Positions 1-62,259 of a stretch of 62,259 nt of DNA are shown here, piece after piece. The first letter of the stretch is position 1; each line of letters starts with the position of its first letter. The position numbers and the translations under genes were made by a program. The notes under the pieces were generated by a model. That model worked only from the letters and a program-made list of their open reading frames with translations. It was not told where the DNA came from and ran no database searches. This stretch comes from Acidimicrobiales bacterium (lineage in GTDB: Bacteria; Actinomycetota; Acidimicrobiia; Acidimicrobiales; SZUA-35), in the NCBI GenBank assembly GCA_020629695.1, contig JAHDCV010000008.1, positions 10,653 through 72,911 of the forward strand, given 5' to 3'.

Positions 1-633
1 GACGACACGGTGCTCGACGATCTGGCACCGGTCGATGTCGACGCCTCGGTCGAGGATCTCGAGGTCGATGCTCAGCGCGAGTTCGTCGTCGCCCGGGCGG
101 CCGGGCCGACCGGCATGATGGACGCCGACGTGGCCGAACTCGACGAGGTCGCCGACCAGGCGGTCGCACGGGCACGTCATCTGAACGAGATGCTCGCCCA
201 GGCGACCGAGCGTGTGGAGGCCGGCGATGCTCGGATCGCGATGCTCGAAGCGGCGATCGTGCGGGCCGACGAACGACTGCAGGCTCGCGACGCCAGCCTC
301 GCCACGCTGACCGATGAGCTCGAGACGGCCAAGGCGCAGCCCGTCATCGACCCGGACCGGGTCGAGGCCCTCGAGGCCGAACTGGTGACCTGCCGCACCG
401 CCCGGGCCGAGGCGGCCGAGCTCAACACCATGTTGGTCGGCGAACGCGACCAGCTCGCCGAGGCCCTGGACGCGACCGAGCGTCAGCTCCGGGTGACCAC
501 GAACGAGCTCGCCGAGCGTGAGTTGGCCTCGGTCGAGACCCGTCGGCAACTCGCTGCCATCCGATCACGGCTGGCGGGCATCGTCGACGGCGACGGCGTG
601 ATCGATCTCCGGGACTTCAGCCTGGCAGACTGA
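1..633 (+). CDS. Coiled-coil protein, 5' end outside window (partial)
   Basis: The reading frame is open to the left edge of the window, so the true start lies upstream; the first in-window start codon is GTG at 10. The visible 207 residues are rich in Glu, Ala, Arg and Leu. From about residue 50 to 195 they show heptad-like spacing typical of a long coiled coil, with short acidic stretches at both ends. There is no catalytic motif, signal peptide or membrane segment. It could be the C-terminal part of a DivIVA/Wag31-like, SMC-like or other scaffold protein, but nothing visible decides between these. I do not recognise the family. The reading frame is convincing from codon bias; function is unknown. 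Confidence 0.7.
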   Translation, partial: DDTVLDDLAPVDVDASVEDLEVDAQREFVVARAAGPTGMMDADVAELDEVADQAVARARHLNEMLAQATERVEAGDARIAMLEAAIVRADERLQARDASLATLTDELETAKAQPVIDPDRVEALEAELVTCRTARAEAAELNTMLVGERDQLAEALDATERQLRVTTNELAERELASVETRRQLAAIRSRLAGIVDGDGVIDLRDFSLAD

Positions 634-675
634 GGCGATGACCGCCTCGTTCCGTCCCACTCGGGAGAACCCCTG

Positions 676-936
676 ATGGGCCCGGTGTCGTTCGACACGA
701 TCGAGGTGGGCCACGATCGCATCCGAGCGCTGATCCTCACCGAACTCGTCAGTTCGGAAGGGATCCGCGCCGAGCTGCTCAGCTATGACACGGCGGGCCT
801 GTACCAGCCCCTCTCGGGGCCGCAGCCGTACAAGCTGATGGTTCGGATCGAGGACGGCGAGCGGGCGCGGGCGCTCATCGCCGCGGCCGACGACGGTTCG
901 CTCGCGATCGACAGCGACGTCGACCCCCAGGTCTGA
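676..936 (+). CDS. Small DUF2007-like protein
   Basis: An 86-residue protein without signal peptide or membrane segment. The C-terminal half (PYKLMVRIEDGERARALIAA, about residues 52-71) resembles the DUF2007 'putative signal transducing protein' fold, in which a beta-alpha-beta unit ends with the residues 'ARALIA'. No biochemical role is established for that family. The start is ATG at 676, preceded by GGGAGA at a usable ribosome-binding distance; GTG at 685 is an alternative. A 12-codon reading frame (638-676) ends in a TGATG overlap with this start, so translational coupling is possible. It sits 52 nt upstream of aroA. Confidence 0.6.
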   Translation: MGPVSFDTIEVGHDRIRALILTELVSSEGIRAELLSYDTAGLYQPLSGPQPYKLMVRIEDGERARALIAAADDGSLAIDSDVDPQV

Positions 937-988
937 CTCTTCGGCAAAACCGGTGGCGGCCGCGACCGGATCGGCGAGACTCGGCCCC

Positions 989-2257
989 ATGGTGACCCAT
1001 CTCGTCCAGCCGCTCGTCCGGCCGCCTGACGCGATCGCGGTCGTGCCCGGATCGAAGAGCCACACCAATCGGGCCGTGATCTGCGCTGCGCTCGCCGAGG
1101 GTACGTCGCGGCTCCACAACGTGCTGGTCGCCGACGACACCCGAGCTGCCCTCGACGCCGTGGGCGGGCTGGGTGCCGATGTGACGCTCGACGAGCAGAC
1201 CGGCGTCGCCACGATCGAAGGCACCGCCGGGCGACCCGAGCCCCGAACGGGTTCGGTCCACGTGAACCAGTCGGGCACCACCGGTCGTTTCGTCGTGCCG
1301 ATGGCGGCGCTCGCATCGTCACCGGTCGTCGTCGACGGGCATCCCCAGCTGCGAGGACGCCCGTTCGGCCCACTCGTCGCCGCGCTCACCGACCTCGGCG
1401 TCGAGACCGACGGCGAGGTGCTGCCGATCCGAGTCGACGGGCGCGGCCGATCCACCGGGCGCCGGACGGTGCGCTGCTCGGGTTCGATCTCATCCCAGTT
1501 CCTCTCGGGGCTGTTGTTGATGGGACCGTGTCTGGCGGCCGGCCTCGACATCGAGCTGGAGGATCGACTGGTGTCGGTGCCCTACGTCGAACTGACGCTG
1601 TCGACGATGGCGGCGTTCGGCGCCCGGGTCGAACACGACGACCATCGCCGCTACCGGATCGAACCGACCGGCTATCGAGCGACGGACATCGCCATCGAGC
1701 CCGACGCATCGGCGGCGTCGTACTTCCTCGGGGCGGCAGCGATGACCGGTGGCACGGTCCGGGTGCCGGGTCTCGGCCGCGACACCGTGCAGGGCGACAT
1801 CGTGTTCGCCGACGTGCTGGCCGACATGGGATGCGACGTCTCGGTCGACGACGATGTGCGCGTGACCGGGCCTCCCCCCGGCGAACTCCGCGGGATCGAG
1901 GTCGACCTCGCCGACGCCTCCGACCTCACCCAGACCCTCGCGGTGGTCGCCACCATGGCGGACCGGCCGACGACGATCGATGGCATCGGGTTCATCCGCC
2001 ACAAGGAGATCGACCGGATCGCCGTGCCGGTCGCCGAGCTCGGCCGACTGGGGATCCGGGCCGACGCCCTCGAGGACGGCATCCGGATCACGCCCGGACG
2101 TCCCGCGCCGGGCATCGTCGACCCACACGACGATCACCGGATGGCGATGAGCTTCGCGCTGCTCGGACTCGTGCACCCCGGCATCCGGATCGACGACCCG
2201 GGTTGTGTCTCGAAGACGTTTCCGACCTACTGGCAGAGCCTCGACCAGCTGCGCTGA
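989..2257 (+). CDS. aroA: 3-phosphoshikimate 1-carboxyvinyltransferase (EPSP synthase)
   Basis: Cytosolic shikimate-pathway enzyme that joins phosphoenolpyruvate to shikimate 3-phosphate. The 422 residues match the family length. Family signatures are in order: PGSKSHTNRA near the N-terminus (phosphate/PEP-binding Lys), SGTTGR around residue 90, SSQFLSGLL, DASAASYFL, RHKEIDRIA and DDHRMAMSF near the C-terminus with KTFPTYW. The glycine loop is divergent: NQSGTTGR replaces the common GNAGTAMR, although the central Gly and final Arg are kept. ATG at 989 is chosen because upstream in-frame starts add only a non-conserved tail; a -10-like GAGACT ends 7 nt before it. No other shikimate gene is adjacent. 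Confidence 0.93.
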   Translation: MVTHLVQPLVRPPDAIAVVPGSKSHTNRAVICAALAEGTSRLHNVLVADDTRAALDAVGGLGADVTLDEQTGVATIEGTAGRPEPRTGSVHVNQSGTTGRFVVPMAALASSPVVVDGHPQLRGRPFGPLVAALTDLGVETDGEVLPIRVDGRGRSTGRRTVRCSGSISSQFLSGLLLMGPCLAAGLDIELEDRLVSVPYVELTLSTMAAFGARVEHDDHRRYRIEPTGYRATDIAIEPDASAASYFLGAAAMTGGTVRVPGLGRDTVQGDIVFADVLADMGCDVSVDDDVRVTGPPPGELRGIEVDLADASDLTQTLAVVATMADRPTTIDGIGFIRHKEIDRIAVPVAELGRLGIRADALEDGIRITPGRPAPGIVDPHDDHRMAMSFALLGLVHPGIRIDDPGCVSKTFPTYWQSLDQLR

Positions 2258-2278
2258 GCCGGGCGGGAACCGTCCGAC

Positions 2279-2284
2279 TAGCGT
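2279..2284 (+). promoter_or_regulatory. -10 element TAGCGT, leaderless start
   Basis: TAGCGT ends 6 nt before the GTG at 2291, so transcription would begin at or next to the start codon. No ribosome-binding site is present. Same geometry as several other starts in this window. Confidence 0.55.
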
Positions 2285-2290
2285 GGCGCC

Positions 2291-3313
2291 GTGCGCGCCG
2301 CCGTCGTGACGGGACCCGAGCAGGTCGAGTTGATCGAGGTCGACGATCCCGTCGCCCTCCCGGGATCCGTGGTGGTCGACGTCTCCGCGTGCGGACTCGG
2401 CGGGTCGGATCGCGAAGCCGCGCGGACCGGCGAGTTGCCGGCGCCGGGGTGGTTCGGCCACGAATGGAGCGGCCGGATCGTCGCGGTCGGCGACGGCGTC
2501 GCGGAACGATTCGTCGGGGAGCGGGTGCTCGGGTCGGTGCCTCCGCCCTGCGGCCGTTGTCGGCGGTGCCGCGCCGGGCTGGGTGACCACTGCGAGCGAA
2601 GCCTCGCGTCGCTCGTCGGCGACGCCACGCTGGCGTCTCCCCACGGGGCCTTCGCACCGCGTCTCCGGGTCGAGGCCGATCGAGTCGTGCGCACACCCGA
2701 AGGCCTCGACGACGTGAGCGCGACCTTCGCCGAACCCGCTGCGGTCGCGGCGCACGCGCTCGCCCGTGCCGGTCAGGTGCTCGGCGAGTGTGTCGCCGTG
2801 GTCGGTGGCGGCACGATCGGGTTGCTCACCGTCGAACTGGCACGTCTGGCCGGCGCGGCCCGGATCCTCGTCGTCGAGCCCGACGGCGCCCGCCGTGATC
2901 TCGCGTGCACGCTCGGAGCGGATGCTGCGATCGCCCCGTCCGACGCCGCGGTGGAGTGGCTGGAGGAGCAGAGTCACGGACTCGGCGCCGACGTCGTCGT
3001 CGACTGCGCCGGCATGTCGGGTCGACCGCGACCGGACACGCCGACCCTGGTTCGCCACGGTGGCCTGGTCGTGGTGGTCGGCCGAGGTGGCGCCACCGCC
3101 CTCGATCCCGACGTCCTCGTCGTGCGCGAGGTCACCGTGCGCGGTTCGATCGGCTACCAGGTGGGCGACATGCGCCGGGTGCTCGCGCTGATGGACGAAG
3201 ATCGCCTCCGCCCCGATCCGTTGGTCGGACCGACCATCGGCGTCGACGAGGTGCCGGTCGCGGCGCTCGCCGCGTTCGGTCCCGGTCGCATCATCGTCCG
3301 ACCCACCGACTGA
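2291..3313 (+). CDS. Zinc-dependent medium-chain alcohol dehydrogenase
   Basis: A 340-residue medium-chain dehydrogenase/reductase. An N-terminal GroES-like catalytic domain carries the zinc-site segment GHEWSGRIVAVG and the four-cysteine structural zinc cluster CGRCRRCRAGLGDHC (about residues 93-107). A Rossmann domain with GGGTIG (about residues 173-178) follows and should bind NAD(P)H. The substrate is unknown; the family includes threonine, sorbitol and other polyol dehydrogenases. The GTG start at 2291 fits the upstream TAGCGT element and a leaderless transcript. It converges with otsA downstream. Confidence 0.85.
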   Translation: MRAAVVTGPEQVELIEVDDPVALPGSVVVDVSACGLGGSDREAARTGELPAPGWFGHEWSGRIVAVGDGVAERFVGERVLGSVPPPCGRCRRCRAGLGDHCERSLASLVGDATLASPHGAFAPRLRVEADRVVRTPEGLDDVSATFAEPAAVAAHALARAGQVLGECVAVVGGGTIGLLTVELARLAGAARILVVEPDGARRDLACTLGADAAIAPSDAAVEWLEEQSHGLGADVVVDCAGMSGRPRPDTPTLVRHGGLVVVVGRGGATALDPDVLVVREVTVRGSIGYQVGDMRRVLALMDEDRLRPDPLVGPTIGVDEVPVAALAAFGPGRIIVRPTD

Positions 3314-3350
3314 ACGCCCCGGTGCGGCCCCGTCATCGGGTGGTGCCGGG

Positions 3351-4751
3351 TCAGACGTCCAGGTCGTCGAGGAAACCGGCGGCCCAGGCGCTGGCGTTGC
3401 TGCGTTTCACGACCCGCCGCATGGCCTGCATCCTGACCCGTGCCTCCTCGGGGTCGATGTCCAGGCCATGGCGGATCGAGGCTTTCACGCCCGCGATGTC
3501 GTAGGGATTCACCCGGATGGCCTCGCGGAGCTGGTGGGCCGCGCCGGCGAATTCGGACAGGACCAGCACGCCCGTGTCGTCGTAGCGGCTCGCGACGTAC
3601 TCCTTCGCGACGAGGTTCATGCCGTCACGGAACGGCGTCACGAGCATCATGTCGGCGACGCGATACAGCGCGAGGAGTTCTTCGAAGCTGCGAGTCTGAT
3701 GCAGATAGTGCACGACGGGGAACCCGACCCGTCCGAAGTCGCCGTTGATCTCGCCGACGAGCCGCTCGACGCGGTTCCGGAGGTCCTGGTAGGCCCCGAC
3801 CTGGTCGCGGCTCGGTTCGGCGACCTGGACGTAGGTGACCTGCGACGGGTGGATGTCGCCGTCGGCGAGCAGCTCTCCGAACGCTCGGAGCCGGACGTCG
3901 ATGCCCTTGGTGTAGTCGAGCCGATCGACCCCGAGGATCACCCGATGCGGCTGGCCGAGGCGGGCGCGCAGATCGCGGGCGGCTTCGGTGATCTCGGGCC
4001 GTCGGGAGCCTTCGTCGTAGCGGTCCACGTCGATCCCGATCGGATACGTCCGCACTCGGATCTTGCGATCCTCGACGTCGAGCATCGAACGACCGTCTCG
4101 CGACGCCAAGCCGAGTGAGACTGCGAGCCGGTGGAAGTTGCCGGCACCGTCGGGGGTCTGGAAGCCGATGAGGTCGGCGCCGAGGATGCCTCGGGTCAGT
4201 TCCTCGCGCCAGGGGAGTTGATAGAAGAGCTCGGGTGGCGGGAACGGGATGTGGAGGAAGAACCCGATGCGCAGGTCTGGGCGGAGCTCCCGCAGCATTC
4301 CGGGCACGAGCTGGAGCTGGTAGTCGTGGATCCAGACGGTCGCGCCCTGCTCGGCCGTGGCGGCCGTCGCCTCGGCGAAGCGTTGGTTGACGAGCTTGTA
4401 TCCGTCCCACCAACTCCGGTGGAACTCCGAAGGTGCGACCTTGTCGTGATAGAGCGGCCAGAGGGTGCCGTTCGACATGCCGTCGTAGTGGCGGGCCTTC
4501 TCTTCCTGCGTGAGCGGCACCGGGACCAGACGGAGGCCGTCGAGCTCGAACGGCGCCGTGGGGGTGTCCTCGATGTCGCCGGCCCAGCCGATCCAGGCCG
4601 ACCCCGGCTTCGATTGCATCGTCGGTGCGACGGCCGAGACCAGACCGCCCGGTGACGTGACCCAGCCCTGCGCGCCGTCGTCGTCCTCGGTCCGACGAAC
4701 CGGGAGCCGATTGGCCACGATCACGAGACTCGTATCGGGTCGATCGTCCAT
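3351..4751 (-). CDS. otsA: Trehalose-6-phosphate synthase (GT20)
   Basis: Retaining glycosyltransferase that makes trehalose 6-phosphate from a nucleotide-glucose donor and glucose 6-phosphate. The 466-residue length is typical. Visible hallmarks are VIVANRLPV near the N-terminus, GGLVSAVAP, the WIHDYQLQLVP segment, FFLHIPFPP, GVDRLDYTKGI and the C-terminal DGMNLVAKEY donor-binding segment. Its phosphatase partner is not adjacent but is encoded about 35 kb away as the N-terminal domain of the OtsB-GH15 fusion (39412-41949). The ATG at 4751 lies 6 nt after a -10 TAGGTT on the same strand, so the message is probably leaderless. Confidence 0.95.
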   Translation of the reverse strand: MDDRPDTSLVIVANRLPVRRTEDDDGAQGWVTSPGGLVSAVAPTMQSKPGSAWIGWAGDIEDTPTAPFELDGLRLVPVPLTQEEKARHYDGMSNGTLWPLYHDKVAPSEFHRSWWDGYKLVNQRFAEATAATAEQGATVWIHDYQLQLVPGMLRELRPDLRIGFFLHIPFPPPELFYQLPWREELTRGILGADLIGFQTPDGAGNFHRLAVSLGLASRDGRSMLDVEDRKIRVRTYPIGIDVDRYDEGSRRPEITEAARDLRARLGQPHRVILGVDRLDYTKGIDVRLRAFGELLADGDIHPSQVTYVQVAEPSRDQVGAYQDLRNRVERLVGEINGDFGRVGFPVVHYLHQTRSFEELLALYRVADMMLVTPFRDGMNLVAKEYVASRYDDTGVLVLSEFAGAAHQLREAIRVNPYDIAGVKASIRHGLDIDPEEARVRMQAMRRVVKRSNASAWAAGFLDDLDV

Positions 4752-4757
4752 ACCCGC

Positions 4758-4763
4758 AACCTA
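4758..4763 (-). promoter_or_regulatory. -10 element TAGGTT of otsA (leaderless)
   Basis: On the minus strand TAGGTT ends 6 nt before the otsA ATG, with no room for a ribosome-binding site. Confidence 0.55.
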
Positions 4764-4833
4764 CAGCGGCGGCTCTCGACGAGGGGCCTTCCCCCGGTGT
4801 CGGCGAGCGTTGTCCGGCCGACGTCGAAGCGGA

Positions 4834-6303
4834 TCAGTCGAGCTCGAGGCGGCCGTCGGCGTCGACGGAGCCGGTTCGTCCCACGACGTCGTCCGCCATC
4901 AGCGCGGTCATGGTCGCGGGCTCGGTCGACCAGCCCCAGGTTCGTCCCCGGTCCGTCCGCAGGGCGACCAGCCCCCGGCTCGGCCCCTCCCGGTCGTGCA
5001 TGACCGTCGCGGCCTCGACCGTCGCGGGGCCCACGTGCCCGGTGTCGTCCGGGGTCGATCCTGCGGCGTCGACCTCGTCTTGCACATCCGCCCAACGGAA
5101 GCCGTTCGCCGGGGGCTCGGTCGAATACAACCCGAGGGCGTGTTTGGTGAGATAGCCGCCATTGGCCGTCACGAGTCCCAACGAGCCGGGGTCGTCGCGG
5201 AGGACGCCGGCCATCGTGGCGATGGAGTGGGTGACGTAGTTGTTCAGCGGCCCGCCAGCGAAGGGCAGCCCGCCGGTGACCGTGAGGCGTCGATCGGGAT
5301 CGAGACCGAGTTCGGCCACGCCGACCTGGACCGCCGAGGGGAAGCACGAGTACACATCGACGTGGTCGGCTTCGTCGGGTGAACGCCCGGTCAGTTCGGC
5401 GAGTCGCCGCCCGGCGGCGGCGATGGCGGGGGAGGAGTGGAGGTCGCGCCGCTCGGTCACCGCGTAGGTGTCGTGGGCGTCGGTGCCGGCCAGGGGGAAC
5501 ACCCAGCGATCCCGCGGCACACCGGCGGCTTCGGCGGCGGCGACCGAGCAGAGGAGCAGCGACGCCCCCTGATCGAGGTCCCAGTTCGAGTTCATGGCCT
5601 TGGTGTAGGGCCACCCCACCATGCGGTTCGTCGGTGACGCCTCCCGGATCTCCGCTGCGGTCATCGGCGTCGGCGACCACGCGTGGGGGTTGGACCCGGC
5701 CACGGTGTTGAAGCCGGCCCACAGGCGGCTGATGACGTCGCGGTGTTCGTCGTTCGTCCACCCACGATCGGCCCGGATGGCCGACTCGAAGACGGGGTAG
5801 AGGTTGATCGGCTGTTCGAGGCCCCGGGCCCGTTCGACGTCGGTCGACATCGGCACGTCGGCCCCGAACCGCTCGGCCGCCGGCGCGTCCTGCTCGGTCC
5901 GGTTGTCGCCGAGGCCGGCTTGGCGGCGGCGACGTCCCGACCAGATCGCCTCCGCGCCGGTGATGGCCGCGACGTCGAGTTCGCCAGCGGCGATGCGCAT
6001 CGCGACGGCGTTGACGAGCGACTGCGGGGTGTTGCCGCCGTGGAACGACATCAGGGTGCGGGCGCCGGGGGAGCCGACGGCGTCGGCGATCAGCCGTCCC
6101 GGATCGGGATATTTCCAGGCGCCGTAGACGACCGCGACCAGGTCGAGACGTTTCAGCAGTTCGGGCACGTCGGCATCGATCGCGGCTTCGACGACGGTCC
6201 GTCGCATGAGTTCGACGGCCTCGACCGCATCGTCGAGATCGTCGGGACGCTGACAGATCTGTGCGGCGCCGACGAGCACCGGGGTTCGGGGGTCGAGGGT
6301 CAT
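4834..6303 (-). CDS. Thiolase-like protein, TLP1 type (acetyl-CoA acetyltransferase family)
   Basis: A 489-residue thiolase-fold protein. The N-terminal half has TPVLVGAAQI and FHGGNTPQSLVNAVAMRIAAG. The second half has VDVYSCFPSAVQV, whose Cys is in a catalytic-like position, and NGGYLTKHALGLYS. After the thiolase core there is an additional C-terminal region (about residues 405-489) like the extra domain of mycobacterial thiolase-like protein type 1. TLP1 proteins bind acyl-CoA but their reaction is not settled, so classical acetyl-CoA acetyltransferase activity should not be assumed. The ATG at 6303 lies 7 nt after a TACGGT -10 element. Confidence 0.8.
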   Translation of the reverse strand: MTLDPRTPVLVGAAQICQRPDDLDDAVEAVELMRRTVVEAAIDADVPELLKRLDLVAVVYGAWKYPDPGRLIADAVGSPGARTLMSFHGGNTPQSLVNAVAMRIAAGELDVAAITGAEAIWSGRRRRQAGLGDNRTEQDAPAAERFGADVPMSTDVERARGLEQPINLYPVFESAIRADRGWTNDEHRDVISRLWAGFNTVAGSNPHAWSPTPMTAAEIREASPTNRMVGWPYTKAMNSNWDLDQGASLLLCSVAAAEAAGVPRDRWVFPLAGTDAHDTYAVTERRDLHSSPAIAAAGRRLAELTGRSPDEADHVDVYSCFPSAVQVGVAELGLDPDRRLTVTGGLPFAGGPLNNYVTHSIATMAGVLRDDPGSLGLVTANGGYLTKHALGLYSTEPPANGFRWADVQDEVDAAGSTPDDTGHVGPATVEAATVMHDREGPSRGLVALRTDRGRTWGWSTEPATMTALMADDVVGRTGSVDADGRLELD

Positions 6304-6310
6304 GGGTCGG

Positions 6311-6316
6311 ACCGTA
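6311..6316 (-). promoter_or_regulatory. -10 element TACGGT of thiolase-like gene (leaderless)
   Basis: Minus-strand TACGGT ends 7 nt before the ATG at 6303. Confidence 0.45.
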
Positions 6317-6346
6317 TTGCAGCCCCACCCGTCGGAGCGAGCCGGG

Positions 6347-6748
6347 TCAGGCGGTCAGGAGCACGCCCAGGAACAGGGTGACCAGCGCGAGGATCCCGCC
6401 GACGGCGCCCGTCAGCGCCCGGACCGGTGTCTTGTCCGTCGTCTGGTGGGCGAAGGCGGCCATGCCCGCGATCATCACCAGGAGGATCTTCACGCCGAGG
6501 GTCACGTGGTAGGCGGTCGAGACGTCCTCGCTCACGTTGAACAGGTTCCACATGCCCGTGACGACCACGAGCAGGAACGCCGGCCACGCGACCCTGGCGA
6601 AGCCCTGCGCGGCGGCCTGGGTGGCTTCGGGGCCGACCTTGCGGAGGCCGGGCACGACGCCGGCGAGCACGATCTGGCCACCGACCCAGACGGCGGCGGC
6701 GAGCACGTGCAGGAAGAGGCGGATGGTGTCGAGTGAGGGAGCGAGCAC
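6347..6748 (-). CDS. CopD-like four-helix membrane protein
   Basis: A 133-residue integral membrane protein with four hydrophobic segments (about residues 8-28, 52-70, 82-100 and 110-131). The first contains LHVLAAAVWVGG, a pattern seen in CopD/YozB-type copper-export-like and related small membrane proteins. A role in metal handling is possible but not shown; no cysteine or metal-binding cluster stands out. The start is GTG at 6748, fixed by a TAGGTT -10 element 6 nt upstream (leaderless). It stands alone between the thiolase-like gene and the divergent dehalogenase. Confidence 0.7.
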   Translation of the reverse strand: MLAPSLDTIRLFLHVLAAAVWVGGQIVLAGVVPGLRKVGPEATQAAAQGFARVAWPAFLLVVVTGMWNLFNVSEDVSTAYHVTLGVKILLVMIAGMAAFAHQTTDKTPVRALTGAVGGILALVTLFLGVLLTA

Positions 6749-6754
6749 CGCTGG

Positions 6755-6760
6755 AACCTA
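6755..6760 (-). promoter_or_regulatory. -10 element TAGGTT of CopD-like gene (leaderless)
   Basis: Minus-strand TAGGTT ends exactly 6 nt before the GTG at 6748. Confidence 0.55.
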
Positions 6761-6827
6761 GCCGCCGGCGTGCGGGCCCCCGACGGTCGTCTCGACCACA
6801 CACGACCGAGCTGCCAACATGCGACCC

Positions 6828-7715
6828 ATGTCTGCGTCGGCGACCTTCCCGTACTCCAAGAAGACCGCGACGATCGGTGGCCTCGAGATGGCCTACGTGG
6901 ACGAGGGCGAGGGCGACCCCATCGTGTTCCTCCACGGCAATCCGACGTCGTCGTACCTCTGGCGGAACGTGATGCCCCATCTGGCTGGCCAGGGCCGGCT
7001 GATCGCTCCCGATCTGATCGGTATGGGCGACTCCCAGCCGTTGCCCGACCCGGGCCCCGGGTCGTATCGCTTCGTCGAACACCGCGAGTACCTCGACGGT
7101 CTCCTCGATCACCTGGGCGTGAACGAGCGGGTCACGCTGGTCATCCACGACTGGGGCTCGGCTCTCGGGTTCGACTGGGCGAACCGCCACCGCGACGCCG
7201 TGCTCGGGATCGCCTACATGGAGGCGATCGTGCGACCGGTGTCGTGGGACGAGTGGCCGGAGTCGGCCCGCAACATCTTCCAGACCTTCCGATCCGACGC
7301 CGGGGAGGTCGTGGTGCTGGAGAAGAACGTGTTCGTGGAGCGGGTCCTGCCCGCGTCGATCCAGCGTCCGCTGACCGAGGAGGAGATGGCGGTCTACCTC
7401 GCCCCCTACCGCGAGCCCGGCGAGAGTCGGCGGCCGACGCTGACCTGGCCACGGGAGATCCCGATCGACGGGGAACCGGCCGACGTCGTCGAGATCGTCC
7501 AGTCCTACGCCGACTGGTTGAGCAGCGACGGGTCCCCCGCCACGCTGTTCATCGACGCCGATCCGGGCACGATCCTGATCGGCCCCCAGCGGGACTTCTG
7601 CCGGTCGTGGCCGAACCAGACCGAGGTGACCGTCGCCGGTCTGCACTTCATCCAGGAGGACTCACCTGACGAGATCGGCCGGGCGATCGCCGGCTGGCGG
7701 TCGGGTCTCGTCTGA
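6828..7715 (+). CDS. Haloalkane dehalogenase, HLD-II (LinB/DhaA-like)
   Basis: Alpha/beta-hydrolase predicted to split carbon-halogen bonds hydrolytically. Counting from ATG 6828 (295 aa), the catalytic set falls at Asn38 (HGNPTSSYLW), Asp108 and Trp109 (HDWGS), Glu132 (YMEAIVRP) and His273 (GLHFIQED). This is nearly residue-for-residue the LinB pattern (N38, D108, W109, E132, H272) and defines subfamily II. That agreement also supports 6828 over the upstream ATG 6819. Length is normal and there is no signal peptide, so it is cytosolic. The substrate cannot be read from the sequence. No halide exporter, regulator or degradation gene is adjacent. It converges with the MFS gene across a hairpin at 7722-7740. 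Confidence 0.9.
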   Translation: MSASATFPYSKKTATIGGLEMAYVDEGEGDPIVFLHGNPTSSYLWRNVMPHLAGQGRLIAPDLIGMGDSQPLPDPGPGSYRFVEHREYLDGLLDHLGVNERVTLVIHDWGSALGFDWANRHRDAVLGIAYMEAIVRPVSWDEWPESARNIFQTFRSDAGEVVVLEKNVFVERVLPASIQRPLTEEEMAVYLAPYREPGESRRPTLTWPREIPIDGEPADVVEIVQSYADWLSSDGSPATLFIDADPGTILIGPQRDFCRSWPNQTEVTVAGLHFIQEDSPDEIGRAIAGWRSGLV

Positions 7716-7721
7716 GCGGCG

Positions 7722-7740
7722 CCGGCGCGTGGCGCGCCGG
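7722..7740. terminator. Bidirectional hairpin between convergent genes
   Basis: Perfect 8-bp inverted repeat CCGGCGCG/CGCGCCGG with a 3-nt loop, in the 30-bp gap between the dehalogenase and MFS stop codons. No T-tract. It probably ends transcription from both sides. Confidence 0.5.
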
Positions 7741-7745
7741 ACAGG

Positions 7746-10022
7746 TCAGCCGCCGAGCCCGGCCAGCACCTCGTCGAGTGACCGCAGCCCCTCCTGCAGA
7801 GAGGTCGCGAGCAGTTCGAGTTCGGTGCCCTCGATCGCGACCTCGATCGGCACGTTCAGCTGCACCGGGATGTCGACCTCGACCGGGACGGTCTCGTCGA
7901 TCGGTACCTCCACGTCGAGCTGGATCGGCACGTCCACGTCGACCGGAACCGAGACGTCGACGGGCACCTCGAAGCCGAGGCCCGTGTCGATCTCGATCGT
8001 GGTGTCGATCGTCTCGGAGATGTTGATCGTCTCGTCGACCGGAAAGCTGATCGTGCGCTCGAGCCGGACGTCGGTGCGGATCGGGATGGTCTCGTCGATC
8101 GGCACCTCGAAGCTGATCGTCGAGGTCTTGAACTCCTCGAGTTCGGCGATGGCGGTCTCGACACCGTCGCTCACGAGCGGTTCGAGATCGACGAGTTGCT
8201 GCTGGAACCCGGTCACCTGGGCTGCGAACAACGCCGATCCGGCCTCGACGCGGGCGAGATCCTCCTCGGTCTGCTGGAGCCGCTGCCAGAGCACGCCGAC
8301 CAGCAGGAGCGTCGCGACCAGTCCGATCCCGAGCGCGCCCAGCGCGACGAGCGCCCAGAACGGCAGCCGACGACGGTGTGCTGGTGCGGGCAGCGGGTCA
8401 TCGATCGGTGCGGTCCCATCGTGTCCGTGGTCGTCGGCGAAGTGCTGCATGGTGGCTCCGGTCGGGGTGGGATCGGTGGGCTCGTCGTCGAGCAGGACGG
8501 CGGCGACGAGGCCGAGCGCGGTGAGCGCAGCGGCCGCGAGGAAGGTCTGGGCGATGGCCTCGGCGGTGAGCCGAGCCGACGCCTCGGCAGCGGCGGCGGC
8601 GAAGCCGGGATCGGTGATCGGAGGCAGTTCGATGGTCGAACGCAGCGCGTTGAAGCGTCGGAGCCCCCAGGCGGTGAGGGCCGCGAGTCCCAGACTCAGA
8701 CCGAGCAGTCGCACCACCATGACCAGGCTGGCGGCGACGCCACGCCGGTCGACTCGTGCCCGATCGACCACGGCGGCGGTGGTCGGGGCGGTGATCAGTC
8801 CGAAGCCGGCGCCGAGCACGGCCAGTCCGGCCGCGAGGGTCGTGGTGGAGGTGCCGGGGGCCCACGTGCGACCCATGACGACGAAGGTGATCGCGGCGAT
8901 CGCGAGCCCGAGCAGGGTGGGTCGACGTGGACCGACCCGCTCGGTCCAGCGCCCACCCAGATAGCTCGTCACGGCCATGGCGCCGGTCATGGCCGCGAGC
9001 GCCGCACCGGCCGCGACCGCGGCACGTTCGACGTCGGGCTCGACCGCGTTGACGAACAGCGGCACGTCCACCATCGCGATCACGAGCCCCGCGCCCAACG
9101 CCAGGTTGGCGCCGAGCGCCGCCCGGCTCGATCGGTTCGCGATCAGGGCCGGGTCGACGAGCGGATCGGGTCGGCCTCGTTGCTGGAGCACGAGTGCGAC
9201 GGCGGCCATCGTTGCGGGGATCAGGGCCCAGCGCATGTCGGGGCCCGAACCTCCCGTCAGCTCGTCGAGGCCCGACACACTCTGGATCTCCGCGTTGCCG
9301 AGCAGCGCCAGACTGAAGCCGACGAGTGCCACGGTGAGCAGCGTGGTGCCGACCAGATCGATCCGTTCGGGCGGCGCGGGTCGGCGGTCGTCCGATCGAT
9401 CGTCGCTGCCGAGCGCCCACCAGAGCCAGACCAGCCCGATGGCGACCAGCGGCAGGTTGAGCCAGAACTGCCAGCGCCAGGACGCGAAACGGACGAGCGC
9501 CGCGCCGTACAGCGGACCCCACACCCAGCCGAGCGTCTCGATGGCGGCGAGGACGCCGAGGGCCCGCACCCGACGGGCGACGGGGTAGGCGTCGGCGACG
9601 ACGGCGAGGGCGACCGGGACCATCGCACCACCGCCCAGGGCGGTGAGCACACGACCGACCAGCAGTACGGGGTAGGAGGACGTCGCCGCGATCACGACCG
9701 ACCCGACGGCGAACGCGAGATAGGCCACGGTCAGGACCCGGCGGCGTCCGACCAGGTCGGACACCCGGCCGGCGATCGGCATCACCGCGATGAACGCGAG
9801 GAGGTAGACGTTGACGATCCAGGAGGCGTCGTCGATGCCGTCGGGGAGCACGAGGCCGACGTCGTTGATCATCGGGCGCAACATGGTCGACACGACCGTC
9901 AGGTCGTCGGCCGCGATGAACATCGCGAATCCGACGGCCGCGAGGATCGCACCGGGGGAGCGGAGCCGTTCGTCCCGGGCGGGCGAGGGCAGGCGCTCGG
10001 CCGGCGAGGTGGCGTCAGCCAT
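7746..10022 (-). CDS. MFS exporter (P55/Rv1410c-like context) with extra TM, coiled coil and beta-repeat tail
   Basis: Residues 1 to about 515 form a 14-helix DHA2-type major facilitator (GRVSDLVGRRRVL motif A region near residue 85). The gene overlaps the stop of the LprG-like lipoprotein gene by 8 bp, the arrangement of mycobacterial lprG-Rv1410c, whose products export triacylglycerides. Beyond the MFS core, residues 555-578 form another membrane helix preceded by Arg-rich HRRRLP. Residues 579-632 are probably coiled coil, and about 634-735 alternate Val/Ile/Pro with Asp/Glu/Thr (VPIDETIPI, FPVDETINI, VPVDVSVPV). A short helix closes the 758-residue protein. By the positive-inside rule the tail is extracytoplasmic (inference). 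The family is normally about 500-520 residues. Transport substrate unknown; lipid is inferred from context. Confidence 0.82.
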   Translation of the reverse strand: MADATSPAERLPSPARDERLRSPGAILAAVGFAMFIAADDLTVVSTMLRPMINDVGLVLPDGIDDASWIVNVYLLAFIAVMPIAGRVSDLVGRRRVLTVAYLAFAVGSVVIAATSSYPVLLVGRVLTALGGGAMVPVALAVVADAYPVARRVRALGVLAAIETLGWVWGPLYGAALVRFASWRWQFWLNLPLVAIGLVWLWWALGSDDRSDDRRPAPPERIDLVGTTLLTVALVGFSLALLGNAEIQSVSGLDELTGGSGPDMRWALIPATMAAVALVLQQRGRPDPLVDPALIANRSSRAALGANLALGAGLVIAMVDVPLFVNAVEPDVERAAVAAGAALAAMTGAMAVTSYLGGRWTERVGPRRPTLLGLAIAAITFVVMGRTWAPGTSTTTLAAGLAVLGAGFGLITAPTTAAVVDRARVDRRGVAASLVMVVRLLGLSLGLAALTAWGLRRFNALRSTIELPPITDPGFAAAAAEASARLTAEAIAQTFLAAAALTALGLVAAVLLDDEPTDPTPTGATMQHFADDHGHDGTAPIDDPLPAPAHRRRLPFWALVALGALGIGLVATLLLVGVLWQRLQQTEEDLARVEAGSALFAAQVTGFQQQLVDLEPLVSDGVETAIAELEEFKTSTISFEVPIDETIPIRTDVRLERTISFPVDETINISETIDTTIEIDTGLGFEVPVDVSVPVDVDVPIQLDVEVPIDETVPVEVDIPVQLNVPIEVAIEGTELELLATSLQEGLRSLDEVLAGLGG

Positions 10023-10788
10023 CGAGGTCGGGCGGCTCGATGGTCACCTCGGTCCCGTAGTCCTCGAGCTCGAGGATCCAGGCGGTCGTGGCGCCGTCGA
10101 TCGAGGTCTCGAACTCGGCCCGCACGACGGCGGCGGTGCGGACGTCGAGCCACAGCTCCACCGGCGTGTCCTGGCGAGCGGCGAGGCCGGCGGTCACCCG
10201 TCGGATGTCATCGCCCGTGGCGACGGCTCGGAGATGGTGCCCGAGATCGTCGGTCCCGATCGTCTCGACCTCGGTCAGGTTCTCGATGAGCGGGCGCCAA
10301 CCCTGTTCGGGATCGAAGAACCGGCTCGGATCGAGCCCGTAGCTCTCGGGCAGTGGTTCGAACACGCCGGTGATCGGATTCGAGAGCCAGGCCTCGGCGT
10401 CGATGGCGATGGCGCCGAGCTGGGTCCGGAGCGACTCGTTGACCTCGACGGTGAGCAGGGCGTCGGCCTTGGCCGGCACGACGAAGCGGCCCTCGACGTC
10501 GACGAGTGCCAGCGTCCGGAGCGGGTCGATGAACACCGGGTCGCCGTTCGCTTCCAGCCGGAAGCGCACACTCTCGACCGCGGCCATGGTCTCGGCCGAC
10601 GTGGCGGTGAGTTGCTCGGCGTCGAGCGGAAGCACCGGGCCGGAGGCTTCGGGGAGACTGCAGCCGGCGAGTGCGATCGCCGCGATGGCCAGGACGGCCG
10701 TCGCGGACCGGATCATTCGATGCGCGGAGTTCCGGCGCGCCCGGACGGGGTCGTGGAGGGAGCGCGGGGTGTGGGTCTGGTGCGGCAT
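10015..10788 (-). CDS. LprG/LppX-like lipoprotein (LppX_LprAFG family)
   Basis: Has a lipoprotein signal peptide with lipobox LAGC, so it should be exported and acylated. The mature part (about 215 aa) follows the LppX_LprAFG pattern: an N-terminal strand segment VRFRLEANGDPVF, an acidic middle, the hallmark FFDPEQGWRPLIENL, and a C-terminal half of beta strands. Family members form a half-barrel that carries a lipid between the membrane and outer layers. ATG 10788 is chosen because GAGGA lies just upstream; ATG 10716 would give a more usual 19-residue signal peptide. It overlaps the MFS gene, so the two are co-translated. It is divergent from the RND-like gene at 10963. Confidence 0.85.
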   Translation of the reverse strand: MPHQTHTPRSLHDPVRARRNSAHRMIRSATAVLAIAAIALAGCSLPEASGPVLPLDAEQLTATSAETMAAVESVRFRLEANGDPVFIDPLRTLALVDVEGRFVVPAKADALLTVEVNESLRTQLGAIAIDAEAWLSNPITGVFEPLPESYGLDPSRFFDPEQGWRPLIENLTEVETIGTDDLGHHLRAVATGDDIRRVTAGLAARQDTPVELWLDVRTAAVVRAEFETSIDGATTAWILELEDYGTEVTIEPPDLDG

Positions 10789-10804
10789 CGGGTCCTCGTC
10801 GTCG

Positions 10805-10810
10805 AGCGTA
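10805..10810 (-). promoter_or_regulatory. Candidate -10 (TACGCT) of the lipoprotein-MFS operon
   Basis: Minus-strand TACGCT would place the transcript start about 10 nt before the ATG at 10788, leaving a very short leader that contains GAGGA. No convincing -35 is seen. Confidence 0.35.
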
Positions 10811-10844
10811 TCGCCCAGGGTGGTCGAGATCCGGGCAACGGCGA

Positions 10845-10872
10845 CGTTGGGTGGTCGCGGCACCACCCAACG
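10845..10872. promoter_or_regulatory. Operator-like inverted repeat in divergent promoter region
   Basis: Perfect 11-bp inverted repeat CGTTGGGTGGT/ACCACCCAACG separated by 6 nt, between the divergent lipoprotein-MFS operon and RND-like gene. Symmetry and position fit a dimeric repressor site. A hairpin in one of the two leaders is less likely because it lies upstream of both predicted transcript starts. Confidence 0.5.
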
Positions 10873-10879
10873 GAGGGAC

Positions 10880-10910
10880 CCCACGAAGAACGGTCCACCA
10901 CCCACGAAGA
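10880..10910. repeat. Direct repeat CCCACGAAGA, 21-bp period
   Basis: Identical 10-bp copies at 10880-10889 and 10901-10910. Their spacing of two helical turns puts both on the same DNA face. They lie just upstream of a TACAGT -10 candidate (10919-10924) for the plus-strand gene, as activator or repressor half-sites would. Confidence 0.45.
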
Positions 10911-10962
10911 GTGGCGACTACAGTGCTCGGTGGGCGGAGTTGGTGTCCAGGGATCGGTTTCC

Positions 10963-13650
10963 ATGGCTCCAACTCATGAACGACTGCTGAAGCGTCTCGC
11001 GACGACATTCGGTATCGCGATCGCGCTCCTCCTCGCCCTCGGCGGTGTGGTGTCCGCGCTCGACGAGAGTCGGCCGAACCTCGCGACCCAGGTCGCGATG
11101 GAGCAGGGCCCCAACGGCGACCTGCCGGATCTCGTGGTGCTGGTGCGCGACCTGCCGGCCGGCGCCGACTTCGCCGCGGTCGATCGATCGGTCACCGCGC
11201 TCGACGAGGTCGAGTCCGTCGTCGTCGAGGCCAACGGGGCCGACCAGGCGGTCGTGCACGTGTCGCTCCACGCCCGGGCCGGTGCCGCCACGCCCGATCT
11301 CGTGCTCGACACCGTCGCCGCGGAGGTGCCCGATGCCGAACTGATCCTCGGCGGACGGGTCGCGGTCGATCGGACGTTGGTCGACCGGGTGAACCGGGCC
11401 CTCGTCGTCGCAGTCGTGCCCGTGCTGGTGCTGATCGCCGCATTCGCCGCCGCCACGATCGGCACCGCTCGAGCCCTCGTCGCCGCCGGGTCGATCGCGC
11501 TGGCGACACTGCTGTCCGGTCTGGTGGCCGCACAGCTCGTCGGATCGTTCGACGGCTCGCTCGGCTCGACCGCCATGCCGTCGGTGCTGTGTGCGGTGTT
11601 GATCTCGTCGGTGCTCACGTTCCGATTGCTCGACTGGTTCACCCAGCCGATCGGTTCGGACCCCTCGGCCTGGGTCCGTCTCTCCGTTCGGTCGCTGATC
11701 CCCGAGGTCGTCCTGCTCCACGTCGGTCTCGTCGGCGCGGCCCTCGTCGTGGAGCTGATCGTCGGTCCGGCCCCGATCTCGGCGGTGGCGTTCTCCTCGA
11801 TGGTCGCCACGGTCGTCACCCTGGCCACCGTCGCTCCGGGTCTGGCCACCTTCGGTCCCCTGGTCGACGACACGATCTTCCGGCCCTTCAACGTCCGGAT
11901 CCCCGACGGGCGGGACTTCCCCCTGGCCGTCCTCGGCGGCTTCGCCTGCTTCCTGCTGGCGCTCGGACTCTTCGCGACCCGCGCGCCGAGTCGTGAGCTG
12001 CTCGACGAGTCGGCCCTCGCCCCGGGCGTCGCGGCCGATCGAGTGGCTCGTGAGCTCGCCGCACTCGGCGGCGATCCGACCTCTGCCATCCTGGTCGAGT
12101 TCGATCCGGGCGCCGACGCGGCGGCCATGTCGACCTGGGCGGCGGCTGCGTCGCAGATCGGTGCGGTGGCCTGGGTCGAGACCTCTGCCGGTCGGTTCAC
12201 CGACGGTGTGTTGGCCGAGGGCGCCGCCGCATTCGTCGACGAGACGACACCTCGCGCCGTGGTCACTCCCGTGGGAACCGCTCGGGCCGTGGCCACCCAG
12301 CGCCTCGTCGACGCCCTGCCCGCCGTCGGTGGGTACGACGGACAGATCACGCTGCGCGGTACCCCGATCGCCGCGGGCTCGGCGGTCGAGGGAGGCACGC
12401 TCCAGCTCTGGCTCCTGATCGGTGCCCTGTCGCTCGCCGGTGCCGCCGCCGTCATGTTGCTCATGGGCGATCTCATGGTGGCCGCCTCCTCGGCGGCGCT
12501 CCGGCTCCTCGGCCTCGCCGCCCTGGTCGGGGTCTACCGGTTGGTCGCCGGTGAGACCTCGTCGATCGAGGCCCAGATCCTCGTCCTGGTGGTCGGTGTC
12601 GGTGTCGGGCTGTTCGAGTTGGGCTTCGTCCGTCGGCTGTCCCTCGGTCGGGACGGCCTCGCCGGGAACGGTCTCGTGACCTCGGCGCTGTCGCGCGACG
12701 GTCGGGCCGGCATGGTCGGCCTCGTGATCGTCGCCCTCACCTCGCTCGGTCTGGTGGCCAGCGACCTCGCGATGCTGCGGCGTCTCGCGGTCGGCCTCGT
12801 GGCCGGCATCCTCATCGAGCTGGTCGTGGGGATCTGGTTGTTGCGGCCGGCCCTGCTCGCCGACCTCGCCGGCGTCAGCAACACCGCCGCCGCGGCCCGC
12901 CGCCGCGGCGACCTCGTCGCCGCCGCCGCCGAACAGGCGACGCTGCCGGCGCCGAGTTTCGCCGCCGCGACGACGCTCGTACCCGACACCAGCGCCGGTC
13001 TCCCGTCACCGGCGATGGCGGGTGCGGTGCCGTCCGCCGGAGCGGCCTCGATGGGAGCCGGTGGGCTCGCCGCCTCGTCGGGACCCACGTCGGCGACGAA
13101 TGCCGTGGCCTCGGCTGCGATGTCGCCGGGCTCGGCCGCGGAGGCGCCTCCGGCTGCTGGCGGAACGGCCGCCCCGGGCACCGGCGGTCGGGTCGCCCCG
13201 AGCGCTCCGGAGTGGCGTCGCATCATCGGTGGCCTCCTCCGTGCCGAGTTCGACTTCCAGGCGGATCCCGGATCGGCCGAGCTGGAGACGGTCTTCGTGG
13301 AGAAGACCCCGCTCTGGGACGAACTGGTCGACCATCACGCCAAGCTCCGCGCCGCCGGCGTGCGGGTCACGGGTCGTGGCCCGATGGTCCGGGTCGCCCG
13401 GGTCATCAACGACAGCTCGCCCGTGACACTCGAGATCACCGTCGACCATCCCGTGCGTCACCTGATCGACGGTCAGGGCCGTGTCGTCGGCCGTCGCGCC
13501 GCCGAGCGGCGCAACGGCATGTTGTGGCTCGTGCAGGATCCGTCGGGTCGATACCGGATCGCCGAGGCGGTCGACCTCGGCACGGCCGCGGCGACCGAGG
13601 ACGAGGCGGCCATCTCCGTCGTCGAGCAGCCGTCGATCGCCATGGCCTGA
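10963..13650 (+). CDS. RND/MMPL-like membrane protein with C-terminal folded domain
   Basis: An 895-residue protein with RND topology: TM1 near residues 12-30, an extracytoplasmic domain (about 31-140), a block of six helices to about residue 345, a second extracytoplasmic domain (about 346-480), then five more helices to about 640. After an Ala/Pro/Ser-rich cytoplasmic linker (about 650-750) comes a folded domain (about 755-890) with alternating strands that looks NTF2-like. Sequence similarity to MmpL/RND exporters is weak, and the proton-relay Asp-Tyr pairs of MmpL3 are not obvious, so active transport is not certain. Being divergent from an LprG-like lipoprotein and MFS pair suggests a shared envelope-lipid task (inference). 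Confidence 0.7.
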   Translation: MAPTHERLLKRLATTFGIAIALLLALGGVVSALDESRPNLATQVAMEQGPNGDLPDLVVLVRDLPAGADFAAVDRSVTALDEVESVVVEANGADQAVVHVSLHARAGAATPDLVLDTVAAEVPDAELILGGRVAVDRTLVDRVNRALVVAVVPVLVLIAAFAAATIGTARALVAAGSIALATLLSGLVAAQLVGSFDGSLGSTAMPSVLCAVLISSVLTFRLLDWFTQPIGSDPSAWVRLSVRSLIPEVVLLHVGLVGAALVVELIVGPAPISAVAFSSMVATVVTLATVAPGLATFGPLVDDTIFRPFNVRIPDGRDFPLAVLGGFACFLLALGLFATRAPSRELLDESALAPGVAADRVARELAALGGDPTSAILVEFDPGADAAAMSTWAAAASQIGAVAWVETSAGRFTDGVLAEGAAAFVDETTPRAVVTPVGTARAVATQRLVDALPAVGGYDGQITLRGTPIAAGSAVEGGTLQLWLLIGALSLAGAAAVMLLMGDLMVAASSAALRLLGLAALVGVYRLVAGETSSIEAQILVLVVGVGVGLFELGFVRRLSLGRDGLAGNGLVTSALSRDGRAGMVGLVIVALTSLGLVASDLAMLRRLAVGLVAGILIELVVGIWLLRPALLADLAGVSNTAAAARRRGDLVAAAAEQATLPAPSFAAATTLVPDTSAGLPSPAMAGAVPSAGAASMGAGGLAASSGPTSATNAVASAAMSPGSAAEAPPAAGGTAAPGTGGRVAPSAPEWRRIIGGLLRAEFDFQADPGSAELETVFVEKTPLWDELVDHHAKLRAAGVRVTGRGPMVRVARVINDSSPVTLEITVDHPVRHLIDGQGRVVGRRAAERRNGMLWLVQDPSGRYRIAEAVDLGTAAATEDEAAISVVEQPSIAMA

Positions 13651-13727
13651 CCGATCCCGATCGCCCGCCGTGGTCGTCGTTCCACCCGGACCTCGGTGCT
13701 CGGAAATCCGCAGCCCGATGTCGGGGT

Positions 13728-13733
13728 TACGAT
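13728..13733 (+). promoter_or_regulatory. Candidate -10 (TACGAT) of cbs operon
   Basis: TACGAT lies 47 nt upstream of the cbs ATG, which is preceded by GAGGGG. This is a conventional leadered arrangement, unlike the leaderless genes nearby. Confidence 0.35.
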
Positions 13734-13780
13734 CCCGGCCGGGGTGACGCGCCCCACATCGACCAACCGAGGGGCCTCCC

Positions 13781-15166
13781 ATGGACATCGCTGATTCCGT
13801 GCTCGATCTGATCGGCGCCACGCCGATGGTCCGGCTGCGTCAGGTGGTCGACGGCATCGACTGTCCCGTCGTCGTGAAGTACGAGGTGACCAACCCCGGA
13901 GGGTCGTCGAAGGACCGGCCCGCGTTGTACATGATCGACCAGGCCGAGGCCGAGGGCCTGCTGCAGCCGGGTGGCACGATCATCGAGCCGACGTCGGGCA
14001 ACACCGGTGTGGGCCTCGCGATCGTCGCGGCGCAACGGGGCTACCGATGCAAGTTCGTCGTGACCGACAAGGTCGGCCCCGAGAAGGTGGACCTCCTGCG
14101 GGCCTATGGCGCCGAAGTCATCGTCTGCCCCGTCGCCGTCGCGCCGGAGGATCCGGCGTCGTACTACTCGACCGCGGAACGCCTGGTGAAGGAGACGCCC
14201 AACGCGTTCCGACCCAACCAGTACGCCAACCCGGCCAACCCGGCCGCCCACTACGCCACGACCGGTCCCGAGATCTGGAACCAGACCGATGGTCGCATCA
14301 CGCACTTCGTCGCCGGTGCCGGCACGGGCGGCACGATCTCGGGTGTCGGCCGGTATCTCAAGGAACAGAACCCGGACGTCCAGATCGTCGCCGCCGACCC
14401 CGAGGGCTCGGTCTACTCCGGTGGTTCCGGTCGGCCGTACCTCGTCGAGGGTGTGGGCGAGGACTTCTGGCCGACCACCTACGATCCGTCCGTCGTCGAT
14501 CGGGTCATCCCGATCTCCGATCGCGACTCGTTCCTCATGGCCCGCACCGTCTCCGAACGCGAGGGTCTGCTCATCGGAGGATCCTGCGGGACGGCCGTCG
14601 CCGCGGCGCTCCAGGTGGCGGCCGAGAACGGTCCCGATGATCTCGTCGTCGTGCTCACCCCGGACTCCGGCCGCGGGTATCTGACCTCGGTGTTCGACGA
14701 CAAGTGGATGGCCCGGTTCGGCTTCCTCCACGTCGCCGACGGTCCCTCGGTCGGCGACATCATCGCCGACAAGGGTTCCGATCGTCCCGCACTGGTCTAC
14801 GTGCAACCCAGCGACCGTGTGCGGGACGCCATCCAGCTGATGCGGGAACACGACGTCTCCCAGTTGCCGGTGGCCAAGAACGAGATGCCGCTCGCGAACG
14901 CCGAGGTGCTCGGATCGATCGACGAACTCCGCATCATGGAGTCCGCCTTCGGTGAGACCTCCGTCCTCGACCGCTCCGTCGAGGAGGTCATGAGTCCCCG
15001 CCTCGCGACGATCGGCGTCGGCCAACCCGTGCGCGACGCCGTCCAGATGCTCGACCTGTCGCCCGCACTGCTCGTGCTGGACGGCGGTCGTCCCCGTACC
15101 GTCATCACCCGCGCCGACGTGTTGTCGTTCCTCTCGCTCGACACCGCCCAGGCCGCCACGAGCTGA
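13781..15166 (+). CDS. cbs: Cystathionine beta-synthase
   Basis: PLP enzyme that condenses homocysteine with serine (or acts as an O-acetylserine/cysteine synthase relative). The N-terminal fold-type II domain (about residues 1-310) has GATPMVRL, the PLP lysine in GGSSKDRPA, TSGNTGVGLA and the glycine-rich GAGTGGTISG loop. Two C-terminal CBS domains (about 335-455) complete the 461 residues and argue for true CBS rather than CysK. It is followed 20 nt later by the cystathionine gamma enzyme, giving both reverse transsulfuration steps together. GAGGGG precedes the ATG. Confidence 0.92.
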   Translation: MDIADSVLDLIGATPMVRLRQVVDGIDCPVVVKYEVTNPGGSSKDRPALYMIDQAEAEGLLQPGGTIIEPTSGNTGVGLAIVAAQRGYRCKFVVTDKVGPEKVDLLRAYGAEVIVCPVAVAPEDPASYYSTAERLVKETPNAFRPNQYANPANPAAHYATTGPEIWNQTDGRITHFVAGAGTGGTISGVGRYLKEQNPDVQIVAADPEGSVYSGGSGRPYLVEGVGEDFWPTTYDPSVVDRVIPISDRDSFLMARTVSEREGLLIGGSCGTAVAAALQVAAENGPDDLVVVLTPDSGRGYLTSVFDDKWMARFGFLHVADGPSVGDIIADKGSDRPALVYVQPSDRVRDAIQLMREHDVSQLPVAKNEMPLANAEVLGSIDELRIMESAFGETSVLDRSVEEVMSPRLATIGVGQPVRDAVQMLDLSPALLVLDGGRPRTVITRADVLSFLSLDTAQAATS

Positions 15167-15186
15167 CCCGGCCGAAAGGTTCCACC

Positions 15187-16350
15187 ATGACCGAGAACGA
15201 GCGCCCCGACGGCTGGGGCTTCGAGACACGCGCCATCCACGTCGGCCAGGACCCCGAGCCGATCACCGGTGCGGTCACCGTGCCGGTGTTCCAGACCTCG
15301 ACCTTCGCGCAGGAGGCGGTCGGGAAACACTCGGGGTACGAGTACGCCCGAACCGGCAACCCGACCCGGACCGCCCTGGAGACTGCGTTCGCCTCGATGG
15401 AACACGCCGCGTTCGGTGTGGCCTTCGCCTCGGGACTCGCCGCCGAGGACGCGATCCTCCGCCTGTTGAGCCCGGGCGATCACGTCGTGATGGGCAACGA
15501 CGCATACGGCGGAACCTTCCGGCTGATCTCCAAGGTCTTCGGGGCCATGGGGGTCACCTGGTCCGCCGTGGATCTCACCGATCCGTCGACCCTGGCGGAC
15601 ACCTGGCCGGCCAACACCAAGCTCGTGTGGGTCGAGACACCGACGAACCCCCTGCTGACGGTGGTCGACATCGCCGAGGTGGCCGGCATCGTCGACGCCC
15701 ACCCCGAGGCGAGGCTCGTGGTGGACAACACCTTTGCCACGCCGTATCTCCAGAATCCGCTCCTCCACGGCGCCGACATCGTGGTGCACTCGACCACGAA
15801 GTACCTGGGTGGTCACTCCGATGTGGTCGGCGGGTTCGTCGCGACGAACGACGGTGAGGTGGACACCCACCTGCGGTTCATCCAGAACGCCGTCGGTGCC
15901 GTCCCGGGCCCGTGGGACTGCTACCTCACCCTGCGCGGCGCCAAGACGCTCGGCGTGCGGATGGACCGGCACCTGACGAACGCCGCGGCGATCGTGGATC
16001 AGCTCCTGAGCCACTCGGCGGTCTCGACCGTGCTGTATCCGGGTCTCGACACCCACCCGGGGCACGCCGCCGCCGCCCGGCAGATGTCGGGCTTCGGTGG
16101 CATGGTGAGCTTCCGAGCCGCAGGCGGACGGGACGCGGCGATGCGCATCGTCGAAGCCTGTGAGCTGTTCACGCTCGCCGAGTCGCTCGGCGCCGTCGAG
16201 TCGCTGATCGAGCACCCCGGCGTCATGACCCACGCCTCCGCCGAGGGGTCACCTCTCGAGGTCCCGGACGACCTCGTGCGCTTGTCGGTCGGCATCGAGT
16301 CGATCGCCGACCTCCAGGCCGACCTGGCGCAAGCACTCGACACCGTCTGA
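15187..16350 (+). CDS. metB: Cystathionine gamma-synthase / gamma-lyase
   Basis: A 387-residue Cys/Met-metabolism PLP enzyme. Motifs: GYEYARTGNPTR, ASGLAAEDAI, the D-x-A/T-x-A region VDNTFATPYLQNP, and the PLP lysine in HSTTKYLGGHSD. Sequence alone does not separate gamma-synthase (forward, to methionine) from gamma-lyase (reverse, to cysteine). Direct linkage to cbs favours gamma-lyase or a dual role, so the symbol is provisional. GAAAGG precedes the ATG. The next gene starts 1 nt after its stop, so the three genes 13781-17266 are likely one operon. Confidence 0.85.
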   Translation: MTENERPDGWGFETRAIHVGQDPEPITGAVTVPVFQTSTFAQEAVGKHSGYEYARTGNPTRTALETAFASMEHAAFGVAFASGLAAEDAILRLLSPGDHVVMGNDAYGGTFRLISKVFGAMGVTWSAVDLTDPSTLADTWPANTKLVWVETPTNPLLTVVDIAEVAGIVDAHPEARLVVDNTFATPYLQNPLLHGADIVVHSTTKYLGGHSDVVGGFVATNDGEVDTHLRFIQNAVGAVPGPWDCYLTLRGAKTLGVRMDRHLTNAAAIVDQLLSHSAVSTVLYPGLDTHPGHAAAARQMSGFGGMVSFRAAGGRDAAMRIVEACELFTLAESLGAVESLIEHPGVMTHASAEGSPLEVPDDLVRLSVGIESIADLQADLAQALDTV

Positions 16351-16351
16351 G

Positions 16352-17266
16352 ATGGCACCGTCGAACCGGGTCGCGGTCGAGCCGGCCAGCGGTCGATTCG
16401 AGGCGCTGCGCGACGCCGTCGTGGCCGGAGGCGGCTCGATCGTGGACGTCGCCGACGCCGAGGCGTTGGTGTGGGCCGACCCGTCTCGCGCCGCAGAGTT
16501 GACGGCGCACCTGCACGACGGCATCGGTTGGGTGTCGCTGCCCTTCGCGGGGATCGAGAACTACGCGACGTCGTTGGACACCCGTCGGGTGTGGACCGCG
16601 GCGAAGGGTGTGTACGCGCGGCCGGTCGCGGAGCACGCACTCATGCTGGCCATGGCGGGGCTGCGTGGGATGTCGACGTTCGGTCGCGCCTCGACGTGGT
16701 CCGCGCCCGAAGGTCACAACCTGGTCGATGGCCGGATCACGATCTTCGGCGCCGGTGGGATCACCACCGAGCTGATCGGGCTGCTCGCCGGCTTCGGCTG
16801 TGAGATCACGATCGTCCGCCGTCGGCCGGATCCGGTGCCCGGCGCCGCTCGTGTCGTCGCCTTCGACGACCGCGTCGAGGCGTGTGCAGGTGCCGACGCC
16901 GTCGTCCTGGCACTCGCCCTCACGCCCGAGACACGGCACTGCATCGGGGCGGCGGAGCTCGACGCCATGCCGGACCACGCCTGGCTGGTGAACGTCGGGC
17001 GAGGTGGGCACGTCGATCAGCAGGCGCTGCTCGGTGCGCTCGACGGTGCCTCGATCGGTGGAGCGGCGCTCGACGTGACGGATCCGGAGCCGCTTCCGGT
17101 GGGCCACCCGTTGTGGTCGCACCCACGGGTGCTGATCACCCCCCACATCGCGAACACGCCGGAGATGGGCGTGCCCCTGCATGCCGCCCACGTCCGCCGG
17201 AACACGATGCGCTGGCTCGCGGGCGACGAACTCGAAGGTGTCGTCGACGCTGATCTCGGCTACTGA
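16352..17266 (+). CDS. D-isomer-specific 2-hydroxyacid dehydrogenase
   Basis: A 304-residue NAD(P)H-dependent dehydrogenase. The Rossmann core has GAGGITTELIGLL (about residues 131-143). The catalytic region reads NVGRGGHVDQQALLGAL, then DVTDPEPLPVGHPLW, and the catalytic His is in SHPRVLITPHIANTPEM. The N-terminal substrate-binding half is poorly conserved, so the substrate (3-phosphoglycerate, 2-oxobutyrate-type or other) cannot be named. Linkage to transsulfuration makes a 2-oxobutyrate- or serine-related substrate attractive, but this is inference only. Confidence 0.82.
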   Translation: MAPSNRVAVEPASGRFEALRDAVVAGGGSIVDVADAEALVWADPSRAAELTAHLHDGIGWVSLPFAGIENYATSLDTRRVWTAAKGVYARPVAEHALMLAMAGLRGMSTFGRASTWSAPEGHNLVDGRITIFGAGGITTELIGLLAGFGCEITIVRRRPDPVPGAARVVAFDDRVEACAGADAVVLALALTPETRHCIGAAELDAMPDHAWLVNVGRGGHVDQQALLGALDGASIGGAALDVTDPEPLPVGHPLWSHPRVLITPHIANTPEMGVPLHAAHVRRNTMRWLAGDELEGVVDADLGY

Positions 17267-17315
17267 CACAGTCACCACGCAGTGTGGTGTCGGGTCGCGG
17301 CCGTCGTCACGAAAT

Positions 17316-17331
17316 CGTCAAAGCATTGACG
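17316..17331. promoter_or_regulatory. Palindromic operator CGTCAA-N4-TTGACG upstream of acyl-CoA ligase/Liv operon
   Basis: Half-sites CGTCAA (17316-17321) and TTGACG (17326-17331) with a 4-nt spacer. The same 16-bp arrangement overlaps the -35 of the paaK operon (35271-35286). Here it lies 9 bp upstream of the -35 of the promoter at 17341-17369. Confidence 0.55.
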
Positions 17332-17340
17332 GGTTTGAGC

Positions 17341-17369
17341 TTGAGTGGTGACCACGGTCTCACTACGGT
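17341..17369 (+). promoter_or_regulatory. Promoter TTGAGT-N17-TACGGT of acyl-CoA ligase/Liv operon
   Basis: Well-spaced sigma70-type elements: -35 TTGAGT at 17341-17346 and -10 TACGGT at 17364-17369. A leader of about 65 nt would follow, ending with AGGGGGA before the GTG at 17443. Confidence 0.5.
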
Positions 17370-17442
17370 GACCCCGCAGTGCCGGGGAGCGGCGCTCGTC
17401 CGCCGACCTGGTCTCGGCGGACATCACGTCTAGGGGGATCAC

Positions 17443-19323
17443 GTGGCCGTCGTCACCGAGCCGAATCACGCACCCGATGTCGGGGCCGGATATCCGACCG
17501 TCGCTTCGCGAGCACGCGAGTGGGCCGCGTCGAAGCCCGCACAGCTCGCGATGCGCGAGAAGGACTTCGGGATCTGGCGTGAGTACACCTGGGGTCGCAC
17601 CTGGGATCTGGTGCTCGACGCAGCCCACGGACTGCTGGCCCTCGGCGTGGACGTCGGCGACCGGGTCACGGTGCACTCAGAGGATCGGCCGGAGTGGGTC
17701 ATCATGGACCTCGCGACCGTCGCCGTCCGGGGTGTCACGGTGGGGCTGTACCCCACGAACCCCTCGGCCGAGGTCGAGTACACCCTGAACGACTGCACGC
17801 CGAAGGTCCATCTCGCCGAGGACCAGGAGCAGGTCGACAAGGTGCTCGACCTGCCGTCCGACAGCTTCCCGAGCGTCGACAAGGTCATCTTCGTCGAACC
17901 CCGCGGCGTGCGGAAGTACGACGACGACCGCCTCCTGTTCTGGGACGACTTCCTCGCCCTCGGCCGTGAGCACAAGGCGGCCAACCCCGGTGCGGTCGAG
18001 GCGCTGATGGCCGCCGCGGACGCCGACGACGTGATGACGCTCGTCTACACCTCCGGAACGACGGGCCCGCCGAAGGGCGCGATGATCACGAACGCCAACT
18101 GCGAGTTCGGCATCCAGACCACGGTCGACACTCCCGAGCGCATGCCGGGCGGCAAACTCCCCGGCCCCGAGGACCAGGTGCTCACCTACCTCCCGTTGTG
18201 CCACATCGCCGAGCGCATCTTCTCCACCTGGCATCTGGTCGGGCGAGGGGTGGTGCTGAACTTCGCCGAGTCGGTGGAGGCGGTCAACGCCAACCTCCGG
18301 GAGATCCAGCCGACGCTGTTCTTCGCCGTACCCCGGATCTGGGAGAAGCTGATGGCCGCGGTCATCATCCGCGGCAACAGCTCCAGCCGGTTCAAGAAGC
18401 TCTGGCTGAACATGACCATGAAGTGGGCCGGTTGGATCGGTCGCCAGCGTGTGGCCAACAACGGTGACTGGACCCCGCTCACCCGGGTCGTCTACGGCGT
18501 CGGATGGTTGATCGTGTTCCGGGCGCTGCGGGAACGACTCGGCATGCGTCGGGTCCGTTGGGCGGGCACGGGTGCGGCGCCGATCGCCCCCGAGGTGCTC
18601 GAGTTCTTCCTCGGCATCGGCCTCAACGTCTACGAGTTGTACGGCATGACCGAGAACACGGCGATCGCCACGGCCAACTTCCACGGCCGGGTGAAGGTCG
18701 GCACGGTCGGTGAGCCGTATCCGCAGATCAAGGACGGGTTCCGGATCGACGACGAGACCGGCGAGATCCAGTGCAAGCACGGTGGCGTCTTCGTCGGCTA
18801 CTGGGGCAAGCCCGAGAAGACGGCCGAGACCTTCACCGAGGACGGCTGGTTGATGACGGGCGACGTCGGGGAGTGGGTGGACGGCACTCACGTGAAGATC
18901 GTCGACCGGATCAAGCACATCATCATCACGGCCGGCGGCAAGAACATCTCGCCGTCGGAGATCGAGAACACGCTCAAGACCTCGCCGTTCATCAACGAGG
19001 CGATGGTGATCGGTGATCGACGCAAGTACCTCACGGCGCTCATCAACATCGAGCTCGACACCGTCGGCGACTGGGCGCTGCGACGCAACCTGCCCTACAC
19101 GACCTACAAGGACCTCACCGAGAAGTCCGAGGTCATGGAGCTGATCTCGGCCGAGGTCGACAAGTGCAACGAGAAGTTCGCACGGGTCGAGGGCATCAAG
19201 AAGTTCCGACTCATCCCCAAGGAGCTCGACCATGAGGACGGCGAATTGACCGCCACGCAGAAGCTGAAGCGCTCGTCCGTCGAGGACGCGTTCTCCGAGA
19301 TGATCGAGGAGATGTACTCGTGA
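17443..19323 (+). CDS. Long-chain-type acyl-CoA synthetase (AMP-forming)
   Basis: A 626-residue ANL-superfamily ligase that would activate a carboxylic acid to its CoA thioester through an acyl-adenylate. Visible motifs are the P-loop YTSGTTGPPKGAM, the YGMTEN segment, TGDVGEWVDG and the C-terminal domain with hinge KIVDRIKHIIITAGGKNISP. Size and the insertion between P-loop and YGMTEN match FadD15-like long-chain synthetases, but the chain specificity is not readable. Its stop overlaps the start of livH in GTGA, so it heads a six-gene operon with a complete Liv-type ABC importer. The importer probably delivers the acid this enzyme activates (inference). GTG start with AGGGGGA upstream. Confidence 0.88.
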   Translation: MAVVTEPNHAPDVGAGYPTVASRAREWAASKPAQLAMREKDFGIWREYTWGRTWDLVLDAAHGLLALGVDVGDRVTVHSEDRPEWVIMDLATVAVRGVTVGLYPTNPSAEVEYTLNDCTPKVHLAEDQEQVDKVLDLPSDSFPSVDKVIFVEPRGVRKYDDDRLLFWDDFLALGREHKAANPGAVEALMAAADADDVMTLVYTSGTTGPPKGAMITNANCEFGIQTTVDTPERMPGGKLPGPEDQVLTYLPLCHIAERIFSTWHLVGRGVVLNFAESVEAVNANLREIQPTLFFAVPRIWEKLMAAVIIRGNSSSRFKKLWLNMTMKWAGWIGRQRVANNGDWTPLTRVVYGVGWLIVFRALRERLGMRRVRWAGTGAAPIAPEVLEFFLGIGLNVYELYGMTENTAIATANFHGRVKVGTVGEPYPQIKDGFRIDDETGEIQCKHGGVFVGYWGKPEKTAETFTEDGWLMTGDVGEWVDGTHVKIVDRIKHIIITAGGKNISPSEIENTLKTSPFINEAMVIGDRRKYLTALINIELDTVGDWALRRNLPYTTYKDLTEKSEVMELISAEVDKCNEKFARVEGIKKFRLIPKELDHEDGELTATQKLKRSSVEDAFSEMIEEMYS

Positions 19324-20288
19324 TCATCTTCTGGCAGACCCTCGCGAAGGCGATCGCGCTGGGTTCGATCTACGCGATCATGGGGCTCAGCTTCGTGATC
19401 ATCTTCAAGGGCACCCAGGTGCTCAACTTCGCCGCCGGTGCGCTGTCGATGGCGGGCGCGCTGTTCATGTCGATCCTGGTGGTCGATCGGGGCTTCCCGT
19501 TCCTGCCGTTCACCAACCCGCTCGCTCCCGCAGACGGTGAGACCGCCGGGCTGGCGTTGTGGATCGTGCACCTCGTGATCGTGCTCATGATCGCCGCTCT
19601 GATGGGCCTGGTGATCGAACGGGTGGCCATCAGACCGATGGTCGGGCAACCGCTGTTCGCGATGGCCGTGATCACGCTCGGCCTCGAGATCGCGATCCGC
19701 CCGTTCAACCTCGATGCCACCGCCATCAGCGGTCGGAGCATCGGTGTGCCGTGGGGAACCGAGACCTGGGAGATCGGCGGTGCGATCTTCCCGAAGAGCT
19801 ATCTCGCTGCCGTGGTGGCCGCGGCGATCGCCTTCGTGGCCGTCTTCTTCTTCTACCGGTCACGATTCGGCGTGGCCATGCGGGCCGTGGCCTTCGACCA
19901 GGAAGCGGCCATGGCCCAGGGCATCAACGTGGGTCGTGTGTTCGCGATCGCCTGGGCGTTGGGCGCCGCACTCGCCGTGCTCGGTGCGATCTTCTTCGCC
20001 ATGTCGCCGTGGCCGCCCGCTGGCACGGTCTCGCTCGAGATCCATCCGATCTGGGTCTTCCGGGTGCTGCCGGTGATCATCCTCGGCGGCCTCGACTCCG
20101 TCGCCGGTGCGGTCGCCGGAGGGTTGATCATCGCCATCTTCGAGATCTTCGCCGGCCAGTACCTGTCGCAGTGGACCTCGATCCTCGGTCCGGGTTACTC
20201 GACGATCGTGCCCTACCTCGTGATGTTGGTGGTTCTGCTGGTTCGGCCCTACGGCCTGTTCGGCACCGAAGAGATCCGGAGGGTCTGA
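19320..20288 (+). CDS. livH: Branched-chain-amino-acid-type ABC permease (LivH family)
   Basis: A 322-residue inner-membrane permease with about eight hydrophobic segments. It has the LivH features GSIYAIMGLSFVIIFK at the N-terminus and VLPVIILGGLDSVAGAVAGGL near the C-terminus (EAA-like coupling loop). It pairs with the LivM-type protein that starts 1 nt after its stop. Start GTG 19320 overlaps the ligase stop. The family imports branched-chain amino acids but also aromatic acids, urea and amides, so the symbol denotes family, not substrate. Confidence 0.88.
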   Translation: MIIFWQTLAKAIALGSIYAIMGLSFVIIFKGTQVLNFAAGALSMAGALFMSILVVDRGFPFLPFTNPLAPADGETAGLALWIVHLVIVLMIAALMGLVIERVAIRPMVGQPLFAMAVITLGLEIAIRPFNLDATAISGRSIGVPWGTETWEIGGAIFPKSYLAAVVAAAIAFVAVFFFYRSRFGVAMRAVAFDQEAAMAQGINVGRVFAIAWALGAALAVLGAIFFAMSPWPPAGTVSLEIHPIWVFRVLPVIILGGLDSVAGAVAGGLIIAIFEIFAGQYLSQWTSILGPGYSTIVPYLVMLVVLLVRPYGLFGTEEIRRV

Positions 20289-20289
20289 C

Positions 20290-21606
20290 ATGTCATTCGG
20301 ACGCCCACTGCTCCGCACCTCCTACGAGGCCGACGCCGCCATCCTGCCCACGTGGTTCCAGAAGGGGTCGGCGATCGTCGCACTCCTCGGCGTCACACTC
20401 ATGGCCCTGGGCTTCGGGCCCCTCGAGGCCATTCCGAAGTTCCTGCTCGGCAACACCTGGATCAACCCGGTCACCATCACCGTGGTGTTCGCGATCGCCG
20501 CGCTGGGGATCAACATCCTCGTCGGCGTGACGGGCCAGGTCTCGCTCGGCCATGCGTTCTTCATGGGCACCGGCGCCTACACGGCCGTGATGCTCGGGGG
20601 CAACGTCGGCGAGGAGGAGAGCTGGAAGGCCTGTGTGCCATTCCACGACAACATGGGACTGCTCGCCGAACAGGGCGAGTGCGGGCTCGGACTGCCGATC
20701 TGGATCTGGCTCCCGGCCTCCGGCGTCGTCGCCGCCGCGATCGGTGTGCTCGTCTCACCCGCCGCGGTGAAGGTACGAGGCCTCTACCTCGCGATCGTCA
20801 CCGTCGGGCTCGTGTTCATCGGTCTCCATCTGGGACGCATGCTCCCCGAGTGGGCGGGCGACTTCGAGTCCGGCCGGAAGTGGCCGAAGCTCGACCTCCG
20901 CCTCTGGAAGGAAGAGACGCCGCTGGTCGAGATGACCGAGGACGGGAAGTGGTTCGGCCTGATCCACCTCAGTGAGGAGCAGAAGCAGTTCTTCTTCCTC
21001 TTCTCGATCATGCTCCTGATGCTGTGGTTCGCGAAGAACCTGGTCCGCAGCCGGACCGGCCGAGCGCTCCAGGCCATCCGCGACCGCGACGTCGCGGCCG
21101 AGGTCATGGGCGTGCCCGAGTTCAAGTACAAGCGCATCGGCTTCGCCATCAGCTCGGCCTACGCGGGCATCGCCGGAGCGCTCTTCGCCTCGCTGAACGG
21201 TCGTGTGTCGCCGGTCGACTTCGGACTGCTGCTTTCCGTCGACTTCATTGCGATTCTGTTGATCGGCGGCGCCGGCACCATCGCGGGCACGATGCTCGGC
21301 ACCGTGTTCGTGGAACTGCTGCCGGAGGTCGTGGAGAAGTTCACGGCGTGGATGGCCACCAAGCTCGACGCCGGTGGCCCGGTCGGCCTCATCTCGAACT
21401 TCCTGCTCACCGAGGGCGGCGAGGGCGACTTCGGGCCGATCTCGATCGCGACCGTCGCTCCCGGCTGGCCGATGAGCACGTTCCAATGGAACTTCGTGAT
21501 CTACGGCGTGCTCATCGTCGTGTTCCTGATCTTCGAGCCACTCGGCCTGTTCGGCGTGTGGCTCAAGGTCCGCAATTACTGGAAGGGCTGGCCGTTCAGC
21601 TACTAG
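20290..21606 (+). CDS. livM: Branched-chain-amino-acid-type ABC permease (LivM family)
   Basis: A 438-residue inner-membrane permease with family features ALGINILVGVTGQVSLGHAF and, near residue 275, GVPEFKYKRIGFAISSAYAG followed by FIAILLIGGAGTIAG. Longer than the usual 300-360 residues: an extracytoplasmic insert (about residues 105-135, Cys-containing), a loop around 195-230 and a C-terminal extension before the last helix account for the excess. It forms the membrane channel with the LivH-type subunit. Confidence 0.87.
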   Translation: MSFGRPLLRTSYEADAAILPTWFQKGSAIVALLGVTLMALGFGPLEAIPKFLLGNTWINPVTITVVFAIAALGINILVGVTGQVSLGHAFFMGTGAYTAVMLGGNVGEEESWKACVPFHDNMGLLAEQGECGLGLPIWIWLPASGVVAAAIGVLVSPAAVKVRGLYLAIVTVGLVFIGLHLGRMLPEWAGDFESGRKWPKLDLRLWKEETPLVEMTEDGKWFGLIHLSEEQKQFFFLFSIMLLMLWFAKNLVRSRTGRALQAIRDRDVAAEVMGVPEFKYKRIGFAISSAYAGIAGALFASLNGRVSPVDFGLLLSVDFIAILLIGGAGTIAGTMLGTVFVELLPEVVEKFTAWMATKLDAGGPVGLISNFLLTEGGEGDFGPISIATVAPGWPMSTFQWNFVIYGVLIVVFLIFEPLGLFGVWLKVRNYWKGWPFSY

Positions 21607-21691
21607 CTGCGCTGGCCTGTTCGTTCCGTCAACGATCTTCGGCATGGGTCACGACCCCGCCGTGGAAACAACCAACTAGGGGAGGAATCCT

Positions 21692-23104
21692 GTGAAACTC
21701 AAGCGCTTGCTTGCACTTCTCATGGTGTTCGGAGTGATCGCTGCTGCCTGTGGCGGTAGCGATGACGACAGCGCCAGCGAGGAGACCGACACGACCGCCG
21801 CCGCCGCTGAGGAGTCTTCGGACGACGATGCGATGGAGGAGGAAGACGATGCGATGGAGGACGACTCCCCGGAGCCCGCCGCCGAGATCGCCACCGACTT
21901 CGGTGTGACCGAGGACGAGATCCGGGTCGGCATCAACGCCGATCTCTCCGGTCCGTTCGCCGCACTCGTCTCCGAGATCGTCGAATCCCAGGTGGTCTAC
22001 TGGGAGATGGTCAACGAGGCCGGCGGTATCGCCGGTCGCAACGTGGTGCCGGTCATCCTCGACTCGGGTTACGCCACCGACAAGGGCATCGAGAACTACG
22101 AGGAACTCGCGCAGGAGTCCGAAGAGGGCGTGCTGATGATCTCGGAGAACACCGGTTCCCCGATCACCGCCGCCATCGCCGAGGACGCCAACGACGACAA
22201 CATCCTCGTCATCCCGCTGTCGTGGGCTTCGCTGTGGCCGGCCGAGGAGAACTCGGCCATTCTCGGCAAGCAGACCACGTACTGCGCCGAGTCGATGAAC
22301 GGCGTCGAGTGGCTCAAGAACAAGGTGGAGGGCGACGGCAAGGAAGCCAAGCTCGCCATCATCTCCCGTCCGGGTGAGTACGGCGAAGACGGTCACGTCG
22401 GCGCTCAGCTCGCCGCCGAGGCGCTCGGTATCGAGATCGTCTACAACGGCAAGGGTGAGGTGGCCGGCGACGACCGCACGGCCGTCATCTCCCAGCTCGT
22501 GGAGTCCGGAGCCACCATGGTGTGGACGACCGTGACCCCCGGCGAGCTCGCCGACGTGTTCGGTCAGGCCGTGTCGCAGGGCTTCGAGGCTGACTGGTCC
22601 GGCAACGGTCCGTCGTTCTCGTACCCGGCGCTGCTCCCGACCGACCTCGCACCGGCCTTCGACCAGTACTACTGGCAGTCGGGCTACAACACGGTGTGGA
22701 ACGGCAACGACTCGCCGGGCATGCAGCAGCTCGTCTCCGAGATGACCGCTCGTCGTCCCGACGCCGTGCTGTCGGACTCCTACATCACGGGCTGGATCGA
22801 GGGCATCATGGTGCAGACCATCCTCGAGCAGGCCGCTGCCGCCGGTGACATGACCCGTGAGGGTGTCGTCGCCGCTGCGCAGGACGTGACGGTGGACTTC
22901 ATGGGTCTGGCGCCGAACCAGGCGTTCTTCGGGGAGTACAACGACATCCTCGTCCGTGAGAGCTACATCTTCGACATCGACGCCACGGCGTTCGACCTCC
23001 AGCCGCTCAGCGCTGGTACCGGCTCGTCCGGCCTCATCCCGATCGAAGAGGGCTACGTGGGCAGCGCGCTCGCGAGCTACGTCTTCGACGGTCCCTGCAT
23101 CTGA
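21692..23104 (+). CDS. Liv-type substrate-binding lipoprotein
   Basis: A 470-residue solute-binding lipoprotein with signal peptide and lipobox IAAAC. The acylated Cys is followed by a 50-residue acidic tether rich in Asp, Glu, Ser and Ala that includes an internal duplication (DDAMEEEDDAMEDD). The periplasmic-binding-protein type I domain starts near residue 72 with VTEDEIRVGINADLSGPFA. The ligand cannot be read directly; context with an acyl-CoA ligase makes a carboxylic acid at least as likely as an amino acid. GGGGAGGAAT precedes the GTG start. Two strong stem-loops follow the stop before the ATPase genes. Confidence 0.87.
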   Translation: MKLKRLLALLMVFGVIAAACGGSDDDSASEETDTTAAAAEESSDDDAMEEEDDAMEDDSPEPAAEIATDFGVTEDEIRVGINADLSGPFAALVSEIVESQVVYWEMVNEAGGIAGRNVVPVILDSGYATDKGIENYEELAQESEEGVLMISENTGSPITAAIAEDANDDNILVIPLSWASLWPAEENSAILGKQTTYCAESMNGVEWLKNKVEGDGKEAKLAIISRPGEYGEDGHVGAQLAAEALGIEIVYNGKGEVAGDDRTAVISQLVESGATMVWTTVTPGELADVFGQAVSQGFEADWSGNGPSFSYPALLPTDLAPAFDQYYWQSGYNTVWNGNDSPGMQQLVSEMTARRPDAVLSDSYITGWIEGIMVQTILEQAAAAGDMTREGVVAAAQDVTVDFMGLAPNQAFFGEYNDILVRESYIFDIDATAFDLQPLSAGTGSSGLIPIEEGYVGSALASYVFDGPCI

Positions 23105-23111
23105 TGCATCC

Positions 23112-23144
23112 GGCCCGGGGTCGAGCTCCGCTCGATCCCGGGCC
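23112..23144 (+). terminator. Intercistronic stem-loop 1 after binding-protein gene
   Basis: 15-bp stem (23112-23126 with 23130-23144, one G-T pair) and 3-nt loop, 7 nt after the stop codon. No T-tract, so a partial terminator or mRNA-protecting element is likelier than a full stop. Confidence 0.5.
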
Positions 23145-23154
23145 CTGATCCCGC

Positions 23155-23186
23155 TCCGGTGGGTCCGCTTCGGCGGGCCCACCGGA
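23155..23186 (+). terminator. Intercistronic stem-loop 2 with TTCG tetraloop
   Basis: 14-bp stem (23155-23168 with 23173-23186, one G-T pair) closed by C(TTCG)G, an exceptionally stable tetraloop. Tandem to the preceding stem-loop. Confidence 0.5.
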
Positions 23187-23244
23187 ACGGAATCGTTCCA
23201 TCCAACGTCCCGGACGGGACACTCGGCTGAAGAAGGAATGCCAC

Positions 23245-24042
23245 GTGCTCGAAGTCGCAAACCTCGAAGTGGTCTACAACGAAGTGATCCTCGTACTCCG
23301 AGGCCTCTCGATCGAGGTCCCCGAGGGGAACATCGTGGCGCTGCTCGGTTCGAACGGCGCCGGCAAGACGACGACCTCTCGTGCCATCACCGGCCTGCTC
23401 GACAATCACGAGGGCAAGGTCACGAAGGGCTCGATCACGTGGAACGGCAAGGACATCACCCACACGAAGCCCTCGCAGATCGTGCAGAGCGGCATCGCGC
23501 AGGTCATGGAGGGACGTCGTTGCTTCGGTGAGCTCACCGTCGACGAGAACCTCGCCACGGGTGCCTTCACCAACAAGGCGGGCCAGAAGAAGCAATACGA
23601 ACGGGTCATGGAGCTGTTCCCCCGTTTGCAGGAGCGCCGCAAGCAGCTCGCCGGCTACATGTCCGGTGGTGAGCAGCAGATGCTGGCGATCGGCCGGGCC
23701 CTCATGGCCGAGCCGAAGCTCCTCATCCTCGACGAGCCTTCGCTCGGTCTCGCGCCGCTGCTGGTGCAGCAGGTGCGGGACGTCATCAAAGAACTCAACG
23801 CCGACGGCATGTCCATCCTGCTCATCGAGCAGAACGCCATGATGGCGCTCTCCATCGCCGACTACGGCTACATCATGGAGAACGGCAAGGTCGTGATGGA
23901 CGGCGACGGCAAGAAACTCCTCGGCGACGATGACGTCAAGGAGTTCTACCTCGGTCTCCATCAGGGCGACGACGAGGACAGCGGCCGGAAGTCCTTCAAG
24001 GACGTCAAGCACTACAAGCGTCGGAAGAAGTGGGCGTCATGA
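23245..24042 (+). CDS. livF: Liv-type ABC ATPase (LivF family)
   Basis: A 265-residue cytosolic ATPase: Walker A GSNGAGKTT, LivF-type VMEGRRCFGELTVDEN, signature MSGGEQQM, Walker B LLILDEPS and H-loop-region LLIEQNA. The C-terminal 25 residues after the core are basic and charged (KSFKDVKHYKRRKKW), an unusual tail. It energises the LivH/LivM channel. GAAGAAGG precedes the GTG start. The stop overlaps the next ATPase gene in ATGA. Confidence 0.88.
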   Translation: MLEVANLEVVYNEVILVLRGLSIEVPEGNIVALLGSNGAGKTTTSRAITGLLDNHEGKVTKGSITWNGKDITHTKPSQIVQSGIAQVMEGRRCFGELTVDENLATGAFTNKAGQKKQYERVMELFPRLQERRKQLAGYMSGGEQQMLAIGRALMAEPKLLILDEPSLGLAPLLVQQVRDVIKELNADGMSILLIEQNAMMALSIADYGYIMENGKVVMDGDGKKLLGDDDVKEFYLGLHQGDDEDSGRKSFKDVKHYKRRKKWAS

Positions 24043-24812
24043 GCCATCTGCTCGAAGTCGACAACATCGTGCTCCGCTTCGGCGGGGTGACCGCCATCGA
24101 CGGGGTCTCGTTCCACGTCGACGAAGGCGAGCTGTTCGCGGTCATCGGCCCGAACGGCGCGGGGAAGACGTCGGTCTTCAACTCGCTGTCGCAGGTCTAC
24201 CGACCGCAGGAAGGCGACATCAAGTGGAAGGGGTCGTCGATCATGGGGCTGCGCCCCGACGCGGTCGCCGAGCTCGGGATCGCCCGCACGTTCCAGAACA
24301 TCGCGCTGTTCGGACAGATGACGGTGATCGACAACCTCCTCATGGGGCGCCACATCCGGATGAAGGGCAACTGGTGGCAGAACATGCTCTGGAAGGCCTC
24401 CAAGGCCGAGGAGATGGCCAACCGGGAGAAGGTCGAGGACATCATCGACTTCCTCGAGATCTCGCCCTATCGCAAGATGCCGGTCGCGCTGTTGCCCTAC
24501 GGCATCCAGAAGCGGGTCGAGCTCGGTCGAGCCCTCGCCATGGACCCCGAGCTGCTGCTCCTGGACGAGCCGGCCGCCGGCATGAACCTCGAAGAGACCG
24601 AGGACATGGCCCGGTTCATCCTGGACATCCGTGAAGAGCTGGGTATCGCGATGATCCTCGTGGAGCACGACATGGGTCTGGTCATGGACATCGCCGATCG
24701 GATCCTGGTCGTCGACTTCGGCAAGCCGATCGGCACGGGCCTCCCTGAAGAGGTCCAGCAGAACCCGGACGTCATCGCCGCCTACCTCGGTGGGGACTTC
24801 GTCGACCTCTAG
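24039..24812 (+). CDS. livG: Liv-type ABC ATPase (LivG family)
   Basis: A 257-residue ATPase with Walker A GPNGAGKTS, LivG-type IARTFQNIALFGQMTV, Walker B LLLLDEPAAGMNLEE and the switch-region VEHDM. The usual LSGGQ signature is replaced by LPYGIQKRVELGRALA, which is common in LivG proteins (LPYGxQR). ATG 24039 is preferred to GTG 24030 because it forms a 4-bp ATGA overlap with livF. Last gene of the operon; strong hairpins follow. Confidence 0.88.
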   Translation: MSHLLEVDNIVLRFGGVTAIDGVSFHVDEGELFAVIGPNGAGKTSVFNSLSQVYRPQEGDIKWKGSSIMGLRPDAVAELGIARTFQNIALFGQMTVIDNLLMGRHIRMKGNWWQNMLWKASKAEEMANREKVEDIIDFLEISPYRKMPVALLPYGIQKRVELGRALAMDPELLLLDEPAAGMNLEETEDMARFILDIREELGIAMILVEHDMGLVMDIADRILVVDFGKPIGTGLPEEVQQNPDVIAAYLGGDFVDL

Positions 24813-24825
24813 AGAGAGATCTCGG

Positions 24826-24852
24826 GATCGGCGACGCTGAGCGTCGCCGATC
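24826..24852 (+). terminator. Terminator-like hairpin after liv operon
   Basis: Perfect 13-bp inverted repeat (GATCGGCGACGCT and its complement) around a single G, 14 nt after the livG stop. Confidence 0.55.
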
Positions 24853-24869
24853 GCTGCAGATTCCAGCAA

Positions 24870-24895
24870 GCGGCCCCGCGTTCCGGCGGGGCCGC
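24870..24895. terminator. Second GC-rich hairpin
   Basis: Perfect 10-bp stem GCGGCCCCGC/GCGGGGCCGC with a 6-nt loop, between the liv operon and the small reading frame at 24938. Confidence 0.45.
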
Positions 24896-24924
24896 GGCGC
24901 GTACCGGCATCGCTGCAGACGATC

Positions 24925-24930
24925 TAGCCT
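24925..24930 (+). promoter_or_regulatory. -10 element TAGCCT before small reading frame
   Basis: TAGCCT ends 7 nt before a GTG at 24938, identical in sequence and spacing to the leaderless start of the ABC-F gene at 37377. Confidence 0.4.
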
Positions 24931-24937
24931 TGCGCTC

Positions 24938-25093
24938 GTGACCGACGTTCGACCTCCGTCCCGCCTCCAGCGTCTCCTTCGGGTCCTCGTGCGGTTCACC
25001 ACGCCGAGACACGAGCGCCCGCCAGCATCGATGGCACATCAGCGTGCCCGACTCGAGTCGGAGACCTTCGGCCGACACGGCGGATTCGGCTGA
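24938..25093 (+). CDS. Candidate small Arg-rich protein (51 aa)
   Basis: This lies in the only gap above 300 bp in the window (24813-25280), which otherwise holds two hairpins upstream and one downstream. The frame starts at GTG, 7 nt after TAGCCT, and encodes 51 residues: a basic N-terminal half with RLQRLLRVLVRF, possibly amphipathic, and a C-terminal FGRHGGFG. No family recognised. The promoter-like geometry is the main support; codon bias is not decisive at this length. It could equally be a non-coding transcript from the same promoter. Confidence 0.35.
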   Translation: MTDVRPPSRLQRLLRVLVRFTTPRHERPPASMAHQRARLESETFGRHGGFG

Positions 25094-25189
25094 CCAGCCC
25101 GCGGCCGACTGGCCGTGCGCTCGGGCCGGGGATCTCCTGAACGTCATCTCCGCGGCGGCTCGCCTCGAGCTTCCGGCACGGACGCGACA

Positions 25190-25217
25190 CGGCCCCGTCC
25201 GTGGGCGGGCGGGGCCG
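25190..25217 (-). terminator. Terminator-like hairpin after amino-acid ABC operon
   Basis: Inverted repeat CGGCCCCG/CGGGGCCG, extendable by 3 bp, about 65 nt beyond the ATPase stop on the minus strand. Confidence 0.45.
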
Positions 25218-25280
25218 AGTGCTTGCTGGAGTTGCAGTGCTGGGACGACAGAACCTGTCGCCGCAGCCTGGGATTTGGGA

Positions 25281-26057
25281 TCAGAGGATCTGGGAGAGGA
25301 ACAGCTTCGTGCGGTCCTCGGTGGGGTTGGTGAAGAAGTGCTCGGGCGTGCCGATCTCGACGACATCACCGGATTCCATGAACACGATGCGGTCGGCGAC
25401 CTCGCGGGCGAAGCCCATCTCGTGGGTCACACACACCATGGTCATACCCGACTGGGCCAGGCCCTTCATCACGTCGAGCACCTCGGAGATCATCTCGGGG
25501 TCGAGGGCGGAGGTCGGCTCGTCGAAGAGCATGATCTTCGGCTCCATGGCGAGCGATCGGGCGATCGCCACACGCTGCTGCTGACCACCGGAGAGCTGCC
25601 CGGGGAACTTCGCCGCCTGCTCCGGGATGCCGACTCGTTCGAGCAACTGCATCGCCGTCGCCTCGGCCTCCGCCTTCGGGCGCTTCCGCACCCAGATGGG
25701 GGCGAGGGTGACGTTGTCCAGCACCGTCAGGTGCGGGAACAGGTTGAACTGCTGGAACACCATGCCGACCTCGGAACGGATCTTGTCGATGTTCCGGACG
25801 TCATTCGAGAGCTCGACACCGTCGACGATGATGTCGCCTTCCTGGTGGACCTCGAGTCGGTTGATACAGCGGATCAGGGTGGACTTGCCGGAACCCGAGG
25901 GGCCGAGGACCACCATCACCTCGCGGTCCTTGACCGTGAGGTCCACACCCCGGAGAGCCTGGAAGTCGCCGAACCACTTCTTCACGCCTCGGCAGACGAT
26001 CATGTCTTCCCGGGCGGCGAGCTCGTCGCTCATACCGGCGTCGATGACCTTGCTCAT
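25281..26057 (-). CDS. aapP: Amino-acid ABC transporter ATPase (AapP/GlnQ type)
   Basis: A 258-residue polar-amino-acid-type ATPase. Walker [11 protein letters not shown]-loop region [19 protein letters not shown], signature LSGGQQQR, Walker [15 protein letters not shown] and switch CVTHEMGFA are all canonical. It is the last gene of the four-gene minus-strand operon encoding a complete AapJQMP/Bzt-like importer. AAGGAG precedes the ATG; Met9 is an alternative start. It is separated from the permease gene by 143 bp that contain a tandem repeat, an unusually long gap for this operon. Confidence 0.9.
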
Positions 26058-26156
26058 GCTGAGCGCTCCTTGTTGTGATTGGTGTAGGTGAGAGTTTCGA
26101 GATTCATGTCAGGTGTTTCGTGTGCGAGTTGTGAGCGTCAGCGAGCAACTCGGTAA

Positions 26157-26194
26157 GTGAGCGAAGCGAACGGCAGTGAGCGAAGCGAACGGCA
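26157..26194. repeat. Tandem repeat, two perfect 19-bp copies
   Basis: GTGAGCGAAGCGAACGGCA occurs twice back to back (26157-26175, 26176-26194) in the gap between the permease and ATPase genes. A related GAGCGTCAGCGAG lies 20 bp away at 26132-26144 and its complement recurs near 53216. Confidence 0.6.
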
Positions 26195-26200
26195 ACGGCA

Positions 26201-28006
26201 TCATCGGCTGCCCACGCCGAGCTTCTCCTCGAGGCTGCGGGACGCCCGCGACATCGAGTAGGCGAAGACCCAGTAGACGAACGAGACGAAGAACAGCGCC
26301 GTCAGGCTCTGGCCGAGGAAGGCCGGCTGGGAGGCCACCGTCTGGTTGCCGACCCGGAGGAGGTCGAAGCCGCCGACGATGGCGATCAGCGACGTCTCCT
26401 TGAAGGTGGCGATCGCCTGACCCACGAGGTTCGGGATCGAGACCCGCAGCGCCTGCGGGAGCACGATGAACGCCGTCCGCTGTGCTGTCGTGAGGCCGAG
26501 GGCGTCCGCTGCCTCGAACTGACCCTTGCGGATGCTCTGGAGGCCGCCACGGATGTTCTCGGCCATGTACGCCCCCGAGAACAGCGTGTAGCCGATGAAG
26601 ATGGCGGCGAGTTCGGACAGCTCCATCTCGCCCGGGAGGAAGAGCGGCACCATGATCGAGAAGAAGAACAGCACCGTGATGAGTGGGATACCCCGCACCA
26701 CCTCGATGTAGGTCGTCGACAGGATCCGGAAGATCGGCAGCGTCGAGGTCCGAGCCAGGGCCATCAGCGCCCCGATGGGGAACGACGCCAGCATCACGTA
26801 GTAGGCGATCGTCAGCGTGAGGGCGAAGCCACCGATGAACGGCGGTGCGGCGATGTCGAGCGTCGACGGCGTGTTGATGCCGGTGATCAGCCAGTGGGTC
26901 AAGGCGACGAAGCCCATCCAGATCCCGGCGTAGCGCAGACGCACGGAGCGTTCGCCGGCGAACGTGGCGGCGGCCAGGGCGAACAGCGCCAGGAAGAGAA
27001 TCGACAGGCGGATCTTCTGGAGCATCGAGACCACGCCGAAGAAGGCGAGGATCCACGTGAGCGCCGCCGTGCCGAGGAGGAGTGCGCCCACGATCCGGGC
27101 GATCTCGCCCCGAACCGGCTCGGTGAGCCAGTAGAGCAGCGCACCGCCGCCGAGCCCGAAGGCGAGGGCGATCGGGATGTCCACGGCGAGCACGTAACCC
27201 CAGTCGAAGGCCGGGTCGCGCAGTACGAGGAACAGCAGGAACGCCGGGCCCATCACCCACCACACGATCATCGCGAGCTGGAGGATCCGCCGCGGCACGA
27301 CCCGGGCGAGTGCGCGGGCACCGAAGAACGAGCCGAGCAACAGCCCCATCATCACCGTCCACGGCTGCTTGGTCGTGATGTTCACGGTGCCCGGCTCGTC
27401 GATGTACTCGCCGTCGAGGAACTCGTTCTGGCCCCACGGCACGATCCAGACGAGGACCATGACGAACACGGCGAAGCCGACGAGGAGCGACCAGAACGGC
27501 AGCGTCTGGCCGTCGGGGAGCGCCCGACCGGCGAGCCAGGCCACCACACCGATGGCGACACCGACCGCGATGAGGCCGAGGCGCCACGATCCGCTCACGG
27601 GAGTCAACACGCCGATGACGGCGACCGCAGCGCCGAGCCCGATGGTGGATTGCACGATCTTGCTGGTCCGCACCCTCGGCTCGAACCCGAACGCGATCAG
27701 CGTGATGCCGACCGCGACGATGAGGGCACCGAGTGAGAACCACATCCGGGCGAACTGTTCGAGTGGGTAGTTGAAGGTGAAGAACGTCCGACTGTTGGTC
27801 AGCACTGCGTCCCAGTTGCGTTCCTCGGCGACGAGCTTGCCCAGCAGCCAGCTGAGGATCTGCCACGAGATGAACAGGAAGAAGAAGGTCTGGAGCGCGT
27901 TGCCCCATGAGGAGAAGAGGTTCTCCCTGGCCCACACGACCGGCCCGGACGGCGGTGGTTCCGGGGCGAGCTCGTCGACCGGGGGAGGCATCGTGATGTC
28001 GGTCAT
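26201..28006 (-). CDS. aapM: Amino-acid ABC permease (AapM/BztC type), extended
   Basis: A 601-residue inner-membrane permease. The C-terminal third is the conserved HisM-type domain with the EAA-like loop ADALGLTTAQRTAFIVLPQALRV split here as ADALGLTTAQRT and FIVLPQALRV, after ARTSTLPIFRILSTTYIEVV. AapM/BztC proteins are usually about 380-430 residues; this one has roughly eight extra hydrophobic segments between the N-terminal region (about residue 80) and the permease domain (about 370). It starts 1 nt after the aapQ stop, which implies translational coupling. Expected to pair with AapQ and use AapJ as receptor for a broad range of L-amino acids. Confidence 0.85.
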   Translation of the reverse strand: MTDITMPPPVDELAPEPPPSGPVVWARENLFSSWGNALQTFFFLFISWQILSWLLGKLVAEERNWDAVLTNSRTFFTFNYPLEQFARMWFSLGALIVAVGITLIAFGFEPRVRTSKIVQSTIGLGAAVAVIGVLTPVSGSWRLGLIAVGVAIGVVAWLAGRALPDGQTLPFWSLLVGFAVFVMVLVWIVPWGQNEFLDGEYIDEPGTVNITTKQPWTVMMGLLLGSFFGARALARVVPRRILQLAMIVWWVMGPAFLLFLVLRDPAFDWGYVLAVDIPIALAFGLGGGALLYWLTEPVRGEIARIVGALLLGTAALTWILAFFGVVSMLQKIRLSILFLALFALAAATFAGERSVRLRYAGIWMGFVALTHWLITGINTPSTLDIAAPPFIGGFALTLTIAYYVMLASFPIGALMALARTSTLPIFRILSTTYIEVVRGIPLITVLFFFSIMVPLFLPGEMELSELAAIFIGYTLFSGAYMAENIRGGLQSIRKGQFEAADALGLTTAQRTAFIVLPQALRVSIPNLVGQAIATFKETSLIAIVGGFDLLRVGNQTVASQPAFLGQSLTALFFVSFVYWVFAYSMSRASRSLEEKLGVGSR

Positions 28007-28007
28007 G

Positions 28008-29534
28008 TCAGCGCTCCACGATGGCGAGTCGGCGGTTGATGTTGTTGACGATGAACGAGATCGTCAACGAGCAGGTCAGGTAGAAGGCCATGAACAGGCC
28101 GAACACGGCGAGTGTCTGATTGTTCTTGTTGTAGATCGTCTGGCCGATCTGCACGAGGTCGGACATGCCGACCGCGATGGCGAGCGACGTGTTCTTGGTG
28201 ATGTTCAGATACTGGTTGCCGAGCGGCGGCATGATCACCCGGAAGGCCTGCGGCAGGATCACCTTGCGCAGGGACTGCATCCGGCTGAGGCCGAGGGCGG
28301 CGGCCGCTTCGGTCTGGCCCTTCGGCACCGCGAGCACACCACCTCGCACGATCTCGGCGATGAAGCTCGCGGTGTAGAGCACGAGGCCGAAGAAGAGGGC
28401 GGCGAAGAACGGTGTCATCGTCAGGCCCTCGGGCCCGTAGTTGGCGAAACGGCCGGTGCTGAGCGTCGGTCGCATGGCGTCGATCGGACGATTGCCGCGA
28501 CCGTTGCCGAACTTGTCGGCGAACCACTGGATCAGATCGCGGAGCCCGTCGACGAAGAGGTCGCCGATGAGACCGGGCACGACGACCCAGATCATGACGC
28601 ACGCGATCAGGGCGCCGACGCCGGCGAAGATCATCCGGAAGTAGTCGTCGTCGGTGAGCTTGGCGAGCCCGGCCGGGGTCCGGCGGGAGTCGAGGAAGTT
28701 CTTGATGAACAGCGCAGCGGCCCCGATGGCGAGAGCGCTGAGCACGAGCTGCATGGCGGGTCGTGGGATCGAGCCCCAGGCGTCGGAGAGACCGCCGAAG
28801 ACCGAGCCGAGGAAGCCCATCACCGGATTGGCGAACCAGGCGATCACCGCGGCCACCAGGGTGATGCCGGCGACCTTCAGCCCGACCTTGTGGTCGCCAC
28901 CTTCGCGGTCCTGCTTGGCTTGGAGCTGCCTGCGGGCGAAGACGATGCCGACGCTGAAGACGGCCATGAGGGCGAGGAACTGGTAGAAGCCGTCGGCGTA
29001 GAAGACACGGGGAAGCGCCAGGCCTCGTTTGGAGATGTCGAACCAGAACCTCGTGTCGGTCGCTCCCTCCTCGGGCCCTTCGAGGTCGGGGAGCGAACCG
29101 AGGATGGCAGCGGCGAGCAGGATGAGCACGAGCACCGGGATGTTGCGGAGGGTCTCGATGTAGACCGAGGCGGCCTTCTGGGCGACCCAGTTGGTCGAGA
29201 GTCGGGCGAGGCCGATCACGGTGCCGAGGATCGTGGCGGCGAAGATGCCGGCGATCGCGACGCGGAGGGTGTTGCTGGCCGCCGAACGCAGCGCTTCCCA
29301 CATCGTGGCCGGCACCGTCGAGATGCCCTCGGAGAGCTGGATGTTGGCGGGGCCGTCGAGCCAGTCGTAATCGACTTCGATGCCGCCGGCGGCCAGGGAG
29401 TCAGCGGCGACGGTCGACAGGAACCAGAAGACGCCGATGACGAGCACGAGGACGATGATCTGGACGACCCATTTGAGGACGCCCGCATCGCGCCACAGCG
29501 GTGGGCGTTGTTGGGAAGCGTGGGTGGTGGCCAC
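28008..29534 (-). CDS. aapQ: Amino-acid ABC permease (AapQ/BztB type), extended
   Basis: A 508-residue permease. Near the N-terminus it has RLSTNWVAQKAASVYIETLRNIPVL (given as RLSTNWVAQK and YIETLRNIPVL), typical of AapQ. The C-terminal domain has AEIVRGGVLAVPKGQTEAA and LPQAFRVIMPPLGNQYLN. About 100 residues longer than Rhizobium AapQ because of extra hydrophobic segments and a soluble stretch in the middle (about residues 175-360). GTG start with GGAG upstream. A strong hairpin lies between it and the upstream binding-protein gene. Confidence 0.86.
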   Translation of the reverse strand: MATTHASQQRPPLWRDAGVLKWVVQIIVLVLVIGVFWFLSTVAADSLAAGGIEVDYDWLDGPANIQLSEGISTVPATMWEALRSAASNTLRVAIAGIFAATILGTVIGLARLSTNWVAQKAASVYIETLRNIPVLVLILLAAAILGSLPDLEGPEEGATDTRFWFDISKRGLALPRVFYADGFYQFLALMAVFSVGIVFARRQLQAKQDREGGDHKVGLKVAGITLVAAVIAWFANPVMGFLGSVFGGLSDAWGSIPRPAMQLVLSALAIGAAALFIKNFLDSRRTPAGLAKLTDDDYFRMIFAGVGALIACVMIWVVVPGLIGDLFVDGLRDLIQWFADKFGNGRGNRPIDAMRPTLSTGRFANYGPEGLTMTPFFAALFFGLVLYTASFIAEIVRGGVLAVPKGQTEAAAALGLSRMQSLRKVILPQAFRVIMPPLGNQYLNITKNTSLAIAVGMSDLVQIGQTIYNKNNQTLAVFGLFMAFYLTCSLTISFIVNNINRRLAIVER

Positions 29535-29589
29535 GAGATGGTGCTCCGGTGAACTCGGTAGGGAAGAAACGGGAAACGTGAAAACCCGA

Positions 29590-29620
29590 ACGGGGGTGGA
29601 CCAGTGTGGTCCACCCCCGT
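29590..29620 (-). terminator. Attenuator-like hairpin between aapJ and aapQ
   Basis: Perfect 13-bp stem ACGGGGGTGGACC with its complement and a 5-nt loop, 42 nt after the aapJ stop. On the minus strand it is followed by TTCGGGTTTTC, so partial intrinsic termination is plausible, reducing permease relative to receptor. Confidence 0.6.
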
Positions 29621-29661
29621 CAGTACTGCCGCCTGAACGGATCAGGCGAGGAAGTGGTCGA

Positions 29662-30837
29662 TCAGCGAGCCGGCGGGGCGTAGATCAGGCCGCCCTCGGT
29701 CCACGGAGCGTTGGCCGAACCCTCACGGGAGAGGCCCACCGGTCCGAGGTTCGACTCGAAGATCTCGCTGTAGTTACCCACCTGCGAGATGACGTTGTAG
29801 AAGGCGTCGGCGGACAGGCCCATGGCCGTCTGCAGCTCACCCTCGCCACCGAGGAGGCGGATCATCTCGGGAGCGCCACCGGAGAGGGCGGCATCGACGT
29901 CGCCGGAGCCGACGCCGTACTCGTCAGCGATGACGGTGGCGTAGACGACCCAGTTGACCACGTCGGCCCACTGCGAGTCGTTCTGGCCGTACACGGGGCC
30001 GAGGGGCTCCTTCGAGATGGGCGTGGGCGGGAAGATGACCCACTCCTCACCGTCGGGCTGCTGCTCGGCCTTACGGCCGACGAGAGCGGAACCGTCGGTC
30101 GTGATGACGTTGCAGGTGCCGTCGATGAACGCATCGGTGACCTGGTTGAAGTCCTCGAAGGTGTTCAGCGTGATGTTGATGCCCAGGACGGCGGCGAGCT
30201 CCGAGATGTTGGTCTCGGTGGTCGTGCCGGCGTTGGTGCACACGGTGGCGCCGTCGATCTCGGCGACAGCGGAGCTGCCGGTGAAACCGTCGGACGCGCG
30301 GCCCATGAGCTGCTGGCCGTCGTAGTAGGTGGTCGGACCGAAGTCCATGCCCACATCGGTGTCGCGGCTCTGGGTCCAGGTCGAGTTCCGCATGAGGACG
30401 TCGACGTCGCCGGTCTGCACGGCGGTGAAACGCTCGGCAGCGGTGAGGGCCACGAACGTCACGGCGTCGGCGTCACCGAGCACGGCGGCGGCGACGGCAC
30501 GGCAGTAGTCGGCGTCGAGACCGGTCACCGAGCCATCGGGCTGGGTGAACGAGAAGGCCACGGCCGCACCGGACACACCACAGTTCAGCGAGCCACGTGC
30601 CTGAACGGCGGCGAGAGTGCCGCCGCCCTGGGTCAGCTCGACCTCGTCGTCGGAGTCGCCGGAGTCGCCGGAGTCACCGGAATCCCCGGAATCACCGGAA
30701 TCGTCGCCCGAGCTGTCGCTCGAGGTGTCGTCAGAAGTGCCGTCGGCGCTGTCGTCCGCGTCCGAGCCGCAAGCTGCGGCGACGAGGACGAGAGCGAAGA
30801 GCATCGCCAGAAGGCGAAGAAGCTTCGAGTTCTGCAT
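29662..30837 (-). CDS. aapJ: Amino-acid substrate-binding lipoprotein (AapJ/BztA type)
   Basis: A 391-residue receptor. A signal peptide with lipobox VAAAC is followed by a low-complexity tether of Asp, Ser and Gly containing five GDS-type repeats (coded around 30650-30703 by a 9-nt repeat). The mature domain is clearly AapJ-like: VQARGSLNCGVSG, GLDADYCRAVAAAVLGD, FTAVQTGDVDVLMRNSTWT and YYDGQQLM. It should bind polar L-amino acids such as glutamate. ATG 30837 is chosen because GGAGGAA lies just upstream and the signal peptide then has normal length. First gene of the operon. Confidence 0.92.
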   Translation of the reverse strand: MQNSKLLRLLAMLFALVLVAAACGSDADDSADGTSDDTSSDSSGDDSGDSGDSGDSGDSGDSDDEVELTQGGGTLAAVQARGSLNCGVSGAAVAFSFTQPDGSVTGLDADYCRAVAAAVLGDADAVTFVALTAAERFTAVQTGDVDVLMRNSTWTQSRDTDVGMDFGPTTYYDGQQLMGRASDGFTGSSAVAEIDGATVCTNAGTTTETNISELAAVLGINITLNTFEDFNQVTDAFIDGTCNVITTDGSALVGRKAEQQPDGEEWVIFPPTPISKEPLGPVYGQNDSQWADVVNWVVYATVIADEYGVGSGDVDAALSGGAPEMIRLLGGEGELQTAMGLSADAFYNVISQVGNYSEIFESNLGPVGLSREGSANAPWTEGGLIYAPPAR

Positions 30838-31084
30838 TGGTAGGGGTTCCTCCGCGACAAGAACTGCGCGACCCATCTTCGGGTCGTACTCCACAGCTCC
30901 GGTCGAGGGCGAAAGCTAGCCACTCGACGACGGTGTGTCCTGCGCCACTGGGGCGGTTTACGACTTCGCAACACTGCGTTCCCTAATTCAGGGGCGACGC
31001 GATCGCGTATTTCGATGATTACGCAGGGACGCATAGGTGCGAGTGATGCGCCTTGTTCGGGTGCCGATGGCGGGGCCGGTGGGC
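30838..31084 (-). promoter_or_regulatory. Promoter region of the amino-acid ABC operon
   Basis: A 247-bp gap between the DUF3237 stop and the aapJ start. It is less GC-rich than its surroundings and holds TAGCTT (minus strand, about 30914-30919) as a -10 candidate without a good -35, and a perfect 12-bp palindrome ACGCGATCGCGT near 30998. No coding frame seen. Confidence 0.35.
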
Positions 31085-31477
31085 TCAGCGCTCGACGAGG
31101 CTGACCTCGAGCGTCAGTTGCTGCCCGTCGAGGGTGCCCGTGGCCACGGCCACGGCGTTGTTGAGATGGGCGAACTCGTCGTTCGCCGTCTCGAACACGA
31201 GCAGCTCCATGGGGCCGGTGGCATCCCCACGACCGATGGCCCGATACGAGATGACGCTGCGACCTTCGCCGATTCGTCCGCGGATGTCGAGCGACTGACT
31301 GCCCTCGGCCCCGACGTTGACGTAGTCGACCCCGGAAACGGGGCGGTCGCCATCCCAATGTGGAGAGGTGGCGGTGCCGCTGAACGGGACGTCGAGGCGC
31401 ATACCGGTGGCCACACCACCGATCGGTACGAAGGTGAGGTCGACGGCAATCGTGCAGAACGGGGTGAGCGTGGCCAT
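31085..31477 (-). CDS. DUF3237 family protein
   Basis: A 130-residue all-beta protein of the DUF3237 family, recognised from RLDVPFSGTATSPHWDGDRPV split here as RLDVPFSGTA and HWDGDRPVSGVDYV, and GRSVISYRAIGRGD. The family's biochemical function is unknown. It starts 36 nt after the paaC stop with GGAGA upstream, making it the last gene of the paaK-A-D-B-C operon and suggesting a role linked to phenylacetate ring epoxidation or handling of its product (inference). No signal peptide. Confidence 0.75.
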   Translation of the reverse strand: MATLTPFCTIAVDLTFVPIGGVATGMRLDVPFSGTATSPHWDGDRPVSGVDYVNVGAEGSQSLDIRGRIGEGRSVISYRAIGRGDATGPMELLVFETANDEFAHLNNAVAVATGTLDGQQLTLEVSLVER

Positions 31478-31513
31478 GGGGAGTCTCCTGTCGGGAGGGT
31501 CGGTGGCGCCGTC

Positions 31514-32257
31514 CTACCAGACGGCGCCGGGGTCGAGCGAGATGACCTCGCGGAGTTCGTCGTGGAACGCGGCGAAGCCGGGATCGCGCACGGTTCGATG
31601 ACGCTGTTCGTCGGTGCCGACGGGCCAGTCGATCGTCACGCCGAGCGTCTCGAGCTGCTGCGAGATCGTCGTGCGCCATGACATCGCCAGGTCGGCACTG
31701 GACGATGCGACCACACCCTCGTCGATCGCGCCGCGCTCGGACGCGACCGGATCGAAGATGCCGACGGCGATCGGCAGCAGTCGATGGAGTGCGGCGATCA
31801 CGATCGGACGGGCCTCGCCGCTGGTCAGGAGCCGGCGCATGAGTTGGTCGGCGTGCTGGCGGTGGAACGACTCCTCACGATCGACGAGACGTGCGAGGAC
31901 CGCGACCTCGGCGACCGATGAATGCGCCAGCGCCTGCCAGCGCAGTCGCTCGGCGTGGTCGTACAGCCAGTGGCGGACGAGCGCGTCGGACCATTCCGGG
32001 GTCGAGCGTTCGGCGAACCAGCAACTCCGGTAGTCGGCGGCGTCTCGGAGCAGTGCGAAGCGGTCCACGTCGTCGGTGAGGAGCTGGTAGAGCTCGAGCG
32101 CGTGACCCAGTTCGTCCTGGGCGATCGAGCAGAACGCCAGATCCTCTTCGAGGAACGGCGTGACACCGATCCACGTGGCGTGTTGCGCGCCGATCATGTG
32201 CTCGTCGTCGGCGAGCGCCAGCAGGTGCTCCCGCGCGGCGGGGGAGAGGTCGATCAT
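31514..32257 (-). CDS. paaC: Phenylacetyl-CoA epoxidase structural subunit PaaC
   Basis: A 247-residue ferritin-like four-helix subunit that supports PaaA in the phenylacetyl-CoA 1,2-epoxidase complex. Helix motifs AFCSIAQDELGHALELYQLL (helix 2) and REESFHRQHADQLM (helix 4) are typical. It overlaps paaB by 4 bp (ATGA). The length agrees with E. coli PaaC. Confidence 0.92.
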   Translation of the reverse strand: MIDLSPAAREHLLALADDEHMIGAQHATWIGVTPFLEEDLAFCSIAQDELGHALELYQLLTDDVDRFALLRDAADYRSCWFAERSTPEWSDALVRHWLYDHAERLRWQALAHSSVAEVAVLARLVDREESFHRQHADQLMRRLLTSGEARPIVIAALHRLLPIAVGIFDPVASERGAIDEGVVASSSADLAMSWRTTISQQLETLGVTIDWPVGTDEQRHRTVRDPGFAAFHDELREVISLDPGAVW

Positions 32258-32526
32258 GCGGTCTCCCGCTGTTGGCGTCGTCGTTCGGCGATCGCTGCGC
32301 CGTCGTTGTGGCGATGGGGTTTGTCGTGGTTCCCCCGGACGAACGCAGGCGGGCCGACGACGATGTGCGTGCGGTCGACGAGCCAGAGGTCGTCGCCTTC
32401 GCCGCGGCGCACGTAGGCCTCACGTGCGAGGGTCACTCCCAATTCGGCGTCGGCTGCGTCGATCGCACCGACATGGCGGAACTCGTCCTTGCCGGCCTTC
32501 TTCAGGAACACCTCGAACGTCCGCAT
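32254..32526 (-). CDS. paaB: Phenylacetyl-CoA epoxidase subunit PaaB
   Basis: A 90-residue protein matching PaaB: RTFEVFLKKAGKDEFRHVG at the N-terminus (family pattern 'evFvr.kkg.~HvGsv.A'), YVRRGEGDDLWLVDRTHI in the centre. PaaB bridges PaaA-PaaC heterodimers. The start at 32526 gives a TGATG overlap with paaD; a longer frame runs upstream but its extra part is a shadow of paaD. Confidence 0.92.
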   Translation of the reverse strand: MRTFEVFLKKAGKDEFRHVGAIDAADAELGVTLAREAYVRRGEGDDLWLVDRTHIVVGPPAFVRGNHDKPHRHNDGAAIAERRRQQRETA

Positions 32527-32993
32527 CAGCGCAGAACCTCGATCACGTTGCGGCAGTCGTCGCACCACGCGACCGAGCGGCAGCGTGTCGGGCCGGAGTC
32601 CGAGGTGTCGCGGACGGCGGAGGTGGAGCCGCACACCGGGCAGAGCAGCGAGCCATCCGGTTCCCGGATGATCACGCCGTACTCCTCGGCGAGGCGTGCC
32701 CGAGTGCTCGGACGAACCCGATCGGTCGACCACGGTTCGTCCGACCAGGTCACCCGAACGTCGTCCGACGGCTCGAAGGCCCGACGGATGTCGGCTTCGA
32801 TGAATCGCAGTGCGGTGCACCCACGGAATGTCGGGACGAGCTCGACCGAGACCCGCCCGTGTCGCCGGGCCACGGCCCCGACCATGCCGAGACCGACGAT
32901 CGAGATGCCCGGGAACTCCGGGTCGTCGACGAGTTCGAGTCGGTCCATCGGAGCGAGCTCGAGCCCGCCGAGTCGGACGGGGCTGGTCGTCAT
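32526..32993 (-). CDS. paaD: PaaD-like iron-sulfur assembly protein of epoxidase
   Basis: A 155-residue protein with an N-terminal MIP18/DUF59 domain (DDPEFPGISIVGLGMV, then VELVPTFRGCTALRFIE with the conserved Cys). The C-terminal zinc-ribbon-like region has four cysteines (CPVCGSTS and CDDC). PaaD is needed for maturation of the epoxidase, probably for Fe-S or diiron assembly. Gene order is paaA-D-B-C instead of the common A-B-C-D-E. It overlaps paaA by 4 bp. Confidence 0.88.
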   Translation of the reverse strand: MTTSPVRLGGLELAPMDRLELVDDPEFPGISIVGLGMVGAVARRHGRVSVELVPTFRGCTALRFIEADIRRAFEPSDDVRVTWSDEPWSTDRVRPSTRARLAEEYGVIIREPDGSLLCPVCGSTSAVRDTSDSGPTRCRSVAWCDDCRNVIEVLR

Positions 32994-33955
32994 GACGCCG
33001 CCGCCAGCGCGTCGCGGACCCAGGCGGTGTCCGCGTACGAGCCGGCCGCCGTTGCGATCCTGCGACGCGAATCCGGCCCGCCGTTGCGCATCGTCGCCCG
33101 GAGCTCGGACCAGTCGATCTCGGAGATCAGCCAGCCGTCGACGGGGTCGTGGCGGAGCCCGGAGTCGGGGATGTCGAAGCCGTAGCCCTGCAGCAGCGGG
33201 ACGTACTTCTGCACGTAGGCATGACGGAGGACCTCGTTCCGTTCACTCTTGATGTGCCAGGCCAGGAGCGGGTCATCGGGCGAGGAGTCGGGGCCGAACA
33301 GCTGGACCGCCGGCATCCACCACCGTTCGAGGGCGGCCTGGAACATCTCGTGCTGGATCCGAGTGCCCTCGGCGATGCGGAGCAACATCTCCTCGCCGTG
33401 GCGCATGTGGAACCCCTCCTCGGCGATGATCCGCTTCAGCACGCGTTTGTACGGCCCATATGAGCAGTTCTGGAACACGGCCCGCTGTGACGCGAACGCC
33501 GCGGCGTCGACGAGGTAGGCGATGGCGATCTGATCCGCCCACGTGACGGCCTGGTAGTGGAACACGTTGTGGAAGCGCGTCCGCCCGGCGAAGAGATCGG
33601 CCAGCATCTGCTCCCGGTCTTTCATGCCCATGTCGGCGGCCACCATGTAGAGGAGGTGAGCGTGGCCGATCTCGTCCTGGGTCTTGGCCAGGAAGATCTG
33701 CTTCAGGCGCAGGCCGGGCGCGCGGGGAATCCAGTCCCGTTCGGTGAGGCCGCCCATGAGCTCGGAGTTCGCGTGGAGCTCGATGAAGCGGAAGACCTCG
33801 GTCCGGTAGGCCTCGGGCATGTCGTCGTGGGCCTCGACGATGCCGCCGTCGTCGAGAAACGTCTCGAACTCGTCCATGTCGGCCCAGCTCCGACCCACGG
33901 GAGGGCCGGCGAGACGGTCGGCGAGCGTGGCCGGTGTGGGATCGAGCAGGGTCAT
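32990..33955 (-). CDS. paaA: Phenylacetyl-CoA epoxidase catalytic subunit PaaA
   Basis: A 321-residue ferritin-like diiron oxygenase subunit that epoxidises the ring of phenylacetyl-CoA. Iron-ligand helices are visible as ELMGGLTERDWIPRAP, FLAKTQDEIGHAHLLY and RIIAEEGFHMRHGEE. ATG 33955 is chosen because it forms a TGATG overlap with paaK and matches the PaaA N-terminus; the longer frame upstream is a shadow of paaK. An electron-transfer partner (paaE) is expected but is not in the window. Confidence 0.95.
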   Translation of the reverse strand: MTLLDPTPATLADRLAGPPVGRSWADMDEFETFLDDGGIVEAHDDMPEAYRTEVFRFIELHANSELMGGLTERDWIPRAPGLRLKQIFLAKTQDEIGHAHLLYMVAADMGMKDREQMLADLFAGRTRFHNVFHYQAVTWADQIAIAYLVDAAAFASQRAVFQNCSYGPYKRVLKRIIAEEGFHMRHGEEMLLRIAEGTRIQHEMFQAALERWWMPAVQLFGPDSSPDDPLLAWHIKSERNEVLRHAYVQKYVPLLQGYGFDIPDSGLRHDPVDGWLISEIDWSELRATMRNGGPDSRRRIATAAGSYADTAWVRDALAAAS

Positions 33956-35241
33956 CACAGCTCCCGGAGGTCGTGGGTTCGGGCGAGCTTGCCGCCTTCG
34001 GATCGGGGGACCGAACCCGGCGGTTCGACCGTCGTGGCCACGCCGAGGCCGAGCGTCGAGCGCAGCGCCTCGGTCACCTCGAGGGCCAGCCGCTCGTCGT
34101 CGCCGTGGTGGGCCGCACTCGGTTCGACCCGGATCTCGAGCGTGTCGAGTGTGCCCTCGCGGCGGACGACGAGCTGGAAGTGCGGACTGACGCCGTCGAC
34201 GGTGAGGAGTGCGTGCTCGACCTGTGACGGGTACACGTTCACGCCCCGGATGACGAGCATGTCGTCGGCCCGACCGACCACGAACGACATGCGGGCGTGG
34301 GTCCGACCGCACGGGGACGGTTCGCGGGTGAGCGAACACAGGTCGCCGGTCCAGTACCGCAACACGGGGAAGGCCTGCTTGGTCAGTGACGTGAGGACGA
34401 GCACGCCGATCTCGCCGTCGGGCAGGCGTTCGCCGGTGTCGGGGTCCACGATCTCGGGCAGGAAGTGGTCCTCCATGATGACGAGACCGTCGCGGTCGGC
34501 CGTCTCGCACGACACACCCGGACCGATGACCTCGCTGAGGCCGTAGATGTTGACCGCGGTCAGACCCAACCCGGCCTCGATGGCCTCGCGCATCTGGAGC
34601 GACCACGGTTCGGCGCCGAGGATCCCGACCCGGAGGGATGACGACGGGCCGCGCTCGCCGAGGAGTTCCGCGAGGGTGAGCGCGTAGGAGGGGGTGCAGC
34701 AGATCGCCTCGGGTGCGAAGTCCTCGAGCAGCATGAGCTGTCGTTCGGTGTTGCCGCCCGAGACGGGCACGACGTTGATGCCCGCGGCTTCGGCGCCACC
34801 GTGCAGCCCGAGGCCGCCGGTGAACAGTCCGTAGCCGTAGGCGTTGTGGAGCATCCAGCCGGGCTCGATGCCCGCACCTCGGAGGCAGCGGGCCACACAC
34901 TCGGCGAAGATCTCGAGATCCTCGGCGGTGTAGCCGACGACGGTCGGCTTGCCGGTCGTGCCCGACGAGGCGTGGATCCGCGCGAGTTGGTCGCGGGGCA
35001 CCGTGAACAGGCCGAAGGGGTAGTGCTCCCGCAGATCCGCCTTCCGGAGGAACGGGAACGCAGCGAGGTCGTCGAGGTTCGTCGGGTCCGCGAGGTCGCC
35101 GATGCGTTCGGCGATCGGCGGACTGTGCTCCCGCAGCCGATGGATCGTCGTCCGGAGGCGCTGGAGCTGGAGCGCCTCGAGCTCGGGGCGTGGCAGGCGT
35201 TCGACGTCCGGGCGGTGGAAGCCGGGTGTGACCGGGGTCAT
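33955..35241 (-). CDS. paaK: Phenylacetate-CoA ligase
   Basis: A 428-residue AMP-forming ligase that makes phenylacetyl-CoA. P-loop HASSGTTGKPTVVGYT, the characteristic YGYGLFTGGLGLHGGAE, IYGLSEVIGPGVSCE and the C-terminal GRADDMLVIRGVNVYPSQ are diagnostic of PaaK. It is the first gene of paaK-A-D-B-C-DUF3237; all junctions overlap by 1-4 bp except the last. The ATG lies 6 nt after TAGAGT, so the operon's message is probably leaderless. The palindromic operator at 35262-35295 covers its -35. Confidence 0.95.
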   Translation of the reverse strand: MTPVTPGFHRPDVERLPRPELEALQLQRLRTTIHRLREHSPPIAERIGDLADPTNLDDLAAFPFLRKADLREHYPFGLFTVPRDQLARIHASSGTTGKPTVVGYTAEDLEIFAECVARCLRGAGIEPGWMLHNAYGYGLFTGGLGLHGGAEAAGINVVPVSGGNTERQLMLLEDFAPEAICCTPSYALTLAELLGERGPSSSLRVGILGAEPWSLQMREAIEAGLGLTAVNIYGLSEVIGPGVSCETADRDGLVIMEDHFLPEIVDPDTGERLPDGEIGVLVLTSLTKQAFPVLRYWTGDLCSLTREPSPCGRTHARMSFVVGRADDMLVIRGVNVYPSQVEHALLTVDGVSPHFQLVVRREGTLDTLEIRVEPSAAHHGDDERLALEVTEALRSTLGLGVATTVEPPGSVPRSEGGKLARTHDLREL

Positions 35242-35247
35242 GGTCGT

Positions 35248-35276
35248 ACTCTACGAAGACACCACGCGATCGTCAA
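35248..35276 (-). promoter_or_regulatory. paaK promoter TTGACG-N17-TAGAGT (leaderless)
   Basis: On the minus strand -35 TTGACG (35271-35276) and -10 TAGAGT (35248-35253) are 17 bp apart. The ATG follows the -10 by 6 nt, so no leader is expected. The -35 is one half-site of the palindrome, so a bound regulator would block polymerase. Confidence 0.65.
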
Positions 35277-35295
35277 ACCCTTGACGATCGCGTGG
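35262..35295. promoter_or_regulatory. Perfect 15-bp palindrome, paa operator
   Basis: Arms CCACGCGATCGTCAA (35262-35276) and its exact complement (35281-35295) with a 4-nt centre, between the MarR-family gene and paaK. Its core CGTCAA-N4-TTGACG recurs at 17316-17331. It could also act as a terminator stem for the MarR gene transcript, but the overlap with the paaK -35 favours an operator. Confidence 0.65.
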
Positions 35296-35319
35296 GCCTG
35301 GCGCACCTGCGGCGCGCGG

Positions 35320-35853
35320 TCACCGTTCGAACGGGGCGTCCGAGAGCTCGTCCAGGAGTCGCCGGGCGGCATCGATGCGGCGGGGTCCGAAGTCGTCGAG
35401 CCACTGGGCTTCGAGTGCGTTCTGCTGGCGGTAGGCCGCCTCGACTCTCGCGACACCGGCCTCGGTGAGCCGCACGATGACCTGGCGGCGGTCGTCCGAC
35501 GCTCGCACCCGTTCACACAGTCCATCCCGTTCGAGCGTCGTGAGTGTCGACGACACCGCGGCCCGGGTCACGCCGGACAGCCGGGTGATCCGGCGTTGTT
35601 CCAGTTCCCCCGACACCCAGACCACGAACATGACCCGGAATCCGGCCATCGAGTGACCCATGGGTCGGTGGACCTCGGTGTCGAGGTGCTGGATGAGCCG
35701 GGTCGCCGCACGGAACAGACGGAACGACACATCGAACGCATCGGCGTCGAGATCCGGGCCGAGCGACTCGACCTGTCGTCGGGCGAGCTCCGGAAACGGG
35801 GGCCGCGACGTCGACGCCTCGCCCGATGGCGCCGATCGGTCGTCACCGGGCAT
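35320..35853 (-). CDS. MarR-family transcriptional regulator
   Basis: A 177-residue winged-helix protein. The core reads FRVMFVVWVSGELEQRRITR, then LSGVTRAAVSSTLTTLERDG (recognition helix) and the wing VRASDDRRQVIVRLTEAG. MarR dimers bind 16-20-bp palindromes and often respond to aromatic acids or their CoA esters, so it is the natural candidate to bind the palindrome 24 bp downstream of its stop and control paaK. It is co-transcribed with the paaI-like gene (TGATG overlap at 35853). The true start is ATG 35853; the much longer open frame upstream is non-genic. Confidence 0.85.
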   Translation of the reverse strand: MPGDDRSAPSGEASTSRPPFPELARRQVESLGPDLDADAFDVSFRLFRAATRLIQHLDTEVHRPMGHSMAGFRVMFVVWVSGELEQRRITRLSGVTRAAVSSTLTTLERDGLCERVRASDDRRQVIVRLTEAGVARVEAAYRQQNALEAQWLDDFGPRRIDAARRLLDELSDAPFER

Positions 35854-36314
35854 CAGCGGAGACCGCCGGGGACCTGGCGGGTCCGGCCGCGGGTGACTGC
35901 GAGGACGACACCCTCGTCGTCGGTCAGGACGACGTCGAAGATGCCGTTGCGGCCCACCGACGCGGTCTGGGTGGCCACGGCGGTCACGGTGCGCCCGAGA
36001 CGACCGGGAGCGAGGAAGTCGATCTCGATCCCGGTCGCGAACGCCTGGACGCCCGATGCATTGGACGCGAACGCCATCGCGGTGTCGGCGAGCGTGAGCA
36101 GGAAACCACCGTGGCACACACCGAGGCCGTTGAGATGGCGATCCTCGAGCCGGAGCCGGGTCGTGCATCGTCCGGGTTCGGCCGACACCAACTCGATGCC
36201 GAGACCTCGAGAGGCCTCGTCCGCAGCCCACATCGTCGCCACGGGATCGGTGGCGACGGTCCCGGCAGCGGGTTCGTCGGGCACGGGCTCGATCGGCGCG
36301 GGATCGGGGGGCAT
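35853..36314 (-). CDS. paaI: PaaI-type hotdog thioesterase
   Basis: A 153-residue hotdog-fold protein with the PaaI hallmark LNGLGVCHGGFLLTLADTAMAFASNA (shown in parts: HLNGLGVCHGGFL and ADTAMAFASN). PaaI hydrolyses ring-hydroxylated or dead-end phenylacetyl-CoA esters and so protects the CoA pool. ATG 36314 has AGGAGGAA just upstream. It is the first gene of a two-gene unit with the MarR regulator. The N-terminal 30 residues are Pro/Ala-rich and not conserved. Confidence 0.85.
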   Translation of the reverse strand: MPPDPAPIEPVPDEPAAGTVATDPVATMWAADEASRGLGIELVSAEPGRCTTRLRLEDRHLNGLGVCHGGFLLTLADTAMAFASNASGVQAFATGIEIDFLAPGRLGRTVTAVATQTASVGRNGIFDVVLTDDEGVVLAVTRGRTRQVPGGLR

Positions 36315-36458
36315 GGGTTCCTCCTGGCCTCGCCCGCGGAGCACGAGGCGATGCAGCCCACGATGTTGTCACCTCCCGGCGGCCGGGGCGAGCGTCCGCC
36401 GGCCGGCCCGGCGCTGCCGTCGGGTGGGCCGAACCGGACTCGCCGGCCCGTGAAGCGT

Positions 36459-36464
36459 TAGGGT
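36459..36464 (+). promoter_or_regulatory. Candidate -10 (TAGGGT) of sodN
   Basis: TAGGGT about 46 nt upstream of the sodN ATG, in the 196-bp divergent region with the paaI unit. The leader contains ACGAGGA near the start. No nickel-regulator (Nur) box could be recognised by eye. Confidence 0.35.
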
Positions 36465-36510
36465 CTCGGCCAACACCCCCGAAGACTTCGACCCACGAGG
36501 ACTCGACACC

Positions 36511-36966
36511 ATGTTGCACCGTCTGCTCACCGCTCTCGATCGCGTCGCCCCGGCGCCCGCCGTCTCCGCCCACTGCGATGGCCCCTGCGGCGTCTACGAC
36601 CCCGCCTCGGCCCGCATCGCTGCCGAGTCGGTCGTCGCCATGACGAAGAAGATCCTCGACCTCGACATGTCGAGCGGCATCGAGGCGCACAACACGTTCA
36701 GCCGGTTCGTCGCCATCAAGGAGGAGCAGGCCGAGCTGACCAAGCACGAGCTGTCGATCCTCTGGCACGACTACTTCAAGCCGAACCACCTCGAAGCCAC
36801 CCCGGATCTGCACGACATCTTCTGGAACGCCATCAAGGCCGCCTCGGCGTGCAAGACCTCCGTCAGCCTCGAGAACTGCGAAGCGCTCATGGCCGCCGTC
36901 GAGAACGTGCACAACATCTTCTGGGCCTCGAAGGGCAAGGACGTGCCCTTCGTGACCGTCAGCTGA
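36511..36966 (+). CDS. sodN: Nickel superoxide dismutase precursor
   Basis: A 151-residue Ni-SOD precursor. The nickel hook HCDGPCGVYDP follows a 20-residue leader, so cleavage before His21 would expose the His1, Cys2 and Cys6 ligands. The remaining four-helix-bundle sequence (AESVVAMTKKILDL, HNTFSRFVAIKEEQA, LWHDYFKPNHLE) is standard and the mature length near 131 residues is about normal. Position 4 of the hook is Gly where Streptomyces has Leu. It removes superoxide in the cytosol. The next gene is its maturation protease. Confidence 0.95.
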   Translation: MLHRLLTALDRVAPAPAVSAHCDGPCGVYDPASARIAAESVVAMTKKILDLDMSSGIEAHNTFSRFVAIKEEQAELTKHELSILWHDYFKPNHLEATPDLHDIFWNAIKAASACKTSVSLENCEALMAAVENVHNIFWASKGKDVPFVTVS

Positions 36967-36967
36967 T

Positions 36968-37345
36968 GTGCGGCCGGCCCGATCGGCCGGTCTCGTCATG
37001 ATCATCGCCGCCGTCGAACTCCTGGCCTGGGCCGGGCGGAGACGGCGGCGATGCCGCGTCCAGGGGCGGTCGATGGAGCCGACCCTGCTCGACGGACAGT
37101 TCGTGCTCGTCGACCCCGGCCGGCCCGTTCGTCCCGGTGACGTCGTCGTCGCCCGCCATCCGGCACGCCCCGGGCTCGAGCTCATCAAGCGGGTCGGCGC
37201 GATGGAGGACGACCGGGTCGACCTTCGCTCCGACAACCTCGACCAGGGCACCGACAGTCGGCACTTCGGCCCCGTCGAGACCGGCTCGGTTCTCGGCGTC
37301 GTGACGTTGGTGTTGTCCGACCCCGCACGACGTCTCGACGCCTGA
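36968..37345 (+). CDS. sodX: Ni-SOD maturation protease (S26-like)
   Basis: A 125-residue signal-peptidase-like Ser/Lys protease that should cleave the SodN leader to free the nickel hook. Nucleophile region GRSMEPTLLDGQFVLVD and general-base Lys in LELIKRVGA are in the expected order, and an NSxDSRxFGPV-like box appears as NLDQGTDSRHFGPV. GTG 36968 begins 1 nt after the sodN stop; ATG 36998 is an alternative that trims ten residues. The short N-terminal hydrophobic stretch may be only a weak anchor. Confidence 0.88.
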   Translation: MRPARSAGLVMIIAAVELLAWAGRRRRRCRVQGRSMEPTLLDGQFVLVDPGRPVRPGDVVVARHPARPGLELIKRVGAMEDDRVDLRSDNLDQGTDSRHFGPVETGSVLGVVTLVLSDPARRLDA

Positions 37346-37363
37346 GCGGGCGGGCCACCTCGC

Positions 37364-37369
37364 TAGCCT
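37364..37369 (+). promoter_or_regulatory. -10 element TAGCCT of ABC-F gene (leaderless)
   Basis: TAGCCT ends 7 nt before the GTG at 37377. Confidence 0.5.
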
Positions 37370-37376
37370 CGGGCCG

Positions 37377-39359
37377 GTGCTGTCGGTCTCGGGTCTGTCC
37401 AAAGCCTTCGGGGGCCGCACCCTGTGGTCCGATGTCGGGTTCCGGGTCCTCCCAGGCCAACGCATGGCGCTGGTCGGTGGCAACGGGGCGGGCAAGACGA
37501 CGCTGATCGAGGCACTCGTCGGACTCGGGGAGGTCGATGCCGGTGAGATCTCGATGTCGAAGGACACCCGCGTCGGGTACCTGCCCCAGGAGCTGATGGA
37601 GGCCTGGTCGGGAACGGTCCTCGAAGAGGTCATGCGCGGCTCGACCGAGATCCTCGAGCTGGAGGCCGAACTCCGCCGACTCGAAGCCGCACTCGGGGAG
37701 ATCTCCGACGATGCCGCGGGGGAGAGGGTGCTCGCCGCCTACGGCGACGCCCAGACACGGTTCGAACAGCTCGGCGGGTACCAGCTCGAGTCCGAGGCCC
37801 GTCGCATCCTCGGCGGCCTCGGGTTCACCACCTCGGCGATGGACGGTCCGCTCGGTGAACAGTCGGGTGGCTGGCAGATGCGGGCGGCGCTGGCCCGGCT
37901 CCTGCTGCAGAAGCCCGACGTCCTGGTGCTCGACGAGCCGACCAATCATCTCGACGTCGACTCGGTCGGCTGGCTCGAAGAACAGCTCCGGGCGTTCCCC
38001 GGTGCGCTGATCTTCGTCTCCCACGATCGCGACTTCATCGATGCGGTCGCGGATCGTGTGCTCGAGATCGCCCATCGGCAGGCGATCCTCTACGTCGGCG
38101 GCTTCGCCGAGTTCATCGTCGCCCGTGAGGAGCGGGTCAAACAGGCCGAGGCCGCGGCAGCCCAGCAGGCCCGCAAGGTCGCCCACATCGAAGCCTTCGT
38201 CGAGCGGTTCCGATACAAGGCGACGAAGGCCCGACAGGTCCAGAGCAGGATCAAGACACTCGAGAAGCTCGAAGAGATCCAGGTGCCCCAGCGCGACGAT
38301 CTGAAGATCGCGTTCGGCTTCCCCGAGCCGGGGCGGTCGAGCCGCGTCGTGGTCGAGATCGAGGACGCCACGGTGGGGTACCCCGGCGGTCCACCGGTGA
38401 TCTCCGGTGTGGATCTGGTGATCGAGCGAGGTGAGAAGTTCGCCGTCGTCGGTCCGAACGGCGCGGGGAAGTCGACGCTCATCAAGGCGATCCTCGGACA
38501 GCTCCAGGTCGCATCCGGCTCGGTCAAACTCGGGGCCAACGTGGATGTCGCCTTCTTCGCCCAGCACCAGGTCGACGCTCTCGACCTGAGCCGCACCGTG
38601 GAGCAGGAGTTCCGCTTCGCCGTTGGTGACCAGCCGAAGAACCGGCAACTGCGAACCGTGCTGGGCTCGTTCGGTTTCTCCGGCGACGCCGTCGACCGGC
38701 GCGTCGGTGACCTCTCCGGCGGCGAGCGCACGCGCCTCGCGCTCGCCGAGACCATGTGCAACCCGGTCAACCTGCTGGTGCTCGACGAGCCCACCAACCA
38801 CCTCGACCTGCCGAGCTGTGACGTGCTCGAGGACGCCCTCAGCGTGTATCCCGGCACCGTGCTGCTCGTCAGCCACGATCGGCACCTCATCCGCAACACC
38901 GTCGATGGGCTCATCACGGTGCGCGACGGAGTCGTCGTCCGCCACGACGGGGTCGATGAATACGTGCTCAATCCGTCCCTGCCGAAGCCCGAACCGGTCG
39001 CGCCCGCTCGTGCCGCCCAGCCGGCTCGGAAGGGCAACACGGCGCGGCGCGGGGCGCAGAAGCCGGGCGCGGCTGCGGGTCGCTCGGGGTCACCGGCCGC
39101 TTCGGCGTCGAGCGGCACCGGTGGGGCGGGCGGAACCCGTGAGCTGCGCAAGACGGTCGCCCGGCTCGAGAAACAGGTCGGCCGGGCCGAGGAGACCGTG
39201 GCCGAGCTGCAGCGGCAACTCGCCGATCCGGCGATCTACGACGACCCGGATCGGTTGGCCGCGGTCGTGGCCGAGCACGACAAGGCGAAGGACGCCTCCC
39301 ACGACAAGATGGTCGAGTGGGAGACGGCGATGCGTCGCCTCGAACGCGCCGGGGGCTGA
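37377..39359 (+). CDS. ABC-F family ATPase (Uup/EttA-like)
   Basis: A 660-residue protein with two ABC ATPase domains and no membrane segment, so a soluble ribosome-associated ABC-F factor. Walker A GGNGAGKTTL (about residue 40) and GPNGAGKSTL (about 364); signatures SGGWQM and LSGGERTRLALAE; Walker B VLVLDEPTNHLD in both halves. The linker (about 240-300) is basic and helical. After the second domain an Ala/Pro/Lys-rich linker leads to a C-terminal coiled coil (about 582-655), the Uup arrangement. ABC-F proteins act on stalled or antibiotic-bound ribosomes; no specific resistance role can be claimed. Confidence 0.9.
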   Translation: MLSVSGLSKAFGGRTLWSDVGFRVLPGQRMALVGGNGAGKTTLIEALVGLGEVDAGEISMSKDTRVGYLPQELMEAWSGTVLEEVMRGSTEILELEAELRRLEAALGEISDDAAGERVLAAYGDAQTRFEQLGGYQLESEARRILGGLGFTTSAMDGPLGEQSGGWQMRAALARLLLQKPDVLVLDEPTNHLDVDSVGWLEEQLRAFPGALIFVSHDRDFIDAVADRVLEIAHRQAILYVGGFAEFIVAREERVKQAEAAAAQQARKVAHIEAFVERFRYKATKARQVQSRIKTLEKLEEIQVPQRDDLKIAFGFPEPGRSSRVVVEIEDATVGYPGGPPVISGVDLVIERGEKFAVVGPNGAGKSTLIKAILGQLQVASGSVKLGANVDVAFFAQHQVDALDLSRTVEQEFRFAVGDQPKNRQLRTVLGSFGFSGDAVDRRVGDLSGGERTRLALAETMCNPVNLLVLDEPTNHLDLPSCDVLEDALSVYPGTVLLVSHDRHLIRNTVDGLITVRDGVVVRHDGVDEYVLNPSLPKPEPVAPARAAQPARKGNTARRGAQKPGAAAGRSGSPAASASSGTGGAGGTRELRKTVARLEKQVGRAEETVAELQRQLADPAIYDDPDRLAAVVAEHDKAKDASHDKMVEWETAMRRLERAGG

Positions 39360-39411
39360 ACGATCCGCGGATCGGTGCCGATGTCGGCGCCGCTGCGGAC
39401 CGCCTCCGCCG

Positions 39412-41949
39412 TCAGATCTCCAGCGCCAGCGCGGCGTTGATCAGCCCGAGGTGGGAGTAGGCCTGCGGGATGTTGCCGAGACTGCGCCCCGAGGCCGGAT
39501 CGAACTGCTCGGTCAGCAGGCCGGTGGTGCCGGCGAGGTCGCAGAGCTGATCGAACAGCGCCAGAGCGTCGTCCCGCCGACCGATCAAGGCGAGCGACTC
39601 GGCCAGCCACGCCGTCATGAGGGTGAAGCCGCCACCCCGGCCCGGTAGCCCGTCGTCGGTCAGGTACCGGAAGACGGTGGGTCCGTTGCGGAGCTCGCGT
39701 TCGACCGCGGCGACCGTGGCGACGAACCGCTCGTCGCTCGGATCGATCAGCCGGTACATGCCGATGGCGAGCACCGATGCGTCCAGGTCGTCGCCGTCGT
39801 AGGCCGCCCGGAAGGAGCTCTGGCTCTCGCTCCATCCGTTGGTGAGCACGTCGGCCTCGATCTCGTCGCGGAGGCTCACCCACGCCGAGGGCTCCCGGTC
39901 GAGGAACTGGTCGGCGATCCGGATGGCCCGATCGACCGTCACCCAGCACATCACCTTCGAGTACACGTGGTGCCGAGGCGGCTTGCGGACTTCCCAGATG
40001 CCGTGGTCGGGTTCGTGCCAACGACGGGACACGGCGAGGACCATCGCCTCGACCAGCCGCCAGTGCTCGGACGAGACCGTCTCGCCGCGCTCGTGGAGCA
40101 GGTGGACGAGGTCGACGACCGGGCCGAACACGTCCAGCTGGACCTGCCCGTCGGCGGCGTTGCCCACCCGCACCGGTCGGGATCCTCCGTAACCGGACAG
40201 TTCGGCGATCTCGGCCTCGGGCGGCAGATGGCGGCCGGTCACGTTGTACAGAGGAGCGAGGCGTTCGGGGTCGGTCCGGGTCTCGAGCAGCCCGAGGACC
40301 CAGTCGAGGAAGGCGAGACCTTCGCCGTGGCTGCCCAGTCGGACGAGCGACGATGCGGTGAGCGAGGCGTCCCGGAGCCAGCAGTAGCGGTAGTCCCAGT
40401 TCCGGACGCCGCCGAAGTGCTCGGGGAGCGAGGTCGTCGCAGCCGACAGGATCGCACCGGTCGGTCCGTGGGTGAGGCCCTTGAGGGTGAGTGCGGATCG
40501 TTCGACGAGGTCCCGGCGGAGCTTCGGCAGCTCGAGGTCGTCCGACCAGTTCGTCCAGAACCGGCGGTTGTCGTCGTGGCGGGTGGACTCGTCTCGGCTG
40601 TCGGCCCGCAGCGTGCCGGTGCCGGCCCGGAGCTCGAGCAGGAGTGGCTCGCCCGCGGAAAGTTCGGCGTGGCCGATCGCGGTGTGGTGCACACCCCGGT
40701 CCTGCAGGGTCCACGTCACACCGGGCGAGCGCAGGACCATGAGGTCGGCCGAGCCCATGAGCACGATGCCGTCCTCGCGGACCTCCATACGTGTCGGGAC
40801 CCGGCCGAAATCCAGCCGGGGCGAGAACTCGATCGTGACCTCGCCCGTGCCGCTCAGGCGGCGCACGAGATCGCTGCGGCCGGCGAGCCGGGCCGAGCGG
40901 CCGCCCGAGACGTCGAGGTAGTCGGTCACGCTGAACGTCGGGAACTCGGTGGTCAGGACCATCGAGCCGTCCTCGTAGCGTTGCTCGACCGGTGTCGCAC
41001 CGTCGGCGGGTTGCACGGAGAACTGGCCGGCCGAGGGGCCACCGACGAGGGCGGCGAACACGGCGGCGGAATCGACCCGAGGGGTGCACAACCAGTTCAC
41101 CGTGGCCGACGGGTCGACGATGGCGGCGGTGCGGAGGTCGGTGAGCATCGAGTGATCCTCGATCGGCACCAGGCCGGCACCCCGGAGCCAGTCCGCACGG
41201 AGCTCCGCCAACAGTGCGAGCACCTTCGACGCGGCACCGGGGTCGGCGATGCGGTAGCCGGCGGCGGTCGGTCCGTCGCCGACCTTCACCCCGACGTCGG
41301 GTCCGCGCAGCGTGACGAAGCCGTCCTCGTCGGTGACGTCGTCGCCCATGAAGAACACCGCACCCGCCGACACCTGCGAGCGCAGGATCTCGAGTGCGGT
41401 CCCCTTGTTGGTCTCCACGACCGAGAACTCGATGATCTGGTTGCCGTTCCGGGTGTGGACGCCGGCCAGCGTCGCGGGCCCGCGGACGAGTTGGTCCCTC
41501 GCCCGCTCGGCGATCGAGGCGTCCATGCCGCGGAAGTGGAAGGTCACACCGTTCGGCTTGGGTTCGACCAGGGCGTCGAAGGCCCGGCCGATGTCGGACA
41601 CGCTGTCGATCAGGGTGTCGCGGAGGGCGACGGTCTCGGCCGGGAGTTGCGATGCGTAGCCCAGATCGAACTCGGATCCGTGTGATCCGACCAGGCGGAT
41701 CTCCTCCGGGAAGCGACTGAGCAGGGCGAGATCGTGGAGGCTCCGGCCCGAGATCACCGCGACGTCGGTGCGGGGGAGATCGCAGAGTGCCCGCAGCGCC
41801 GTGACCGACTCCCGGGTCGGGGTCGCCGCCATCGGGTCGTCCACGAGCGGGGCGATCACGCCGTCGTAGTCGGAGGCGACGAGCAGTCGAGGCACGCGGG
41901 CCAGCTGACGGATCGCCTCACCGAGCTCGCCGAGGCTGTCGGTCGTCAT
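39412..41949 (-). CDS. Trehalose-phosphatase / GH15 hydrolase fusion (OtsB-GH15)
   Basis: An 845-residue two-domain protein. Residues 1 to about 245 are a HAD phosphatase of OtsB type: DYDGVIAPLVDDP near residue 27, ISGRSLHDL, GSHGSEFDL, VETNKGTALEIL and MGDDVTDEDGF. From about residue 255 to the end is a GH15 glucoamylase/trehalase-like enzyme with VNWLCTPRVDSAAVFAAL, GVRNWDYRYCWLRDAS, HGIWEVRKPPRHHVYSKV and GNIPQAYSHLGLIN. Mycobacterial GH15 enzymes include a trehalase, so the protein may both form trehalose from its phosphate and cleave it or another alpha-glucoside. Which substrate the GH15 half uses is not readable. OtsA is encoded at 3351-4751. Confidence 0.9.
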   Translation of the reverse strand: MTTDSLGELGEAIRQLARVPRLLVASDYDGVIAPLVDDPMAATPTRESVTALRALCDLPRTDVAVISGRSLHDLALLSRFPEEIRLVGSHGSEFDLGYASQLPAETVALRDTLIDSVSDIGRAFDALVEPKPNGVTFHFRGMDASIAERARDQLVRGPATLAGVHTRNGNQIIEFSVVETNKGTALEILRSQVSAGAVFFMGDDVTDEDGFVTLRGPDVGVKVGDGPTAAGYRIADPGAASKVLALLAELRADWLRGAGLVPIEDHSMLTDLRTAAIVDPSATVNWLCTPRVDSAAVFAALVGGPSAGQFSVQPADGATPVEQRYEDGSMVLTTEFPTFSVTDYLDVSGGRSARLAGRSDLVRRLSGTGEVTIEFSPRLDFGRVPTRMEVREDGIVLMGSADLMVLRSPGVTWTLQDRGVHHTAIGHAELSAGEPLLLELRAGTGTLRADSRDESTRHDDNRRFWTNWSDDLELPKLRRDLVERSALTLKGLTHGPTGAILSAATTSLPEHFGGVRNWDYRYCWLRDASLTASSLVRLGSHGEGLAFLDWVLGLLETRTDPERLAPLYNVTGRHLPPEAEIAELSGYGGSRPVRVGNAADGQVQLDVFGPVVDLVHLLHERGETVSSEHWRLVEAMVLAVSRRWHEPDHGIWEVRKPPRHHVYSKVMCWVTVDRAIRIADQFLDREPSAWVSLRDEIEADVLTNGWSESQSSFRAAYDGDDLDASVLAIGMYRLIDPSDERFVATVAAVERELRNGPTVFRYLTDDGLPGRGGGFTLMTAWLAESLALIGRRDDALALFDQLCDLAGTTGLLTEQFDPASGRSLGNIPQAYSHLGLINAALALEI

Positions 41950-41969
41950 CGCGGCACACCCGTCGACAC
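41946..41969 (-). CDS. Possible leaderless 7-codon upstream reading frame
   Basis: A GTG at 41969, 6 nt after TAGGTT (41976-41981), opens a 7-residue frame (MSTGVPR) whose TGA overlaps the ATG of the OtsB-GH15 gene in ATGA. No clear ribosome-binding site precedes that ATG, so the large gene may be reached by coupled re-initiation. Too short to assess by codon bias. Confidence 0.3.
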   Translation of the reverse strand: MSTGVPR

Positions 41970-41975
41970 CCGGTC

Positions 41976-41981
41976 AACCTA
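41976..41981 (-). promoter_or_regulatory. -10 element TAGGTT upstream of OtsB-GH15
   Basis: Same hexamer as in front of otsA (4758-4763). It is 26 nt from the OtsB-GH15 ATG, but 6 nt from a GTG that opens a 7-codon frame. Confidence 0.5.
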
Positions 41982-42016
41982 GCGCGGTCGCACCGCCGGA
42001 TCGCTGAGGGCGATGG

Positions 42017-42898
42017 TCACACGTCCGCGCACGGCCCGACGATCCGCGCCGCGATGGCCTCGACCCCCTCGGCGATCGTCGGCCGAGTGCAGAGGAAGGC
42101 GGGGATGATCGTCCGGGTGACGCCGACCGACGCGAGTTCCTCGGCCGCACCAACGGGGTCGTCGCCGAACAGCCCGGCGTGGCCGGCCATCAGCGTGATC
42201 GCCTCCGGATCCCGTCCGGCGTCGGCGGCGGTCTGGCGGGTGATGTCGAACAGCTCGGCGAGTTCGGCCGGTGTCCCGGTGCCCGGGAAGAAGCCGTGCC
42301 CGAGTCGCCCCGCACGCCGGGCGGCCGCGGCCGAGTGGCCGCCGACGGTGATCGGAAGCTCGGGCTGGACCGGTTTCGGATTGCTCGACACGTTCGCGAA
42401 GGAGACGAACTCGCCGTCGAACGACACCTCGTCGCCGCTCCAGAGTGCCTGCATGGCGCCGACGTACTCGTCGGTCCGCGCACCTCGCCGTTCCCACGGC
42501 ACGCCGATGGCGTCGAACTCCTCGCGCAGCCAACCCACACCGATGCCGAGCTCGAAGCGGCCGCCCGAGAGCGTGTCGAGCGTGCCGATCTCCTTGGCGA
42601 GCACGACCGGGTTGCGCTCCGGGAGGATCAGGATCCCGGTGGCGAGGCGGATCGTGCTGGTGCGAGCGGCGACGAAGGCCAGCCAGATCAGCGGATCGGG
42701 GAGCGGGGTGTCGCTGCGTCCGGGCATCTTCCCCGATGCGTCGTAGGGGTAGGACGAGGCGTAGTCGGCCGGCCAGATGACGTGTTCGACCGTCCAGATC
42801 GATTCGAACCCGGCGCCTTCCGCGGCCTGGGCGAGCTCGGTGAGACCCTCCAGGGTCGCGAACGGCCCGGTGTTGGCGAACATCATCCCGAACTTCAT
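42017..42898 (-). CDS. LLM-class F420-dependent oxidoreductase
   Basis: A 293-residue luciferase-like TIM-barrel protein. It has KFGMMFANTGPF at the N-terminus, FESIWTVEHV, the LATGILILPERNPVVLAKE segment, GRFELGIGVGWLREEFDAIG and PELPITVGGHS, typical of actinobacterial F420-dependent oxidoreductases. Substrate unknown. AGGGGGAT precedes ATG 42898; the far longer upstream open frame overlaps the next gene antisense and is rejected. Divergent from the ornithine-cyclodeaminase-like gene, 144 bp away. Confidence 0.85.
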   Translation of the reverse strand: MKFGMMFANTGPFATLEGLTELAQAAEGAGFESIWTVEHVIWPADYASSYPYDASGKMPGRSDTPLPDPLIWLAFVAARTSTIRLATGILILPERNPVVLAKEIGTLDTLSGGRFELGIGVGWLREEFDAIGVPWERRGARTDEYVGAMQALWSGDEVSFDGEFVSFANVSSNPKPVQPELPITVGGHSAAAARRAGRLGHGFFPGTGTPAELAELFDITRQTAADAGRDPEAITLMAGHAGLFGDDPVGAAEELASVGVTRTIIPAFLCTRPTIAEGVEAIAARIVGPCADV

Positions 42899-43042
42899 GG
42901 ATCCCCCTGCGGTGGCGAGTCCGAAGCATCTCACCGACGCCTCGTCTAGGCGAGTTGACCGTCGATCGACCCGTGACTTCGGGCCACACTGCATCCCCGG
43001 CGGGTGTCGGGAGCGAATCCGTCGTGAACGGCGGAGGTTCTC

Positions 43043-44089
43043 ATGGCGGAAACTGTGATCTGTGACATCCGGGCGGTGCGCTCGGTGATCGAAGCAGTCG
43101 GTCTCGACCGGTTCATGGACGATGTGATCGAAGCGATGCGGATCTCGTTCCGTGCCTTCGATCCCGAGGCGACCGTGACGATCGATCGGACCGGGTTCGC
43201 CTACGACAAGCCCGATCTGGGACTCGTCGAGTGGATGCCGACCATGGAGGTCGGTGGCCGGGTCTCGATCAAGACCGTCGGCTACCACCCGACCAACCCG
43301 ACGCAGCGGTCCATGCCCAGCGTGATGGCCACGACGTCGTTGCACGACACGACGTCCGGTCGGCTCGTCGCACTGACCGATGCGACGTTCCTGACCGCCA
43401 TCCGCACGGGTGCCGCCTCGGCGCTCGCGACCGAGCAACTCAGCCCCGACCGTCCGATCGATCTCGCCGTGATCGGGTGTGGCGCCCAGTCGGTGTCGCA
43501 GATCCACGCGATCTCCCGGGTACGCGAGATCCGATCCATCCGGGCGTTCGACCCGCAGTCCGAGGTCGCCCGCACGCTGCGACGACGGTTGCCCCCTTCG
43601 GTCGTCGCCGAGGTCGAGGTGGTCGACGGCGACGATGCCCGCGCCCGCATGCTCGGTGACACCGACGTGCTCGTGACCGCCACCTCGGTCGACCCCGACG
43701 CCGGCCCGGTCGTCGACGACGGGGCCCACCGTCCGCACCTGCACGTCAACGCCGTCGGTGCCGACTTCCCCGGCAAGGTGGAGCTCCCCCGCAGCCTCGC
43801 CGAGCGGGCCGTGCTCGTGCCCGACAACCTGCGGCAGTGCCTGGCCGAGGGCGAGGCACAGACCATGACCGCCGACCAACTCGGGCCGGAACTGTTCGAA
43901 CTCCTGCAGTCTCCCCGCCCGAGCCTGCAGCACGAGCTGACCGTGTTCGACTCGACGGGCTGGGCGCTCGAGGACCTGATCGCCGCGGAAGTGCTCCTCG
44001 GACACTGTGAGCGGCTCGGCCTCGGGCTGACCATCGACCTCCAGCCGGACCCGGCGGACCCCTACGACCCGTACGACGCCGTTCGCTGA
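43043..44089 (+). CDS. Ornithine cyclodeaminase / mu-crystallin family protein
   Basis: A 348-residue NAD(P)-binding protein of the ornithine cyclodeaminase/mu-crystallin family: KTVGYHPTNPTQ in the substrate domain, LTDATFLTAIRTGAASALATE (split: LTDATFLTAIRTGAAS) and the Rossmann VIGCGAQSVSQIHAI. Members include ornithine cyclodeaminase, alanine dehydrogenase and imine reductases, so the reaction cannot be fixed. The C-terminus ends in a Pro/Asp/Tyr-rich stretch (DPADPYDPYDAVR) not typical of the family. GGAGG precedes the ATG. Confidence 0.85.
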   Translation: MAETVICDIRAVRSVIEAVGLDRFMDDVIEAMRISFRAFDPEATVTIDRTGFAYDKPDLGLVEWMPTMEVGGRVSIKTVGYHPTNPTQRSMPSVMATTSLHDTTSGRLVALTDATFLTAIRTGAASALATEQLSPDRPIDLAVIGCGAQSVSQIHAISRVREIRSIRAFDPQSEVARTLRRRLPPSVVAEVEVVDGDDARARMLGDTDVLVTATSVDPDAGPVVDDGAHRPHLHVNAVGADFPGKVELPRSLAERAVLVPDNLRQCLAEGEAQTMTADQLGPELFELLQSPRPSLQHELTVFDSTGWALEDLIAAEVLLGHCERLGLGLTIDLQPDPADPYDPYDAVR

Positions 44090-44174
44090 TCGTCCGGAGC
44101 GGCGCAGACCCCGATCGGGATCCGGCGATCGGCACGTTTCGGGATCGCATCACAGGATCTTCACAGTCGCAGCC

Positions 44175-44180
44175 GATGAT
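44175..44180 (+). promoter_or_regulatory. -10-like GATGAT before DUF1800 gene (leaderless)
   Basis: GATGAT ends 6 nt before the ATG at 44187; no ribosome-binding site is present. Weaker match than the TANNNT sites. Confidence 0.3.
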
Positions 44181-44186
44181 GGACCC

Positions 44187-45461
44187 ATGGCGTCATCACT
44201 CCGGAACGACCCCGCTGCTGCGCTGGCGTGGACACGGCGCGCCGTCGGGTTCGGTTCGACGACCGAGGATCTCGACCTCGCCGAAGGTCGCACGACCGAC
44301 GAACTGCTCGACGAACTCTTCGAGGCGGCCACCGAGCCGGCGGCCGTCCCGCTCTTCGACGGGCTGGACCTCCCGCTCCGGCCGGAGGGAGCCGAGGTCG
44401 CCCGGATGGTGGGGGCATGGCTCCTGCGGATGGCCACCGGCCGATCGCCGGTGCGTGACTGGCTGACCTGGTTCTGGCACGGGCACCTCGTGACGTCGTT
44501 CCGCGTCGTGCGGTCCCCGAAGCTGCTCTCGGGCCAGCTCCGCACCTACGACGAACTCGGTGGCGGCCCGTTCCGTGCCCTGCTGCGGGCCACCACGATC
44601 GACCCCGCCATGCTCGTCTACCTCGACGGGGCTCGTTCGACCGGCACGGCACCGAACGAGAACTACGCGAGGGAACTGCTCGAACTGTTCGCCCTCGGTC
44701 TGCCCGTCGGCGACGAGGCATGGACCGAGACCGATGTCGAACGGATCTCCGCCTCGCTGACGGGTTGGACGCTCGACCGTCGCGACGGGTCGAGGTCGTT
44801 CGTCCCGACACGTCATGACGACACCCGACGGCGGGTGCTCGGTGTCGACGATGTCCACGATCTCGACACGGTGATCGATGCCGTGGTCGGCCATCCCCAG
44901 TGCGCGGTCCACGTGACGAGGTGTCTCGCCTCGTCGATCCTCGGTCCGGGCGTCGCCGAGTCCCTCGTCGAGGACGAGGCCGAGCGGTTCGCCCGCGACG
45001 GGCTCGTGGTCCTCCCGCTGATCCGGCGACTGGTCGAGGCCGGGATCGACGGTGCTCGCACCGAGACGCCGCTCGGTCCCGTCGCTTGGTTCGCCAATGC
45101 CTATGCGGCGACGGCGCCGACACGTTCGGATGGTCTGGCCCGTGGATTCCTCGAGCCGTCCGGCCAGATCCCGATGGCGCCGCCCGACGTCGCTGGGTGG
45201 CCGTCCCCCGAGGCGTGGTTGACCACCTCGGCGACCGCAGCGAGGCTGACGACCGCGATCGGTCTCGCCGAGGCGGCGAGCGACACCGCACCGCTCACCG
45301 TCGCGGCCGGCACGGGCGATCTCGACGCCGTCGCCCGGTCGATCGGTCGGCCGCAGGGCTTGTCGTCGACGACCATCGAGACGCTCGAGCGAAGTGGTGC
45401 CACCGACCGAGCCCTGATGGCTCTCGTGTTGTCCGCCCCCGACCTGATGGTGAATCGATGA
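44187..45461 (+). CDS. DUF1800 family protein
   Basis: A 424-residue DUF1800 protein, identified by WTRRAVGFGST near the start, WFWHGHLVTS (about residue 92), GTAPNENYARELLELFALG (about 153) and LTGWTLDRR. The family is found next to DUF1501 proteins and is often exported; no signal peptide is seen here. Its stop overlaps the start of the DUF1501 gene in ATGA, so the two are translated together. Biochemical function unknown. Confidence 0.85.
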   Translation: MASSLRNDPAAALAWTRRAVGFGSTTEDLDLAEGRTTDELLDELFEAATEPAAVPLFDGLDLPLRPEGAEVARMVGAWLLRMATGRSPVRDWLTWFWHGHLVTSFRVVRSPKLLSGQLRTYDELGGGPFRALLRATTIDPAMLVYLDGARSTGTAPNENYARELLELFALGLPVGDEAWTETDVERISASLTGWTLDRRDGSRSFVPTRHDDTRRRVLGVDDVHDLDTVIDAVVGHPQCAVHVTRCLASSILGPGVAESLVEDEAERFARDGLVVLPLIRRLVEAGIDGARTETPLGPVAWFANAYAATAPTRSDGLARGFLEPSGQIPMAPPDVAGWPSPEAWLTTSATAARLTTAIGLAEAASDTAPLTVAAGTGDLDAVARSIGRPQGLSSTTIETLERSGATDRALMALVLSAPDLMVNR

Positions 45462-46774
45462 GCGCCACGAACGATCCCGCCGAGGTCCTCACCACCGCGC
45501 CGTCGGGTGTCGTCACCCGTCGGCGTTTCCTCACCCTCGCGGGAGGTACGGCGATGTTCCTCACCGCTTGTCGTGGTGGCGCCGCCTCCCTCGGATCGAC
45601 GACCACCTCCACGACGAGTGTGGGTGCCCCGGTCACGGGGTCGGTCGCGGTCGGCTCCGGGGCACCGCTCCTGCCGGTCGACCAGCGTGTGCTGCTGTTG
45701 GTGCAGCTGCTCGGCGGCAACGACGGGCTCAACACCGTCGTGCCCGACGCCGGTTGGTACCACGACGCCCGAACCGAGACCGCACTCGATCGGGCGGACA
45801 CGATCCCGCTCACCGGGCTCGACGATCTCTCGCTCCACCCCGAGCTCGGCTTCCTCGGACAGAGCTGGGAGGCGGGTCGGTTGGGACTCGCGCTCGGTGC
45901 CGGGTTCGCCGACCAGACCCGCTCACACTTCGAGTCGATGGACATCTGGTGGGGAGGTGGTGCGGTTCGTGCCTCTGGGGACGGACCCTCGGGGTGGCTG
46001 GCACGCTGGCTGGAAGCGGCCGCGGTGCTCACCCCCGATGAGCCGATGGAGGCGCTCGCCCTCGGAAGCGGCGCCCTCGCACTCGGAGGGTCGCCGACGC
46101 CTGCGCTGATCCGACCCGAGGCCTTCACCCTCGACCCACCCGTCGGTCTCACGCGGACCGCCTACGACGAGGCGCTCCGTGGATTCGCGGCCCGCTCGGA
46201 CCGGAGCTGGCAGACCCGATCGGCCGCCGCCGTGCTCGAGACGATGGACGTCGCCGAGGTGCTCGCCGACGTCCCTCCGGTGTCCGATGAGTTCGGAGCG
46301 CAGCCGACGCTCGTGCAACAGCTCGAGGTCGTGGCGCAACTCATCAGGGCCCGGCCCGGTCTGCGAGTGGTCTCGGTCGGTGTCAACGGCTTCGACACCC
46401 ACGCCGATCAACGGCTGCTCCAGGATCCGCTCCTCGCCGACCTGGATGCGGCGCTGCGACGGTTCGACGACTCGCTCGGCGATCACCGAGCCCGGGTCAC
46501 GACCCTCATCACCTCCGAGTTCGGGCGACGCGTCGCCGAGAACGGCTCGGGTGGGACCGACCACGGCCGGGGCGGCGTCTCGATGCTGCTCGGCGACGCC
46601 GTTCGGCCACGGGCGCTGATCGGGCGACACCACCACGCCGGCATGGTCGACGGCGATCTGCCGATCGAGGTCCCGGCCGAGGAGCTCTACGGCGACGCAC
46701 TGCGTTGGCTCGGTGGCCCCGTGGGCGAGGTGCTCGGTGTCGAACCGGCTCCGAGCGGCCTGCTCACCCTCTGA
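45458..46774 (+). CDS. DUF1501 family protein, Tat-exported
   Basis: A 438-residue DUF1501 protein related to the alkaline-phosphatase/sulfatase fold. The N-terminus has a twin-arginine motif TRRRFLTLAGG and a following Cys (FLTACRGG), so it is probably exported folded by Tat and possibly lipid-anchored. The core has LLVQLLGGNDGLNTVVPDAG, GFADQTRSHFESMDIW (split: TRSHFESMDIW) and the C-terminal VTTLITSEFGRRVAENGSGG with TDHGRGG. DUF1800/DUF1501 pairs are widespread but uncharacterised. ATG 45458 overlaps the DUF1800 stop. Confidence 0.88.
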   Translation: MSATNDPAEVLTTAPSGVVTRRRFLTLAGGTAMFLTACRGGAASLGSTTTSTTSVGAPVTGSVAVGSGAPLLPVDQRVLLLVQLLGGNDGLNTVVPDAGWYHDARTETALDRADTIPLTGLDDLSLHPELGFLGQSWEAGRLGLALGAGFADQTRSHFESMDIWWGGGAVRASGDGPSGWLARWLEAAAVLTPDEPMEALALGSGALALGGSPTPALIRPEAFTLDPPVGLTRTAYDEALRGFAARSDRSWQTRSAAAVLETMDVAEVLADVPPVSDEFGAQPTLVQQLEVVAQLIRARPGLRVVSVGVNGFDTHADQRLLQDPLLADLDAALRRFDDSLGDHRARVTTLITSEFGRRVAENGSGGTDHGRGGVSMLLGDAVRPRALIGRHHHAGMVDGDLPIEVPAEELYGDALRWLGGPVGEVLGVEPAPSGLLTL

Positions 46775-46783
46775 TCGATCCGG

Positions 46784-48064
46784 TCACCAGGCCAGCGGCA
46801 CCGTCTCGTAGCCCCGCAGCACGAGTCGGGGCATGATCGTGGGCTCACCTTCCACCCGGAGTTCCGGGAACCGTCGAGCCAGCCCGGCGAGCATCTCCTG
46901 CCCCTCGACGCGGGCGAGGTTGGCCCCCAGGCAGTAGTGGATGCCCGAGGCGAAGCTCATGACGGCTTCGGTGCCGGGATCGGCGAATCGTTCGATGCGG
47001 AACACCTGCGGATCGTCGTAGACGTCGGGGTCGCGGTTCGCCGCGCCGAGCAGCGTCGTGACCCGCTGGCCGACCTCGAGGTCGATCCCCGCCACCGACG
47101 TCGGCTCCAGGACCTGCCGACCGTCGATCTGGACGGGAGAGTCGTACCGCAGCACCTCCTCGATGGCGGGGGCCATCAGATCGGGACGGTCGAGCAGGAG
47201 CTGCCATTGATCGGGGTGATTCGAGAACTGCACGACGGCGTTGCCGATCAGGTTCGTGGTCGTCTCGGCGCCGGCGGCGAACAGCAGCTGGGTGACGGCC
47301 AGGATCTCGGCCTCGCTCAGCTCGTCGTCGGCGTCCCTCGCGGCGATCAGACCCGAGATCAGGTCATCGGTCGGCTCCGCCCGGCGCTTGGCGATGAGGT
47401 CGGTGAAGTAGTCGGTGGCTTCTTCGCCCGCGGCACCGGCCGCGAGGATCTGCTCGGCGTTCGCCGCCGGCTCGAGGCTCACGACCATGGCGGACACGAG
47501 ATGTCGGATGGTGGGCCAGTCCGCCTGGGGCACACCGAGCATCAGGGAGATCACCGACACCGGCAGCGGGGTGGCGAGGTGGGTCATCAGATCGCGGTCG
47601 TCGCTCGCCTCCAGCTCGTCGAGGCATGCGTCGGTCAACTCCGCGACGATCGGGCGGAGGGCCTCCATACGACGGGGCGTGAATGCCCGCGACACCAGCG
47701 AGCGCTGACGGGTGTGGTCCGGCGGGTCCAGGAACAGCATCGATGTCGCCCGGCCACGTTCGACACCGCGGCGTTGCATCTCGGCCCGGGCGGCGAGGGC
47801 CGCTTCGTCGCCCATGCGGTTCACCGTCTGATCGCCATCGCGCCCGCTGCCGAGCTTGTTGTTGCGGAGCGCCTCGCGGCAGTCGGCGTGACCGGTGAAC
47901 ACGACCGAGTTCATGAGCCCGTCGACGTGGTACCGCCCGAGTGACCGCAACTGCTCGTAGTAGGGGTACGGATCGTTCCGGCCGTCCCCGGTGCCGAAGA
48001 TCGCGAGCAGGATCTCGTCGCCCGTCATGGTCGGCGTGTCCAGCGGGTCGGTTCCGTCGCTCAT
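46784..48064 (-). CDS. Cytochrome P450
   Basis: A 426-residue bacterial class I P450. I-helix FAAGAETTTNLIGNAV, ExxR within EEVLRYDSPVQ, and heme-binding loop FASGIHYCLGANLAR (Cys thiolate ligand) are intact. Substrate unknown; no ferredoxin or reductase gene is adjacent, so electrons must come from elsewhere. ATG 48064 is chosen because GAGCCT ends 6 nt before it; an upstream frame adds 12 residues without conservation. Divergent from an LLM oxidoreductase with only 80 bp between starts. Confidence 0.92.
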   Translation of the reverse strand: MSDGTDPLDTPTMTGDEILLAIFGTGDGRNDPYPYYEQLRSLGRYHVDGLMNSVVFTGHADCREALRNNKLGSGRDGDQTVNRMGDEAALAARAEMQRRGVERGRATSMLFLDPPDHTRQRSLVSRAFTPRRMEALRPIVAELTDACLDELEASDDRDLMTHLATPLPVSVISLMLGVPQADWPTIRHLVSAMVVSLEPAANAEQILAAGAAGEEATDYFTDLIAKRRAEPTDDLISGLIAARDADDELSEAEILAVTQLLFAAGAETTTNLIGNAVVQFSNHPDQWQLLLDRPDLMAPAIEEVLRYDSPVQIDGRQVLEPTSVAGIDLEVGQRVTTLLGAANRDPDVYDDPQVFRIERFADPGTEAVMSFASGIHYCLGANLARVEGQEMLAGLARRFPELRVEGEPTIMPRLVLRGYETVPLAW

Positions 48065-48070
48065 CGGCTC

Positions 48071-48138
48071 AGGCTCGCACGCCGGGGACCGGAACCCCAA
48101 AGGCGGTCTTGGTCGACCGAGGAGGTCTCGGACAGACT
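48071..48138. promoter_or_regulatory. Back-to-back leaderless promoters, P450 and LLM genes
   Basis: Minus-strand GAGCCT (48071-48076) ends 6 nt before the P450 ATG, and plus-strand CAGACT (48133-48138) ends 6 nt before the LLM ATG at 48145. The two promoters therefore share a 56-bp core and probably their regulation. Confidence 0.35.
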
Positions 48139-48144
48139 CGCTCC

Positions 48145-49044
48145 ATGAAGATCCGCATCGGCTACGGCCTCGGCACGAGATCGCGCACCAACGACGGGGA
48201 GCGGTTCGATGCCCTGGTCGACGGTCTCGAGGCTCAAGGGTTCGACTCGTTGTGGTTGTCCGAACGCATCACCGGGGAGTGTCCGGACCCGCTCGTCGGC
48301 ATGGCGTACGCGATCGCCCGGACGAAGAAGCTCAAGGTCGGGATGTCGGTGATGGTGCTGCCGGGTCGGAATCCGGTCGTGCTCGCGAAGTCGCTGGCCT
48401 CGCTCGACCGGCTCTCCGATGGCCGGCTGCTCCCGGCGTTCGGACTCGGTGTGGCCGACAGCGCCGAGCACCAGGCGTTCGGTGTGGGCCGCAAGGACCG
48501 CGGCGGTTGGTTCAACGAGGCCCTCCCGCTCATGAAACGGCTGTGGTCCGAGGACGCGGTCTCGCATGAGGGCAAGCGGTTCACGTTCGACGAGGTGACG
48601 ATCCGCCCCAAGCCCGTCCAGACCCCACTCGAGGTCTGGCTCGGCGGGATGGCGCCACTGGAGCTCAAGCGGGTGGGTCGCCACGCCGACGGCTGGTTGC
48701 CGTCGTTCTGCACCCCGGCGATGGTCGCCGCCGCCCGGACCGTCATCGAGGAACACACGAAGACCTTCGAGCGCGAGATCGAGGACGAGCACTACGGGGC
48801 GCTGATCCCGTATCGGCGTGACGGGCAGGAGATCACCGACCGGTATGCGGCCATCGCCGCGTTGCGGGCACCCGAGGCCGACCCGGCGGAGATCTTCCCC
48901 ACCTTGGAACAGCTGCCCGCCACCGTGGGCCGATTCGTCGATGAGGGCTTCTCGAAGTTCGTCATCATCCCCGTGGACGAACCGGATGACTGGTCGACCG
49001 AACTGGCCGAGGTCGCCGCCGTCGTGAAACCCCTGGAGAACTGA
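48145..49044 (+). CDS. LLM-class F420-dependent oxidoreductase
   Basis: A 299-residue luciferase-like protein with GFDSLWLSERITGECPDPLV (split: GFDSLWLSERI), VGMSVMVLPGRNPVVLAKS, GRLLPAFGLGVADSAEHQAFG and PLEVWLGGMAPLELKRVGRH, matching actinobacterial TIGR03854-like F420-dependent probable oxidoreductases. Substrate unknown. Its stop overlaps the start of the SDR gene in TGATG, so the two reductases are translated together and may act on one substrate. It is divergent from the P450. Confidence 0.85.
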   Translation: MKIRIGYGLGTRSRTNDGERFDALVDGLEAQGFDSLWLSERITGECPDPLVGMAYAIARTKKLKVGMSVMVLPGRNPVVLAKSLASLDRLSDGRLLPAFGLGVADSAEHQAFGVGRKDRGGWFNEALPLMKRLWSEDAVSHEGKRFTFDEVTIRPKPVQTPLEVWLGGMAPLELKRVGRHADGWLPSFCTPAMVAAARTVIEEHTKTFEREIEDEHYGALIPYRRDGQEITDRYAAIAALRAPEADPAEIFPTLEQLPATVGRFVDEGFSKFVIIPVDEPDDWSTELAEVAAVVKPLEN

Positions 49045-49838
49045 TGAGCACATCCACGCCCGCCCCCGTCGGTGACCCACTCGACGCGTTCCGCCTCGAT
49101 GGTCGGACGGTGATCATGACCGGCGCGTCGTCGGGGATCGGTCGGCATCTCTGCGCGACCTACGCCGCCGCCGGGGCGACCGTCGTCGCCGCCGCACGCC
49201 GGGCCGAGCGTCTCGACGAACTGGCGGCCGAGATCCCCGGTCTCGTGCCCGTGCCGACCGACGTCACCGACGACGACGCGCTTCGCCGGCTCGTCGAGAG
49301 CGCGGTCGAGACCACGGGCCGCATCGACGTGGTCGTCAACAACGCCGGCGGCTCCGATGCCCCGACCAGGGTCGAGGAGCAGGACCCGGCGAGCTTTCGT
49401 CGGGTCGTCGAGCTCAACCTGAACGCCTGCTTCGTACTGGCCTCGTTGACGGGAGCACGGATGATCGAGCAGGGCCACGGCGGTGCGATCGTGAACATCG
49501 CGTCCGTGCACGGGATCGTCGGATCGTCGCCGAACAACCAGGCCGGCTACGTGGCGACCAAGACGGGCCTGATCGGGCTGACGAAGGAACTCGCACTCCA
49601 GTGGGCCCGCCACGACATCCGCGTGAACGCCCTGGCCCCCGGCTACTTCCGCACCGAGCTGACCGAGGTGATGTTGGACGACGACGGCGGCGATGCCTGG
49701 ATCAAGCGGAACACGCCGATGCGGCGACCGGGGGAGCTCACCGAGCTCGACGGGGCCGCCCTGTTGCTCGCGTCGGACGCCGGCCGCTACCTGACCGGGC
49801 AGACCGTCGCCGTCGACGGCGGATGGACGGCCCGCTGA
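49044..49838 (+). CDS. Short-chain dehydrogenase/reductase (SDR)
   Basis: A 264-residue classical SDR: TGASSGIGRHL (nucleotide binding, about residue 28), NNAGGSD, catalytic Ser region NIASVHGIVGS, YVATKTG (Tyr and Lys of YxxxK) and RVNALAPGYFRTELT. It oxidises or reduces a hydroxyl/keto group with NAD(P)(H); the substrate is not readable. Coupled to the preceding LLM gene and divergent from the P450, it could be part of a small oxidative pathway. Confidence 0.9.
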   Translation: MSTSTPAPVGDPLDAFRLDGRTVIMTGASSGIGRHLCATYAAAGATVVAAARRAERLDELAAEIPGLVPVPTDVTDDDALRRLVESAVETTGRIDVVVNNAGGSDAPTRVEEQDPASFRRVVELNLNACFVLASLTGARMIEQGHGGAIVNIASVHGIVGSSPNNQAGYVATKTGLIGLTKELALQWARHDIRVNALAPGYFRTELTEVMLDDDGGDAWIKRNTPMRRPGELTELDGAALLLASDAGRYLTGQTVAVDGGWTAR

Positions 49839-49964
49839 GGCTGCTGCGACGTCTCCCCTCATTCGAGGGGTGCCCTGGATCGTTGCCATGACCGTTCCGT
49901 GACACCTGGGTGACGGGGCGGTCGCAACCGTCGCCCGTGTTGCCGAGATGGGTCACGACGGCGC

Positions 49965-49970
49965 GACCAT
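49965..49970 (+). promoter_or_regulatory. -10-like GACCAT before S2P protease gene (leaderless)
   Basis: GACCAT ends 6 nt before the ATG at 49977. GGAGG lies in that interval but directly adjacent to the ATG, too close to act as a ribosome-binding site. Confidence 0.3.
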
Positions 49971-49976
49971 GGAGGC

Positions 49977-51095
49977 ATGTTCTCCTCCGCCGTCCGCCTC
50001 GGACGCATCGGTGGCGCCGAGTTGTCGATCGGCCCCGGTTCGGTGCTGTTCGCCCTCTTCCTGGCCTGGAGCCGCGGAACGGCGGGTGATCTCGGCGTGC
50101 TCGCGACGATCGCGATCGCCGTCGGCTTCCTGGTGTCGATCGTCGTGCACGAGCTCGGCCACCTCGTTGCGGCGCGTTCGGTCGGCATCGGCGTCCGGGC
50201 GATCCGCCTGGACGCGATCGGTGGCGCGGCCGAGCTCGAGCGCCCGCCGGGGACCGGACCTTCGGAGATGCTCGTCGCCGCCGGAGGACCCGCGGCGAAC
50301 CTCGTGCTCGGTGGCGCCAGTTTCGCCCTCGCCGGCGTGCTCAGCGGTCAGGCCGCCACCGTGGCGCTCTGGCTGGCGCTCGTGAACCTCGTGCTCGGCG
50401 TGTTCAACCTGCTTCCGGGGCTGCCCTTCGACGGCGGACACATCCTCGTCGGCTTTCGGTGGTGGCGCACCGGCGACAAGTCGAAGGCCATCGCCACCGC
50501 CGCGAGCGTCGGTCGCTTCCTCGGCTACGGGTTGATCGGCCTCGGTGTCGTCCAGTTCGCCTCCGGCACCGGCTTCGGGCTGTGGACGGCGTTCATCGGC
50601 TGGGTCGTACTCCAGTCGGCACGAGCGCAGGTCCGCTCCGAACGAGGGCTGGCCCGTCTCGGTGACCGAACGGTCGGGGAGGTGATGGGCAGCTCCCCGG
50701 CACTCATCGAACTCGAGGCGACGACCCAGCAGGCCTACCAACGCCTGTGGAACGCGCCGCCGGACGCTCCCGGCGTGATCCTGATCGACGACGACGGTGT
50801 GGCCTGCGGATTCGCGCTCGCGGGCCAGATCCGACAGCAGCTCGATGCCGACCCCCGACGTCCGGTGGTCGAGCTCGCGAGTCCGCTCGACCAGGGCGAC
50901 GTGGCCCTGCCGACCGAACCCCTCGCCGGGGCGCTCGGCCGAGGTGTCGGCGTGCCCTTCGTCGTGATCGACCACCAGTGGCATCCGGTCGGGGTGGTCG
51001 GCGTCGACGCTCTGCGTGCGCCAGCGCCGCCGGCAGCGCCACCGGCGGGTGCCCCACACGTGATCGCACCACCGAACTCGTCCGATCTCGGCTGA
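49977..51095 (+). CDS. Site-2 protease family metalloprotease with CBS domains (Rip3-like)
   Basis: A 372-residue intramembrane zinc protease. Zinc motif HELGH (about residues 57-61) lies in a hydrophobic segment. The second ligand region NLLPGLPFDGGHIL (about 142-155) follows a PAANL pair. Six hydrophobic segments occupy residues 15-220; a cytosolic CBS-like pair (about 235-350) completes it, as in mycobacterial Rip3. S2P enzymes cut anti-sigma factors or other membrane regulators; no sigma or anti-sigma gene is adjacent, so the target is unknown. The Pro/Ala-rich C-terminus is unstructured. Confidence 0.88.
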   Translation: MFSSAVRLGRIGGAELSIGPGSVLFALFLAWSRGTAGDLGVLATIAIAVGFLVSIVVHELGHLVAARSVGIGVRAIRLDAIGGAAELERPPGTGPSEMLVAAGGPAANLVLGGASFALAGVLSGQAATVALWLALVNLVLGVFNLLPGLPFDGGHILVGFRWWRTGDKSKAIATAASVGRFLGYGLIGLGVVQFASGTGFGLWTAFIGWVVLQSARAQVRSERGLARLGDRTVGEVMGSSPALIELEATTQQAYQRLWNAPPDAPGVILIDDDGVACGFALAGQIRQQLDADPRRPVVELASPLDQGDVALPTEPLAGALGRGVGVPFVVIDHQWHPVGVVGVDALRAPAPPAAPPAGAPHVIAPPNSSDLG

Positions 51096-51157
51096 AGCCT
51101 GCCGCATCGGGTCGCGGCACCCGGGTGCTCCGGCGTGATCCGGTCCGGGGTGTGAAC

Positions 51158-51163
51158 TAGCTT
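51158..51163 (+). promoter_or_regulatory. Candidate -10 (TAGCTT) of acyl-CoA synthetase gene
   Basis: TAGCTT 49 nt upstream of the GTG at 51213, which is preceded by GGAAAGG: a leadered gene. Confidence 0.4.
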
Positions 51164-51212
51164 CGCCCCGGCACGCACCGGGCACACCGGTACACCTCCG
51201 GAAAGGGTCGAT

Positions 51213-52748
51213 GTGAAGGTTCCGCTGACGATCAACGATTTCCTCGATCGCTCGCTCGCCGTCTATCCGGATCGCCTGGCGATCGTCGACGAGCCCGATC
51301 AGCCGGCCACACCGTGGTCGAACCTCACCTATGCCGAGCTGGGCGACATCCGGCGCTCGATGGGTGTCGCGATGGATCAGATGGGCCTGGCGATGGGGGC
51401 CAGGATCGCGATGGTGTCGCACAATGCCGCCCGGCTGCTCGCGTCGTTCTACGGCGTCGGTGGCAACGGCCGCGTCTTCGTGCCCATCAACTTCCGACTC
51501 AGTCGCGAAGAGGTCGCCTACATCGTCGAGCACTCGGGGGCCGAGGTGCTCTGCATCGACCCCGAACTCGCCGACGAGCTCGGCGACATCGCCTGCGATC
51601 GAATCGTGATCAACGGCGAGGAGTTCGACGAGCTCTTCCTCGGCAACGACGGCACCCCCGAGCCCTGGGAGCCGGACGAGGACGCGACGGCGTCGATCAA
51701 CTACACCTCGGGCACGACCGCCCGACCGAAGGGCGTCGAACAGACGCACCGCGCCCGCTGGACCAACGCCGTCACCTTCGGCTGGCATGCCGGTGTCTCC
51801 GATCGCGATGTGTACCTCCACACGCTCCCGATGTTCCACTGCGACGGATGGGGCATGCTCTACACCGTCTCCGGCATGGGTGTGCCCCACATCGTGCTCC
51901 GCAAGGTCGACGGCGCGGAGATCCTCCGACGGGTCGACGAGCACGGCGTCACGCTGATGTGTGGCGCCCCCGCCGTGGTGGCCGCGGTGCTCGATGCAGC
52001 GAAGGAGTGGGACGGCGAGATCCCGGGCGCCGGTCGGGTGCGCATCGTCGTCGCCGGAGCGCCGCCGCCCACGGCGATCATCGAACGGGTCGAGACCGAA
52101 CTCGGCTGGGAGTTCATCCAGATCTACGGCCTCACCGAGACCGCCCCGTTGCTCACGATGAGCCGGGCACGGGCCGAGTGGGACGAGCTCACCCCCGCCG
52201 ATCGGGCCAAGAAGCTCAGCCGGGCCGGCGCCCCGACCATCGGCATCACGATGGACGTGAGCCCGTCGGGTGAGCTCCTGGGCCGTGGCAACCACATCCT
52301 GAAGTCGTACTGGCAGAACCCGGAGGCGTCCGACGAGGCGCTGGCCGGCGGCTGGTTCCACACCGGCGACGGTGGTTACCTCGATGACGAGGGCTACTAC
52401 TCGATCACCGATCGGAAGAAGGACGTGATCATCTCCGGCGGTGAGAACGTCTCGTCGATCGAGGTGGAGGACATGATCTTCACCCACCCCGACGTGACCG
52501 AGGTCGCCGTGATCGGCGTGCCGCACGAGAAGTGGGGCGAGACGGTGAAGGCACTGGTCGTACTCGCCGAGGGTTCGACGGTCTCCGAACAGGATCTGAT
52601 CGATCACTGTCGCGAGCGGATGACGCACTACAAGTGCCCGACCTCCATCGACTTCCGTGACGAACTCGCCCGAACGGCGACCGGAAAACTCCAGAAGTTC
52701 AAGCTCCGGGCTCCCTATTGGGAAGGCCGGGAGAAGATGGTGAACTGA
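51213..52748 (+). CDS. Acyl-CoA synthetase (AMP-forming)
   Basis: A 511-residue ANL-superfamily ligase with P-loop NYTSGTTARPKGVEQTHR, IYGLTETAPLL, HTGDGGYLDDEGYYSITDRK (split: HTGDGGYLDDEG) and the C-terminal ISGGENVSSIEVE plus catalytic Lys in RTATGKLQKF. The length fits medium-chain or DMSP-type ligases (DmdB/FadD3-like), but the acid is not known. The start is GTG 51213: the ATG two bases earlier reads straight into a stop. A small lipoprotein gene follows after 2 nt. Confidence 0.88.
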   Translation: MKVPLTINDFLDRSLAVYPDRLAIVDEPDQPATPWSNLTYAELGDIRRSMGVAMDQMGLAMGARIAMVSHNAARLLASFYGVGGNGRVFVPINFRLSREEVAYIVEHSGAEVLCIDPELADELGDIACDRIVINGEEFDELFLGNDGTPEPWEPDEDATASINYTSGTTARPKGVEQTHRARWTNAVTFGWHAGVSDRDVYLHTLPMFHCDGWGMLYTVSGMGVPHIVLRKVDGAEILRRVDEHGVTLMCGAPAVVAAVLDAAKEWDGEIPGAGRVRIVVAGAPPPTAIIERVETELGWEFIQIYGLTETAPLLTMSRARAEWDELTPADRAKKLSRAGAPTIGITMDVSPSGELLGRGNHILKSYWQNPEASDEALAGGWFHTGDGGYLDDEGYYSITDRKKDVIISGGENVSSIEVEDMIFTHPDVTEVAVIGVPHEKWGETVKALVVLAEGSTVSEQDLIDHCRERMTHYKCPTSIDFRDELARTATGKLQKFKLRAPYWEGREKMVN

Positions 52749-52750
52749 GC

Positions 52751-53203
52751 GTGCATCGCCTTCTGAGCGTCGCCGTCGTGGTGGCGCTGGTCGTCGCCGC
52801 GGGATGCGGCAACGAATTCACCCGTGACGACGTCGCGGCCTCCTTCGCGAACTCGTCGCCGGACGTGCCCGCCGAGGCCGCCGACTGCGTGGTCGACGAT
52901 CTGATCGAGACGTTCGGCATCGACGGGCTGGCAGCGGAGCTGGAGGCCGAGCAGACCTCCATCGCCTACGCCGAGGCCGACACCCGGGCGCGCCTGCGGT
53001 GCGGATTGGTCGGCGACGTGCGGAACGAACTCGTCACCGAGCTCGAGGCGTCCGGCGTCACGAGCGACGCCTCGACGTGTGTCGCGGACGCGTTGTTGTC
53101 CGACCTGTCGGACGACGACATCGAGGTGCTGCTGTCCGGGGCGTCGAGCGAGGCGTTCACCCAGAAGTACCTCGACGCCGCCGAGGACTGCGGCGCCACC
53201 TAG
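52751..53203 (+). CDS. Small secreted lipoprotein, unknown
   Basis: A 150-residue protein with signal peptide and lipobox VVAAGC. The mature part is acidic, mostly helical by composition, and has three spaced cysteines after the lipid Cys (ADCVVDDL, LRCGLVG, STCVADALLSDLSDDD, EDCGAT gives a fourth), probably forming disulfides. The repeated pattern C-V-x-D-x-L suggests two similar helical halves. I do not recognise a family. GTG 52751 sits 2 nt after the synthetase stop. Confidence 0.7.
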   Translation: MHRLLSVAVVVALVVAAGCGNEFTRDDVAASFANSSPDVPAEAADCVVDDLIETFGIDGLAAELEAEQTSIAYAEADTRARLRCGLVGDVRNELVTELEASGVTSDASTCVADALLSDLSDDDIEVLLSGASSEAFTQKYLDAAEDCGAT

Positions 53204-53239
53204 CCGCCGTTCGCCTCGCTGACGCTCGGCTCTCTCCCA

Positions 53240-53265
53240 CAGTTCTTCGCTGGGGCTCAGAACTG
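53240..53265. terminator. Hairpin between convergent lipoprotein and fumarase genes
   Basis: Inverted repeat CAGTTCT/AGAACTG with a 12-nt loop in a 72-bp convergent gap. Moderate stability; could serve both strands. Confidence 0.35.
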
Positions 53266-53275
53266 CCCTCGATTC

Positions 53276-54910
53276 TCAGAGCTTCAGGTCGACGGGGCGT
53301 GAGGTCTTCTCGTAGAAGTCGTTGCCCTTGTCGTCGATCACCACGAAGGCGGGGAAGTCCTCGACCTCGATCTTCCAGACCGCCTCCATACCGAGCTCGG
53401 GGTACTCGAGCACCTCGACCGAGCGGATGGAGTCTTTGGCGAGCCGGGCCGCCGGGCCGCCGATCGAGCCGAGGTAGAAGCCTCCGTGGCGCTGGCAGGC
53501 GTCGCGCACCGCACCCGATCGGTTGCCCTTGGCCAGCATGACCATCGAGCCGCCGGCCGCCTGGAACTGATCGACGTAGGAGTCCATCCGGCCGGCCGTC
53601 GTCGGCCCGAACGACCCGGAGGCATACCCCTCCGGGGTCTTGGCCGGGCCGGCGTAGTAGATCGGGTGATCCCGCAGATACTGCGGCATCTCCTCGCCGG
53701 CATCGAGGCGTTCCTTGATCTTGGCGTGGGCGATGTCCCGCCCGACCACGACCGTGCCGGTGAGTTTCACCTGGGTCGTCACCGGCAGCTGCGCGAGCTG
53801 GCCGCGGATGGCGTCCATCGGCTGGTTCAGGTCGATCGAGACGACCTCGGCCGACAGGTCCTCCTCCGTGACCTCCGGGAGGAACCGAGCCGGGTCGGTC
53901 TCGAGCTGTTCGAGGAACACCCCCTCGCCGGTGATCTTGGCCTTGGCCTGACGATCGGCCGAACAGCTCACCGACACACCGACCGGCAGCGAGGCGCCGT
54001 GGCGCGGGAGACGGATGACCCGGACGTCGTGACAGAAGTACTTGCCCCCGAACTGGGCGCCGATGCCGAACGCCTGCGTGAGCTTCAACACCTCGGCCTC
54101 CATCTCGAGGTCGCGGAAGCCGTGACCGGACGCCGAACCCTCGGTCGGCAGCGAATCGAGGTAGCGGGTGGAGGCGAGCTTCGCGGTCTCCACGGCGAAC
54201 TCCGCCGACGTGCCACCGATGACGAGGCCGAGGTGATACGGCGGACAGGCCGACGTCCCGAGCAGGCGGAGCTTCTCGTCCAGGAACCGCATGAGGCTCG
54301 TCGGGTTGAGCAGGGCCTTGGTCTCCTGGAACAGGAAACTCTTGTTCGCCGAGCCGCCGCCCTTGGTCATGAAGAGGAAGTCGTACTGCTCGCCCGGCTT
54401 GGCCTCGATCTTGATCTCGGCCGGGAGGTTCGTCTTGGTGTTGGTCTCCTCCCACATGGTCAGCGGCGCCATCTGGGAGTATCGGAGGTTGGTGCCGGTG
54501 AAGGTGTCGAACACCCCGTGAGCCAGCGGTGCCTTGTCGTCGCCTTCGGTGAGGACGTACTGGCCCTTCTTGCCCTTGATGATCGCCGTGCCCGTGTCCT
54601 GGCAGCCGGGCAGCACGAAGCCGGCGGCGATCGCCGCGTTCTGCAGGAGCTCGGTCGCGACGAATCGGTCGTTCGCCGTCGCGTCGGCGTCGTCGATGAT
54701 GTTCCGGAGCTGCTGGAGGTGGCTCGTTCGCAACAGATGCGAGATGTCGCGGATCGCGGTGGCCGACAGCTGCCGGAGTGCATCGTCGGGCACGGAGAGA
54801 AACGATCGACCGCCGAGGTCGATCGTCTCGACGCCATCGATGTCGAGCCGCCGGTACTCGGTCGTGTCCGGGCCCAGCGGGAGGAGGTCGGTGAAAGCGA
54901 ACTCGGTCAT
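53276..54910 (-). CDS. fumA: Fumarate hydratase, class I (iron-sulfur)
   Basis: A 544-residue class I fumarase interconverting fumarate and malate in the citric acid cycle. The three cluster cysteines are in [29 protein letters not shown] and [13 protein letters not shown]. The C-terminal domain has [20 protein letters not shown] (split: [13 protein letters not shown]), typical of FumA/FumB. The [4Fe-4S] cluster is oxygen- and superoxide-sensitive. ATG 54910 is fixed by a TAGGGT -10 element 6 nt upstream (leaderless); a TTG two codons earlier is unlikely. Confidence 0.94.
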
Positions 54911-54916
54911 GCACAA

Positions 54917-54922
54917 ACCCTA
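54917..54922 (-). promoter_or_regulatory. -10 element TAGGGT of fumarase gene (leaderless)
   Basis: Minus-strand TAGGGT ends 6 nt before the ATG at 54910. Confidence 0.5.
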
Positions 54923-54971
54923 CGTGCCGGTCGCCGCGGGAGCCTCGTTCTGCCGACCGCCCTCGGGTGCG

Positions 54972-55130
54972 TCAGCCCCCGTGCGGCCCCGGTGTGCTCC
55001 CGTCGCTCAACACGATCGCGACCACGGCGATGATGGCGACCACTGCGAACACGGCGATCCACTGGAGCGTCGCCACGTCGATACCGGCGAGGGTCTTCGC
55101 TGGCGGCTTCTTGCTGGACTTGCTGGCCAT
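54972..55130 (-). CDS. Small single-pass membrane protein (52 aa)
   Basis: A 52-residue frame: basic N-terminus MASKSSKKPPAKTLAG, one hydrophobic helix of about 19 residues (WIAVFAVVAIIAVVAIVL), then a short polar tail STPGPHGG. By charge the N-terminus is cytosolic. GGAG lies close to the ATG. The clean Lys-rich/TM/polar layout and codon use support a real gene although it is tiny. No family recognised. It lies between the fumarase and GGDEF-EAL genes on the same strand. Confidence 0.65.
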   Translation of the reverse strand: MASKSSKKPPAKTLAGIDVATLQWIAVFAVVAIIAVVAIVLSDGSTPGPHGG

Positions 55131-55173
55131 GTCTCCGGAACCGAGGCGGGGTCGGCTTCATTCCGGGCCGACG

Positions 55174-57681
55174 TCAGTCGTCGGCGATGGTCTCGACGGA
55201 GACGGCGTCGACGTCGACCGACGTGAGGTACTGCTCGAACTGGGCCGGAGCGAGCGGCCGGGAGAAGTGGTAGCCCTGGGCGGTCGTACAACCGAGCTCC
55301 GCGAGCAGGCGGGCGGTCGCGGCGTCTTCGACGCCCTCACCGACGACGTGGAGACCGAGATCCTCGGCGACGTGGATGACGGCGCGGATCACCGCACGCG
55401 AGGTCGGCATGGCGAGGGTCGACACGAACGAGCGGTCGATCTTCAACTCGTCGACCGGGAGCTGGGCGAGGCGCTTGAACGAGGAATGGCCGGTGCCGAC
55501 ATCGTCCAGGGAGATCCGGGCCCCGAGCTTGCGGAGCTCGACCAGTGTCTCGCGCGCCGCTCGTCCGTCGCTCAGGTGTGAGGTCTCGGTGACTTCCAGC
55601 GTCAGGGCGCCGGCCGGCACCCCGAAACGTTCGAAGACCATCGTGACCTCGTCGAGCAGCTCGGCGCGGTGCAGGTCGCGGGCGGAGATGTTGACCGACG
55701 CGTTCGGGACGACGCCTCCGGACAGCACCATGCCGGCGTGACGGAGCATCGTTCGTGACACGACGGCGATGGAGTCGGCGAGCTCTGCCGCCTCGATGAA
55801 GCGGTCGGGCGTCAGGAGGCCGAAGTCGGGGTGATCCCATCGCACGAGGGCCTCCGCTCCGACGACGGCACCGGTGCGGAGGTCGTGCTGAGGTTGCCAG
55901 TAGGCGAGGAGGTCGCCGCGCTCGGATGCCTCGGGCAGCTCGGCCACGAGCCGCGCCTGAGCGGCGGGGTCATGGTGGTGTTCCGGTCGGAATCGGCGGA
56001 AGCCGCCACCGGACGACTTGGCGTCGTACATGGCGGCGTCGGCTCGGCTGATCAGCAGATCGTCCCGCTCGCCGTCCTGAGGGGACGTCGCGAGCCCGAC
56101 GCTGAGTCCACATCGGACCTGGATGCCGTTGATCGAGAACCGTTCGTCGGCCATCTCCGCGAACCGCTGCCCGAGCTCGACGGCACCACGCTCGGAGTCG
56201 GTGTCGGCGAGAACGGCGAACTCGTCGCCCCCGAGACGGGCGACCAGGTCGGTGTCCCGGCATCGCTCGAGCAGGCGGCTGGTGGTGATGGTGAGCACGG
56301 TGTCGCCGGCCGTGTGGCCCAGCGAGTCGTTGATCTGCTTGAAACGATCCAGGTCGATGATGAACAGCGCCGTCGGGTGACCTTCGGTGAGGCGCTGGCG
56401 GAGTGCGGCGGTGAACCGTCGACGATTCGCCAGACCCGTGAGTTCGTCGGTGTCGGCCCGGTCTTCGAGCCGGTTGAGGTGCCGGGTCGACTCGGTCGAG
56501 TCCGTGAAGCGGAGACCGATCCGACCGTCGGCCAGATCCTGGCACTCGACCCGGGCCGTCCCGATCGTGAGCGCATCGTCGCGGAAGTGCTCGACGACGA
56601 ATCCGTCGTCGGCCTCGAGGAGCTCGGGGTGGCGCTCCAGGAACTCGCCGACCGTCCGCGCGATCTGCTCGCCCGCGAAGAACGCCCGGGCGCTGTCGTT
56701 CCAGAGCTCGGCGTGCCCGGTCCGCCGTTCGGCGATGATCACCGCGTCGGTGGATCGCTCGACGAGGCTGGCGAGTTGCTCGACCCGCAGCTCCCGACGC
56801 ACCAGTTCGGTGACATCGACCATCAGCCCTCGGAGCCGGACCTGGTTCTCGGTGTTGAGCGCGGCTCGCACGGTGTCACGCACGTGGCGTTCGGTGCCGT
56901 CGGGGCGGATGACCCGGTACGTCCGCACGATCGGCTCCATGTTCAGGTGCACGTCGCTCGGAGCGATCCACACGCGGTCCACGTCCTCGGGATGGATCCA
57001 GCTGCGGAACAGCTCGCTGTGGAAGCGAATGTCCTCTCGAAGCGCCTCCCCGGTGAGCTCCTCGATCTGGCCACGGAGGCTCATCACCCCGCCGGTTCTC
57101 GGATCGGACTCCCAGATGACGGCCGGGACGTTGGAGCTGAGGTCGTCGAGGTCACGTAGTGACCGTTCGAGCGGGATCACCGCTCGCTGGAGCGCGAGCA
57201 TCAACATCGTGATCAGTCCGCCCTGACCGGCGAGCAGTGCCATCACGATCATCGGCTCCATCTCGTGGCCGACGGCCATGAACAGCGTCGAGAAGACGAT
57301 GGCGGATCCGGTGACCCGGGCGCGTTCGGCGCCCGAACCGAGGGCGGCCAGCGGGATCATGAGCAGCGCGGCGATCGACACCGCAGCCAGCTCGACATCT
57401 CCGACCGAGCCGATGCCGAGCACGACCGAGCCCGATTCGACCGGCACGACCCAGGTCCTGGTCTCTCGGCCCCTGGAGCCGGACCATGCGGTCCACAGTG
57501 CCAGCGAGGTGGCGATGGCGAGTCCGCCGATGGCGAGCAGGCGGGTGGGGCCCGAGACGGTGACCACGACCGTGGCCAGGAACAGCACACCGAGGGCAGC
57601 ACGAACCGCAGCGAGGCGGGCGCTGATCTCGGGTGTGATCAGCGCGCCGTGATGTCGGCGCGCCGGCGAACTCTGCTGCAC
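55174..57681 (-). CDS. Membrane GGDEF-EAL protein with PAS domains
   Basis: An 835-residue cyclic-di-GMP enzyme. About five or six N-terminal helices (residues 25-170) are followed by a PAS/PAC unit (about 183-297), a second PAS-like segment (about 301-400), GGDEF (about 408-570) and EAL (about 585-825). The cyclase motif GGDEF (484-488) and the inhibitory I-site RDTD just before it are intact. The EAL domain has GAEALVRW, EVTETSHLSD and DDVGTGHSS with a Val for the usual Phe. Both activities may therefore be present. GTG start at 57681. Signal and output are unknown. Confidence 0.9.
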   Translation of the reverse strand: MQQSSPARRHHGALITPEISARLAAVRAALGVLFLATVVVTVSGPTRLLAIGGLAIATSLALWTAWSGSRGRETRTWVVPVESGSVVLGIGSVGDVELAAVSIAALLMIPLAALGSGAERARVTGSAIVFSTLFMAVGHEMEPMIVMALLAGQGGLITMLMLALQRAVIPLERSLRDLDDLSSNVPAVIWESDPRTGGVMSLRGQIEELTGEALREDIRFHSELFRSWIHPEDVDRVWIAPSDVHLNMEPIVRTYRVIRPDGTERHVRDTVRAALNTENQVRLRGLMVDVTELVRRELRVEQLASLVERSTDAVIIAERRTGHAELWNDSARAFFAGEQIARTVGEFLERHPELLEADDGFVVEHFRDDALTIGTARVECQDLADGRIGLRFTDSTESTRHLNRLEDRADTDELTGLANRRRFTAALRQRLTEGHPTALFIIDLDRFKQINDSLGHTAGDTVLTITTSRLLERCRDTDLVARLGGDEFAVLADTDSERGAVELGQRFAEMADERFSINGIQVRCGLSVGLATSPQDGERDDLLISRADAAMYDAKSSGGGFRRFRPEHHHDPAAQARLVAELPEASERGDLLAYWQPQHDLRTGAVVGAEALVRWDHPDFGLLTPDRFIEAAELADSIAVVSRTMLRHAGMVLSGGVVPNASVNISARDLHRAELLDEVTMVFERFGVPAGALTLEVTETSHLSDGRAARETLVELRKLGARISLDDVGTGHSSFKRLAQLPVDELKIDRSFVSTLAMPTSRAVIRAVIHVAEDLGLHVVGEGVEDAATARLLAELGCTTAQGYHFSRPLAPAQFEQYLTSVDVDAVSVETIADD

Positions 57682-57772
57682 CGGTGCCCATCGGCACGTG
57701 CGGCCTGGATCATGAGCCGGATGGCCCGGGTCGCTCGGGTGAAGTCACCGCCGAGCGGCCGGACAGCGATGA

Positions 57773-57952
57773 TCAGGCAGCGGGACGGATGTTCCGCACG
57801 TCTCGTGCGGGGATCCGAGCGGTCGTGGAGCCCGATGTGATGTCGACACCCCGGGCGCCGACGGCGACGATCGTGCCGTCGATCCATCCGTGCCGGGTCT
57901 CGATCCGACTCTGCCGTCCGACGAATCGTGAGACGTCGATTGGAAGCTGCAT
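57773..57952 (-). CDS. Small SH3/Sm-like protein (59 aa), unknown
   Basis: A 59-residue frame starting at ATG 57952 (an upstream in-frame GTG/ATG-type start adds 11 residues). Composition suggests five short beta strands: RQSRIETRHGWIDGTIVAVG split by GARGVDITSG and STTARIPARDVRNI, reminiscent of small SH3-like or Sm-like barrels. No family recognised. Codon bias is consistent with coding. A near-palindrome (57979-57994) lies just upstream. Confidence 0.5.
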   Translation of the reverse strand: MQLPIDVSRFVGRQSRIETRHGWIDGTIVAVGARGVDITSGSTTARIPARDVRNIRPAA

Positions 57953-57978
57953 CGTTGATGATCCGCCTTGCCATGTGA

Positions 57979-57994
57979 CCAACACCGTTGTCGG
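57979..57994. promoter_or_regulatory. Imperfect palindrome upstream of small gene
   Basis: CCAACACCGTTGTCGG is symmetric at 12 of 16 positions and lies between a TAGCGT -10 candidate (minus strand, near 58006) and the start at 57952. Possible autoregulatory site. Confidence 0.3.
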
Positions 57995-58089
57995 TCGATT
58001 CGAACGCTAGATGACTCGGTGGCCGGCGTCGTGGAGTTGAGGAGAATGTCCTACGGCGTGCCCTTGGTCCCACCCAGAGTGAGGGGATG

Positions 58090-59502
58090 TCAGCGGGGTC
58101 CGAGGGGTTCGAGGCGCTTCCTGATGCGCTCGATCGCAGGGATCTGGCCGCCTGCGACGTAGGTGTCGTGGTTCGTCTCGATGTCGTCGAGGACGTAGCG
58201 GTAATTGACCATCATCCCGAGCCCGCGTTCCCAACCACGACGATTGGTGTTCGCCCGCCAGTTGAGTTGCTCCACTCGGGCCCCGTTCGACAGGTGGAAG
58301 TGCGCGACCGGATCGGCCGCTCGCTCGCCTCGACGCTCCTCCAGCAGATAGCGGGCCACGAGCCGGAGCAGCACCGGTCGGATGCGTTCGGCGAGGCCGA
58401 GATCGTCGAGCCAGGCCGGGGAGTCCACCACTCGGCCGAGCAGCGCACGAACCGCGGCGGTGTCGACCTCGTCTCCCTCGGGAGTCGACAGCAGATGGCG
58501 TGCTTCGGCGTCGGTGACCAGATCGTCGTCGAGGCGGGCCTCGAGCCAGGACCGGAAGCCGGGGATGGGGGACAACGTCGCGAACTGCTCGACGTTCACG
58601 AGATCGGCTCGGAGCCGGGTCACGACTCGCTTGATCAGGAAGTCGCCGAGGCTCACGCCGGCGAGACCGCGATGGCAGTTCGAGATCGAATAGAAGATGG
58701 CGGTGTCGGCCTCCGCTGTGTCGATCCGGTTCTGGGCGTGGTCGAGGAGTGGAGCCAGCGACGTCGAGATGCCCTTGGTCAGCGCCACCTCCACGAAGAT
58801 CAGGGGCTCGTCGGGCATCACGGGATGGACGAACGCGTAACAGCGTCGTGCGGGGCCGAGGCGGCCACGCAGGTCGTCCCAGGATTCGATCTGGTGCACG
58901 GCTTCGTACTCGATGAGCTTCTCGAGCAGCGCGGCCGGTGAGTTCCAGGTGATCTCGATGAGTTGCAGGAGCGACACGTCGAACCACTGCTCGAGGATCG
59001 CTCGCAGGTCCGCATCGAGCGCTCGCAGCGCCGGGTCGTTTCCACGGATCGCCAGGAGGTCCTCACGTAGGTCGATGAGGAACCCGAGACCTCCGTCGAG
59101 TCCGGCGAGTCGACGGAGGAGCCCGTCGCGGCGTGGAACCAGTGCCTCGCGCAGTTCGGTCTCGTTGCCGGCCCGATCGTGCGGGTCGGCCCCGCCGCGT
59201 CGGCGGACCATGTCGTCGACGGCCCGGTCGATCCGTGGTCGGTCGACGTCGTAGTCGTTGGCGAGGATCCCGAAGAAGCGGGCGCGCCCCTGGGCGTCGA
59301 GCGTGGAGAAGATCTCCCCGATCGTGCCGGCTCGTCGCCTGGCGGCCACTTCGCCACCCTTGCGGGCGAGGCACTCGTCGATGAGGCGACGGAGGTGTCG
59401 CTGGTCGGACTCGCCGAGCGCCGGGTCGACGACGACGGTGGAGTCGTTGCCGCCGCGCCAACGGCGCACGCGGCGGAGCATGCGCTCGACCTGGCTCACC
59501 AC
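58090..59502 (-). CDS. Malonyl-CoA decarboxylase
   Basis: A 470-residue MCD that converts malonyl-CoA to acetyl-CoA and CO2. The N-terminal helical domain (about 1-180) is followed by the catalytic GNAT-like domain with HPVMPDEPLIFVEVALTKG, SISNCHRGLAGVSLGDFLIK, HLLSTPEGDEVD-type middle and the catalytic His in AHFHLSNGARVEQLNW. All family signatures are intact. GTG start at 59502 (a second GTG follows). No malonate transporter, malonyl-CoA synthetase or regulator is adjacent; it may adjust malonyl-CoA pools or help degrade malonate made elsewhere. Confidence 0.93.
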   Translation of the reverse strand: MVSQVERMLRRVRRWRGGNDSTVVVDPALGESDQRHLRRLIDECLARKGGEVAARRRAGTIGEIFSTLDAQGRARFFGILANDYDVDRPRIDRAVDDMVRRRGGADPHDRAGNETELREALVPRRDGLLRRLAGLDGGLGFLIDLREDLLAIRGNDPALRALDADLRAILEQWFDVSLLQLIEITWNSPAALLEKLIEYEAVHQIESWDDLRGRLGPARRCYAFVHPVMPDEPLIFVEVALTKGISTSLAPLLDHAQNRIDTAEADTAIFYSISNCHRGLAGVSLGDFLIKRVVTRLRADLVNVEQFATLSPIPGFRSWLEARLDDDLVTDAEARHLLSTPEGDEVDTAAVRALLGRVVDSPAWLDDLGLAERIRPVLLRLVARYLLEERRGERAADPVAHFHLSNGARVEQLNWRANTNRRGWERGLGMMVNYRYVLDDIETNHDTYVAGGQIPAIERIRKRLEPLGPR

Positions 59503-59574
59503 GACGTCACCGCGATCCGCGGCGCGACCTTCCCGACGCCGTTTGCGGCCGTGAGGCCACCGACGCGCTCGGCG

Positions 59575-60057
59575 TCAGACAATCGCGGGGGAACCCTGGT
59601 ACGGCACGGGGTCACCCGGTGCCGGAATCTGTGGGCGGGACCAGTGCAACATCTGGGCGAGGTCGCTGGCGATGGCCCGCCATGCCTCGGGGTCCCAACC
59701 GTTCGCCGTCTGGATCGACAGATCGGGTCGGACCACCACCATGGCCGGCAGATGGTCGAGCCCGAACGCACGGACCGCGTTGCGGTCCGGATCGGCGAAC
59801 GTCAGGAAGTCCTCGGCCCACGGGCCCAGGAATCGACGGCAGTCGTCGTCACCTGCGGTCACCAGGAAGCCGCACCGGATGTCCGACGGCGAATAGTGAT
59901 GCAGGATCCGACCAGCGGTCTCCAGGATCCAGGCGGACTCGTGTGTGTACGGATCGATCGCGATCAACAGGAAAGGGTACGAGGTCAGCCAATCGCGGAG
60001 CTCGTAGCCCTGGCCTTGGATCGAGTCCAGTACCAGATCGGGGGGTGCATCGACCAC
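59575..60057 (-). CDS. Thioredoxin-fold (redoxin-like) protein lacking CxxC
   Basis: A 160-residue protein with a thioredoxin-like strand-helix order: YPFLLIAIDPYTHESAWIL, RCGFLVTAGDDDCRRFL, FLTFADPDRNAVRAFGLDHL (split: FADPDRNAVRAFG) and PAMVVVRPDLSIQTANGW. Pattern 'aDpdr...fGldhLPa.vvv' resembles AhpC/TSA and TlpA-like proteins. The usual CxxC is absent, so redox catalysis by the classical mechanism is unlikely. GTG 60057 is preferred because TAGCCT lies 8 nt upstream; longer starts add a non-conserved 33-residue tail. Confidence 0.65.
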   Translation of the reverse strand: MVDAPPDLVLDSIQGQGYELRDWLTSYPFLLIAIDPYTHESAWILETAGRILHHYSPSDIRCGFLVTAGDDDCRRFLGPWAEDFLTFADPDRNAVRAFGLDHLPAMVVVRPDLSIQTANGWDPEAWRAIASDLAQMLHWSRPQIPAPGDPVPYQGSPAIV

Positions 60058-60065
60058 GGCGGGCG

Positions 60066-60071
60066 AGGCTA
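60066..60071 (-). promoter_or_regulatory. -10 element TAGCCT of thioredoxin-fold gene
   Basis: Minus-strand TAGCCT ends 8 nt before the GTG at 60057; decides the start of that gene. Confidence 0.4.
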
Positions 60072-60170
60072 GCGCAGCAACGCGGTGAGTCGGAACTCTT
60101 GGCGTGGATCGACATCGCATCGTGGCGATCGATGGGTGCGCCCGGCTCCGGTCCACGACGGCCGCGTCGC

Positions 60171-60176
60171 TAGTGT
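60171..60176 (+). promoter_or_regulatory. -10 element TAGTGT of eIF2B-like gene (leaderless)
   Basis: TAGTGT ends 6 nt before the GTG at 60183. It is divergent from the TAGCCT at 60066. Confidence 0.5.
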
Positions 60177-60182
60177 CGGGGT

Positions 60183-60983
60183 GTGCACCCGATCGAGCAG
60201 CTCCGATTCGTGGCCCGGGCCACCGGGGCCGACGCCTCGATGTTGGCCGTCGAGGCGGCGTCCGGGATCGCGGCGTTCGCCGACGATCCGGGGGCGGTGC
60301 TCACGGCCTGCCGGCGACTGCTGACCCGCCAGCCCGACGTCGGTCTGCTGTGGTGGCTGTCGGGTCGGCTCGCGCACGCCACCGATGTCCGTGCCGAGGC
60401 CCGGGCGGTCGTCGACGAGCTCCGTGTCGATCGGACCGCTCGGGAGCTCGCCGCTGTGTTGCCCGACGAAGCCACCGTGGTCGTCTGTGGGTGGCCGGAC
60501 GTGATCGCCCAGGCGTTGCCGCGTCGTGGCGATGTCGAGGTGCTCGTGATCGACGGCGACGGTCGCGGTCAGAGTTTCGCCCGCCGGCTCGAACGGTCCG
60601 ATGTCGAGGTCGAGGTCCTCGAGCCCATGCAGCTCGGCGCTGCGGTCGAGATGGCCGACCTGGTGCTGCTCGAAGCCTCCGCCGTCGGGGCCCATGGGGC
60701 GATCACCGAGGCCGGTGGCCTCATGTTGGCGGCAACGGCGCAGTTGACGAGAACGCCGAGCTGGATGGTCGTCGGCGCCGGCCGGGCACTGCCCGAGCCG
60801 TACGTGCAGGCCATCGTCGAGCGGTGCACCGATCTGGCGCTGCCGTTCCTGCGGTCGTTCGACCTCGTGTCGGCCGGCGCGATCGATCGGATCCTGCGCG
60901 CCGACGGCCTGAGGTCGGCCGCCGACGGCTGGCCGTCGCCGGACACGCCGCTCGCCCCCGAGTTGTTGCGCACCCTCGCCTGA
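60183..60983 (+). CDS. eIF2B/IF-2B-like family protein
   Basis: A 266-residue protein with an N-terminal helical domain and a Rossmann-like C-terminal half. The segment DLVLLEASAVGAHGAITEAGG (split: DLVLLEASAVGAHGAITEA) resembles the 'lvGaDav..nG.v.nk.Gt' region of eIF2B-alpha, MtnA and ribose-1,5-bisphosphate isomerase. The Asp/Cys pair used by the isomerases is not clear: Glu replaces the usual Asp and the Cys region is missing. So it is probably a sugar-phosphate-binding relative of unknown reaction. GTG start set by the leaderless promoter. Confidence 0.65.
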   Translation: MHPIEQLRFVARATGADASMLAVEAASGIAAFADDPGAVLTACRRLLTRQPDVGLLWWLSGRLAHATDVRAEARAVVDELRVDRTARELAAVLPDEATVVVCGWPDVIAQALPRRGDVEVLVIDGDGRGQSFARRLERSDVEVEVLEPMQLGAAVEMADLVLLEASAVGAHGAITEAGGLMLAATAQLTRTPSWMVVGAGRALPEPYVQAIVERCTDLALPFLRSFDLVSAGAIDRILRADGLRSAADGWPSPDTPLAPELLRTLA

Positions 60984-61006
60984 GCCAGCGGCCCCGTCCG
61001 CAAAAA

Positions 61007-61022
61007 CCAAACAGTTGTTAGG
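61007..61022. promoter_or_regulatory. Operator-like palindrome upstream of acyl-CoA dehydrogenase
   Basis: CCAAACAGTTGTTAGG is symmetric at 12 of 16 positions (CCWAACA/TGTTWGG arms), 33 bp before the ATG at 61055. Position and symmetry fit a TetR-type repressor of lipid catabolism, but no regulator is encoded next to it. Confidence 0.45.
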
Positions 61023-61054
61023 TGCGGGCTCGGCGTTTGGGGCAAGATGGCGAC

Positions 61055-62200
61055 ATGGCCGTCTCCAGCCCCTTCTACAACGACGATCACGAGAGCTACC
61101 GAGAGGTGATCCGGGCCTTCGTCGAGGCCGAGGTCACGCCGAACGTGCACCAGTGGGATCTCGACGGTGTGATCCCGCACGAGATGTACGCGAAGGCCGG
61201 TGCGATCGGGTTCTTCGGCGACGGCTTCGATGCCGAGTACGGCGGTCACGGCCAACGCGATGCGATCAACCGGCTCATGATGTTCCAGGAACTCAGCCGG
61301 TCCGGTTCGGGCGGCGTCGTGGCGGCGCTGCTCTCCAACTACATCGGGCTGCCGCCGATCCAGAAGTTCGGATCCGATGCGATCAAGGCGAAGGTGCTGC
61401 CCGGCTGCATGAGCGGCGACCAGATCGGCGCGCTGGCGATCACCGAACCCTCGGGTGGTTCCGACGTGGCCCGGATCAAGACGACCGCGAAGCGCGACGG
61501 TGATCACTACGTCGTGAACGGATCGAAGACCTTCATCACCTCCGGGATGCGGGCGGACTGGTTCACGACGGCGGTCCGAACCGGGGGAGAGGGACCGGCG
61601 GGGATCTCGATGCTGGTGATCCCCGGCGACGTCGAGGGGCTCGAGCGGACGAAGCTGGACAAGATGGGCTGGCTCGCATCCGACACGGCCACGCTGTATT
61701 TCGATGACTGCCGCGTGCCGGTCGAGAACCTGCTCGGCGAGGAGAACGCCGGGTTCTCGATGATCGTGAACAACTTCAACGCCGAGCGGATCGATCTCGC
61801 CGCGCAGTCGGTGCAGTTCGCCCGGGTCTGCTACGACGAGGCCCTCGCCTGGGCCCGTGAGCGTGAGACGTTCGGCAAGCGGCTCGCCGACCACCAGGTG
61901 ATCCGCCACAAGCTCGTCGAGATGGATCGCCGCATCAACGCCTGCCAGGCCTGGATCGAGCTGTTGGCGTGGCGGCTCAACGCCGGTGACGACCCGGTCG
62001 CCGAGATCGCCGAGGCCAAGGTCGACGCCACGATGACCTTCGAGTTCTGCGCTCGTGAGGCGGCCCAGATTCTCGGTGGTGCCAGCTACCTGAGAGGCGA
62101 CACCGTCGAGCGGCTCTACCGCGAGGTCCGGGTGCAGGCCATCGGCGGCGGCTCCGAGGAGATCATGCGCGACCTCGCCTCCCGCCAACTCGGCCTCTGA
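61055..62200 (+). CDS. Acyl-CoA dehydrogenase
   Basis: A 381-residue FAD-dependent acyl-CoA dehydrogenase (first step of beta-oxidation or branched-chain acid catabolism). FAD/substrate loops ALAITEPSGGSDVARIKTTA (split: AITEPSGGSDVARIKT) and KTFITSGMRADWF, WLASDTATLYFDDCRVP, and C-terminal QILGGASYLRGDTVERLYREVRVQAIGGG (split: GGASYLRGDTVERLYRE) are typical. The catalytic Glu position cannot be assigned surely by eye. ATG 61055 is chosen over an upstream GTG because CAAGAT ends 6 nt before it and family N-termini align. 59 nt of non-coding sequence remain to the window end. Confidence 0.92.
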   Translation: MAVSSPFYNDDHESYREVIRAFVEAEVTPNVHQWDLDGVIPHEMYAKAGAIGFFGDGFDAEYGGHGQRDAINRLMMFQELSRSGSGGVVAALLSNYIGLPPIQKFGSDAIKAKVLPGCMSGDQIGALAITEPSGGSDVARIKTTAKRDGDHYVVNGSKTFITSGMRADWFTTAVRTGGEGPAGISMLVIPGDVEGLERTKLDKMGWLASDTATLYFDDCRVPVENLLGEENAGFSMIVNNFNAERIDLAAQSVQFARVCYDEALAWARERETFGKRLADHQVIRHKLVEMDRRINACQAWIELLAWRLNAGDDPVAEIAEAKVDATMTFEFCAREAAQILGGASYLRGDTVERLYREVRVQAIGGGSEEIMRDLASRQLGL

Positions 62201-62259
62201 CCGCCCAAATCCCAGGCCCAGCCGACAGTTCCGAGCGTTCCGCGCCTGCAAATTCGGCA

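Follow-up and report, generated by a model that had tools for sequence, protein, structure and literature searches.

The exporter gene pair

The window analysed here, 62,259 nucleotides of a 4.17-Mb draft genome from an Acidimicrobiales bacterium, carries between positions 7746 and 13650 the three genes that had been described there, and relatives with these genes are Acidimicrobiia. On the minus strand lie genes for an LprG-like lipoprotein (P0002, 257 residues, 10015-10788) and a major facilitator superfamily (MFS) transporter (P0001, 758 residues, 7746-10022), coupled in that the end of the first overlaps the beginning of the second by 8 bp (10015-10022, minus strand). Divergent from them, across a 174 bp spacer that separates it from the lipoprotein ORF, is the gene of an RND/MmpL-like protein (P0003, 895 residues, 10963-13650, plus strand).

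P0002 is the only protein found in its genome to match the Pfam family LppX_LprAFG (PF07161), which it does along the entire profile (positions 1-192 of 192) with a score of 42.6 bits against a cut-off of 24 bits. A lipobox, LAGC, with its Cys43 encoded at 10660-10662, and the hydrophobic stretch of a signal peptide can be read directly from the sequence. When a family profile made from 19 homologues was compared with the PDB, LprG ranked first (1.4e-9; entries 3mh9, 3mh8 and 4zra), followed by LprF and LppX. Family membership and homology to these three LprG structures make it likely that P0002 contains a hydrophobic acyl-binding cavity. In the literature library searched there was no paper on Ilumatobacter envelope lipoproteins.

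The first 510 residues of P0001 (8493-10022, minus strand) form a 14-TM core of the DHA2 family and of Rv1410/MHAS2168 type, matching MFS_1 in Pfam with 195 bits. MHAS2168, a homologue of Rv1410 with a solved structure (8PNL), extracts triacylglyceride. It is the closest solved MFS protein by sequence, at 185 bits against 79 bits for EfpA, the next, and also the top Foldseek match (8pnl, TMt 0.84-0.85), with EfpA and EmrB as the next structural neighbours. The AlphaFold2 model has long TM11 and TM12 helices (residues 424-461 and 474-509) and linker helices TMA and TMB (223-242 and 263-282). In Rv1410, the linker helices, the periplasmic extensions of TM11 and TM12 and the charged pairs D22-R108 and E147-R417 are all functionally important (Remm et al. 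2023, PMC10576003). D22, R108 and R417 align with D40, R124 and R438 of P0001, where the aspartate is present in 46 of 47 homologue rows (the other being gapped), the first arginine in all 47, and R438 is invariant. The counterpart of E147 is an acid in 47 of 47 homologues, but in 44 of them it sits at the preceding residue. At residues 162-163 (9534-9539, minus strand), [ED]T replaces the xE of Rv1410 across the whole Acidimicrobiia exporter clade, the ion-lock acid being apparently shifted by one position.

Might the MFS instead export drugs or small molecules, as EfpA and EmrB do, with the lipoprotein serving something else? Its DHA2 membership, the structural proximity of EfpA and EmrB and a match to TIGR00711, albeit one that falls under that model's cut-off, would fit. 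However, MHAS2168 stands far above EfpA both in bit score and in fold E-value, the ion-lock charges appear to be kept, if with the shift just described, and an LprG-family gene is constantly adjacent, so that we consider a drug exporter quite improbable. An LprG-type gene adjoins the P0001-type MFS gene in 13 loci across the class and in further relatives, and the pair is conserved across orders. The gene pair and its order are those of LprG-Rv1410c (P55) and MHAS2167/MHAS2168, and shared features extend to an LprG-family lipoprotein, a 14-TM MFS, the linker helices, long TM11 and TM12 and, at aligned positions, three of the four charged residues tested in Rv1410. The original prediction of an LprG-P55/Rv1410-type pair is borne out by the PF07161 match and by the rank of MHAS2168 in sequence and fold, and a two-gene lipid exporter of this type is thus supported. 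Four loci in other Acidimicrobiia families contain a second, diverged type of PF07161-linked MFS, 31-34% identical.

A predicted hairpin on the transporter

Beyond its core, P0001 continues with a tail (residues ~511-758) in which the AlphaFold2 model places a TM helix, a further helix, two long strands and a final helix, all encoded on the minus strand. The extra TM helix (residues 555-589, 8256-8360), with which a separate small protein begins in other genomes, is followed by a juxtamembrane helix (596-632, 8127-8237). Then come a first β arm (635-679, 7986-8120), a conserved turn reading TGLG, GPFG or TPLG (7971-7985) and a second β arm with a VP[VI]x hexad repeat (685-729, 7836-7970), before a C-terminal helix closes the protein (734-757, 7752-7823). 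The arms, delineated from the model and a homologue alignment, are 46 residues each and strictly amphipathic. Over all homologues, the hydrophobic fraction is 0.73 on one face of arm 1 and 0.07 on the other, against 0.92 and 0.02 for arm 2, an alternation matched by none of 20,000 shuffles. The extra TM helix and repeat arm thus prove real and conserved, as predicted; mycobacterial Rv1410 has neither.

Confidence of the AlphaFold2 model is low to moderate over the arms (pLDDT mostly 53-65), but their pairing can be argued independently of the structure model. Arm lengths are nearly constant among homologues, at 46 and 52-53 residues, and where they change they change together. In five homologues, six additional residues in arm 1 are accompanied by six in arm 2, while Ilumatobacter nonamiensis has lost 20 from each. 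Odd lengths in two further proteins, affecting arm 1 in one and arm 2 in the other, were judged from their sequences to be artefacts of pattern matching. Insertions and deletions of equal length in both arms (+6/+6 and −20/−20) support an antiparallel hairpin held in fixed register. With 3.3 Å allowed for each residue, a length of ~150 Å (about 15 nm) is predicted for the arm. Long extracytoplasmic parts also accompany inner membrane transporters in the EmrAB-type tripartite MFS pumps and, as a coiled-coil arm, in MmpL4 and MmpL5. In contrast to the α-helical hairpins or coiled coils of those systems, however, the arm of P0001 is predicted to be a two-stranded amphipathic β-ribbon.

The tail has no credible sequence match in Pfam, NCBIfam or the PDB, and constitutes an independent, previously unnamed protein family seen only in Acidimicrobiia, the new element of this locus. 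Scanning 84,980 genomes revealed 37 loci, the majority with a fused tail, some with an adjacent separate gene and a few with a free-standing one, all under organism names of Acidimicrobiia, Acidimicrobiales, Ilumatobacter or its kin, unclassified Actinomycetes and bacterial MAGs. One apparent match beyond the class was rejected as false, since it lay on the strand opposite to a gene for an aspartate-rich repeat protein. Among 50 proteins compared, the tail is fused to the MFS in 28 and encoded just downstream in six; in one genome, the separate tail gene overlaps the MFS stop by 4 bp. On an MFS tree, five changes are required to account for the fused, the separate and the absent state. The tail is therefore a partner that keeps its linkage to the P0001-type exporter through both fusion and fission. 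In a few lineages it is free-standing, with no P0001-type MFS or LprG gene nearby, and it is absent from one clade of eight exporters in the same family as the source genome, so it is not essential for LprG-MFS transport. At four loci, all from one genus and without LprG-MFS nearby, the free-standing hairpin gene lies by a type IV ABC exporter gene; at two of these a small gene on the opposite strand comes between them.

One face of the arm is too greasy to be left exposed, so that another copy of the arm, LprG or lipid must cover it, which suggests either a lipid guide or a self-assembling scaffold. The arm could be a structural anchor or oligomerization device. In that case, the hairpins of several MFS molecules would zip together by their faces and build a stalk within the cell wall, by which the exporter is held or further envelope proteins are recruited. 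We regard this as a genuine possibility, though short of probable. A ribbon of two strands with one wholly aliphatic face is indeed expected to be unstable alone, the turn and C-terminal helix are conserved, and the tail also occurs away from LprG-MFS, all of which would suit an anchor. Against it, the lasting linkage to one type of exporter, whether fused or separate, suggests a role in transport. Our best guess for the arm is a scaffold or track through the cell wall. The more specific idea that several hairpins build a hydrophobic β-track or tube, along which neutral lipid would be carried from MFS and LprG across the wall, we consider rather unlikely as it stands.

The divergent RND-fold gene

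P0003 comprises a 12-TM core (10963-12882, plus strand), a disordered linker and a C-terminal α/β domain (13207-13590, plus strand). A Pfam search assigned it to no family, and only one of 23 homologues matched MMPL (4.8e-5), but a profile of its homologues found MmpL3 in the PDB at 7.7e-6. The predicted 12-helix RND topology is upheld by a confident AlphaFold2 model of the core, in which a small porter domain follows each of TM1 and TM7, as in the MmpL proteins, and by Foldseek, which placed MmpL3, MmpL4 and MmpL5 on top; comparison with MmpL5 8zkp (VIA) gave Z 32.0 and rmsd 5.4 over 599 aligned residues. In a profile alignment, however, the Asp-Tyr relay pairs that MmpL3 has in TM4 and TM10 are missing from the family, which has instead an invariant R221 in TM4 and a near-invariant E552 in TM10. 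If P0003 transports at all, it would thus be energized differently, and it may serve as a sensor or regulator and not as a pump.

Conservation is higher in the C-terminal domain (~60%) than in the RND core (~43%). Assignment of this domain to a known family was rejected, there being no Pfam match above cut-off, and it occurred in none of 245 other genomes in a sample of the phylum. Orthologues of P0003, sought with its first 470 residues, were present in 33 of 99 relatives, all from one Acidimicrobiia family, and the family-restricted domain is a further difference from the MmpL proteins. MmpL3 itself carries a long C-terminal cytosolic extension. Of two features originally held to be absent from mycobacteria, the MFS arm therefore stands and a cytosolic extension as such does not.

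A single envelope lipid pathway had also been proposed for the lipoprotein, the MFS and the RND-like protein, and the spacer had been described as structured; in this reading the three would be co-regulated from it. The MmpL-like fold of P0003 would suit such a pathway, and the divergent adjacency does persist in a second genome of the genus. Yet the spacer has no unusual structure compared with its shuffled versions (z -0.3 and -0.8), and a structured regulatory element can be discounted. Seventeen genomes of the same family hold both the exporter pair and the RND gene, but the two are adjacent only in the source genome and in that second member of its genus; in another of the 17 they share a contig but are separated by about 110 kb. 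Families elsewhere in the order have the pair but not the RND gene, and much of the source family has the RND gene but not the pair.

The RND gene has in fact a neighbourhood of its own. In genomes with orthologues the order is fixed as aroA, ADH, OtsA, thiolase, CopD-like, sometimes an α/β hydrolase, RND, cystathionine β-synthase (CBS), CGL and 2-hydroxyacid dehydrogenase; single genes are absent in some, and the RND gene regularly precedes that for CBS. Two genomes in which the hydrolase gene immediately precedes the RND gene display the site without the exporter pair. A promoter-like −10 element (TACAGT) and the leader GGGCGGAGTTGGTG (10919-10945, plus strand) are kept upstream of orthologues with no LprG-MFS nearby. 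A promoter-like TACRCT box with the leader GGGCGGAGTTGG likewise lies 5′ of the P0003 gene and of many orthologues that lack the pair. Judged from these sequences, the RND promoter block predates the juxtaposition with the exporter pair. Since synteny and promoter are both retained in orthologues without the pair, the meeting of pair and RND gene represents one recent event.

By a test set beforehand, the three-protein pathway is thus refuted as a conserved system, ruled out by synteny and by adjacency in two of 17 genomes, both of the same genus. The RND gene is an accidental neighbour of the exporter pair and not a part of the system; the trio could remain only as a coupling specific to the genus, and we hold a single co-regulated pathway to be very improbable indeed. 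Probably, then, two unrelated modules have met at this locus: an LprG-Rv1410-type exporter with a hairpin arm and an RND protein of an older block (thiolase, CopD-like, RND, CBS and CGL) with its own promoter, the former presumably inserted beside the latter in an ancestor of the source genus.

A possible route for neutral lipid

In the mechanism that we envisage, the proton-driven MFS would pull a very hydrophobic lipid from the cytoplasmic membrane and hand it over to the lipoprotein of LprG type. The genome has four WS/DGAT genes, of which two lie near each other on one contig and the others on two further contigs, making triacylglyceride or wax esters plausible substrates, and we infer that one of these is most likely the exported lipid. 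In Acidimicrobiia the exporter would have a third part, the membrane-anchored amphipathic antiparallel β-hairpin, fused to the MFS in P0001 but in other genomes the product of its own gene further downstream. It probably projects into the cell wall beside the MFS exit, where its aliphatic face may either pair with those of other hairpins, giving a scaffold or hydrophobic track, or shield the lipid-laden LprG or guide it outward.

Research on LprG-Rv1410 has treated it as a component of the mycomembrane machinery; the hosts here belong to a class that is not known to have a mycomembrane. A pair of this type is now shown in Acidimicrobiia together with a dedicated extra part, the TM-anchored β-hairpin arm, fused or co-encoded, which sets it apart from LprG-Rv1410c. 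Some carriers of the tail are cultured, among them I. nonamiensis YM16-303, so that deletion combined with lipidomics is feasible. The geometry of the arm, about 15 nm long with one greasy face, points at the step by which neutral lipid is released from LprG and passes through the wall. If true, a hairpin track would be a bridge-like lipid conduit in bacteria with no known outer membrane.

Follow-up and report, generated by a model that had tools for sequence, protein, structure and literature searches.

A separable membrane-anchored beta-hairpin module fused to an LprG-Rv1410-like exporter in Acidimicrobiia, with a candidate internal start

The C-terminal tail of an MFS exporter encoded in a 62,259-nucleotide stretch of DNA from an Acidimicrobiales bacterium (contig JAHDCV010000008.1; hereafter the window) is a separable protein module and not intrinsic to the MFS protein. 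The module occupies the end of a 758-residue open reading frame at positions 7746-10022 on the minus strand, whose coordinates and residue numbering we verified (residue 555 corresponds to position 8360 and residue 735 to position 7818). The gene architecture, comprising the module, its history of fusion and splitting and its start signal, is well supported, and the gene probably yields both an MFS-tail fusion and a free tail, judging from the nucleotide sequence. The best explanation as a whole, which we regard as evenly balanced between right and wrong, would be a dual-product tail that forms an oligomeric extracytoplasmic adaptor of the exporter.

The reading frame is an MFS exporter, a variant of the LprG-Rv1410 kind, with its transport role predicted from the genes. 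Its MFS domain (residues about 26-512; 8487-9947, minus strand) matches PF07690 with an E value of 1.9e-57, and its closest NCBIfam model is an EmrB-type DHA2 protein. The best solved-structure match is 8pnl, annotated "Putative triacylglyceride transporter" (E 2.5e-53, limited to residues 18-484), followed by EfpA (E 3.3e-21). The 8pnl entry is MHAS2168, a homologue of Rv1410, and extended periplasmic TM11/TM12 helices and linker helices TMA/TMB are a feature of the Rv1410-type structure (PMC10576003). Upstream of the MFS gene and overlapping its start by 8 nt lies an LprG/LppX-type lipoprotein gene (10015-10905, minus strand; LppX_LprAFG family PF07161, E 1.2e-10) with a lipobox ending in IALAGC and a true start that is probably inside the annotated frame; such a gene is found immediately 5' of the MFS gene at nearly all tail-bearing loci examined. 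This order of lipoprotein and then MFS gene, together with 8pnl as the top PDB match, resembles the LprG-Rv1410 (P55) triacylglyceride/lipoglycan export operon, an arrangement studied in mycobacteria (PMC10576003, PMC4709180), whereas the tail described here has no PDB sequence match of any kind. The adjacent LprG-like lipoprotein makes a lipid route plausible. Acidimicrobiia are not known to possess a mycomembrane, so the substrate may differ from that of LprG-Rv1410, and an outer membrane is not known to be established for bacteria of this group. Next to the lipoprotein gene, a divergent 895-residue gene (10963-13650, plus strand) appears by eye to encode a multi-TM MMPL/RND-like protein and has no Pfam match; its adjacency is conserved only within the same genus, which excludes it as part of the unit.

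A preliminary description of the window had proposed that the exporter carries an extra membrane helix at residues 555-578, a coiled coil up to residue 632 and a region of alternating hydrophobic and acidic repeats. The alternation is real: residues 633-740 score 32, compared with 10.2 ± 2.8 in shuffled sequences, and none of 20,000 shuffles scored as high. Codon use in the tail is coding-like, with a GC3 of about 0.95, and the tail is kept at 40-75% identity within Acidimicrobiia. These two observations exclude a missing or poor coding frame, and conservation across many families indicates that the tail is neither a chance product nor a recent local expansion.

An AlphaFold2 model of the tail, built from an alignment of 47 homologues, is ordered rather than disordered (mean pLDDT 87.4, pTM 0.44). 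A single predicted helix at residues 555-632 (8127-8360; tail numbering 31-108) comprises the membrane helix and an extracytoplasmic, coiled-coil-like extension of about 53 residues, in agreement with the preliminary description. It is followed by a beta strand at residues 635-679 (7986-8120; tail residues 111-155), a TGLGF turn at residues 680-684 (7971-7985), a second strand at residues 685-729 (7836-7970; tail residues 161-205) and, beyond the interval described previously, a C-terminal amphipathic helix at residues 734-757 (7752-7823; tail residues 210-233), all on the minus strand. The extended amphipathic beta structure that had been suggested thus holds, with its hydrophobic positions on one face, and the repeat units do not, because the region consists of two antiparallel strands of 45 residues each, which at about 3.3 Å per residue would form one hairpin of roughly 150 Å. 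The turn is conserved across homologues as a glycine-containing motif. A Chloroflexota member is also modelled as a long hairpin, of 38/38 residues, with moderate confidence (pLDDT 73).

Strand lengths supply support for the hairpin that is independent of the model. They are 45/45 in most Acidimicrobiia homologues and 51/51 in four (L080, L093, L099 and L101), where an insertion of six residues on one strand faces an equal insertion on the other (position sum 1362; predicted pairing 1364); the paired insertions probably represent one event, since the four carriers are related. The pattern would fit a hairpin that lengthens in steps, each adding one VPxDxx unit to both strands. Only two strands being modelled, and their lengths co-varying, a repeat solenoid or multi-strand beta groove was excluded.

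In the modelled pairing, the hydrophobic residues of the two strands share a face (correlation 0.60), and shifting it by one residue makes the correlation negative (-0.63 to -0.69); shifts of two residues score similarly or better, so that this test determines the face but not the precise register. One face consists mostly of V, I, L and F; residues D, E, T and P abound on the other, which makes the solvent face strongly acidic, with a net charge of -4 to -22 for the hairpin. The hydrophobic face is not uniformly greasy, as about one in three inward-pointing residues of strand 1 is polar. Five polar residues on the hydrophobic face of strand 1, E644, T650, R656, E664 and E670 (about 7968-8093), are spaced about six residues apart and may represent subunit contacts or a channel lining. 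A positively charged flank precedes the tail membrane helix and the exporter is presumably a 14-TM-type MFS protein with a cytoplasmic C-terminus; from these features we infer that the tail beyond its membrane helix is extracytoplasmic and not cytoplasmic.

Searches with the 47 members returned no Pfam family for the tail, and no PDB sequence match was found; Pfam matches to DUF3194 and DUF948 were weak or confined to few members and were judged compositional. Foldseek and VIA-align comparisons with known structures gave only long-helix or pore-hairpin look-alikes of no significance, the best Foldseek match being a phage tail protein (E 3.9e-3). Lysenin, aerolysin and the FliF collar also have long amphipathic hairpins, which form barrels through oligomerization, but their matches to the tail were weak and not significant, and there is no sequence relation. 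The absence of a significant fold match does not make the fold new. Collectively, the model supports the tail as a member of an unnamed family with a short cytoplasmic N-terminus, a membrane helix, a long helix, a giant amphipathic hairpin and a C-terminal helix.

The distribution of the module establishes its separability. Of 199 Anaerolineae genomes, 77 carry stand-alone homologues, mostly in frames of about 170-350 residues, and several Acidimicrobiia have them too. Eleven Acidimicrobiia genomes with a stand-alone module were checked; four also have a close MFS relative, and in three draft genomes (G421, G420 and G468) the relative and the module are on different contigs. In an Ilumatobacter-type clade (L045, L095, L097 and L100), the module is encoded by a gene of its own, which begins in overlap with the stop of the MFS gene. 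The MFS tree contains 46 tail-bearing loci, which form one side of a branch with support 94 and of which 39 have the tail fused in frame; the split clade is nested among fused rows, and the fused, split or absent label requires about four changes. The tail had previously been described as an extension of the MFS protein, which is correct for the fusion in the window and not for the MFS domain, given the free-standing homologues, the split gene and the ribosome-binding site and start that the tail has of its own. It is kept in most orthologues, and six genomes from the same family as the window have the lipoprotein and MFS genes with no tail, so this exporter type does not need it. Nearly all loci come from metagenome-assembled genomes. 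One further frame (L041) lacks the module layout; it and four other loci (L042 and L155-L157) are weak matches at the level of order or phylum.

Among the stand-alone proteins are unnamed ones with a membrane helix and a beta hairpin, in four loci (L103, L104, L106 and L167) and about 77 Anaerolineae genomes, sometimes several per genome. The neighbours of the L103 module resemble an NRPS-type gene, a methyltransferase, a sulfotransferase and a Ser/Thr kinase, and in two Acidimicrobiia genomes (L147 and L148) the module has Suf-like iron-sulfur genes on one side and a sirtuin-like gene on the other.

Because the module occurs with no neighbouring exporter in several Acidimicrobiia and in Anaerolineae, its fundamental function may lie outside lipid export. 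It might instead be a general envelope protein, such as a mechanical spacer, wall anchor or surface rod, that shares the exporter operon and frame by chance and handles no lipid. The stand-alone members, the tail-less MFS relatives and the acidic solvent face all favour such a protein; however, the lipoprotein-MFS-tail order is retained across many Acidimicrobiia families and the in-frame fusion has been maintained, and we consider this account rather improbable. That the tail acts as an adaptor of the exporter appears slightly the better bet.

The fused gene also contains what appears to be a hidden start for the tail. In nearly all fused frames, an in-frame ATG (rarely GTG) preceded by a Shine-Dalgarno (SD) sequence, mostly 5-9 nt upstream, is present in the linker before the membrane helix. 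In the window this signal, ccGGAGccaccATG, lies at 8459-8448 on the minus strand, outside the interval described previously; its GGAG (8456-8459) precedes by 5 nt the ATG of Met525 (8448-8450), the putative first codon of a free tail of 234 residues, at the end of a cytoplasmic linker (residues 513-524; 8451-8486) that varies in sequence and length among homologues. A strict SD with an in-frame ATG was found in 32 of 37 fused frames, compared with a mean of 3.7 and a maximum of 14 in 100,000 simulations that shuffled linker codons, while such a site accompanied only 9 of 394 ATGs within the MFS domain and, among out-of-frame ATGs of the linker, 1 of 20; the sequences being related, these counts are not independent events. 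Anti-SD energies at linker starts also differed from background (p 4e-22). Each of the three codon phases is represented among the linker SDs, which points to a signal in the nucleotide sequence rather than one imposed by a conserved peptide. Predicted mRNA structure was weaker at the start site than 60-150 nt away (-6.6 vs -10.4 kcal/mol; Wilcoxon p 5.5e-7), and the mRNA there is also GC-poorer, so that linker composition may contribute to the low structure. The split Ilumatobacter-type tail genes begin at the position equivalent to the internal start and with the same SD (GGAGccacgccGTG and GGAGccaccgATG). A synonymous-codon test of the SD, which has little power per gene, gave a median p of 0.16 per gene and a combined p of 3e-5, the latter using the best start per linker and ignoring relatedness.

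A fused gene in which the tail retains a separate ribosome-binding site and start codon would be expected to give two products. Alternatively, the tail could work only when fused to the MFS protein, with the internal SD and ATG an unused relic of a two-gene past; internal starts can go unused, and the fused frame stays open in the large majority of tail-bearing loci. We regard this as improbable, since the signal survives in linkers that have diverged past alignment, in varied codon phases and with a drop in mRNA structure, and a free tail suffices in the split clade. The predicted dual-product arrangement resembles cas8c/cas11 of type I-C Cascade, where the C-terminal part of a larger frame likewise has its own in-frame ribosome-binding site and start and where split and fused versions both exist. 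There, two copies of the separately started small subunit assemble next to the fused one (PMC7684278), and an archaeal case of an internally started Cas11-type subunit has been described (PMC11899642). The proteins are unrelated, however, and the free product is here a prediction.

In the mechanism that we propose, a stand-alone module would have joined an LprG-Rv1410-like lipid-export operon in Acidimicrobiia and would then have been fused in frame to the MFS gene, with its ribosome-binding site and start codon preserved. Ribosomes translating the whole gene would produce the MFS-tail fusion, and those starting at Met525 would produce the free 234-residue tail, with its N-terminus inside and its C-terminus outside. 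Free and fused tails may co-assemble, by analogy with cas8c/cas11, with contacts along the long helix and with their V/I faces buried. With up to about 80 Å of helix and about 150 Å of hairpin, the assembly could form a rigid rod or tube that extends as far as about 20 nm into the envelope, a length that would suit passage through the wall, and it could guide lipid between the MFS exit or the LprG-like lipoprotein and the cell-wall side. It might equally hold the lipoprotein close to the exporter, or be no more than a rod. The oligomer and the lipid conduit are the conjectural parts of this scheme, and a lipid-conducting tube or groove seems to us doubtful. The preliminary description had envisaged a slide from the transporter to the lipoprotein or an outer layer, with a hydrophobic face that could shield acyl chains. 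The ordered amphipathic beta structure, its V/I/L/F face and the LprG-like neighbour stand, but a slide formed by one monomeric fused tail per MFS protein is very improbable, as a lone two-stranded ribbon would expose its full V/I face (about 37 aliphatic or aromatic side chains), roughly a third of the strand 1 inward positions are polar, and the coiled-coil-like helix and predicted extra free copies suggest oligomers.

Other known systems bear partial likeness to the proposed adaptor. MmpS5-MmpL5 is an actinobacterial exporter that also has a long extracytoplasmic extension, but it combines an RND transporter with an alpha-helical tube, in contrast to the MFS protein and predicted beta hairpin here; the periplasmic coiled-coil tube of MmpL5 is a proposed route for substrate through the wall (PMC12501195). 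EmrA/HlyD adaptors, as in EmrAB, share a single membrane helix, a long helix, a beta part and a DHA2-type MFS partner, whereas no HlyD or lipoyl Pfam match was found among the 47 module members and the model is a single long hairpin. Nor did these members match a Pfam family of the AsmA/TamB/VPS13-type beta groove, and only two strands are predicted.

In summary, these findings describe an unnamed and fairly widespread family of membrane proteins, present in about 39% of the sampled Anaerolineae genomes and in many Acidimicrobiia; the amphipathic hairpin of its members is simple and very long and has no Pfam or PDB sequence match. The family is tied to the LprG-Rv1410 exporter type and bears on the lipid route beyond the inner membrane. 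We speculate that it may include a class of envelope conduit, a rather unlikely one at present, in which tethered and internally initiated free hairpins would form a hydrophobic beta tube or trough carrying lipid across the Acidimicrobiia wall, with the stand-alone Anaerolineae proteins doing related work. As read from its sequence, a transporter gene appears to encode its own adaptor twice, once fused and once free; standard annotation would list one long MFS protein and miss the internal tail product.
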